NCBI GenBank assembly: GCA_017483605.1
Contig: JAFUWG010000046.1
Location: 1-34,499, forward strand
Origin: Bacteroidaceae bacterium
GTDB taxonomy: Bacteria > Bacteroidota > Bacteroidia > Bacteroidales > Bacteroidaceae
Length of the DNA stretch: 34,499 nucleotides
Reading direction: 5' to 3'
Below are positions 1 to 34,499 of the stretch, piece after piece. The stretch's first letter is position 1. Every line of letters begins with the position of its first letter. The notes below the pieces were generated by a model, which worked only from the letters and a program-made list of their open reading frames with translations, was not told where the DNA came from and ran no database searches. The position numbers were made by a program, and so were the translations under genes.

Positions 1-140
1 AAGTTAAAAGAAGATAGAAGTTATCGCGTAGCGCTTGCAAGGCAAGAACATAGAAGACGTTACTCCTCTCCATCCAGACGACAGGTATCGTCCTCTATCT
101 CCCTCTTTCTTCCTCTATCTTCTTAACTCCCATTCTTCAT
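1..140 (-). repeat. Long dispersed repeat, left inverted copy
   Basis: The reverse complement of this stretch matches 13811-13957 with only a few substitutions and a 2 bp indel across about 125 bp. The ends of each copy are roughly complementary to each other (GAAGTTAAGAAGATAGAGG against a mirrored CTTCTATCTTCTTTTAA), which gives a fold-back, MITE-like shape. It contains the small dyad CTTGCAAGGCAAG. It starts at base 1, so it may extend outside the window. Confidence 0.85.
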
Positions 141-279
141 TTTTTTATCTGCAAAGATAGTGGAAAAAAAGTATAAGCGTGCCCTCCTATGTAACAAAAG
201 TTGCCTTCCATGTTACACGACTCGTCTGAAAGAACCCTAAGAGAGCAATTTTGTCCTATTCCGGTTAAAAATCGTGCTA

Positions 280-308
280 TTGAGTGCCAGAAAAACGCCG
301 TACCTTTG
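280..308 (+). promoter_or_regulatory. Bacteroidetes-type promoter for the GH29 gene
   Basis: A TACCTTTG -7 box is at 301-308, with a weaker TTG -33 element at 280-282 and an 18 bp spacer. Transcription would start near 315 and leave a 5' UTR of about 115 nt before the ATG at 429. Confidence 0.6.
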
Positions 309-428
309 CAGCGTGATTTCATTATTGCCATGCCAGACGAGGCTTCGACAAGGAATCGGCTTAAACTACTTAACTCCTGACTACTTAACTACATATATTA
401 TATATTAACTAACTATTAACCTAACTTT

Positions 429-3400
429 ATGAAACGAAATCTCTTACTTTCAGTGCTGATGGCAGTGGGGCTCACCGCCTCCGCTCAGCAGACTGATGTG
501 GCTGTGAAGACGGGAGCCTTCTCGGCCGATTACAAGTCTCTCTCAGGTTGGGAGTGTCCTGAATGGTTCAAGGATGCCAAGTTTGGCATCTGGGCACACT
601 GGGGACCTCAGTGTCATGCCGAGGATGGCGACTGGTATGCTCGCTTCATGTACTTCGAGGGCAGCGGACAGAATCAGTGGCACTACGACCATTTTGGCGA
701 TCCTGCCGAATTTGGCTTGAAGGAACTGTGCAACGATTGGAAAGCACAGAACTGGGACCCAGAGCGACTGGTCAACCTCTACAAGAGTGTGGGTGCCCGC
801 TACTTCATGGCTCTGGGCAACCATCACGACAATTTCGACCTGTGGAACTCCCCCTATCAGGAATGGAACTCTGTCAACATGGGTCCTAAGAAGGACATCA
901 TCAAGGGTTGGAGCGATGCCTGCAAGAAGGCGGGTCTTCCGCTGGGTGTGAGCATCCATGCCTCTCATGCATGGACATGGCTGGAGCCTTCGCAGGAGTA
1001 TGACGGCAACCTGACGAAAGCCGACGGCGTGGGCAAGTGGTGGGAAGGTTATGACCCCCAGGAACTCTATGCACAGAACCACCCTCACTCGAAGGGTTGG
1101 GACAATTCGGGCACCATTCACAGTCAGTGGGATTGGAACAACGGGGCTAACCTCCCCTCGGAAGAGTACAAGCAGAAGTTCCAGAACCGTGTGCTAGAGA
1201 TGATTAACGACTACGACCCTCAGATGATTTATTTTGACGACACGGCGATGCCTTTCTATGGCTGTGACGACAAGATTGGGCAGAACATCTTGGCACATTA
1301 TTATAACACGAGTGCGGCTGCCAATGGTGGCACGCCTCAGGTGATTGCGACGGGCAAGCAGTTGAACAGCGACCAGAAGGACTACATGATGTGGGACGTG
1401 GAGCGTGGCATCCCCGACCGCATCCAGAAGGAATACTGGCAGACGTGTACGTGCATCGGCTCTTGGCACTATGATGTGCATGTCTATCAGAACAACGGCT
1501 ACAAGAGCGGTGCCACCGTCATCCGTATGCTGGTGGATATCGTGTCGAAGAACGGCAACCTGCTGCTCTCCGTGCCTGTGAAGAGCGATGGCACCATCGA
1601 CGACAAGGAAGAGGCGATTCTTGCCGACATCAAGGCGTGGATGGACGTGAACGGCGAGAGCATCTACGGCACTCGCACGTGGAAGACTTTTGGCGAGGGT
1701 CCTCTGGCCGACGCTGCCAATCCCCTCTCGGCTCAGGGCTTCAACGAGGGTGCTAACTACTCGTCGAAGGATGTGCGTTATGTGCAGAAGGACGGCAAGA
1801 TTTATGCCACCATCATGGCTTGGCCAGCCGCAGGACGCTTCTCCTTCAAGAGTTTCTCCAGAGCCAGCGAATACTACAGCGGCAAGGTGAAGAGCGTGAA
1901 ACTGTTGGGCTATGACGGCAACATCGAGTTCTCGCAGGGCATTGAGGGACTGACGGTGATGGTGCCATCCACCCGTCCCAACGCCATCGCTCCTGTGTTT
2001 GCCATCGAGGTGGAGGACGTGGAGCAGTCGGCATACGAGGCGTTGCAGGATGCCATCGCGTCGATGGAGGCTTACATCGCCACGATGAGAGCCGAGGCAA
2101 GTTACCTCAACACAGGCAAACTGAGCACGCTCTATCTGCCCACGATTCAGGAGGCTGTGTATGAGGCAAAGAAGGTGGGGAAGGACGCTACTGACGCCGA
2201 GATTGAGGCTGCCGAACAGGCCCTGCTGGATGCCTATAACGACTTTGTGGCAAACGGCACCAACAAGGGCGGCAAGTTTGAGGGTGAGTATGAGCGTGAC
2301 GTGACCATCGACTATCTGGTGGAGGCAGAGAACTTCACACGTCAGGGTGGTGGCGACAAGCGTTTTGGCGACCCCATGTACTGGACGGTGGAGAACTTCA
2401 ACATCCCTCAGAGCAACAACGACGGCGTGAAGGCGGGTCTGGATAAGTATTCGGGCAAGGAGGCTCTCTATCTGGGTCTTTGGGATGACCGTCAGAACAA
2501 CGACGAGGGCGACCTGACGGATGCCCGCATCTACAGAAAAGTGACCCTCCCCGCAGGTTCTTACTATTTCGGAGCAGGATATAACACACATTATAACCTG
2601 AGCGTGAACGCCTATATGTTTGTGGCTGACGCTCTCTATGGCACGGCTGACCTTCCGCAGAAATCCATCGCTTACTATCCCATCAGCGAGGCTTCGGAGG
2701 ACAAGCAGTTGTGCGGCTTGTGGTTCAAACTGGACGAGGAGCAGGAGGTCTATATCGGTTTCCAGGCAGACTTGCAGAATGGTGCAGGCGAGCAGGAGTT
2801 CCGTGCCGAAAAGGTGGCTCTCTACCGACTGGCTGATGCCAACGAGTATGCGTTGGAGAACCTCTTGCTCGACATGGACGGTCAACTGATGGACATGGAG
2901 GCGAAGGTGAACGACAACACGGGCTTCTACAGCAAGGAGGCTTGGGAGAAGATGCGTGCCCTCTGCGACGAATGGCTCGAAAAGGCTGAGGGCTTGACGG
3001 GCGACGAGGCTACGAAGGCTTACTTCGAGGTGAACGGCTTGTGGGAGGACTTTGTGGCTCACGGCAAGAACACGGGTGGACTGGTGGATGCCGACAACAG
3101 CACCGACATCACGGCGGAAGTGCTGACGGAGAAGACGGACTTCGCCCCCAGCGACCCCAACATCGAGACTCGTTTCGCCGCTCCGAAATACTGGACGGTG
3201 GAGAACTTCCAGATTCCGAATGGTGGCGACGGCGTGAAGGCTGGTCTTGACAAGTATGGCAGAGACACCTACGCCCTCATGCTGGGCATCTGGAACGACT
3301 GCCAGAACAACGAGGCAGGCGACCTGAAGGATGCCCGCATCTATCAGAAAGTGACACTCGCCCCTGGACGCTACTTCTGGGGCACCACGTTCAATGCCCT

Positions 3401-4604
3401 CTATCAGTTGAACGCGGCATACATCTTCGTGAGCGACAAACTCATCCCCACCAGCGAGATGGAGAAGGCTTCGCTGGCATACATCAACATCAACGAGTGT
3501 CAGAGCGGCGACGGAAACACCTACGGACTCTACTTCACGCTGGACGAAGAGCAGGAGGTCTATATCGGCTTCCAGGCTGACCTCGCCAATGGCTCTGGCA
3601 CACAGGAGTTCCGTGCCGAGACGGTTTCGCTGCTCAAGTATAGCGACATGACCGACGAGGTGCTGCAGCAGTTGATAGACAGCATCGCTGCCGAACTTGC
3701 AGCCGTGGCGGTGAACGACAACACGGGTTTCTATCAGAAAGAGGCTTACGACAAGGTGACAGCCACCCTCGATGCCGTGAAAGGCAAGGCAGCCACGGGC
3801 GACGTGCAGAGCCTGTATGACGAGTTGCGTGCCGCATACGCCGACTTCCTCGCCAACGGCAAGAACAAGGGCGGCATCCTCGACGAAGAGGCAGACATGA
3901 CCGACCTGACCGCCGAGCAACTGGTGGAGGCAAGCAACTTCGCTCGTGCCGACGAGGGCGTGACCGACCGCTTTGCCGCTCCGAAGTATTGGACGGTGGA
4001 GAACTACGACATCCCATCCTCCTCAGAAGGTGTGCGTGGCGGACTCGACAGTTACCCAGGGCGTGACAACCTGACCCTCGGCATCTGGGACGACAAGCAG
4101 AATGCCCCCGAAGGGTCGGACATCAGCAACGCTCGTGTCTATCGCAAGGTGTCGCTCGACGCTGGCCGTTACTTCTTCGGTGGCATCTACAACACCATCT
4201 ACAACCTCGGCGAAGCCTACATCTTTGCCGCCTCCGAGACGCTGGCTACGGGCGACATCGCCAAGAAGTCCATCGCCTACATGAGCATCGGTGAAAGCAC
4301 GTCGGACGGCAACTACTGGGGCATCTGGTTCACGCTCGACAAGGCTCAGGACGTGCTGCTCGGTTGGCAAGCCGACTTGCTGAACGGTGCTAACGCTCAG
4401 GAGTTCCGTGTGGAGAAGGTGAAGTTGGCAAAACTGGGTGGTGGCGACGACCCCGATGCCATCATCGACACCCGTGCCGACCTCGACGAGCAGGCTCCTG
4501 TGGAGATTTACTCCTTGCAGGGTGTGCGGCTCCACGCCGTGCCCGAGAGCGGCTTCTACATCGTGAAGCAGGGCAGTCGGGTGATGAAGTATTACAGAAA
4601 GTAA
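429..4604 (+). CDS. Secreted GH29 alpha-L-fucosidase-like enzyme with three FIVAR/DUF5013 repeat pairs
   Basis: This 1391-residue protein probably removes alpha-L-fucose from glycans outside the cell. It starts with a signal peptide (residues 1-20, ending TASAQ). A GH29 catalytic domain follows at about 30-430, with WAHWGPQ near its start and YFDDT at 268-272; Asp270 or Asp271 is the likely nucleophile. A beta-sandwich follows to about 545. Then come three repeats of about 268 residues, each pairing a helical FIVAR-like segment with a DUF5013-like beta domain; YWTVEN marks the latter at 651, 921 and 1187. The C-terminus (VEIYSLQGVRL, then YIVKQGSRVMKYYRK) resembles the sorting tails of the type IX secretion route. 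It has its own promoter and terminator, and no SusC/SusD partner is adjacent. The exact glycan is unknown, and the repeats are inferred to bind carbohydrate or act as spacers. Confidence 0.88.
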   Translation: MKRNLLLSVLMAVGLTASAQQTDVAVKTGAFSADYKSLSGWECPEWFKDAKFGIWAHWGPQCHAEDGDWYARFMYFEGSGQNQWHYDHFGDPAEFGLKELCNDWKAQNWDPERLVNLYKSVGARYFMALGNHHDNFDLWNSPYQEWNSVNMGPKKDIIKGWSDACKKAGLPLGVSIHASHAWTWLEPSQEYDGNLTKADGVGKWWEGYDPQELYAQNHPHSKGWDNSGTIHSQWDWNNGANLPSEEYKQKFQNRVLEMINDYDPQMIYFDDTAMPFYGCDDKIGQNILAHYYNTSAAANGGTPQVIATGKQLNSDQKDYMMWDVERGIPDRIQKEYWQTCTCIGSWHYDVHVYQNNGYKSGATVIRMLVDIVSKNGNLLLSVPVKSDGTIDDKEEAILADIKAWMDVNGESIYGTRTWKTFGEGPLADAANPLSAQGFNEGANYSSKDVRYVQKDGKIYATIMAWPAAGRFSFKSFSRASEYYSGKVKSVKLLGYDGNIEFSQGIEGLTVMVPSTRPNAIAPVFAIEVEDVEQSAYEALQDAIASMEAYIATMRAEASYLNTGKLSTLYLPTIQEAVYEAKKVGKDATDAEIEAAEQALLDAYNDFVANGTNKGGKFEGEYERDVTIDYLVEAENFTRQGGGDKRFGDPMYWTVENFNIPQSNNDGVKAGLDKYSGKEALYLGLWDDRQNNDEGDLTDARIYRKVTLPAGSYYFGAGYNTHYNLSVNAYMFVADALYGTADLPQKSIAYYPISEASEDKQLCGLWFKLDEEQEVYIGFQADLQNGAGEQEFRAEKVALYRLADANEYALENLLLDMDGQLMDMEAKVNDNTGFYSKEAWEKMRALCDEWLEKAEGLTGDEATKAYFEVNGLWEDFVAHGKNTGGLVDADNSTDITAEVLTEKTDFAPSDPNIETRFAAPKYWTVENFQIPNGGDGVKAGLDKYGRDTYALMLGIWNDCQNNEAGDLKDARIYQKVTLAPGRYFWGTTFNALYQLNAAYIFVSDKLIPTSEMEKASLAYININECQSGDGNTYGLYFTLDEEQEVYIGFQADLANGSGTQEFRAETVSLLKYSDMTDEVLQQLIDSIAAELAAVAVNDNTGFYQKEAYDKVTATLDAVKGKAATGDVQSLYDELRAAYADFLANGKNKGGILDEEADMTDLTAEQLVEASNFARADEGVTDRFAAPKYWTVENYDIPSSSEGVRGGLDSYPGRDNLTLGIWDDKQNAPEGSDISNARVYRKVSLDAGRYFFGGIYNTIYNLGEAYIFAASETLATGDIAKKSIAYMSIGESTSDGNYWGIWFTLDKAQDVLLGWQADLLNGANAQEFRVEKVKLAKLGGGDDPDAIIDTRADLDEQAPVEIYSLQGVRLHAVPESGFYIVKQGSRVMKYYRK

Positions 4605-4622
4605 TTAGAGATTAAAATAGGT

Positions 4623-4660
4623 GAGAGCCTCCTTGTCGGGATGACAGGGAGGCTCTCTTT
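4623..4660 (+). terminator. Rho-independent terminator after the GH29 gene
   Basis: GAGAGCCTCC (4623-4632) pairs with GGAGGCTCTC (4648-4657), with further TGTC/GACA pairing inside the loop, and TTTT follows. It lies 19 bp after the stop codon. Confidence 0.85.
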
Positions 4661-4677
4661 TGAGGGGTCGGAAGGCG

Positions 4678-4711
4678 AAAAAAAACCAAAGAGACAAGAG
4701 ACAAAAAACCG
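4678..4711 (-). repeat. Dispersed 32-mer repeat, copy A
   Basis: Its reverse complement is CGGTTTTTTGTCTCTTGTCT followed by CTTTGGTTTTTT. Copies at 6599-6630 and 13652-13685 are identical over 32 bp, and a variant lies at 6736-6769. This copy sits between the GH29 terminator and the 3' end of the HU-like gene. Confidence 0.85.
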
Positions 4712-4740
4712 TTTTTGCTCCGAAGAGGGTGGGGAGGGGC

Positions 4741-5241
4741 TTAGTCGCCAGTGTCCTCCCCGGGGTGGGGCTCGGCAGGCTCGTTGTCGCCGCCGCCAGA
4801 CGTGCCGGGCACTTCCAACTTCACCAGTTCCGTGCTCACGTTCTTCAGCGAGCAGAGTTCACGCACCTGGTCAGTGGGGTAGAACTGGATGTGCGTCTTT
4901 CGGATGGTGTCGGCATTCGCCTCTTCGAGCGTCTGAGCCACCTTCACGTTCGTGATGGTGCCGATGGAGCCAAGCCCCGGAATCTGCACCGTGTGGCCGT
5001 TGATGACGAAGTAGGTGATGGCGTCGAGCAGAGCCTGCAAAGCCAGGTTTACGTTGTCGGCGGGCACGTTGGCAGCCTGCGAAGCGTATGCCACGATGTC
5101 GTCGTTGTCAATCACGCCGCCACGCAGCATGTGCAGACCCCACACCTCGGGCTTCTCGTCCAGATAGCCCAACTTCATCTTGCTGCGACGGAGCAACACC
5201 TTCCCCGTCACGCTGGGCAATTGTGCTTTAGAGTTAACCAT
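4741..5241 (-). CDS. HU-family (HU-HIG type) DNA-binding protein
   Basis: This 166-residue protein is a probable nucleoid-type DNA binder. Residues about 20-125 show the HU-like pattern found in Bacteroidales: KLGYLDEKPEVWG, then helices (DIVAYASQAANVPADNV), then YFVINGHTVQIPGLGSIG. It has a long C-terminal tail rich in Gly, Pro, Glu and Asp (GTSGGGDNEPAEPHPGEDTGD end). It is a paralogue of the next gene upstream, sharing KLGYLDEKP, the VPxxxxxxA helix and YFVINGHxV. The two genes are collinear with 185 bp between them, and that gap holds a dispersed repeat. HU-HIG proteins are common in accessory regions of these genomes; target sites are unknown. Confidence 0.8.
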   Translation of the reverse strand: MVNSKAQLPSVTGKVLLRRSKMKLGYLDEKPEVWGLHMLRGGVIDNDDIVAYASQAANVPADNVNLALQALLDAITYFVINGHTVQIPGLGSIGTITNVKVAQTLEEANADTIRKTHIQFYPTDQVRELCSLKNVSTELVKLEVPGTSGGGDNEPAEPHPGEDTGD

Positions 5242-5269
5242 AGTTACATTCGTTTTTTAAGTTGATTAA

Positions 5270-5425
5270 AGTTTAGTAAGAAGTTATAGGAAGATAAAGG
5301 AAGAAAGCCGCTTATCATCGGCAGAAGATAGAGGACGATACTCTGCTCCTGGCTGTCTTTTTGTGGCAAAACAAACGTCTTTTATCTCCTTTTATCTTCT
5401 TCTAACTTCTTTTATCTACATCTCT
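5270..5425 (+). repeat. Diverged third copy of the long fold-back repeat
   Basis: This stretch shares both ends and some internal words with the copies at 1-140 and 13811-13957. It has AAGATAAAGGAAGAAAG near the left, AGAAGATAGAGGACGATAC inside, and CTTCTTTTATCTACATC at the right. The middle is different. It fills the gap between the two HU-like genes. Confidence 0.65.
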
Positions 5426-5426
5426 C

Positions 5427-5840
5427 TTAGTCCTGCAAGGACACCGTGTCGTAAGTCTCAAACGAGATGGCCATCAACTGGTCGAGCAACGCACGGTGGG
5501 CGATGAACTCGGGCACGAGCCGCTTGATGTTCTTCGTGGTACACTCCTCCTCGGTCTGGGCAACCTTGTACTGCATCTTCAGGTGGAACGTGCCGAAGTT
5601 GTTGAAATGCACGGCGTGACCGTTGATGACAAAGTAGCAGATGCCCTGAGCGATGGCGGCGACTGCCGCACGGATGGAACTCACCGGCACGTTGGCCGAC
5701 TTCGCCACATACTGCACCAGGTTCTCGCCCGAGATGACGGGCATGGTCAGCGTGCGGATGCGGTACACCGTAGGCTTCTCATCCAGATAGCCCAACTTCT
5801 GCGTGGTCTTGCGGATGCGGATTTTACCTTTTACTGCCAT
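5427..5840 (-). CDS. HU-family (HU-HIG type) DNA-binding protein
   Basis: This 137-residue HU-like protein is presumed to bind DNA. A basic N-terminus (MAVKGKIRIRKTTQ) leads into KLGYLDEKPTVYRIRTL, the helical segment NLVQYVAKSANVPVSSI and the beta-arm-like segment YFVINGHAVHFNNFGTF. The family usually has about 120-170 residues, so it looks complete. It is paralogous to the gene at 4741-5241. It has a good promoter at 5917-5948, and its leader carries the repeated word ACGAATGTCT twice; a related ACGAATGT lies before the second HU gene. The two may be co-transcribed or separately controlled. Confidence 0.8.
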   Translation of the reverse strand: MAVKGKIRIRKTTQKLGYLDEKPTVYRIRTLTMPVISGENLVQYVAKSANVPVSSIRAAVAAIAQGICYFVINGHAVHFNNFGTFHLKMQYKVAQTEEECTTKNIKRLVPEFIAHRALLDQLMAISFETYDTVSLQD

Positions 5841-5916
5841 AGTTTTCTTTTGTTTTTAAGGGTTAGACATTCGTTTTTTTTGTGGTCAGACATTCGTTTT
5901 TTTTCTAATCACGCTG

Positions 5917-5948
5917 CAAAGTTACAGAAAAATTTTCTAACAAACAAA
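5917..5948 (-). promoter_or_regulatory. Promoter of the upstream HU-like gene
   Basis: On the minus strand TAACTTTG (5924-5917) is preceded by TTTG (5948-5945) with a 20 bp spacer. This fits the Bacteroidetes housekeeping consensus and gives a 5' UTR of about 70 nt. Confidence 0.75.
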
Positions 5949-5980
5949 TATTTTGCAGAAAAAAATCATAACTTTTTTTA

Positions 5981-6264
5981 TGATTATCCGCAATCGTACC
6001 ACCCAAGTCCCGAAGGGACGAAAGAACACAGGCAGGGCGTGGAGTCCTGAAAGGACGGAACCCCTGCCATGTGGACACCCCACGGGAACCCCGAAGGGGT
6101 GACGGAAAGGGTGTGTGCCTTCTGGTGGAGAACTCCGTCGCCCCTTCAGGGCTTGGATGGATGTGATACCCCTTAGCAGGGGTTCCGTTCACTTCGTTTT
6201 CTCCACCTCCTGCCTGTGGTCTGTTGCCCCTTCGGGGCTTGGGTGGTACGATTGCGGATAATCA
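5981..6264. mobile_element. 284 bp imperfect palindrome, MITE-like
   Basis: The outer 27 bp are perfect inverted repeats (starting TGATTATCCGCAATCGTACC and ending in its complement). Similarity between the arms continues inward for roughly 100 bp, with CCCGAAGGG-type and CAGGCAGG, GTGGAG, CGGAACCCCTGC blocks matching. The element is flanked by AACTTTTTTTA on the left (5970-5980) and AACTTTTTTA on the right (6266-6275), which could be a target duplication. It encodes no convincing protein. Transposition by a transposase acting in trans is inferred. Confidence 0.7.
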
Positions 6265-6307
6265 CAACTTTTTTACTTTATCCAGAAATTGTATAAGTGT
6301 GCCACAA

Positions 6308-6408
6308 AATAATTCATGAAAAATTCATGGGTAATTTGTGATAATTTATGTTTTTGATATATAACATGAATTTCCATGAATTACCCATGAATTATTCATG
6401 AATTTTAT
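6308..6408. repeat. 78 bp AT-rich palindromic repeat, copy 1
   Basis: AATTCATGGGTAATT (6322-6336) is the exact complement of AATTACCCATGAATT (6379-6393). The span 6322-6399 recurs almost unchanged at 7783-7859 in the same orientation. The surrounding ATTCATGAA words extend the dyad. Confidence 0.8.
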
Positions 6409-6497
6409 TTTGAATTTTATTTTTGCAGAAACCATTTTTGTTTTCTCTGCTAAACACTCCCTCCGCCCATTCCGCCTGTATCCCCACAAAATTTTCG

Positions 6498-6590
6498 CCC
6501 CATCGGGCAGGAGCCATCCCACCGTTCGGGTTCGGCAGTCAACCCCCATCGGGCAACAGCCACCCATCCCCATCGGGCAGGAGTCACCAC
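6498..6590 (+). repeat. Three short direct repeats in gene-free DNA
   Basis: CCCATCGGGCAGGAGCCA at 6498 recurs as CCCATCGGGCAACAGCCA at 6545 and CCCATCGGGCAGGAGTCA at 6568. No gene is visible between 5841 and 6916. That stretch holds only the HU promoter, the repeats listed here, an AT-rich run (about 6655-6705) and the ORF6N promoter. Confidence 0.6.
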
Positions 6591-6598
6591 CCCCACAC

Positions 6599-6630
6599 CG
6601 GTTTTTTGTCTCTTGTCTCTTTGGTTTTTT
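6599..6630 (+). repeat. Dispersed 32-mer repeat, copy B
   Basis: This copy is identical over 32 bp to 13652-13683 and to the complement of 4678-4711. It lies in non-coding DNA upstream of the ORF6N gene. Confidence 0.85.
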
Positions 6631-6735
6631 CTCCTCACGCACACACCCGTGATTATTTATATATATATTATAAAAAATATTATTTATATTATATATTTCC
6701 CCTCCTTTCCCCCCCTATATCACTATCCCCCATCG

Positions 6736-6769
6736 CCAAAGAGACAAAAGAGACAAGAGACAAAAGACC
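6736..6769 (-). repeat. Dispersed 32-mer repeat, variant copy C
   Basis: CCAAAGAGACAAAAGAGACAAG continues into AGACAAAAGACC and matches copy A apart from an extra AAAGAGAC-like unit and one substitution. It is opposite in orientation to copy B, 105 bp away. Confidence 0.65.
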
Positions 6770-6875
6770 TCGCATCCCCTATCTCCCTGACACTCAGCCG
6801 AAAACCGCCACCCGAACGGTTTCTCCGACCCTCCATTTTTCCCCACTCCCTGCCTCTCATTTCAGAATTTATTCG

Positions 6876-6883
6876 TAACTTTG
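6876..6883 (+). promoter_or_regulatory. -7 promoter box of the ORF6N gene
   Basis: TAACTTTG lies 33 bp before the ATG, in the context ATTCGTAACTTTGCAAG, which is very like the cimA promoter (29150). No clear -33 TTTG stands at the usual spacing. Confidence 0.6.
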
Positions 6884-6916
6884 CAAGTAGAAAACTGAAA
6901 AACGGCAAGCAGTAAT

Positions 6917-7513
6917 ATGGATGTTTTAGAACCCATCAAACAGAAGATATACGAGATACGAGGTCGAAGGGTGATGCTGGATTCAGACCTCGCGGCACTC
7001 TACATGGTCGAGACAAAAAACTTGAAAAGGGCTGTCAAGGCAAACATCGAAAGGTTTCCTTCCGACTTCATGTTTGAGTTGACCAAAGAAGAGTATGATT
7101 CTCTAAGGTGCAAAAATTTCACCTTAAAGACGGGTCGCGGTCAGCACAGCAAATATCTCCCTTTTGTGTTCACCCGTGAAGGCATTGCCATGTTATCGGG
7201 GTTGTTGAGGTCAGAAATAGCCGTACAGGCAAACATCAACATCATGCGTGCCTTCTTCCAGATGCAGGAGGCGTTGCTCATTGTCGCCAATACCCAGTTG
7301 CAACTGGAGCAGATTCGTGCAGAAATCAAGCAGTTGCGTACCGACATGAATGACACGCTTGCCGACCAGAATGAAATCAACGAATTGACCCGTGCCCAAC
7401 TCGATGCCATCAGTGACGCACTGGCAGAGTTGCAGCGTCAAGGGAAGCATCCGCTATCCCTGCCTGAAATTGGCTACACCGCCATCCAGAAGCGAAGAGG
7501 TAAAGAGGAGTAG
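6917..7513 (+). CDS. ORF6N-domain protein
   Basis: This 198-residue protein belongs to the ORF6N group, DNA-binding or antirepressor-like domains first noted in phages and large DNA viruses. The domain covers about residues 5-95: IYEIRGRRVMLDSDLAALYMVETKNLKRAVKAN, then FPSDFMFELT, then LPFVFTREGIAMLSGLL and VQANINIMRAFF. A coiled-coil-like helix rich in Gln and Glu follows (about 110-175), and the end is basic. It stands alone with its own -7 box and no other phage genes beside it. In Bacteroidales such genes often occur singly. Its target is unknown. Confidence 0.8.
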   Translation: MDVLEPIKQKIYEIRGRRVMLDSDLAALYMVETKNLKRAVKANIERFPSDFMFELTKEEYDSLRCKNFTLKTGRGQHSKYLPFVFTREGIAMLSGLLRSEIAVQANINIMRAFFQMQEALLIVANTQLQLEQIRAEIKQLRTDMNDTLADQNEINELTRAQLDAISDALAELQRQGKHPLSLPEIGYTAIQKRRGKEE

Positions 7514-7602
7514 AGCAGGATGAGGCTTACTGCAAGAATTTTGTTCCATGATTCCACGCTTTTCACACCCCGAAGAAGAATAATAAAAAATAAGTGAAAA
7601 AA

Positions 7603-7633
7603 TTGGTGGGTGTTGGAAGATTTCGTAACTTTG
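7603..7633 (+). promoter_or_regulatory. Promoter before the short ORF at 7655
   Basis: TTG at 7603-7605 (in AATTGGTGGG) and TAACTTTG at 7626-7633 are separated by 20 bp. The arrangement closely resembles the promoter at 9045-9077 (ATTTGGTGG, then GTAACTTTG). Confidence 0.65.
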
Positions 7634-7654
7634 TGGCGGAAAGGAAAAAAATGT

Positions 7655-7795
7655 ATGACACGACCGATTGATTACAGGGAAATCATAGAACAAGAGGTGC
7701 ATTCCGACATCGTGGCGGAACCTCAGTATGATATGTTCTTCAACAATGGGAATGATGAGAGGAAAATCATAAAATTTCTGATAATTCGTGGTTAA
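7655..7795 (+). pseudogene. 46-residue ORF, probable 5' stub of a lost gene
   Basis: The frame reads MTRPIDYREIIEQEVHSDIV, continues through EPQYDMFFNNGNDERKIIKF and ends IIRG. It has a good promoter 20-50 bp upstream and a purine-rich AAGGAAAAAAA before the ATG. The last four or five codons and the stop lie inside copy 2 of the 78 bp palindromic repeat. I read this as the start of a gene whose remainder was removed when the repeat arrived. I recognise no family, and a genuine small protein is possible. Confidence 0.4.
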
Positions 7796-7859
7796 TTTGT
7801 GATAATTTATGTTTTAATATCTAACACGAATTTCCATGAATTATCCATGAATTATTCAT
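7783..7859. repeat. 78 bp AT-rich palindromic repeat, copy 2
   Basis: AATTCGTGGTTAATTTGTGA and the following bases match 6322-6399 with few differences, in the same orientation. The copy overlaps the end of the short ORF at 7655 and ends 49 bp before the HNH gene. Confidence 0.8.
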
Positions 7860-7907
7860 CAATACTCAAATGACAACTAATTTTGAACGGTTATTGATTA
7901 AAACAGC

Positions 7908-8651
7908 ATGGAAATACCTGTTGAACAATATTTCATCAATGAACAATCCGACTTTTTCAACTATATGGTTGACAAACAATTGTTCAAGAGCAGACAGACA
8001 TATCATGATTATTTGACACGACTTAGGTATGTGTCACGGTTGTTTCGACTGGATAAATCTTTGACGAGAGAAAAAGTGGCTGAAATAGTGGAAGAACTGA
8101 GGCGGACAATTCCTGAACGGCAAGGCTATAACTCCATGCGTGGAGTGGGTGATCTCGCATCGGGCTTGAATCGTTTCCTGGAATATGTGGAATCTGACTA
8201 CAAGAAAAAGTTGGATGATTCCATCTTGAACGATGAGAAGGAGGTGGAGAGAAGCACGACTTTGAGTAAGACAGAAAAAGATGCCATCATCAAGGCGAGA
8301 GTCGGTCAAGGTTTATTCAGGCAGAAATTGATTGAATATTGGAGGGGGTGCTCCGTGACTCAGTGCCACACGTATCCTTTATTGATGGCTTCGCATATCA
8401 GACCTTGGAGAAAGTCGGACAACACCCAACGTTTAGATGTCTTCAATGGGCTGCTATTGACCCCCAACATTGACAAATTGTTTGATAAAGGGTACATCTC
8501 TTTTGACAAGAAGGGGCGTATGATTTATTCTGACCTTTTACCTGTCAGCGACCGAATAATTCTGGGAGTTGATTCGGCCATGCGGCTACAACAAATGGAA
8601 GATGGGCACTTGCCCTATTTGCAATACCATAGAGACAACTGCCTGCTATGA
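7908..8651 (+). CDS. HNH endonuclease-like protein
   Basis: This 247-residue protein probably cuts DNA. The C-terminal half (about 140-225) carries an HNH_2-type nuclease signature: CxxxxC-like spacing in GCSVTQCHTYPLL, then MASHIRPWRKSDNTQRLDVF, then NGLLLTPNIDKLFDKGYISF. The His in SHI, the Asn of FNGLLL and the Asp of NIDKLFD fit the metal and catalytic positions. The N-terminal 130 residues are helical and may recognise DNA. Such proteins occur as restriction-like or stand-alone nucleases. No methyltransferase or immunity gene is adjacent, so a defence role is only possible. Its end overlaps the convergent small gene by 6 bp. Confidence 0.75.
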   Translation: MEIPVEQYFINEQSDFFNYMVDKQLFKSRQTYHDYLTRLRYVSRLFRLDKSLTREKVAEIVEELRRTIPERQGYNSMRGVGDLASGLNRFLEYVESDYKKKLDDSILNDEKEVERSTTLSKTEKDAIIKARVGQGLFRQKLIEYWRGCSVTQCHTYPLLMASHIRPWRKSDNTQRLDVFNGLLLTPNIDKLFDKGYISFDKKGRMIYSDLLPVSDRIILGVDSAMRLQQMEDGHLPYLQYHRDNCLL

Positions 8652-8819
8652 AGTATAACTTGCGTTCTTGAGAATCTCATTTGCACGCTCGATTTCATTG
8701 AGCACACTTTGGACTTCTTCATAATAGTCATCGTCACAAATGGCATCTAAATCATTATAAAGATGATTGTAGGCAGAGGCTAACGCATCTGAAATAATGG
8801 ATATTTGTTCTTCTGTCAT
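8646..8819 (-). CDS. Small acidic hypothetical protein
   Basis: This 57-residue protein (start MTEEQISIISDALASAYNHL) is strongly acidic and predicted to be all helical. I chose the ATG at 8819 because the longer frame adds a hydrophobic, low-complexity extension that runs through the promoter-like TATCTTCG. It converges with the HNH gene and overlaps its last 6 bp. It could be a regulator or partner of the nuclease, but nothing in the sequence proves this. No family is recognised. Confidence 0.5.
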   Translation of the reverse strand: MTEEQISIISDALASAYNHLYNDLDAICDDDYYEEVQSVLNEIERANEILKNASYTS

Positions 8820-8960
8820 TTTTTTCTCGCGAAGATAGTGAATATAATTGAATGGATAAAATAAAAAGATGAAAAATAAGGTCAAGAATATAAAAGATTG
8901 ATGTTCTTTTTGTCAGCAAAGTATCGAGGCTCGACCTGGTGACTACGTATGAACCTGCAA

Positions 8961-8988
8961 AAAATCCAGACCTTGTCTGGACTTTTTT
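8961..8988. terminator. Bidirectional terminator hairpin without an obvious gene
   Basis: CCAGAC (8966-8971), loop CTT and GTCTGG (8975-8980) form a tight hairpin, with A-rich sequence on one side and ACTTTTTT on the other, so it could stop transcription either way. No gene on either strand ends here. The stretch 8820-9235 otherwise holds only the promoter at 9045. Confidence 0.55.
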
Positions 8989-9044
8989 GGGGGGAGATTG
9001 GGGTTGAGGTGTTGATAACTTAGTAATAAAAAGTCTGGGAAAAA

Positions 9045-9077
9045 TTTGGTGGTTTGGGGGGAGATGTTGTAACTTTG
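9045..9077 (+). promoter_or_regulatory. Promoter of the 9.2-13.6 kb module
   Basis: TTTG (9045-9048) and TAACTTTG (9070-9077) stand 21 bp apart. Transcription would begin near 9084 and leave a 5' UTR of about 150 nt. Confidence 0.75.
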
Positions 9078-9235
9078 CGGACGAAATCCATGAGCGACTT
9101 TTTTTGAGGGGCGACGGTTGTTTGGAGTGTTGATTGGCAGCCTCTCTATTGGTGGAAGGAAGGTGACCCGAGTGGTCTCCTTTTCTCATCTTTTGTCGGC
9201 TCTGTTGCAAACTTTATAAAACCTAACACGCTGAT

Positions 9236-9526
9236 ATGCAACTGACTGTGATAAATAGTGACAAGGGGAGGCATCTGAAGAAGGAGGCTACGTTCACGCT
9301 GTCGCAGATTGTGGATTACTGCAAGCGGCGGGTGTCGTGGGAGGATGTGAGGCCGATTGTGGCGATGCTGAATGTGCTGCTGAGGGGTGGTGCGTCGAGT
9401 GAGGATGTGGAGTTGGTGGACAGCATCGAGGCGGAGTTTTTGAGCAGGCGATTGGGGAATGTGTTTAACGCTCCGGTGGGTCAGGTGGTGCAGCATGTGG
9501 ACCAGATGGAAACTAACAAATCATGA
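9236..9526 (+). CDS. Small hypothetical protein with a C-terminal FNAPVGQ motif
   Basis: This 96-residue protein is first in a plus-strand module. Residues 1-75 look mostly helical (TLSQIVDYCKRRVSWEDVRP, then AMLNVLLRGGASSEDVELVD). The end reads NVFNAPVGQVVQHVDQM, and almost the same motif stands at the start of the next protein (NFNAPIGQHIDHVDTI). The ATG at 9236 is the first in frame. The next gene starts 4 bp after its stop, so the two are probably translationally coupled. Function is unknown; the shared motif suggests that the two proteins meet the same partner or each other. Confidence 0.6.
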   Translation: MQLTVINSDKGRHLKKEATFTLSQIVDYCKRRVSWEDVRPIVAMLNVLLRGGASSEDVELVDSIEAEFLSRRLGNVFNAPVGQVVQHVDQMETNKS

Positions 9527-9530
9527 GACT

Positions 9531-9938
9531 ATGGATAAGGACAGAAAGTGTGAGATTCACATCACGAACAATTTTAATGCCCCGATTGGGCAGCATATCG
9601 ACCACGTGGATACGATTCAGTTCAGGATGGACGGGGAAGGGACGTTCCATTTTGGCATGGTGGGGGATGTCTGTGTGGAGAAGGAGGATGAGGAGAAGGG
9701 GACGGAGGAGGTGGTGAGACGGCTGGTGCCGATTTTCTATGGGGACGAGGATGAGGCGAGGGCGTTTGTGGATTGCATTCGGGGGATGCGACCACGGCAG
9801 GTGACGGAGCGGGTGAATCAGTTGGTGCGTGAGCGGAAGATTTCGGATGCGTCGAAGCACCGGAGGCTTTGGGAGGTGCTGAGTGGGGCAGGGCTGTATG
9901 GGAAGTCGGAGTCGAACTGGAATTCGCAGGTGAAGTGA
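9531..9938 (+). CDS. Small hypothetical protein with an N-terminal FNAPIGQ motif
   Basis: This 135-residue protein begins MDKDRKCEIHITNNFNAPIG and repeats the motif that closes the preceding protein. A short beta-like segment follows (IQFRMDGEGTFHFGM). Next is an acidic Lys/Glu stretch, and then a helical basic half (FVDCIRGMRPRQVTERVNQL, then a segment including RRLWEVL). I placed the start at 9531, four bases after the upstream stop, rather than at the longer frame that overlaps it. The C-terminal half could bind nucleic acid, but I recognise no named domain. Confidence 0.6.
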   Translation: MDKDRKCEIHITNNFNAPIGQHIDHVDTIQFRMDGEGTFHFGMVGDVCVEKEDEEKGTEEVVRRLVPIFYGDEDEARAFVDCIRGMRPRQVTERVNQLVRERKISDASKHRRLWEVLSGAGLYGKSESNWNSQVK

Positions 9939-9940
9939 TT

Positions 9941-9970
9941 TCACACAGAACTCACGGAAATACGCAGAAA
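9941..9970 (+). repeat. 30 bp direct repeat, left copy
   Basis: TCACACAGAACTCACGGAAA, continuing TACGCAGAAA, matches 10620-10649 in 27 of 30 positions. The two copies bracket the gene at 10233. Confidence 0.65.
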
Positions 9971-10069
9971 TTTTTGGTGTAAACTGGTGCGGATTTGTAC
10001 AAAATTGGTGGGGAACTTGTATTTTCTTGTATTTACTTGTGCGGCAGCCATTTGGCTGTCGTTTTGTTT

Positions 10070-10098
10070 TTTGTGGAGGGGGAAATGCTGTACCTTTG
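10070..10098 (+). promoter_or_regulatory. Promoter before the 103-residue gene
   Basis: TACCTTTG at 10091-10098 is a good -7 box. The nearest TTTG (10070-10073) is 17 bp upstream, a little short of the usual spacing. Transcription would begin near 10105. Confidence 0.5.
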
Positions 10099-10141
10099 CA
10101 TCGTCTTCCTGAAAGAAGGGGGGCGACAGGTAAACAATTTT

Positions 10142-10195
10142 ATTCATTCCAGAGTGAATGCGGCGGGGGTCTCGCGAGACTTTGGGTGGCCACCC
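10142..10195 (+). promoter_or_regulatory. Leader with three successive dyads
   Basis: The predicted leader holds CATTC-GAATG (10145-10160), then the perfect 12 bp palindrome GTCTCGCGAGAC (10169-10180), then the perfect palindrome GGGTGGCCACCC (10184-10195), only 3 bp apart. They could be protein operators or RNA structures controlling the next gene. Confidence 0.45.
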
Positions 10196-10232
10196 TTTCG
10201 GATGCTTCGCTCGCTAAAAAACTCAAGGAAAC

Positions 10233-10544
10233 ATGAAAAAGAAAGTGACTATTGAAAATGAGGCAGGGGTGATGAGTGCCCTGAAGAACGTGAAGAGAGT
10301 GGAGGGTGTCTTGTATGTGGACAAGGTGACGGGACAACTGACATTCAAGGGGTATAACCGCTTGCCGAAGGGGATGCGGACGCCTGACAGGGTGGTGTGT
10401 CATCTGGAGCACGGTTGGCTGAAGGAGTCGCCGAGGCGGTATAAGTTCTACAGCAGCGTGAAGAAGGTGCTGGGCAGCGTGACGGTGGTGAGCGTGATGC
10501 AGCGGGAGTTGGGATGTGCGGAGATGGCGTTGTATGAACAATGA
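10233..10544 (+). CDS. Small basic hypothetical protein
   Basis: This 103-residue basic protein starts MKKKVTIENEAGVMSALKNV behind an AAGGAAAC that could bind the ribosome. The predicted order is a helix, a beta hairpin (GVLYVDKVTGQLTFKGYNRL) and more mixed structure ending in a hydrophobic helix. I recognise no family. It sits between the two small FNAP-motif genes and the DUF3987 gene on the same strand, but has its own promoter and is bracketed by the 30 bp direct repeats (9941 and 10620). It may have been added to the module as a unit. Confidence 0.55.
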   Translation: MKKKVTIENEAGVMSALKNVKRVEGVLYVDKVTGQLTFKGYNRLPKGMRTPDRVVCHLEHGWLKESPRRYKFYSSVKKVLGSVTVVSVMQRELGCAEMALYEQ

Positions 10545-10552
10545 ACGGCTGA

Positions 10553-10651
10553 GTTTCTGCGTGTTTCTGCAATTTCTGCGTGAACTGAAATCATTTCTGT
10601 GCGAACTTGTGTTGTAATGTCACGCAGAAATCGCGGAAATACGCAGAAAAC
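10553..10651. repeat. Inverted repeat hairpin before the DUF3987 gene
   Basis: The left arm (10553-10583, GTTTCTGCGTGTTTCTGCAA and on to GCGTGA) and the right arm (10620-10651) are complementary over about 31 bp with a few mismatches. The right arm is also the direct-repeat partner of 9941-9970. Confidence 0.7.
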
Positions 10652-10701
10652 TTGGGAGTGTTAAGACAAATAATGTGAAAACTCAAAAAGGAGAAATGAA
10701 A

Positions 10702-13023
10702 ATGACATTGGATATTTATTCGAGTAACAAGAGCGTGAAGCCTGTGGCGAGGGTTTCGACGTGGGCGGACTTTGTGAACTTCCTGGAGGAGAACAAGGTG
10801 ATTGCCGAGGCGTGCCAGAAAATCAGGGAGACGGGCGACAAGAGCCACAAGAATCGGTTGCCGGCGATGATGCCGATGGGCACGGTGGGCGACAAGACGA
10901 GGAAGAAGGAGAACTGTGTGCCGACGGGGCTGGTGATGGTGGATGTGGATGGTGTGGCGGATGTGGAGGCGGTGAAGGCTGTGCTGCCGAGTCATGTGGA
11001 TGTGCTGGAGCGTCTGGGTGTGCGGTTGGTTCACATCACGCCGTCGTACAAGGGTGTGCGGATTGTGTTGCCTTGCCTGAAGGAGGGGATGGAGAAGACG
11101 GTGGAGAGGGTGAGCGTGGCGTTGGCGATTGAGAATTGGGGGAAGGTGGACCCTGCCTGCAAGGACTTGAGCCGATTGTCTTATCTTGTTCCTGCCGATT
11201 ATGTCTTGTATCAGGAGGGGCTGTTTGACGAGGTGCCCCAAGAGAGCATTGAGGCGATGAAGCACTTGGTGTTTACGGGGTCGTTCAGCAGGGAGAGTGC
11301 GACGCTGGTGCAGATGGGGGACATTGTTTCCTCGGATGAGGAGTGGAAGGACTTTGCGTATAACGGGAAGCCTGTGAGGGAGATTGCCGCCGAATATGTG
11401 GAGGCGACGGGTGGCGAGCCTGAGGTGGGGATGAGGCACACGTGCTACAATGAGTTGGTGACGCTGTTTCGGAACATCTGTGACAACAACCCGCGGATTG
11501 TTCATGCGGTGCTGCCGAAGTTTGGCAACGGCGACGAGGAGACGTGGCGGCAGTGTGAGGGGCTGTGTGTGTCGAACCGGTCGAGTCAGATTCCTGCCAA
11601 GTTGTACTACTTCCTGAAGGAGCGTGGCTACTTTGCTGAACGCATCTACGAGAGCACGTCTCAGCAGGAGGCGGAGGTGGAGCCGTTGCCGCCGATGCCG
11701 AAACTGCCGCCGCTGTTCCGACAGTATGTGAACGCTGCTCCCGACGACTTCAAGGTGCCGACGGTGGTTGCCCTGCTGCCCATCGTGGGGACGCTGACGA
11801 GCCATCTGCGTGCCGAATACTTTGACGGGACGGAGCAGAGCACGGAGTTCATCAGTCTGTTGTTTGCTCCGCCATCGAGTGGAAAGTCGTTCATCAAGCG
11901 GCTGTCGAGGCTGCTGCAAAACCTGCGTGACAGGGACGAACTGGCGAACGCACGTGAGGAAATCTATGCCCAGAGCGAACGCAAGAAGGGGGCGAACGAC
12001 AAGGGCGAGGAGCAGCCGAAGGTGAGCGTGAGGATTGTGAAGCCGCTCATTTCGGTGCCCGAACTGCTGACGAAGATGAGGAACAACCGTGGTCACCACA
12101 TGTACATCGAGGCGGAGGAACTGGACACGTTCAACAAGGGCAACAAGAGTGCGGGCGGCGACAAGAGCGACCTTTGGCGTGTGACGTGGGACAATGGCTA
12201 CTATGGTCAATATTACAAGAGCGTGAACACGTTCAAGGGTGAGGTGCAGATGTTTTTGAATCTCCTCTTCACGGGCACGCAGGACCAGGTGGACAGGTTC
12301 TTCAAGAACGTGGAGGACGGGCTGGTGACGAGATTCTCGGTGTGTCCGATTGAGAATCAGCAGTATGCGAAGTATGTGCCGTGGAAGAAGTTCTCGAAGC
12401 AGGACGAGGTACAGGTGCGGAACATCTTGGCTCGGCTGGAGGTGAAGAACTACAAGGTGCCCTTGGTGTTTGACAAGTCGGAACTCTTGGACGTGAAGCC
12501 AGAGGAGTTTGATGCCGTTGTGCCTTGGCAGTATGAGTTTCAGCCGTTAGAGACGGTGGACATGGCGTATCTGTACAAGCCGCTGCTGACGTGGCTGGAA
12601 CAGGAGCGAGTGCGGGCTGCCCAGGAGGTGAATCCTGCCCGCGACGTGTTCAGAAGGCGTGTGGCGGTGAAGGGCTTCAGGTTGGGGCTGATGTGCCATG
12701 CGTTGTACACGAAAATCACGAAGAAGGAGCAGGAGGTCATCCGTAACTTTGTGCTGTGGTTTTGCGACGTGGATTTGCGAAACTCGCTCTACCAGTTTGG
12801 CAAGCGATACAACGACCTGCAGAACGAGGTGAACAAGGAGCGTCAGGGCATACGGCACGAGGAGATTTTCAACTCGATGCCGAAGGAGTTCAGCCGCAAT
12901 GACCTGCGGACGAAACTGCAACGGGCGGGATGCCGAAACCCTGTCAAGCAGGTGATTTTCCTGTGGAAGAAAAACGGCCTTGTGCGTAAGATTGATAATG
13001 ATAACTACCAAAAAACTCGCTGA
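10702..13023 (+). CDS. BT4734-like / DUF3987 protein (primase-ATPase-like)
   Basis: This 773-residue protein looks like a replication-type enzyme of Bacteroidetes accessory regions. The N-terminal part (about 40-190) resembles the BT4734-like (VirE-N-like) domain, with GLVMVDVDGVADVEAV and HITPSYKGVRIVLPC recalling the fold of small archaeal/viral-type primases. From about 330 a DUF3987-like ATPase region follows, with a Walker A sequence APPSSGKS at about 389-396 and the later segment YIEAEELDTFNKG. The C-terminal 200 residues are helical and basic. I chose the ATG at 10702 because AAGGAG lies 8 nt before it; ATG 10696 and GTG 10675 are alternatives. It overlaps the next gene by one base (TGATG). 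Enzymatic activity is inferred from folds. Confidence 0.75.
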   Translation: MTLDIYSSNKSVKPVARVSTWADFVNFLEENKVIAEACQKIRETGDKSHKNRLPAMMPMGTVGDKTRKKENCVPTGLVMVDVDGVADVEAVKAVLPSHVDVLERLGVRLVHITPSYKGVRIVLPCLKEGMEKTVERVSVALAIENWGKVDPACKDLSRLSYLVPADYVLYQEGLFDEVPQESIEAMKHLVFTGSFSRESATLVQMGDIVSSDEEWKDFAYNGKPVREIAAEYVEATGGEPEVGMRHTCYNELVTLFRNICDNNPRIVHAVLPKFGNGDEETWRQCEGLCVSNRSSQIPAKLYYFLKERGYFAERIYESTSQQEAEVEPLPPMPKLPPLFRQYVNAAPDDFKVPTVVALLPIVGTLTSHLRAEYFDGTEQSTEFISLLFAPPSSGKSFIKRLSRLLQNLRDRDELANAREEIYAQSERKKGANDKGEEQPKVSVRIVKPLISVPELLTKMRNNRGHHMYIEAEELDTFNKGNKSAGGDKSDLWRVTWDNGYYGQYYKSVNTFKGEVQMFLNLLFTGTQDQVDRFFKNVEDGLVTRFSVCPIENQQYAKYVPWKKFSKQDEVQVRNILARLEVKNYKVPLVFDKSELLDVKPEEFDAVVPWQYEFQPLETVDMAYLYKPLLTWLEQERVRAAQEVNPARDVFRRRVAVKGFRLGLMCHALYTKITKKEQEVIRNFVLWFCDVDLRNSLYQFGKRYNDLQNEVNKERQGIRHEEIFNSMPKEFSRNDLRTKLQRAGCRNPVKQVIFLWKKNGLVRKIDNDNYQKTR

Positions 13024-13568
13024 TGGCTATGCTGAACATCTATATTTTGAGAACGAGCGGCAACAAGGACGGCACGTGGGGCAAACTATGGACGGACGGC
13101 CATCCGACTTTTCGCTGCAAGACGAAGGAGGCACCCCTGCAACGCTATACGGGCAAGCACCGCCAGCAATGTGCCCTGCCCGACGGGGAGTACAACGCCC
13201 GTGTGGTGGCAATGCCCTTGCGAGACAGGGTGATGAACACGGTGACGGTTGACAAGACGGGCTTTTTCGGTGGGGCGGCACTGGTGAGTGGCACCACGCT
13301 GGCGAATGCTCGGGCAGGGAGCGTGCTGCTGGATTCCGAGGGGACGGACTTGCAGTTGGCGATGAGCGAATACATCATGACGCTGGTGGCGAACGGCATC
13401 CTTTCGGGCACGAAGGTGAAGCGTGGCGAGGTGGTGCTGCACTTCATGACGGACAAGGATTTTGACTACCAGGACTGGAGTGCGGACGACACGAAGCCGA
13501 GGCAGAACTTCGACTTTCTGGACGAACTGGACGACATCGACTATCTGGGCATCGTGCCCCGGAAGTGA
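13023..13568 (+). CDS. DUF5675-like hypothetical protein
   Basis: This 181-residue protein is translated from an ATG that overlaps the DUF3987 stop codon, so the two are coupled. The start resembles DUF5675: YILRTSGNKDGTWGKLW, a CKTKEAPLQ segment where the family has a C-T-L-E-like motif, then LPDGEYNARVV where the family has an IPxGxYxV-like motif, and later ARAGSVLLDS. DUF5675 is a family found beside phage and mobile-element genes. The acidic C-terminus (DFDYQDWSADD and DELDDIDYLG) is unusual. The match is by eye and weak, and the role is unknown. Confidence 0.5.
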   Translation: MAMLNIYILRTSGNKDGTWGKLWTDGHPTFRCKTKEAPLQRYTGKHRQQCALPDGEYNARVVAMPLRDRVMNTVTVDKTGFFGGAALVSGTTLANARAGSVLLDSEGTDLQLAMSEYIMTLVANGILSGTKVKRGEVVLHFMTDKDFDYQDWSADDTKPRQNFDFLDELDDIDYLGIVPRK

Positions 13569-13608
13569 GAATCCCCTTTTTTGTTCCATCACTTTTTCAT
13601 TTGACGGG

Positions 13609-13642
13609 GCGAGCCTTGCAGCGATTGCGGGGCTCGCTTTTT
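13609..13642 (+). terminator. Terminator of the 9.2-13.6 kb module
   Basis: GCGAGCC (13609-13615) pairs with GGCTCGC (13631-13637) and TTTTT follows. It stands 41 bp after the last stop codon. Confidence 0.8.
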
Positions 13643-13651
13643 GGGGCAAAG

Positions 13652-13685
13652 CGGTTTTTTGTCTCTTGTCTCTTTGGTTTTTTTC
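13652..13685 (+). repeat. Dispersed 32-mer repeat, copy D
   Basis: This copy is identical to copy B and to the complement of copy A over 32 bp. It directly follows the module terminator, as copy A follows the GH29 terminator. Confidence 0.85.
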
Positions 13686-13756
13686 TTCTTTTTCTGTCTG
13701 CCGCCCTCCTTTTCGACTCTTTTTGTGCAAAATGAGCATTTTTTTGTTCTTTCTTG

Positions 13757-13786
13757 TTGTTTTGTAGGGAAAAAGCCTTATCTTTG
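13757..13786 (+). promoter_or_regulatory. Promoter of the first GH30 gene
   Basis: TATCTTTG at 13779-13786 has TTG at 13757-13759, a 19 bp spacer. The leader of roughly 210 nt contains the right-hand copy of the long repeat. Confidence 0.6.
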
Positions 13787-13810
13787 CAAATGAAGAAAGA
13801 ATAAATGAAG

Positions 13811-13957
13811 AATGAAGAGTGAAAAATGGAAGTTAAGAAGATAGAGGAAGAAAGAGGGAGATAGAGGACGATACCTTTCGTCTGGATGGGGGAGTAACGT
13901 CTTCTATGTTCTTGCCTTGCAAGCGCTACGCGATAACTTCTATCTTCTTTTAATTTC
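13811..13957 (+). repeat. Long dispersed repeat, right inverted copy
   Basis: This is the inverted partner of 1-140. It holds the same words in order, for example GGAAGAAAGAGGGAGATAGA, CTTGCCTTGCAAGCGCTACG and CTTCTATCTTCTTTT. It lies in the leader of the GH30 gene, where its self-complementary ends could fold in the RNA. Confidence 0.85.
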
Positions 13958-14004
13958 TTCTATCTACATCAACCTAAAAACTCAAAAACTTAACCCCCAA
14001 GACC

Positions 14005-15564
14005 ATGAAAAAGTTGTTTTTTGTAAGTGTGAGTTTGCTCTTGGCGACATTGCCAGTGAGGGCACAGAAAGTGTGGGAATATCGGGTGACGCAGCACGAG
14101 CAGCAGGGCATTGACGGCTTCGGTGCGAGCGACGCGTGGAGCATGTGGCGTATCGGAGAGTGGGAGGACTCGCTGCAAAGGAAGGTGGCTGACTGGCTCT
14201 TCTCGATGGAGACGGAGGGCGACGGTTCGCCAAGGGGCATCGGACTGAGCATCTGGCGGTTCAACGCGGGGACGGGCAGTGCGACGCAGGGCGACTCGGC
14301 TCAAATCAATCAGGACACTCGCACGGAATATTTTGAGCGGCAGACGGGACAGCGGCGTTTCCTGCGGCTGGCGAAGGAGAGGGGTGTGCCCACCTTCTTG
14401 GCATTTTACAACTCGCCGCCTGTGCATCTGACGGAGAACGGGCTTGCCACGAACACGGGGCGGGGCGGCACGCTGAATCTGCGGCAGGATGCCTACGACG
14501 ACTGGGCTGCCTACGTGGCTGACATGCTGCAACAGGCGGAACGGGAGGACGGCATACACTTTGACTATGTGTGTCCCGTGAACGAACCCGACGGACACTG
14601 GAACTGGCAGGGACCGAAGCAGGAGGGTAGTCCTGCCACGAATCGTGAGGTGGCTCACATTGCCCGTGAGATGGACAGGGAGTTCGGACGGCGGGGCATC
14701 TCGACGAAGATTCTCATCAACGAATCGAGCGACCTGCGATGTATGTTCTCCATCCACGAGACGGATTGGCAGCGGGGCAACGAGATTCAGTGCTTTTGGA
14801 ATCCCGACTCGGCAGACACGTATGTGGGCGACTTGCCTCGTGTTGCCAAGGTGATGGCAGGACATTCATACTGGACGAACACACCTGTGCTCCGTCCGGG
14901 CGACCCTCGCTATGAGACGGAGGGGCTTTATGGCTACAGGAAAGTGTTGGCAGAGGCATTCCAGAAGGTGGATGCGGAGTTTTGGATGACGGAACTCTGC
15001 ATCATGGGTAACGACGAGGAAATCCACGGTGGAGGCGGCTTTGACTTCACGATGGAGGAGGCTCTGTATGTGGCTCGTGTGATGCACTACGACTTGACGG
15101 TGGCGAATGCCCGTTCGTGGCAGTGGTGGAGAGCGGCTGGCGGCAACTATAAGGACGGACTCATCCGCATGTATCAGAAGGGCGAACGGCAGGGAGGACG
15201 ACGAGGACAGGGACGTGCGGCGGTGCAGGAGAACATGGTGAGGGACTCGAAACTGATGTGGACGTTGGGCAACTTCTCCCGTTTTGTGCGTCCGGGTGCC
15301 GTGCGGCTCGACGTGGAGGGCGAGATGCAGGCAGATGGGGTGATGCTCTCTGCCTATCGCAACGGGGACGGCTCGCTGGCGGTCGTGGCCATCAACTATG
15401 CGGCGACTGACAAGGCGGTGAACCTGAACGTGAAGGGACGGAAAACGGCGGTGGCATACCGAACCTCCGACGTGGAAGGCGAGAACCTGAAGAACGTGGG
15501 CAAGGTGAAACTGAAGAAGGCAGTGCTGCCGGCACGTTCGGTCACTACTTTTGTGATGGAATAA
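14005..15564 (+). CDS. Secreted GH30-family glycoside hydrolase
   Basis: This 519-residue protein has a signal peptide (MKKLFFVSVSLLLATLPVRAQ) and a GH30-type (beta/alpha)8 barrel. GIDGFGASDAWSM near residue 35 and ISIWRFN-like GLSIWRFNAGTGS are typical. CPVNEPDGHW supplies the acid/base Glu194, and FWMTELCIMG supplies the likely nucleophile Glu330. The C-terminus forms the usual small beta-sandwich (to residue 519). The sequence is closer to the Glyco_hydr_30_2 type, which includes endo-beta-1,6-galactanases, than to glucosylceramidases. Substrate assignment is inference. It has its own promoter, with the long repeat in the leader, and no transporter pair is close. Confidence 0.82.
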   Translation: MKKLFFVSVSLLLATLPVRAQKVWEYRVTQHEQQGIDGFGASDAWSMWRIGEWEDSLQRKVADWLFSMETEGDGSPRGIGLSIWRFNAGTGSATQGDSAQINQDTRTEYFERQTGQRRFLRLAKERGVPTFLAFYNSPPVHLTENGLATNTGRGGTLNLRQDAYDDWAAYVADMLQQAEREDGIHFDYVCPVNEPDGHWNWQGPKQEGSPATNREVAHIAREMDREFGRRGISTKILINESSDLRCMFSIHETDWQRGNEIQCFWNPDSADTYVGDLPRVAKVMAGHSYWTNTPVLRPGDPRYETEGLYGYRKVLAEAFQKVDAEFWMTELCIMGNDEEIHGGGGFDFTMEEALYVARVMHYDLTVANARSWQWWRAAGGNYKDGLIRMYQKGERQGGRRGQGRAAVQENMVRDSKLMWTLGNFSRFVRPGAVRLDVEGEMQADGVMLSAYRNGDGSLAVVAINYAATDKAVNLNVKGRKTAVAYRTSDVEGENLKNVGKVKLKKAVLPARSVTTFVME

Positions 15565-15587
15565 ATAATAGATAAATTTCCAAAATG

Positions 15588-15619
15588 TTTGGATGTTTGG
15601 AATAATATCTTTAACTTTG
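15588..15619 (+). promoter_or_regulatory. Promoter of the small membrane-protein pair
   Basis: TTTG (15588-15591) and TAACTTTG (15612-15619) are 20 bp apart, a close match to the Bacteroidetes consensus. Confidence 0.75.
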
Positions 15620-15647
15620 CAGCATCGAAAGCATAAATGCATCGTTG

Positions 15648-15935
15648 ATGAACGCAAGACGCGAAAAATCTAAGCAGCAGAAGCCGCTGTTAAACAAGCA
15701 ACTGGAGGCAGCAACGGAACCAGTGAAGAATGAAGACCATAGCATTGCTTTCGAGGCGGGAAAGTTCTGCCTTGACATTGCAAAATTGGTGTTCGGTGGT
15801 GTCATTCTTGCTGGGATTATGCAGCAGGGAATCGAATTTAATTCCCTATTCCTCACAGGTCTGTGTGTTGTTCTGTTGTTTGTTGTGTTCGGCTTCTATC
15901 TGATAAAGAAATCTAAAGACAAAAATAGGAGATAG
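15648..15935 (+). CDS. Small membrane protein, possibly DUF6722-like
   Basis: This 95-residue protein has a basic, polar N-terminus followed by two likely membrane helices (FCLDIAKLVFGGVILAGIM, then LFLTGLCVVLLFVVFGFYLI) and a basic end (KKSKDKNRR). The TTG three bases upstream could also start, but the ATG at 15648 is more likely. The next gene starts 4 bp after its stop, so the two form an operon behind a good promoter. Similar two-helix proteins occur throughout Bacteroidales, and their function is not known to me. Confidence 0.65.
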   Translation: MNARREKSKQQKPLLNKQLEAATEPVKNEDHSIAFEAGKFCLDIAKLVFGGVILAGIMQQGIEFNSLFLTGLCVVLLFVVFGFYLIKKSKDKNRR

Positions 15936-15939
15936 AATT

Positions 15940-16047
15940 ATGACATTGACATCGTTTTTTATGGTTGTGGGCCTTATTGGTCTTGTGGCGTTCATAGGGA
16001 CTGCCATCTTTTTCCATCGTCAAGAAATGATTCCGAAAGGAAACTGA
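15940..16047 (+). CDS. 35-residue single-pass membrane peptide
   Basis: The frame reads MTLTSFFMVVGLIGLVAFIG, then TAIFFHRQEMIPKGN. The first 25 residues form one membrane helix. AGGAG (15927-15931), at the end of the preceding gene, is 8 nt before the ATG, one of the few good ribosome-binding sites in the window, and a strong terminator follows. The operon position and the Shine-Dalgarno support a real small protein. Confidence 0.6.
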   Translation: MTLTSFFMVVGLIGLVAFIGTAIFFHRQEMIPKGN

Positions 16048-16063
16048 TGATTCCATTCCTCCA

Positions 16064-16095
16064 GCCTCGAAGCACTACGCTTCGGGGCTTTTTTT
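16064..16095 (+). terminator. Terminator of the small membrane-protein pair
   Basis: GCCTCGAAGC (16064-16073) pairs with GCTTCGGGGC (16079-16088) around the loop ACTAC, and seven T follow. Confidence 0.9.
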
Positions 16096-16215
16096 GTGCT
16101 GTATTCCTCGGTATAAGATACGGCGGAATCCATCTGGTAATGTCATAATTTGTGTGAACCTTGTCAGTAAAAAAGCGTTCTCAGGTGTGTTTTTGAAAGT
16201 TTTTTGCTGAAAATG

Positions 16216-16246
16216 GTTGTAGTTTGGAAAGAAAGTGGTATCTTTG
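16216..16246 (+). promoter_or_regulatory. Promoter of the leu operon
   Basis: TATCTTTG (16239-16246) has TTG at 16216-16218 with a 20 bp spacer. Transcription would begin near 16253, about a dozen bases before the leader peptide start. Confidence 0.65.
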
Positions 16247-16264
16247 CAACCGATTTTGTAAGAT

Positions 16265-16360
16265 ATGGCAACATTTGGTAACACATCGCTACTCAACCTT
16301 TTGGGACTTCGACTTACTGAGTCGGAGGTGAGAAAGGTGTGTATGTGTTATCAGGCATAA
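16265..16360 (+). CDS. Leucine-rich leader peptide of the leuACD attenuator
   Basis: This 31-residue frame reads MATFGNTSLLNLLGLRLTES, then EVRKVCMCYQA. Six of the ten residues from 9 to 18 (LLNLLGLRLT) are Leu, read from cta, ctc, ctt, ttg, ctt and ctt codons. It begins just after the predicted transcription start and overlaps RNA segments 1 and 2 of the attenuator. Its role is to sense charged tRNA-Leu by ribosome stalling, as in the leu leaders of enterobacteria. Too short for ordinary gene finding, it is supported by its position and the hairpins after it. Confidence 0.8.
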   Translation: MATFGNTSLLNLLGLRLTESEVRKVCMCYQA

Positions 16361-16416
16361 CGAAAAATAAAGAATGATAAACCTTTCTCACGGCTGTGGG
16401 GAAGGTTTTCTTTTTT
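16296..16416 (+). promoter_or_regulatory. Leucine attenuator: alternative hairpins and terminator
   Basis: Segment 1 (ACCTTT, 16296-16301, within the Leu codons) can pair with segment 2 (AAAGGT, 16333-16338). Segment 2, extended (GTGAGAAAGGT, 16328-16338), pairs perfectly with segment 3 (ACCTTTCTCAC, 16381-16391). Segment 3, extended (16379-16391), pairs over 13 bp with segment 4 (16396-16408) and is followed by TTTTCTTTTTT, forming a terminator. A ribosome stalled at the last Leu codons (to 16315) would cover segment 1 and leave segment 2 free to form the antiterminator. Confidence 0.8.
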
Positions 16417-16464
16417 ATGAACGTGTGCCTCGTGGCTGTGAGAACTAAAAACTAAATTCAAAAT

Positions 16465-17967
16465 ATGGCAGACAGATTGTTTATTTTTGACACGACGCTC
16501 CGCGACGGCGAGCAGGTGCCTGGATGTCAACTCAACACGGTTGAGAAGATTCAGGTGGCAAGGCAGTTGGAGGCATTGGGCGTGGATGTCATCGAGGCTG
16601 GTTTCCCCATCTCCAGCCCTGGCGATTTCAACAGTGTGGTTGAAATCTCGAAGGCGGTCACTTGGCCGACCATCTGTGCATTGACTCGTGCGGTGCAGAA
16701 GGACATTGATGTGGCAGCCGAAGCGTTGCAGTATGCGAAGCGGAAGCGTATCCACACGGGTATCGGCACGAGCCCTTCACACATCAAGTACAAGTTCAAT
16801 TCCACTCCCGAGGAAATCATCGAACGTGCTGTGGCTGCGGTGAAGTATGCCAAGAAGTATGTGGAGGACGTGGAGTTCTATGCCGAGGATGCAGGTCGCA
16901 CGGACAACGAGTATCTGGCTCGTGTGATTGATGCCGTGACCAAGGCAGGTGCGACGGTTTGCAACATCCCCGACACGACGGGATTCCGCGTGCCGAACGA
17001 GTATCATGAGAAAATCAAGTACCTCTATGAGCACGTGGATGCCTTTGCCGCTGGCAAGTCCATCCTCTCGACCCACTGCCACAATGACCTCGGCATGGCG
17101 ACGGCAAACACGGTGGCAGGTGTGCTGGCTGGTGCCCGTCAGGTGGAGGTGACCATCAATGGTATTGGCGAACGTGCCGGTAATACCTCTCTGGAAGAGG
17201 TGGCAATGATATTCAAGACCCACCCCGACCTCGGCATCGAGACGAACATCAACACGACGAAGATTTATCCGACGAGCCGCATGGTGTCGTCGCTGATGAA
17301 TATGCCTGTGCAGCCCAACAAGGCGATTGTGGGCAAGAACGCTTTTGCACACTCCAGCGGCATCCATCAGGACGGTGTGCTGAAGAACGCATCGACCTAC
17401 GAAATCATGGACCCCAAGGAAGTGGGCATTGATGACAACGCCATCGTGCTGACGGCTCGTTCGGGTCGTGCCGCTCTGAAGCATCGTCTGCACGTGAACG
17501 GTGTGGAGGTGGATGGCGAAAAACTTGACAAACTCTATGAGGAGTTCCTCAAACTGGCTGATAAGAAGAAGGAGGTGACGGATGATGACATCCTCGTGTT
17601 GGCTGGTGCCGACCGTTCGGAGACGCACAACGTGAAACTCGACTACCTGCAAGTGACTACGGGTATGGGCGTGAAGAGCGTGGCTTCCATCGGTCTTGCC
17701 ATCGCCAACGAGCACTTCGAAGCAGCCGCATCGGGCAATGGTCCTGTGGATGCCGCCATCAAGGCACTCAAGCAGATTATCAAGCGTCAGATGACCCTCA
17801 AGGAGTTCACCATCCAAGCCATCTCGAAGGGCTCCGACGACATGGGTAAGGTACACATGCAGGTGGAGTACAACAACCACCTCTACTATGGCTTTGGTGC
17901 CAACACCGACATCGTCACCGCCTCCGTCGAGGCTTACATTGATTGTATCAATAAATTCCGCGATTAA
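16465..17967 (+). CDS. leuA: 2-isopropylmalate synthase
   Basis: This 500-residue enzyme condenses 2-ketoisovalerate with acetyl-CoA, the first committed step of leucine synthesis. [10 protein letters not shown] at 8-17 carries Arg13 and the metal ligand Asp14, and THCHND supplies His204 and His206. [16 protein letters not shown] and [13 protein letters not shown] are typical of the family. The C-terminal region (about 370-500) is the leucine-binding regulatory domain, so feedback inhibition is expected. Its length is normal for the family. It is first in leuA-leuC-leuD, with 3 bp gaps, under the attenuator. Confidence 0.95.
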
Positions 17968-17970
17968 ACA

Positions 17971-19362
17971 ATGGGAAAGACATTATTTGACAAGATATGG
18001 GATGCCCACGTGGTTCAGAACGTGGAGGATGGTCCCACACAGTTGTATATCGACCGCTTGTATGCCCATGAGGTGACAAGTCCACAGGCGTTCGACACGC
18101 TGAGAGACAAGAACATCAAGGTGTTCCGCCCCGACCATGTGGTGGCAATGCCCGACCATAACACTCCGTCCGACCAGCAGGAGGTCATCAACGACCCTGT
18201 GGGACGGAAGCAGGTGGAGACCTTGGCGAAGAACTGTGCCGAGTTCGGCATCAAGCACTTTGCGATGGGTACGAAGGACAATGGCATCATCCATGTGGTG
18301 GGTCCCGAGAAGGCACTTTCGTTGCCAGGCATGACCATTGTGTGTGGTGACTCGCACACTTCTACGCATGGAGCCGTGGGTGCCATTGCGATGGGTATCG
18401 GCACCAGCGAGGTGGCACAGGTGTTGGCTTCGCAGTGCATCCTGCAGAGCAAGCCCAAGACCATGAGAATCAACATCGAAGGTACGCTGCCGGAGGGTAC
18501 GACTGCCAAGGATGTGGCACTCTACATCATGGCTCAGATGACCACCAGCGGTGCGACTGGGTATGCTGTGGAGTACGCAGGTTCGGCTGTCCGCAGCATG
18601 AGCATGGAAGGTCGTCTGACCCTCTCCAACCTCTCCATCGAGATGGGTTCACGTGCAGGTCTGATTGCCCCCGACGAGACCACATTCGCCTATCTGAAAG
18701 GGCGTGAATATGCCCCTAAGGGTGCCGACTGGGACAAGGCGGTGGAGGAGTGGAAGCAACTTTATTCCGACCCCGATGCCGTGTTCGACAAAGAGGTGAC
18801 CTACCGTGCAGAAGACATCGCTCCACGCATCACTTACGGCACCAACCCGGGTGCTGGCATCGCCATCGACGAGTGCATCCCAACGCTCGACGAAATCCCT
18901 GAGGCAGACCAGAGCCAGTTCCTCAGCATGTTGGAATACATGCAGTTCCAGCCCGGTCAGAAACTTGAAGGTGTGCCTGTCGATTACTGCTTCCTTGGTG
19001 CATGTACCAATGGTCGCATCGAAGACTTCCGTGCCTTCGCCTCTGTGGTGAAAGGCAAGAAGAAGGCTGACAACGTGGTGGCTTGGCTCGTGCCTGGCTC
19101 ATGGCTCGTTCGTCAGCAGATTATTGACGAGGGCATCGACAAGATTCTGGAAGAGGCTGGCTTTGAACTTCGTCTTCCCTCTTGTTCCTCTTGCCTTGCC
19201 ATGAATCCCGACAAGGTGCCCGCTGGCAAACTCTCCATCTCCACCAGCAACCGCAATTTCGTCGGTCGCCAAGGTCCTGGTGCCCGCACCATCCTTGCCT
19301 CGCCGCTGGTTGTGGCAGCATCTGCCATCACAGGAGTAGTAACTGACCCAAGAAAACTGTAG
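17971..19362 (+). CDS. leuC: 3-isopropylmalate dehydratase large subunit
   Basis: This 463-residue aconitase-family subunit isomerises 2- to 3-isopropylmalate together with LeuD. Cys345 ([13 protein letters not shown]) and Cys405/Cys408 ([10 protein letters not shown]) hold the 4Fe-4S cluster, and [11 protein letters not shown] is the classic family signature. It follows leuA by 3 bp and precedes leuD by 3 bp, so the three are surely co-transcribed. The same LeuCD complex normally also converts citramalate in organisms that use CimA, and cimA is at 29180 here. Confidence 0.95.
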
Positions 19363-19365
19363 AAT

Positions 19366-19977
19366 ATGAAAGAGAAATTTGACATCATTCAGTCAACCTG
19401 CATTCCGATTCAGATTGACAACTGCAATACCGACCTCATCATCCCTGCCCGTTACTTGGCAAGCACCACTCGTGACCCACAGTTCTTCGGCGATGCCTTC
19501 ATGCACGACCTCCGTTTCGATGCAGAAGGAAAACCTGTGGCAGACTTCGTGATGAACCAACCCGAGTATAGCGAAGCACCTCGCAAGGGTGTACACGAAA
19601 TCATCGTAGGCGGTCAGAACTGGGGCTCAGGCTCCAGCCGCGAACATGCAGCATGGGCAATTGCTGGCTACGGCGTCCGCGTCGTCATCTCCAGTTCCTT
19701 TGCCGACATCCACCGAAACAACCTCCTCAATTGCTTCGTCCTTCCTGTCATTGTCAGCAAGGACTTCCAGCAGGAACTCTTCGACACCATCGCCCAGAAT
19801 CCACAGGCAGAGGTGAAGGTGGATGTGCCCAACCAGACGGTGACAAACCTCGCCACGGGTCACTCTGAGCACTTCGACATCAACTCCTACAAGAAATATT
19901 GCCTCATGAATGCATACGACGACATCGACTTCCTCCTGTCTAATACGGACAAGATTGAGGCATACGAAGGGAAATAA
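19366..19977 (+). CDS. leuD: 3-isopropylmalate dehydratase small subunit
   Basis: This 203-residue protein is the swivel-domain partner of LeuC. NTDLIIPARYL near residue 25 and GSGSSREHAAWAI near residue 87 are the family signatures, and the length is normal. It is the last gene of the operon, and a terminator follows 26 bp later. leuB, often nearby in Bacteroidales, is not within the window. Confidence 0.95.
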   Translation: MKEKFDIIQSTCIPIQIDNCNTDLIIPARYLASTTRDPQFFGDAFMHDLRFDAEGKPVADFVMNQPEYSEAPRKGVHEIIVGGQNWGSGSSREHAAWAIAGYGVRVVISSSFADIHRNNLLNCFVLPVIVSKDFQQELFDTIAQNPQAEVKVDVPNQTVTNLATGHSEHFDINSYKKYCLMNAYDDIDFLLSNTDKIEAYEGK

Positions 19978-20003
19978 TCGTACGGTTACATGATGATAAA
20001 GAG

Positions 20004-20037
20004 AAGTCACGACTCGTTACGAGGACGTGACTTTTTG
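20004..20037 (+). terminator. Terminator of leuACD
   Basis: AAGTCACG (20004-20011) pairs with CGTGACTT (20026-20033), with an inner CTCGT/ACGAG pairing, and a T run follows. Confidence 0.85.
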
Positions 20038-20083
20038 ATGTCTAATGTCAATATTGTCTTACCCTAAAATGCGGCACCGTGTA

Positions 20084-20164
20084 CCTCTGAGGTGGTCTGA
20101 GTCACACCACCGAAGCGGTCTGACTCACACCGCCGAAGTGGTATGACTCAGACCACCTTCGAGG
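20084..20164. repeat. 81 bp triple-palindrome element, copy 1
   Basis: Three 15 bp near-palindromes of the form GGTSTGASTCASACC (with one A in the third) start at 20094, 20117 and 20140, separated by 8 bp spacers (ACCGAAGC, GCCGAAGT). The outer arms CCTCTGAGGT and ACCTTCGAGG are roughly complementary. A second copy of identical length is at 30887-30967. It sits 107 bp after leuD. Confidence 0.85.
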
Positions 20165-20242
20165 CTTCGGGCGTGTCATTTTGTCCTATACTTCTTTGGC
20201 TTTTACCTGACAAACAAATCTTATGCTTAAATCAAGAAAAAT

Positions 20243-21766
20243 ATGAAGAAAATCGTTTTGCTGACAGCATGGGCGGTGTCGATGGGTATGAATGCCCAGA
20301 CGTTCCGCCACTACACGACCACGGATGCGCAGCCGTGGCAGGAATCGAAGGTGGCATTGAGTGGAAAGGCTGCCACGTCGCCGCTCCTCACCGTGAAAGG
20401 ACAGGAAAAGGGACATGAGTTCAAGGCTTGGGGCACGTGCTTCAACGAGTTGGACTTGGATGCCATCCGCTTGCTCAAAGAGGAAGAGCGGCAGGAGGTG
20501 ATGCGTCGTCTCTTCGCTCCCGATGGCGACTTGAAGTTTACCCGTGGACGACTGACGATGAATGCCAACGACTATAGCCGTGCGTGGTATTCGTGCGACA
20601 CGGTGGCTGGCGACTTCCAGTTGCGTTATTTCAACATCGAGCATGACAAGGAGAATGTGATTCAGTTGATTCGCATGGCACAGAAGTACCAGCCCGAGAT
20701 GACGTTCTGGGTCTCTCCGTGGAGCCCTCCAGCATGGATGAAAATCAACAACGACTACCCCGTGATGTCGAGCCAATGGAACACGCAGGCGAAGGAGAAG
20801 GACTACCTGCTCTTCGACGGCATTGGCGAACTGGATGAGGACGAGGTGAAGATGGCGGGTCAGCAGCAGGGCAAGTTCCCGCGTCGTCTGGCGGTGCAGG
20901 ACTATTTCATTCAAGACCCACGCTACTTGCAGGCCTACGCTGATATGTTCTGCAAGTTCATCGACCTCTATGCTGCCGAGAACATCCCCATCGACATGGT
21001 GATGTATCAGAACGAAGCCTACTCCTACACTCCCTATCCGGGTTGTGCATGGACGGCTGACGGCACCATCCGCTTCAACCGCGACTATCTGGTGCCGACC
21101 CTCCAAAAGAAGCATCCCGAGGTGAAGACCTACGTGGGTACGTTCAACACGAACCGTCTCGACTATGTGGAGAAAATCATGGACGGCTTGCAGGATAAGG
21201 TCTCGGGCATGGGGCTGCAATGGGAGGGGCGTGACAACCTCACGGCACTTCGTCAGCGTTACCCCGACTTGCACCTCATCTCCTCCGAGAGCGAATGCGG
21301 CAATGGTTCGATGGATTGGCGGGCTGGTGAGCATACGTTCCATCTGTTGGCTGACTACATCGGCAAGGGTTGCGACGAATATTTCATCTGGAACTTCATC
21401 CTTTGCGACCAAGGTCAGAGCCCATGGGGCTGGAAGCAGAACGCCCTCATTCAGGTGAAGTCGGCCAACTGCTCCTTCCGCTACACGCCTGAATTCTACG
21501 CCGTCAAGCACTTCTCCAACCAAGTGCCCCCTGGCAGCCATGTCCTTGCCTACACGCCTCGCGAAGCCTCCAAGGGCCTCCCCCTCATTGCCTTCCAGCG
21601 TCCCGACGGCAAACTCGTTGTCGTTGCTGGCAATCAGACCAACGAGCCACAACAGGTGACCATCCAGTTGCGGAAGAAGTACCTTAACGCCACCCTGCCG
21701 CCACACTCCTTCCACACATTTGCCGAGTCTGGGCAGACAATAGAAACTCATATAAAGGCTTTTTGA
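20243..21766 (+). CDS. Secreted GH30-family glycoside hydrolase (glucosylceramidase-like)
   Basis: This 507-residue enzyme has a short signal peptide (MKKIVLLTAWAVSMGMNAQ). It carries a GH30 barrel of the glucosylceramidase/beta-1,6-glucanase/beta-xylosidase type. WGTCFNELDLDA opens the barrel and SPWSPPAWMKINNDY is typical. MYQNEAYSY gives the acid/base Glu258, and ISSESECGNG gives the likely nucleophile Glu349. The C-terminal beta-sandwich (about 415-507) completes the family architecture. It differs clearly from the GH30 at 14005, so they are not recent duplicates. The 81 bp element lies upstream. Substrate is unproved. Confidence 0.82.
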   Translation: MKKIVLLTAWAVSMGMNAQTFRHYTTTDAQPWQESKVALSGKAATSPLLTVKGQEKGHEFKAWGTCFNELDLDAIRLLKEEERQEVMRRLFAPDGDLKFTRGRLTMNANDYSRAWYSCDTVAGDFQLRYFNIEHDKENVIQLIRMAQKYQPEMTFWVSPWSPPAWMKINNDYPVMSSQWNTQAKEKDYLLFDGIGELDEDEVKMAGQQQGKFPRRLAVQDYFIQDPRYLQAYADMFCKFIDLYAAENIPIDMVMYQNEAYSYTPYPGCAWTADGTIRFNRDYLVPTLQKKHPEVKTYVGTFNTNRLDYVEKIMDGLQDKVSGMGLQWEGRDNLTALRQRYPDLHLISSESECGNGSMDWRAGEHTFHLLADYIGKGCDEYFIWNFILCDQGQSPWGWKQNALIQVKSANCSFRYTPEFYAVKHFSNQVPPGSHVLAYTPREASKGLPLIAFQRPDGKLVVVAGNQTNEPQQVTIQLRKKYLNATLPPHSFHTFAESGQTIETHIKAF

Positions 21767-21842
21767 TGCAAGAATGAAGTAAAAATCGACTTCTTTACTG
21801 TGTTTAAGATGGTAAAGTCGTCAATAATTGGTGGAAAATGAT

Positions 21843-21850
21843 TAACTTTG
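21843..21850 (+). promoter_or_regulatory. -7 promoter box of the KilA-N gene
   Basis: TAACTTTG lies 30 bp before the ATG in the context AATTGGTGGAAAATGATTAACTTTG. The TTGG is only 12 bp away, so the -33 element is uncertain. Confidence 0.55.
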
Positions 21851-21880
21851 TGCCACAATGTTTGTAATACAGCAGACAAT

Positions 21881-22681
21881 ATGGCAAAGATAGTTGTGCA
21901 GAACACGCAAATAACGGTCATTAAACAGAACGCAGATGACTACATCAGCCTTACAGACATGCTGAAGGCAAAGGATGGTGAATTCTTCTTCTCCAACTGG
22001 CTACGCAACCGTAATACCATTGAGTTCCTTGGAATCTGGGAGCGGTTGATGAACCCGAATTTTAATTGTGCCGAATTCGACATAATTAAAAGTCAGGCAG
22101 GACTGAACCGTTTCCGTCTCAGTGCAAAAGAATGGACAGAGAAGACGAATGCCATCGGCATTATCTCAAAAGCCGGACGTTATGGAGGCACTTATGCTCA
22201 CAAGGACATTGCCTTTGAGTTTGCCATGTGGATTAGCCCTGAGTTCAAGGTTTATCTGATACGAGAGTTCCAACGGCTGAAAGATGAGGAGCAGAAACAA
22301 GTTGGATGGACTGCCAAGCGTGAACTGTCGAAGATTAACTACCACATTCACACGGATGCCATTAAGCAGAACCTTATCCCAGAGGAGGTGACGGCTGCAC
22401 AAGCCAGCATCATCTATGCAGAAGAAGCGGACGTACTCAATGTAGCCATGTTCGGACAGACAGCCAAGCAATGGCGTGAAGCCCATCCGGCGTTGAAAGG
22501 AAACATCCGTGACTATGCTTCCATCAACGAACTCATTTGCCTGGCAAATATGGAGAACATCAATGCTGTACTCATAGATGAGGGCGTGGCACAGGGTGAC
22601 CGCCTTGTGCGCCTCAATCAGATAGCCATCAATCAAATGCGTGTGTTGGAGAATGACGATAATAGAAACCTTTTAAAATGA
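21881..22681 (+). CDS. KilA-N domain protein
   Basis: This 266-residue protein carries an N-terminal KilA-N domain (about 1-115), a DNA-binding fold of phage and viral regulators: ADDYISLTDMLKAKDGEFFF, then NWLRNRNTIEFLGIWE, then AGRYGGTYAHKDIAFEFAMW and FKVYLIREFQRLK. The C-terminal half is helical (QASIIYAEEADVLNVAMFG). The start at 21881 was chosen because the longer frame reads through the -7 box. It stands alone, not in a prophage. Family members in Bacteroidales occur as single accessory genes. Its target is unknown. Confidence 0.82.
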   Translation: MAKIVVQNTQITVIKQNADDYISLTDMLKAKDGEFFFSNWLRNRNTIEFLGIWERLMNPNFNCAEFDIIKSQAGLNRFRLSAKEWTEKTNAIGIISKAGRYGGTYAHKDIAFEFAMWISPEFKVYLIREFQRLKDEEQKQVGWTAKRELSKINYHIHTDAIKQNLIPEEVTAAQASIIYAEEADVLNVAMFGQTAKQWREAHPALKGNIRDYASINELICLANMENINAVLIDEGVAQGDRLVRLNQIAINQMRVLENDDNRNLLK

Positions 22682-22738
22682 TATGAGTGGATAGGACATA
22701 ACATAGAAACGAACGACATAAGGATGCGTTGACTTTTT

Positions 22739-22871
22739 GATTCTTGATTCAGAAATTTCGCCAAAAATAAACGTCCAAGATGATAAAGGTTGATGCTCGC
22801 GTTTAGGCGCGGGCTGATACTTTATCTGGGCGAACGGCGTTTGGCGATGCCTCTGAATCGGATACAGAATC
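22739..22871 (+). ncRNA. Structured intergenic element
   Basis: Three nested helices can form: GATTCTTGATTCAG plus TCGCCAAA (22739-22765) with TTTGGCGA, CTGAATC and GAATC (22840-22871); GATAAAG (22782-22788) with CTTTATC (22820-22826); and CTCGCG (22796-22801) with CGCGGG (22808-22813). The gap of about 300 bp between the KilA-N and thioredoxin-like genes holds no ORF. It could be a small RNA, a leader or a palindromic repeat. Confidence 0.5.
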
Positions 22872-22987
22872 AGACTCGCGCCGATTTTATGCCCTGCGAT
22901 TAAGAAAGTTTAACACCTTCGAAAGTTAACATTTCCGCATAAATGGTGTATGTAATAAAAATAGGGACAATATAAACGGAAAGAACG

Positions 22988-24067
22988 ATGAACAAAAAAA
23001 ACATCATCACCGTGCTGCTCGCCCTCGTTGTATTAGCGGGGCAGGCACAAGAAAAAAGAGAATACAACATCAGCGGCGTTGTTCCTGATGGAATCGAGAA
23101 GGTATATCTTTACAAGACAGAGGGATTGGGAAGCCGTGTGTTCCTCGATAGTGCGACCGTTGCCGATGGAAGATTTGCGATGAAAGGCAACCGACCTGCA
23201 TACGACCTCGTGAGTCTGGGAAACAAGGGACTGCATGGCATCATGTTTTTCATCGACGGTGAACCGATGACGGTGGATTTCGTCAATGATACACTTAGTG
23301 CCTCAGTGCTTAACAAAAAGTTCCAAGGCTATATGGCAGAAGACAAGGTGTTCATCGACAACTTCTATCGTTTGTTTATGGCTTCGAAGAAAGCCGAAAG
23401 CGAGGCGGAAAAACACGAGATAGAACAGCAGATAGCAGCCAACAACGAGGCAATGATTGAGCAGGCACGGTGCTTCATCCGCGAAAACCGCGACAACGTG
23501 ATAGCGGCCTACTTTCTCCAATCAGTCAGCGGCTATATGGACTTCGAGGAGTTGTCGGCAACCATCGACAGCACTACCTATTATTTCAACCATCCCTTGA
23601 TGAACGAGGCCAAGCAACGGCTGCAGGTCTTGCAACTTCGTCAAGTCGGCAAGCCTTTGGCCGATATGACATTGGCAGCCCCCGATGGGCAGAGTCACCA
23701 ACTCAGCGAATGGTGCGGGCAGGGCAAGTACGTGCTCATTGACTTCTGGGCCAGTTGGTGCCGTCCTTGCCGAATGGAAATGCCTAATGTCATCCAAAAC
23801 TATGAGCGTTTCCGCGACCGTGGCTTCGAGGTGCTGGCTGTTTCCATTGATGACAAGAAGAGTGCATGGCTTCGCGGTATCAAAGACTTCGGCACCCCGT
23901 TTGTTCAACTCTCGGAACTAAAAGGCCGCGACTCTGAACTTGCCGCCATCTACGGCATCTCCACCATTCCCGCCAATCTCCTTGTCGATCCGCATGGCAA
24001 AATCATTGCCGCCGATTTGCGTGGCAAGGCTTTGACCAAGAAACTCGTAGAGATTTTCGGTAAATGA
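22988..24067 (+). CDS. DUF4369-thioredoxin fold protein (TlpA/ResA-like)
   Basis: This 359-residue exported protein is a thiol-disulphide oxidoreductase of the TlpA/ResA type. A signal peptide (MNKKNIITVLLALVVLAGQA) leads to a DUF4369-like domain (about 25-130; YNISGVVPDGIEKVYLYKTE), a helical linker, and a thioredoxin domain from about 220. DFWASWCRPCRMEMPNV carries the active-site Cys258 and Cys261, and the cis-Pro loop is GISTIPANLLVD. Such proteins are very common in Bacteroidales periplasms. The structured element upstream may be its leader, and a bidirectional terminator follows. Confidence 0.88.
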   Translation: MNKKNIITVLLALVVLAGQAQEKREYNISGVVPDGIEKVYLYKTEGLGSRVFLDSATVADGRFAMKGNRPAYDLVSLGNKGLHGIMFFIDGEPMTVDFVNDTLSASVLNKKFQGYMAEDKVFIDNFYRLFMASKKAESEAEKHEIEQQIAANNEAMIEQARCFIRENRDNVIAAYFLQSVSGYMDFEELSATIDSTTYYFNHPLMNEAKQRLQVLQLRQVGKPLADMTLAAPDGQSHQLSEWCGQGKYVLIDFWASWCRPCRMEMPNVIQNYERFRDRGFEVLAVSIDDKKSAWLRGIKDFGTPFVQLSELKGRDSELAAIYGISTIPANLLVDPHGKIIAADLRGKALTKKLVEIFGK

Positions 24068-24101
24068 TGCCCCACAGATATCTTCTTGGCAACAAAAAAG
24101 G

Positions 24102-24140
24102 CGGCTCCAATGCGATATAGTTGCATTGGAGCCGTCTTTT
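24102..24140. terminator. Bidirectional terminator
   Basis: CGGCTCCAATGC (24102-24113) pairs perfectly with GCATTGGAGCCG (24123-24134), with an A run on the left and TCTTTTAT on the right. It serves the thioredoxin-like gene and the convergent symporter gene. Confidence 0.88.
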
Positions 24141-24202
24141 ATATGTTCCTTGCGGAAGTGTTTACTTGTTTTTGAATGATTCTTGGGAATGTCTCCCAAG
24201 TT

Positions 24203-25759
24203 CTATTTGTAGCACTTCCAGATGCTGTCGAGTTTTGCCTGTGGTAGCCGCTTGGTGACAAGGCTCACGAGGAGCACGACGGGGAAGCCACCAACCATGG
24301 CGATGGCACCGCAATCAATCGGGTTGATGGGGTTGCCAAGGAGCATGTTGACCACGGTGAAACCGACACCCCAAATGAAGCAAGCCCAGACGGAGGCGGT
24401 GGTGACGCCACGCCAGTAGAGTCCCAAAAGGAAGGGGGCGAGGAAGGCACCTGCCAAAGCGCCCCAACTGATGCCCATGAGTTGGGCGATGAAGGTGGGG
24501 GGATTGAGGGCGATGAGCACCGAGATGACGATGAAGAAGACGATGAGGACACGCATGATGACCACCTTGCGACGCTCAATCCGCTCAGCCACCTCGTCGT
24601 CGATTTCGCCACTCTTCACTTCGTCTGCCGTGGCACGTTTGTCGCGATAGATGAGGTCGAGGGTCATGGTCGATGAAGAGGTGAGCACCAGAGAGGCGAG
24701 GGTGGACATGGAGGCGGAGAGCACCAGCACCATGACGAGACCGATGAGCAGGTCGGAGTTGACTGCTGTGTCGAGCATGGTGGGAATGATGTCGTCGAAT
24801 TTGTAGTTGTGACGTGCCTCGTTCCAGACGGGTTCGCCAAAGAGACGACCGAAGCCGCCGAGGAAATAGCAACCGCCTGCCACGATAAGGGCGAAGATGG
24901 TAGAGATGATGGTGCCGCGACGGATGGCGCTCTCGTCGGTAATGGAGTAGAACTTGCCGACCATCTGTGGCAAGCCCCACGTGCCGAGCGAGGTCAAAAC
25001 CACCACGCCGAGCAGGCTCATCACGTTAGGACCAAACCAAGAGGCGAAGTCGCCGGGCTGGATGTGGTCGTAGAGTGGACTTTCGAGGTCGTGAGCCGTT
25101 GGCGCGACTTCCTTCATCTTGTTGAATGCCTCTACGAGACCGCCCTGGCTGTTGAGCACCACGGCAATGACTGCGATGATGCCGCCCAGCATGACGATGC
25201 CTTGGATGAAGTCGTTGATGGCCGTCGCTTTGTATCCACCCAGAATCACATAGACGGCGGTGAGCAATGCCATGATGATGATGCAGTACTCGTAGGGGAT
25301 GCCGAAGCCCATGTCGAAGAGTTTCGAGATGCCGCTATACACACCTGCCGTGTAAGGAATGAGGAACACGAAGGCAATGATGGAAGCGGCGATACGAAGT
25401 CCCTGATTGGCGAAACGGGTGCCGAAGAAGTCGGGCATGGTGCGCGATTGGATGTGCTGCGTCATCAGCTTGGTGCGGCGACCCAAGATGAGCCATGCCA
25501 ACAGCGAACCGATGATGGCGTTGCCCACACCAATCCACGAACTGGCGATACCGTATTTCCAACCGAACTGACCTGCATAGCCGACAAACACGACGGCTGA
25601 GAAATAACTGGTTCCGTAGGCGAATGCCGAGAGCCAAGGTCCCACATTGCGACCGCCCAACACGAAACCGTCCACATTCTTGGCTTGCTTGCGTGAGTAG
25701 ATTCCCACAAACACCGTCACAGCCAAAAAGATGACGGTGAGAAGAACTTTGATGAACAT
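24203..25759 (-). CDS. Sodium:solute symporter (SSS family)
   Basis: This 518-residue inner-membrane protein has about 13 hydrophobic helices and the SSS-family pattern. YGTSYFSAVVFVGYAGQFGW near residue 50, GGYKATAINDFIQGIVM near 175 and LSASMSTLASLVLTSSSTM near 345 are typical; the last is the conserved Na+-site region. Family members import proline, pantothenate, sugars and other small solutes with sodium, and I cannot assign the substrate. It lies downstream of the porin gene on the same strand with 112 bp between, which suggests one operon for uptake across both membranes. Confidence 0.88.
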   Translation of the reverse strand: MFIKVLLTVIFLAVTVFVGIYSRKQAKNVDGFVLGGRNVGPWLSAFAYGTSYFSAVVFVGYAGQFGWKYGIASSWIGVGNAIIGSLLAWLILGRRTKLMTQHIQSRTMPDFFGTRFANQGLRIAASIIAFVFLIPYTAGVYSGISKLFDMGFGIPYEYCIIIMALLTAVYVILGGYKATAINDFIQGIVMLGGIIAVIAVVLNSQGGLVEAFNKMKEVAPTAHDLESPLYDHIQPGDFASWFGPNVMSLLGVVVLTSLGTWGLPQMVGKFYSITDESAIRRGTIISTIFALIVAGGCYFLGGFGRLFGEPVWNEARHNYKFDDIIPTMLDTAVNSDLLIGLVMVLVLSASMSTLASLVLTSSSTMTLDLIYRDKRATADEVKSGEIDDEVAERIERRKVVIMRVLIVFFIVISVLIALNPPTFIAQLMGISWGALAGAFLAPFLLGLYWRGVTTASVWACFIWGVGFTVVNMLLGNPINPIDCGAIAMVGGFPVVLLVSLVTKRLPQAKLDSIWKCYK

Positions 25760-25784
25760 AATGAAGTGAAAAATGATAAGTGAT

Positions 25785-25855
25785 AAGTGAAAAATTTGCT
25801 GCCGCAGCAGTCCGAAAACAGTGATTGTGTAAGTGCGGTAGCAAATTATTCACTT
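25785..25855. repeat. Hairpin between porin and symporter genes
   Basis: AAGTGAAAAATTTGCTGCCG (25785 on, 22 bp) is complementary to 25834-25855 at 20 of 22 positions, with a 27 bp loop. In the porin-symporter transcript it forms an intercistronic hairpin, perhaps a partial terminator or RNase stop. Confidence 0.65.
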
Positions 25856-25871
25856 TTCATTTTTACCTTAA

Positions 25872-26975
25872 TTACTTTAGTCTTATTTGCAACTGGCACA
25901 AAAGTGCATGGTTGGCACCATGAGTGAATGCCTTGCCCGTTGCTACAGGGTCGCCCATGGGGTTGTAGATGGTGTAGTCTTGCAGCGAGGCATTCTTATA
26001 CACATACTGCAACTGGATGCGGCAACGCTTGTAGAACCAATACTGCAAGCCGGCGATGAACTTGTGCTGTGTCATGTCCTCCTTCACGTTGTAGTTGAAG
26101 AAGTCGTATGAACCGACCAAATCCACTCCCTTGCCGATGGGGACAACGGTTGTCACATACGCACCACGGCTCGTCACATCCTTGTCGCGACCTTCCAAAT
26201 ATTCACCACGCAACTTGAATCCGTCGGTCTTGTAGAAGAAACCTGCAGACCAGCGGTTACGCTTGTAGTCTTCGCCAATGGCAACGTTAGGGTTATAGAC
26301 AGAACGGTCCACTGCATGGCCACGACCCAACTGGCCTGTGGCAGCGATGGTCAGTTCGGGAATGGGTTTGAACTCCAGTTTCCCGATGAAATCCTTCTCG
26401 TTGTTGCCATCCTTCTTGTTCACACCCTGACCGTTCATGATGCCCAGATGATAAGCCAACTTACCGCTGTTCGTCTCGCCGAAGAGTTCCAGACCCAAGT
26501 CACGGCCATATTGCGTGCCCATCAGACGGTCGCTGCCGCAACCCGCCAGATAGGTCACACCCTCCGAACATACATCAATCGCTTCCAGTTCGGTGGGCGA
26601 CATGGCATTCTCAATGGTGTAGGCGTTCTTGAACTGTCCCAACTTCGCACTCAGTGCCTTGTTGTTGGTGAAGCGGTAACTTGCCCAATACTCATGCACC
26701 TCACTTGAGAAGTCGTGCATGAACATGGCAAACCATCGGTCGCTGATAGGCACAGCCACAATCAGGAAGGCACGTTTCATGTTGAATGAGTTCACATCCT
26801 CGCCTCCCGTGTGCTCGTAGGCGAATCCACCCTGAGCATAGCCGTCCACCTGCACCCGCTTCATGAGGTCTTGTGTCCAGTCGGGCAGCGGTTGGTTCTT
26901 GGGAGGTTGAGCGTATGCACACCCCAACCCTGTCAGGCAGAGAATCACAGCCAGAAAAGTAGATTTCATTTGCAT
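25872..26975 (-). CDS. Outer-membrane porin of the phosphate-selective porin O/P type
   Basis: This 367-residue protein has a signal peptide (MQMKSTFLAVILCLTGLGCA then YAQ) and a beta-barrel pattern. Alternating hydrophobic strands run through VDGYAQGGFAYEH, ISDRWFAMFMHDFSSE and YWASYRFTNNKALSAKLGQF, and the C-terminal strand ends ALLCQLQIRLK. The best match is the porin O/P group, common in Bacteroidales. Specificity for phosphate is not shown. It probably forms an operon with the symporter. ATG 26969 is an alternative start. Confidence 0.75.
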   Translation of the reverse strand: MQMKSTFLAVILCLTGLGCAYAQPPKNQPLPDWTQDLMKRVQVDGYAQGGFAYEHTGGEDVNSFNMKRAFLIVAVPISDRWFAMFMHDFSSEVHEYWASYRFTNNKALSAKLGQFKNAYTIENAMSPTELEAIDVCSEGVTYLAGCGSDRLMGTQYGRDLGLELFGETNSGKLAYHLGIMNGQGVNKKDGNNEKDFIGKLEFKPIPELTIAATGQLGRGHAVDRSVYNPNVAIGEDYKRNRWSAGFFYKTDGFKLRGEYLEGRDKDVTSRGAYVTTVVPIGKGVDLVGSYDFFNYNVKEDMTQHKFIAGLQYWFYKRCRIQLQYVYKNASLQDYTIYNPMGDPVATGKAFTHGANHALLCQLQIRLK

Positions 26976-27047
26976 AGTTTTGTTTTTTTAATAGGTTTTG
27001 AGTTTGTATGTTTTTGTTTTTTTGAGTTTGTGTGACAAAATTTCCGA

Positions 27048-27078
27048 CAAAGATACACTTTCCCTTTCTTTCTGCCAA
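27048..27078 (-). promoter_or_regulatory. Promoter of the porin-symporter operon
   Basis: On the minus strand TATCTTTG (27055-27048) is preceded by TTG (27078-27076) with a 20 bp spacer, giving a leader of about 65 nt rich in direct T/G repeats. Confidence 0.7.
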
Positions 27079-27282
27079 GAAAAAGTTAAGAAAAGTGAAA
27101 GAAAAGCATTTCTTTTCTGTGAAAATGCAAGTTTTCTGTCAACTTGCCCCCTGGTGATAAGTACCGTACCAAGAACCTATGTCTATGTGGTGGAAGACGG
27201 ACCGCTCTTCATTATCGGCAAGTTCAAACTTCATGATGCACCTTATATCGAGCACCTTGTGAATATCATAATGTCATGTGAC

Positions 27283-27420
27283 CTAATGTACGTTGATGCC
27301 GTCAAACCCTAGTTCCGCAATCACTGTGTCTTGATACTTTGTGCCGGGATAGACCTCGACGATCTCGAAGCGGAGGTGCCATGTGGTTTTGTCGGTACAG
27401 TGCTGGACTTCTTCGTAGTG
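27283..27420 (-). pseudogene. Relic of the end of a glycan-binding-type domain
   Basis: In a frame other than that of the DUF4421 gene, the minus strand reads YEEVQHCTDKTTWHLRFEIV, then EVYPGTKYQDTVIAELGFDG, INVH and a stop. The pattern EVYPGTKYxDTxIAEI matches the end of discoidin-like/NADase-type glycan-binding domains of Bacteroidetes and Firmicutes as I recall them. Only about 40 residues remain. It overlaps the last 33 codons of the DUF4421 gene and continues past its stop. Confidence 0.5.
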
Positions 27421-28769
27421 GTAGTTGGCTTCTTTGTAGTAGTGCTGATTGGTTTCTTCGCAGTAGTGGTTGCCTTCTTGGTGGTGGCGGCAGGTTTTGC
27501 CGTTGTGGTGCGGGTCGTAGTGGCACGTCGGATGGCACGGCGTTTCTTCACGGGCTTGGGTCGTTCGTGGAGTTTGGTATGGATGCGCCATCCGAAGAAG
27601 GCGCGGGCTTGCCACTGGGTGTCGCGCACGGAGAAGTCGCTGTCTTTGCCGCTCTTGGAGTGCTGCATGACGGAGGTGAGTCCGATGAAGTATTTGTCCC
27701 AGGAGTAGATGGCTCCCAGACGTCCTACGAGGAAGAAGTTGATGTTTCCGTTGTCCATCTTGTTCACATCCTCCTTGCCGTCGGCAGTGGTGTGGAGTTT
27801 GTAGTTTTGCCAGATGGTGAGACAGGGCTGGAAGGTGCCGTGCAGCAACCAGTGTTTTCCTGCCACGAGGTTGTATCCATAGCCCGCTCCGATGGCGAGC
27901 GAGTTCATGTTGATGCGGTTGAGTTGCGAGGTGAAGGAGTGCTCGCTGTCGAGGTTGTCGCCGATGCGGATGCGGCCGATGTTGAGGTTCGCCTGCACCA
28001 GGAAACTGCCGGCAGAGCGTTTCTGCACCCAGGTGCTGTTGAACACGGCAGGCAGGGAGAACTTCTTTCCGTTGAAGACATAGTAGCCCGTGAGGGCGAA
28101 CTGGCGCATGTCGGTGCCGACGAGTTTGTGGCTGTGTGTCTGCAGTCCTGTGCGTCCGTGGAAAGACTCCACCTTCTCAAAGGTCGCGTCGATGCCGAAG
28201 GTGTTGCTGTAATAGTTGATAGCCGACATCATGTCGGAGATGTCGCTCAGGATCTTGCTGGGCGAGAGGGAGAAGGAGAGTGAGATGCCTCGGTAGTTCG
28301 CCATGATGCCCAGTGTCACCTTGGGGTCGGCGGTGAGGTAGTAGTTGCTGCGGGTGCCATCAGGGTTGGCGGCGCGCAGGTTCATGATTTCTCCAAATCC
28401 GTCAGTCTTGAAGCGGAAGGTCCAGGTCTCCTGTGGGCGAGCCACATAGAGGGTGTCAGTGGTGATTTTGGCGTTGCGCACGCTGAGCACGCTGTCTGCC
28501 TTGATCATCGCCTCCTCTGCCTTGGGCTTGAGGGAGTCGATTTTTTCCTGAATATTCTGGATGATCTGCTCCTTCTTCTCCATGATTCGTTCCTTCAGCG
28601 AGGTCTTGGTTGTGTCCTCAGGAGCATCCGTTGGTGCATTCTCTTTCTTTGCGCTTTCGTCGGTCTTCTCAGTCTTGGTGGTCGGCTTGTCCTGCGCACT
28701 GATGGGGCTGGGCATCATGAGAAATGTGAGCAGCATCAGGAGGAGGACGTTTTTTCTCCTCTGACCCAT
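27321..28769 (-). CDS. DUF4421-like outer-membrane protein with a Thr/Lys-rich tail
   Basis: This 482-residue protein has a signal peptide (MGQRRKNVLLLMLLTFLMMP then SPISAQ). A Lys/Glu coiled-coil stretch follows (LKERIMEKKEQIIQNIQEKI). A beta-barrel-like body of about 310 residues (YVARPQETWTFRFKTDGFGE to ARAFFGWRIHTKL) fits DUF4421. The last 75 residues are low complexity (KKATTTAKKPISTTTKKPTT). The final 33 codons overlap the relic reading frame, so the normal end of the protein may be lost. I chose the ATG at 28769 because it starts the signal peptide; ATG 28855 is an alternative. Function is unknown. Confidence 0.72.
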   Translation of the reverse strand: MGQRRKNVLLLMLLTFLMMPSPISAQDKPTTKTEKTDESAKKENAPTDAPEDTTKTSLKERIMEKKEQIIQNIQEKIDSLKPKAEEAMIKADSVLSVRNAKITTDTLYVARPQETWTFRFKTDGFGEIMNLRAANPDGTRSNYYLTADPKVTLGIMANYRGISLSFSLSPSKILSDISDMMSAINYYSNTFGIDATFEKVESFHGRTGLQTHSHKLVGTDMRQFALTGYYVFNGKKFSLPAVFNSTWVQKRSAGSFLVQANLNIGRIRIGDNLDSEHSFTSQLNRINMNSLAIGAGYGYNLVAGKHWLLHGTFQPCLTIWQNYKLHTTADGKEDVNKMDNGNINFFLVGRLGAIYSWDKYFIGLTSVMQHSKSGKDSDFSVRDTQWQARAFFGWRIHTKLHERPKPVKKRRAIRRATTTRTTTAKPAATTKKATTTAKKPISTTTKKPTTTTKKSSTVPTKPHGTSASRSSRSIPAQSIKTQ

Positions 28770-28920
28770 GATCCACAAAGTCGTTGCTTGATTGGAACCC
28801 GTCGTGGTCTTTGTCACAACACACTTGTGGTTCAGAAAACGGATGATTTCAGTCATACTTTTGTCCTGTTTCAATGCCTCATTCGGGCTGCATGGATTTG
28901 TTAAAGAATTAGAATTGACA

Positions 28921-28951
28921 CAAATGTACGTCTTTCCTTCAAAACAGCAAA
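28921..28951 (-). promoter_or_regulatory. Promoter of the DUF4421-like gene
   Basis: On the minus strand TACATTTG (28928-28921) is preceded by TTTG (28951-28948) with a 19 bp spacer. The leader to ATG 28769 would be about 145 nt. This region (28770-29179) also carries the divergent cimA promoter. Confidence 0.7.
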
Positions 28952-29126
28952 GCATTTGACCAAAATTCTTTTTTAATGTGGCTGTTTTTTTTGTACTGTA
29001 GGCTTTGCCGAAGGTACTCACGTTCGGAAAAATCAAATATTTTTTGCATTTTCTCTCTCTTAATCGTACGTTGACTCCGTCTAAATTACTCTCGTTCGAC
29101 AATAAAAATGAAAAAGGAGTTTTTCT

Positions 29127-29157
29127 TTTGTATTGTCCTCACTTATTCGTAACTTTG
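29127..29157 (+). promoter_or_regulatory. Promoter of cimA
   Basis: TTTG (29127-29130) and TAACTTTG (29150-29157) are exactly 19 bp apart, the best consensus match in the window. The leader is only about 15-20 nt, leaving no room for an attenuator. Confidence 0.8.
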
Positions 29158-29179
29158 CACGCGAAAAAGATAAGAAAGC

Positions 29180-30703
29180 ATGGATAAGTTTGTAGAAATC
29201 ATGGACACGACGCTGCGCGACGGCGAACAGACGAACGGCGTGAGTTTCGTGCCGCACGAGAAGTTGATGATTGCACGTATGTTGCTGATGGACCTGAATG
29301 TGGACCGCATCGAGGTGGCGTCGGCAAGGGTGTCGGATGGTGAGAAGGATGCCGTGAAAAGCATCTGCCGATGGGCTCGTCAGGCAGGTATGCTGGACAG
29401 GGTTGAGGTGCTTGGCTTCGTGGATGGAAAGACATCGCTCGACTGGATTGCTGACTGCGGCTGCAAGCACATCAACCTGCTCTGCAAGGGGAGCGAGAAG
29501 CATTGCACGTATCAGTTGAAGAAGACGCTGGAGGAGCATGTGGCTGACATCAAGCGGAGCATCGAGTATGCACAAGAACTGGGCATCAGCGTGAATCTGT
29601 ATCTGGAGGATTGGTCGAACGGCATGAAGGATAGCCCCGAGTATGTGATGGGCTTTGTGGATGCCTTGCGAGAGAGTGGGGTGAAGCGGTTTATGCTGCC
29701 CGACACGCTGGGCATTCTGAATCCGTCGCTGACGGCTGCATTCATCGGGCAGATGGTGAGTCGTTACCCCGAGTTGCACTTTGACTTCCATGCTCACAAT
29801 GACTATGACTTGGCGACGAGCAATGTGCTGGCGGCGGTGGCGGCTGGCTGCAAGGGTGTGCATACGGCCGTGAACGGATTGGGTGAGCGGGCAGGCAATG
29901 CTCCGCTTTCGTCGGTGCAGGCGATTCTGAACGACCACGCCCATGTGCGGACGAACATTAAGGAGGAAAATTTGGGCACGGTATCGACGATGGTGGAGAG
30001 CCTGTCGGGCATCGCCATCCCACCTAACAAGCCGATTATTGGCGAGAGCGTGTTCACACAGGTGGCTGGTGTTCATGCCGATGGCGACAACAAGAACAAT
30101 CTCTATTGCAACGATCTCTTGCCAGAGCGTTTCGGCAGGAAGCGTGAGTATGCACTGGGCAAAAACTCGGGCAAGGCGAACATCCTGAAGAACCTTGAGG
30201 AACTGGGCTTGGAACTGACTCCAGAGCAGACACGGCGGGTGACTGACCGCATCATCGAACTGGGCGACAAGAAGCAGTTGGTGACGCAAGAGGACTTGCC
30301 ATACATCGTGGCTGACGTGCTGAAGCATGGTGCTCCCGACGACAGGGTGAAACTCATCTCCTATATGGTTTCGACCGCCTACGGATTGAAGCCGATGGCA
30401 TCGGTGAAGTTGGAGGTGAACGGCGAACTGTATGAGGAGAGTGCGATGGGTGACGGTATGTATGATGCCTTTGTGCGTGCGGTGCGTCACATCTATCGCG
30501 ACAAGTTGCAGCGGAAGTTCCCGTGGCTGACCAATTACGTGGTGAGCATTCCCCCAGGTGGCCGCACGGATGCCCTCGTGCAGACCTCCATCTCGTGGAC
30601 ATACAACGACAAGGCATATCGCACTCGTGGTCTTGATGCCGACCAGACGGAAGCGGCTATCAAGGCAACCATCAAGATGCTGAACTTGATAGAGAACGAG
30701 TGA
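29180..30703 (+). CDS. cimA: (R)-citramalate synthase, Leptospira CimA type
   Basis: This 507-residue LeuA-family enzyme condenses pyruvate with acetyl-CoA, starting isoleucine synthesis without threonine. It lines up closely with the Leptospira interrogans CimA I remember: [43 protein letters not shown] (with the Tyr that shapes the pyruvate pocket), HAHNDYDL (metal ligands His204 and His206), GVHADGDNKNNLY and LLPERFGRKREYALGKNSGK. The C-terminal regulatory domain is present. The difference from LeuA at 16465 is clear, so this is not a duplicate leuA. It has its own promoter and lies 9.2 kb from leuACD. Confidence 0.85.
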   Translation: MDKFVEIMDTTLRDGEQTNGVSFVPHEKLMIARMLLMDLNVDRIEVASARVSDGEKDAVKSICRWARQAGMLDRVEVLGFVDGKTSLDWIADCGCKHINLLCKGSEKHCTYQLKKTLEEHVADIKRSIEYAQELGISVNLYLEDWSNGMKDSPEYVMGFVDALRESGVKRFMLPDTLGILNPSLTAAFIGQMVSRYPELHFDFHAHNDYDLATSNVLAAVAAGCKGVHTAVNGLGERAGNAPLSSVQAILNDHAHVRTNIKEENLGTVSTMVESLSGIAIPPNKPIIGESVFTQVAGVHADGDNKNNLYCNDLLPERFGRKREYALGKNSGKANILKNLEELGLELTPEQTRRVTDRIIELGDKKQLVTQEDLPYIVADVLKHGAPDDRVKLISYMVSTAYGLKPMASVKLEVNGELYEESAMGDGMYDAFVRAVRHIYRDKLQRKFPWLTNYVVSIPPGGRTDALVQTSISWTYNDKAYRTRGLDADQTEAAIKATIKMLNLIENE

Positions 30704-30886
30704 TGTGACGAATGGCATCAGTGCCGTTGGTTGTGTGGTGGCTATTTCAAATGAAAATGTCGAACTGATGTTTCAATAAGTTCTGTTTGATTATTTATTG
30801 TGTGTTTGATGTCTTTCTGTATTGCGGATGAATCTTGAAATGTGGAGAGACATCATTAGCCTGTGTCTAAAAGTACCCTTTCGTAG

Positions 30887-30967
30887 CCTCAAAAGTGGTC
30901 TGAGTCACACCGCCCGAGTGGTGTGACTCAGACCGCCGAGGTGGTGTGACTCAGACCACTTTTGAGG
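30887..30967. repeat. 81 bp triple-palindrome element, copy 2
   Basis: Units GGTCTGAGTCACACC (30897), GGTGTGACTCAGACC (30920) and GGTGTGACTCAGACC (30943) are separated by 8 bp spacers GCCCGAGT and GCCGAGGT. The outer arms CCTCAAAAGT and ACTTTTGAGG are exactly complementary. It lies 183 bp after cimA. The rest of 30704-31188 shows no gene. Confidence 0.88.
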
Positions 30968-31188
30968 CATAAATAGCAGAGAAAAGAAAGGTGCTTCTAA
31001 TAGCGGTCAATGGAATCGGACGTGAGGTGTGATGAGTATTTGGCTATTCATTTGATACGTGCATAAAATAAAGTCTGTCTGGCAAATGCGAGCATGAATT
31101 TTATTATTTGTAGTTTCCAGCAAATTCATGTATAAAGAACGACAGAAGAAAACCTCTCAAAATGTTTTCCGTTGTGATAAATTTTCCG

Positions 31189-31196
31189 TACCTTTG
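31189..31196 (+). promoter_or_regulatory. -7 promoter box of the Fic gene
   Basis: TACCTTTG lies 25 bp before the ATG. A TTTT at 31165-31168 stands 20 bp upstream, a weak -33 candidate. Confidence 0.55.
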
Positions 31197-31220
31197 CAAA
31201 GAGAATGAGACGAATCTATT

Positions 31221-32357
31221 ATGACTGATTTTGAAGAATATATCCGACAGGGTGAACCGAGCAAACGTGAGAAAGCGTATGCTTGGCGGACGGCAATAGG
31301 CTTGCAGGCAGTGGATGGGTTGACCACCTCCGACTACCTGAAGGAAACAGCCCGTCGGCACATCGAGGGAGAAATCAGCATAGATGAGGCTCGGGGGTTG
31401 ATTAAGAGTTATTATCAATCGAAGACTAACCGTGAGCCGGACGATGACGAGAAGCAGGAGGCGGATAAGGTGTCGGGTAATATCGCCAAGATATTGAATG
31501 AGCGTTCTTTCACGTTCTCTGTAGTGGGCTTCACCTCAATTCATCGCCGTATTTTCGAGGGCGTGTTTAAGTTTGCCGGCAAGGTGAGGGATTATGACAT
31601 CACCAAGAAGGAGTGGGTGCTGGACGGTGACACGGTGCTCTATACGTATGCGGAGGATATTCGCAAGGCTTTGGAGTATGACTTGGAGCAGGAACGGCAG
31701 TTTGCCTATAAGGGGCTTCCGATGGAGGCGATGGTGGAGCATATTGCCAAGTTCGTGTCAGGCATTTGGCAGATTCATCCTTTTGGGGAGGGGAACACGA
31801 GAGCAACCGCTGTGTTCACCATCAAGTATCTCCGTTCCATTGGCTTCAACATCGACAACGACCTTTTTGCCGAACATTCGTGGTATTTCCGCAATGCCTT
31901 GGTACGTGCCAACTATAAGAATGCCCAAGAGGGCGTTGATTATACGCCTATCTATCTGGAGCGTTTCTTCCGCAACCTGCTTTTAGGCGAACAATGGGAA
32001 CTTCGTAGCCGCTATCTGCATATTCATCCGACGGAAGAGTGGAAGGTACAACCGAATCACACCCCCACAAGTACCCCCACAAGTACCCCCACAAGTTTGT
32101 CGAATCAATTTTCAACAACGAATGAAAATGTGCTGAGGTTGGTAAAGGCTATAGGGAATGAAGAATATTCCATCAAGCAGATGCTTTCTGCTGTTGGATT
32201 GAAAGACCGCAAGAACTTTATCGAATATTCTCTTGACCCTGCCATCCAGCAAGGTTTTGTCACCATGCTTTACCCCGACAAGCCCCGCCATCCTCGCCAG
32301 AGGTATTTGTTGACGGTGAAAGGGTTGGCTCTATATGTACAATGCATGGGAAAGTAG
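31221..32357 (+). CDS. Fic-domain protein with VbhA-like N-terminus
   Basis: This 378-residue protein is a probable AMP-transferase of the Fic family. The active-site motif HPFGEGNTRA is at 186-195, with all key residues (His, Phe, Glu, Gly, Asn, Arg). The N-terminal 60 residues (YAWRTAIGLQAVDGLTTSDY, then EGEISIDEARGLIKSYY) resemble the VbhA antitoxin fold. The usual S/TxxxE(G/N) inhibitory motif appears only as LQAVDG, with Asp for Glu. A Pro/Thr/Ser linker (PTSTPTSTPTS, about 284-294) joins a C-terminal winged-helix domain (about 300-378). No separate antitoxin gene is adjacent. Confidence 0.85.
   Translation: MTDFEEYIRQGEPSKREKAYAWRTAIGLQAVDGLTTSDYLKETARRHIEGEISIDEARGLIKSYYQSKTNREPDDDEKQEADKVSGNIAKILNERSFTFSVVGFTSIHRRIFEGVFKFAGKVRDYDITKKEWVLDGDTVLYTYAEDIRKALEYDLEQERQFAYKGLPMEAMVEHIAKFVSGIWQIHPFGEGNTRATAVFTIKYLRSIGFNIDNDLFAEHSWYFRNALVRANYKNAQEGVDYTPIYLERFFRNLLLGEQWELRSRYLHIHPTEEWKVQPNHTPTSTPTSTPTSLSNQFSTTNENVLRLVKAIGNEEYSIKQMLSAVGLKDRKNFIEYSLDPAIQQGFVTMLYPDKPRHPRQRYLLTVKGLALYVQCMGK
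32061..32096 (+). repeat. Three tandem 12-mers in the Fic linker
   Basis: ACCCCCACAAGT occurs three times in a row. The unit is a multiple of three, so gain or loss would alter only the length of the linker. Confidence 0.9.
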
Positions 32358-32484
32358 TTGCTTGATGAAAAATAGAGAGGTGAAGTCAATGACAAATTAG
32401 CAAGATAATAGTATATGACATGATGTCGTGTTAAAGAAAAGTTTTTTATCGTAAACATTACAAATATTAATAAGACAAGTTATA

Positions 32485-32883
32485 ATGAGAAATTTAGTGA
32501 CAGCATTATTCTTTTTTGTTTCCTTTGTTTTATTTGCACAGGAACATCGTTATTATTGCGAAGTGAAGGGTATAGAAAAAAGCCTTTCTTCTGGGTTGAA
32601 AATCATTTTTGATTTTGGTACAAGTGCTTCATATAATGTATGGGGAGATTTGAAAAAGGATTTGAAGTTTGTTGATGAAAAAGGAAAGGAAATAGATTTT
32701 CATAGCATGGTTGATGCTGCAAATTATATGGCAGAGCGAGGTTGGCATTTTCAGCAGGCCTACTCTTCGGTATATGGTAGTTCATGTGTTATACATTGGA
32801 TTTTCTTTAAAGATGCAGAGACTCAGGAACAGGCAAAAGAAGGTATAATGACAAAAGAGGATTATAAGAAGATGAAAAAGTAA
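32485..32883 (+). CDS. Small secreted hypothetical protein
   Basis: This 132-residue protein has a signal peptide (MRNLVTALFFFVSFVLFAQ) and a compact domain with YYCEVKGIEKSLSSGLKIIF, then FGTSASYNVWGDL and MVDAANYMAERGWHFQQAYS. This pattern is shared by small Bacteroidales proteins of unknown role that I remember only as hypotheticals. The gene is clearly richer in A and T than its neighbours, especially at third codon positions, which suggests recent arrival. No promoter with TAnnTTTG is seen. Confidence 0.65.
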   Translation: MRNLVTALFFFVSFVLFAQEHRYYCEVKGIEKSLSSGLKIIFDFGTSASYNVWGDLKKDLKFVDEKGKEIDFHSMVDAANYMAERGWHFQQAYSSVYGSSCVIHWIFFKDAETQEQAKEGIMTKEDYKKMKK

Positions 32884-32964
32884 AAGACCTTATGTGTCAA
32901 GAATGACATCCCGTGTCACGCCATTTGTGCCACATTGTCAGTATCCTGCCAGAAAGGAAGGAAA

Positions 32965-33004
32965 GTCGTGTCAGTCGTGAGGGACTGGCACGGCTTTTGT
33001 CTTT
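32965..33004 (+). terminator. Terminator-like hairpin upstream of dnaK
   Basis: GTCGTGTCAGTC (32965-32976) pairs at all 12 positions (with G-U pairs) with GACTGGCACGGC (32983-32994), and TTTTGTCTTT follows. It could end transcription of the small secreted-protein gene. Confidence 0.6.
32986..33000 (+). promoter_or_regulatory. Candidate sigma-54-like promoter of dnaK
   Basis: TGGCAC, five bases, then TTGT fits the -24/-12 consensus (TGGCACN5TTGC) except for the last base. Upstream, TGTCA or TGCCA words occur at 32895, 32914, 32928, 32936 and 32947, and could be activator sites. The box overlaps the hairpin arm, so one reading may be accidental. Confidence 0.35.
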
Positions 33005-33095
33005 AGGATTGGTCGTGTGCGGTTTTTCGGAATCGTCGCGAGAGAAACAACTACATTATTAATAATAAGAATAAAAACTAAAAACAAATACAATT

Positions 33096-34499
33096 ATGGG
33101 AAAGATTATTGGTATTGACCTTGGTACAACAAACTCTTGTGTATCAGTTTTTGAAGGCAACGAGCCTGTAGTGATCGCTAACAGCGAAGGTAAGCGTACC
33201 ACTCCGTCGGTGGTAGGTTTTGTGAAGGATGGTGAACGTAAAGTGGGTGACCCCGCTAAGCGTCAGGCCATCACGAACCCAAAGAACACGGTGTTCTCCA
33301 TCAAACGTTTCATGGGTGAGACTTACGACCAGGTGCAGAAGGAGATTGCACGTGTGCCTTACTCAGTGGTGAAGGGCGACAACAACACACCACGTGTGGA
33401 CATCGAGGGCCGCAAATATACACCACAGGAGATTTCTGCCATCATCCTGCAGAAGATGAAGAAGACAGCCGAGGACTATCTCGGTCAGGAAGTGACAGAT
33501 GCTGTCATCACCGTTCCTGCCTACTTCTCTGATTCTCAGCGTCAGGCAACCAAAGAGGCTGGTCAGATTGCAGGTCTCAATGTGCGCCGTATCGTGAACG
33601 AGCCTACTGCAGCCGCTCTGGCTTACGGTATCGACAAGGCTAACAAGGACATGAAGATTGCTGTGTTCGACCTCGGTGGTGGTACATTCGATATCTCAAT
33701 CCTTGAGTTTGGTGGCGGTGTGTTCGAGGTGCTCTCTACCAACGGTGACACTCACCTCGGTGGTGACGACTTCGACCAGGTAATCATCGACTGGCTGGTG
33801 AGCGACTTCAAGAGCAACGAAGGTGTTGACCTCTCGCTCGACCCAATGGCTATGCAGCGTCTGAAGGAGGCTGCAGAGAAGGCTAAGATTGAACTGTCAA
33901 GCAGTTCTTCTACAGAGATCAACCTGCCATACATCACAGCCGCTGGCGGTGTGCCAAAGCACCTCGTGACAACACTGACCCGTGCTAAGTTCGAGTCGCT
34001 GGCTCACAACCTGATTCAGGCATGTCTCGCTCCATGTCAGGCAGCCATCAAGGACGCTGGTATCTCTACCTCCGACATTGACGAGGTGATCCTCGTGGGT
34101 GGTTCAAGCCGTATCCCTGCTGTTCAGCAACTGGTGGAGAACTACTTCGGCAAGGCTCCATCCAAGGGTGTGAACCCCGACGAAGTGGTGGCAGTGGGTG
34201 CATCTATCCAGGGTGCCATCCTCAACAAGGAAGAAGGTGTGGGTGACATCGTGCTGCTCGACGTGACTCCGCTGAACGTGGGTATCGAGACACTCGGTCA
34301 GGTGATGACCACCATGATTGAGGCAAACACCACCATCCCTTGCAAGAAGACAGAGGTGTTCTCAACCGCTGCCGACAACCAGACAGAGGTGACCATCCGC
34401 GTGCTGCAGGGTAACCGCCCAATGGCAAACCAGAACAAGCAGATTGGTATCTTCAACCTCACCGGTATCGCACCAGCACGTCGTGGTGTTCCACAGATC
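33096..34499 (+). CDS. dnaK: Chaperone DnaK (Hsp70), 3' end outside the window
   Basis: The first 468 codons of the cytoplasmic Hsp70 chaperone are present, with no stop before the window edge; full DnaK proteins have about 635-640 residues. [20 protein letters not shown] opens the ATPase domain. [13 protein letters not shown] and [14 protein letters not shown] are the second and third Hsp70 signatures. The linker [16 protein letters not shown] leads into the first part of the substrate-binding domain, which is cut at GVPQI. The start is the ATG at 33096, before MGKIIGID. Codon use differs from the AT-rich gene just upstream. No CIRCE operator is visible. Confidence 0.95.

Follow-up and report, generated by a model that had tools for sequence, protein, structure and literature searches.

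Ribosome-mediated attenuation is an old and well-known means of controlling transcription. In the leu operon of Salmonella and E. coli, a Leu-rich leader peptide and a terminator/antiterminator arrangement precede leuA, and the locus described here, which lies in a 34,499-nucleotide stretch of Bacteroidaceae DNA (the window), is built alike. Within the Bacteroidetes, the Bacteroid-trp motif is a trp leader-peptide attenuator; attenuators of branched-chain amino-acid operons have reportedly been predicted in the Bacteroidetes/Chlorobi group by Vitreschak et al. in 2004, and Lopatovskaya et al. are likewise said to have predicted attenuators in 2010. For the Salmonella leu leader, parts of one study deal with the CUA control codons, a feature shared by the window, and with the effect of replacing them (PMC1183508). 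The Bacteroid-trp motif (RF01692) is tabled as a probable cis-regulatory RNA of Bacteroidetes (PMC2864571); it belongs to the same phylum as the window but to another operon and signal, and it has no Rfam match there. In Flavobacterium psychrophilum, a member of the same phylum but of another family (Flavobacteriaceae), 'strong clues' are mentioned for leader-peptide attenuation upstream of amino-acid biosynthesis operons, with operons and sequences unnamed in the passage concerned (PMC9723704). Closer still is Bacteroides thetaiotaomicron, of the same order as the window, where small ORFs occur in long 5′ UTRs, the example given being a hypothetical protein gene; the same source describes the mRNAs of these bacteria as being without Shine-Dalgarno sequences, and the word 'leucine' is absent from its main text (PMC7366714). 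The sequence-only reading of the window had called attenuation far less studied in Bacteroidetes, which is a fair description as far as these portions of the literature go, though the Flavobacterium, B. thetaiotaomicron and Bacteroid-trp cases show that it is not unknown there. A literature search with most subscription journals outside its scope yielded no title that we recognised as treating a Bacteroidales leu attenuator or the matching of leader codons to an operon's cimA.

The operon in question consists of leuA, encoding 2-isopropylmalate synthase (16465-17967; NF002086, 724 bits against a cut-off of 532), leuC (17971-19362; TIGR00170, 609 bits against 560) and leuD (19366-19977; TIGR00171, 149.5 bits against 116), which the ORF list and protein-family models place consecutively with 3-nt gaps; these genes, the leader elements described below and the cimA-like gene of the window lie on the forward (+) strand. 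By LeuA, the closest relatives among named genomes are for the most part MAGs from the rumen that carry the labels Bacteroidaceae or Prevotellaceae. A terminator-like hairpin behind the upstream gene (16063-16089) suggests that the leader belongs to a transcription unit of its own, and the promoter expected upstream of it is present in the form of a -7 element, TATCTTTG (TAnnTTTG; 16239-16246), with a weak GTTG (16216-16219) at the -33 position, 19 nt before it and agreeing with TTTG in three of four bases. We take these two elements to represent the Bacteroidetes promoter consensus. A TAnnTT[TC]G motif also precedes the leader ATG in the relatives listed, and a sigma-70 promoter scan of 15900-16800 returned no match.

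Downstream of the promoter lies a leader ORF of 31 codons plus stop, MATFGNTSLLNLLGLRLTESEVRKVCMCYQA (16265-16360), whose Leu identity is kept in relatives and which holds, as had been read from the sequence, six Leu codons within ten (codons 9, 10, 12, 13, 15 and 17; 16289-16315). The last of these ends at 16315, and segment 2, GTGAGAAAGGT (16328-16338), the 5′ arm of the antiterminator, does begin 13 nt after it, with 12 nt between. Segment 2 lies inside the ORF, the stop codon starting 20 nt past it, and its complementarity to the antiterminator 3′ arm ACCTTTCTCAC (16381-16391) is as perfect as had been claimed, at 11 of 11 pairs. This arm is part of segment 3 (16379-16391), which also forms the 5′ arm of an intrinsic terminator, predicted from sequence between the leader ORF and leuA; the antiterminator 2:3 and the terminator 3:4 consequently exclude each other through the shared segment. 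The terminator pairs segment 3 with segment 4 (16396-16408) over 13 positions, two of them G-U, around a GGCT loop, and is followed by TTTTCTTTTTT, which overlaps the end of the stem; a U tract with one C (16406-16416) marks the expected termination zone. The 13 bp attributed to this stem hold for the window, but the outermost pair occurs in only 7 of 29 genus sequences and the conserved stem is of 12 bp. Upstream, a 1:2 protector hairpin (16274-16355) contains an inner hairpin (16307-16315 with 16319-16327), and segment 1 (16296-16302) pairs with 16332-16338. The 2...3 pattern, defined by a 10-nt core and a gap of 30-45 nt, occurs once in the window and in 0 of 100 shuffles, and the region 16240-16470 has a folding z-score of -6.2, with none of 200 shuffles as stable.

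We regard it as highly probable, from sequence and folding models, that this element is a ribosome-mediated transcription attenuator of leuACD, and the leader very probably lets the ribosome sense a shortage of leucine and keep transcription going. In this mechanism, RNA polymerase would start near 16252, as judged from the -7 element, and a ribosome would translate the leader. When charged tRNA-Leu is scarce, the ribosome would stall on the CUA/CUU-rich Leu codons with its leading edge just short of segment 2 and with segment 1 covered, whereupon the free segment 2 would pair with segment 3, no terminator would form and leuACD would be transcribed. With leucine plentiful, the ribosome would pass over segment 2, 3:4 would form and transcription would stop near 16412-16416. 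Translation of the leader with stalling, efficient termination and leucine as the physiological signal are thus what the arrangement predicts. Compared with the leu operon of Salmonella and E. coli, no sequence relation was detected (there was no Rfam leader match), the promoter is of Bacteroidetes type, segment 2 lies inside the leader ORF, and no leuB was found among the next ORFs scanned.

The geometry of this switch was examined in a folding model in which the ribosome is an unpaired block from -14 to +15 of the P site and the RNA ends just past segment 3. With the A site at codons 9-17, where the Leu codons lie, P(2:3) in the window is 0.98-0.99; it drops to 0.20 once the A site reaches codon 18 and is 0.00 over codons 19-28, so the suggestion that a ribosome stalled on the Leu codons would free segment 2 agrees with the model. 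The same calculation was carried out for 47 leaders of the order, namely those of 57 whose pairing had p<0.05 (see below), in which the last control codon ends a median of 12 nt before segment 2 and the position of the switch is 0-3 codons beyond the final Ile or Leu control codon in 42; on sequence and nascent-RNA folding, a modelled stall at the control codons is thus predicted to free the antiterminator. At the end of the leader the static model gives P(2:3) of 0.61, 0.91 and 1.00 with the ribosome at codon 30, codon 31 and the stop, a consequence of the 20 nt that separate segment 2 from the stop; unlike the window, 35 of the 47 leaders have P(2:3) below 0.5 at the stop. In trp-type attenuators, a ribosome at the stop masks segment 2, which the modelled window leader does not do, and termination in this genus would therefore need the ribosome to pass over segment 2 or to be released quickly. 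This difference weakens the likeness to the trp-type form and not that to ribosome-mediated attenuators in general. Without a ribosome, P(2:3) in the window is 0.02, 1:2 being favoured, but it is below 0.5 in only 20 of the 47 leaders, so the protector appears weak in many leaders of the order, and the description of the attenuator as 'complete' is slightly too strong. In all eight full-length folds of the window, stalled ones included, P(3:4) is 0.98-1.00, and since the terminator wins each of them, antitermination must be kinetic.

Conservation was assessed in two sets of leuA loci. The first set of 109 combines the best 80 of 592 related loci from named genomes with 29 new best-scoring loci from an order-wide search that matched 47 genomes; the cimA status of these 29 was read from coordinates and entered by hand. 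The second comprises 40 regions hand-picked from 179 order-wide genomes with a match, half with one LeuA-like match and half with two or more. Promoter, leader and terminator occur together in 53 of the 109 related leuA upstreams and in none of 315 dinucleotide-preserving shuffles (three for each of 105 full-length upstreams), where the rule called for a leader ORF with at least five Leu, Ile or Val in ten codons, a promoter element upstream and a terminator downstream. The sequence-only reading had staked its case on related genomes keeping the Leu run and the paired segments, which they do: the leader is found in 32 of 35 same-genus leuA upstreams, the window included, and is absent from three (G004, G028 and G031). 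Four same-genus genomes (L015, L021, L034 and L049) carry some 120-215 extra bases with GC-rich repeats (CCCCCTC...GAGGGGG) between attenuator and leuA. A covariance model, R1, built on 31 genus leaders finds one copy in the window genome and, counting that genome, has matches in 24 of the 25 genomes of the genus; in 23 of them the match precedes leuA, and in G020 it precedes ilvD. A good many of the matched genus leaders had been in its alignment and so match by construction; R1 also gives weak opposite-strand matches on the same leaders, the terminator being nearly palindromic.

Leaders were not called at 38 of the 109 first-set loci and 18 of the 40 second-set loci, and in 27 and 2 of these, respectively, TAnnTT[TC]G lies within 60 nt of leuA, as for an ordinary short 5′ leader. 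Lineages near the window genus in which the entire attenuator is missing and such a motif stands close to leuA in its place include L060, L063, L066, L067, L071, L072, L074-L076 and L078, among others, and on the first tree, with calls of leaders that have no terminator (T calls) included, leader presence changes at least 15 times.

The leader ORF shows selection on the identity of its Leu codons. Among 21 distinct 31-codon genus leaders, differences from consensus in the six Leu columns are synonymous in 37 cases and nonsynonymous in 8, where neutral expectation is that 35% of single changes be synonymous; the remaining parts, unlike the Leu columns, have no synonymous bias (synonymous/nonsynonymous 11/52 in codons 2-8, 4/14 in segment 2 and 12/32 in codons 27-31). 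Gaps that precede the end of the Leu run in the genus alignment span 3, 9 or 21 columns; within the ORF up to segment 2, gaps of one base are confined to the part that follows the run and are seen in L027-L029 and L034, whose frame and peptide end are altered and whose segment 2 is intact. This codon-level selection indicates that the leader is probably translated. It also bears on the reading that the leader is a real small functional peptide rather than a sensor, encoded by a gene that happens to end in a terminator; a C-terminus (EVRKVCxCYQA) that looks conserved within the genus would suit such a peptide, yet it differs between lineages while 2:3 is kept, differences outside the Leu columns are mostly nonsynonymous, the one-base gaps just described change the peptide end and spare segment 2, and leader length ranges from 17 to 38 codons within the genus, all of which makes this explanation very improbable. 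In keeping with a sensor, the control Leu codons vary synonymously and favour codons that are rare in the genes. Of the Leu codons in 57 leaders, 33% are CTA, compared with 1% of those in leuA, the leader share being higher in 55 of the 57, and CTA and CTT account for 1% and 9% of Leu codons in ten large window ORFs against 23% and 56% in the Leu columns of the genus leaders.

For the RNA pairings, the expectation of compensatory changes was borne out across the order but not for 2:3 within the genus. In the genus alignment of 31 leaders, 2:3 is paired in 98.5% of cells with one pair changed on both sides, which is not above shuffles (148 of 500 reach one double change); this weak covariation arises because the arms are nearly invariant, and the case rests on the wider order. 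Cells are paired in 93.7% for 3:4, with four double-change cells, and in 78.1% for 1:2, with 27. Across the order, segments 2 and 3 have changed in matching ways between lineages, with arms that differ and still pair, such as GGAAGUGAG/CUCACUUCC (L099), GGAUAGUGAG/CUCACUAUCC (L088) and GAGAGAAAGG/CCUUUCUCUC (L134), and with 18 pairs between the two segments in L068. In 47 of 57 Bacteroidales leaders the best complementarity of the leader to the terminator 5′ arm exceeds that of shuffles (p<0.05), and all 57 have a segment 2 that begins between +48 and +68 nt from the leader ATG. When partners were swapped among 50 dereplicated leaders, the own 2:3 score averaged 23.8 against 18.8 for swapped partners (permutation p=5e-5), and the own score exceeded the median swap in 38; in just 6, however, did no other segment 3 outscore the leader's own, the arms being alike in many lineages. 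As the loci are related to one another and so lack independence, these p-values serve as guides.

A structured 5′ leader with a terminator would equally be expected if a metabolite-binding riboswitch or a T-box controlled the terminator and the ORF were incidental. Rfam, however, gave no match in the window at gathering and nothing but a tRNA among seven loci, the window leader included, at E<=0.5, and neither the synonymous changes of the Leu columns nor the dependence of codon identity on operon content, described next, is something that a riboswitch needs; we therefore consider this possibility as improbable as that of a functional peptide.

The window leader is of a Leu type that goes together with the position of cimA. 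This gene encodes citramalate synthase, of the pyruvate route to isoleucine, and follows leuD in many Bacteroidales. In the window, a cimA-like gene (29180-30703) is displaced by 9.2 kb from leuD; its product is best matched by the Leptospira-type CimA model (629.6 bits, below the cut-off of 950), the LeuA models reaching at most 363.8. The sequence TAACTTTG (29150-29157) lies 22 nt before its ATG, leaving a short 5′ leader, and no leader ORF lies between the two. Downstream of the displaced cimA is a Fic/DOC-family protein gene (31221-32357). Where cimA is linked to leuACD, 48 of 48 terminator-backed leaders have at least two Ile codons (35 of 35 in the first set, 13 of 13 in the second), whereas with cimA displaced or absent, as in the window, this holds for 1 of 14 (1 of 13 and 0 of 1), the second set's single leader with cimA apart saying little about that class. 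Linked here means that cimA lies downstream of leuD with its start within 1.7 kb, or at equivalent coordinates, and that gene order is known; Ile codons were counted in a ten-codon control window, and the threshold of two was set on the first set and then applied to the second. Terminator-backed leaders whose cimA status is obscured by contig ends (nine in the first set, two in the second) were excluded, as were T calls (14 and 6). With T calls included the picture is slightly weaker, 15 of 16 linked and 1 of 3 apart having at least two Ile codons. On inspection, four of the T calls (L147, L158, L209 and L216) look spurious, and L243 has the look of a genuine leader with Leu as its only control codon.

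This association recurs along the phylogeny. On the LeuA tree, cimA linkage changes at least seven times and the Ile state at least eight, and the six independent contrasts that fall on supported branches point in one direction (median sign-test p=0.031, with a range of 0.031-0.0625); the quick first tree (110 rows, T calls included) offers four usable contrasts, nearly all pairings of which agree (p=0.125). Individual genomes illustrate both states: two same-genus genomes (G030 and G021) have cimA after leuD together with Ile-rich leaders, and clear cases on the other side are two genomes in which cimA gives no match at E<=1e-30, one with the leader MNTTLLSLSLTSGLTLSK (L143) and the other with MQNSQIHILLLSNLLLLTMGHESGCL (L156). 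Exceptions are a subclade (L027, L028, from the same genome as L061, and L029) with two Ile codons and cimA on another contig, and G033, whose leader is of the Ile type although the 3.7 kb downstream of leuD contain no cimA. Regulatory codons thus follow operon content across the Bacteroidales, which is new here. The tree cannot tell gain from loss, but the changes may have been repeated departures of cimA from the operon, each accompanied by a loss of Ile codons.

Leaders of the same design precede ilvD. R1 matches before ilvD in G020, of the same genus, and in G038 and G047, outside it, and terminator-backed leaders occur at 25 of 38 ilvD loci, made up of groups of 7 and 29 and of two chosen because R1 had matched them. 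At least two Val codons lie in the control window of 21 of these 25 leaders, against 0 of 73 leuA leaders. At the ilvD upstreams L160, L253, L254 and L257-L285 the leaders are rich in Val, Ile and Leu, and in many of them the terminator arm resembles CCUUUCUC; an example is MKLLNTVLVVVVVVVLKNIE (L283). No such leader was found at L161-L166, six ilvD loci of the window's genus that include the one in the window genome, and among hisG, trpE and ilvD upstreams in G000-G005 none was judged credible, the trp search covering the stretch before trpE, possibly within an operon. One further R1 match in G047 (E=0.0097) looks like an ordinary terminator and was set aside. The hisG upstream of another Bacteroidales genome (L168, in G038) contains a short ORF rich in His, MKLYTSHHGHHHFLQ, at a distance of 188 nt from hisG, which from its sequence is likely part of a histidine attenuator. 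Taken as a whole, we think it probable that one homologous family of branched-chain attenuators with a GUGAG:CUCAC 2:3 core precedes the leu and ilv operons of Bacteroidales, with its codons rewritten for each operon (Leu for leuACD, Leu and Ile where cimA is added, and Ile, Leu and Val for ilvD), and that the Ile codons were lost where cimA departed.

This agreement between the amino acids coded in the leaders and the content of the operons supports the proposal that leucine would be the signal at the window. It is also what weighs on the remaining explanation, in which attenuation does occur but responds to the general speed of translation or to starvation for any branched-chain amino acid rather than to leucine specifically. 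In the folding model a ribosome at codons 6-8 also frees segment 2, and a single Ile codon stands at position 7 in 10 of the 21 distinct leaders of the genus, as such a broader signal would allow; against this stand the six Leu in ten codons with their rare-codon bias, the near restriction of two or more Ile codons to operons with cimA, and the occurrence of two or more Val codons in most ilvD leaders and in none of the leuA leaders, and we judge a general signal unlikely, if less so than a riboswitch or a functional peptide. A leucine-sensing attenuator is the reading that we retain.

The mechanism is of a known kind, and the order-wide switching of codons is the part that is most worth publishing. 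What the locus adds is a well-supported leucine attenuator, one with no Rfam match, in the Bacteroidales, a major order of the gut and rumen in which we found little documentation of such control. For annotation, a leuA leader with at least two Ile codons predicts that a citramalate synthase gene is linked. The switch itself is of an ordinary type, but sensing codons that change with the genes they control make it a good natural test case, and the matching of codons to operon is a strong and testable sign of amino-acid sensing by translation. If the proposed history is true, the genomes of these bacteria would already contain a replicated test of sensor specificity, carried out by evolution.
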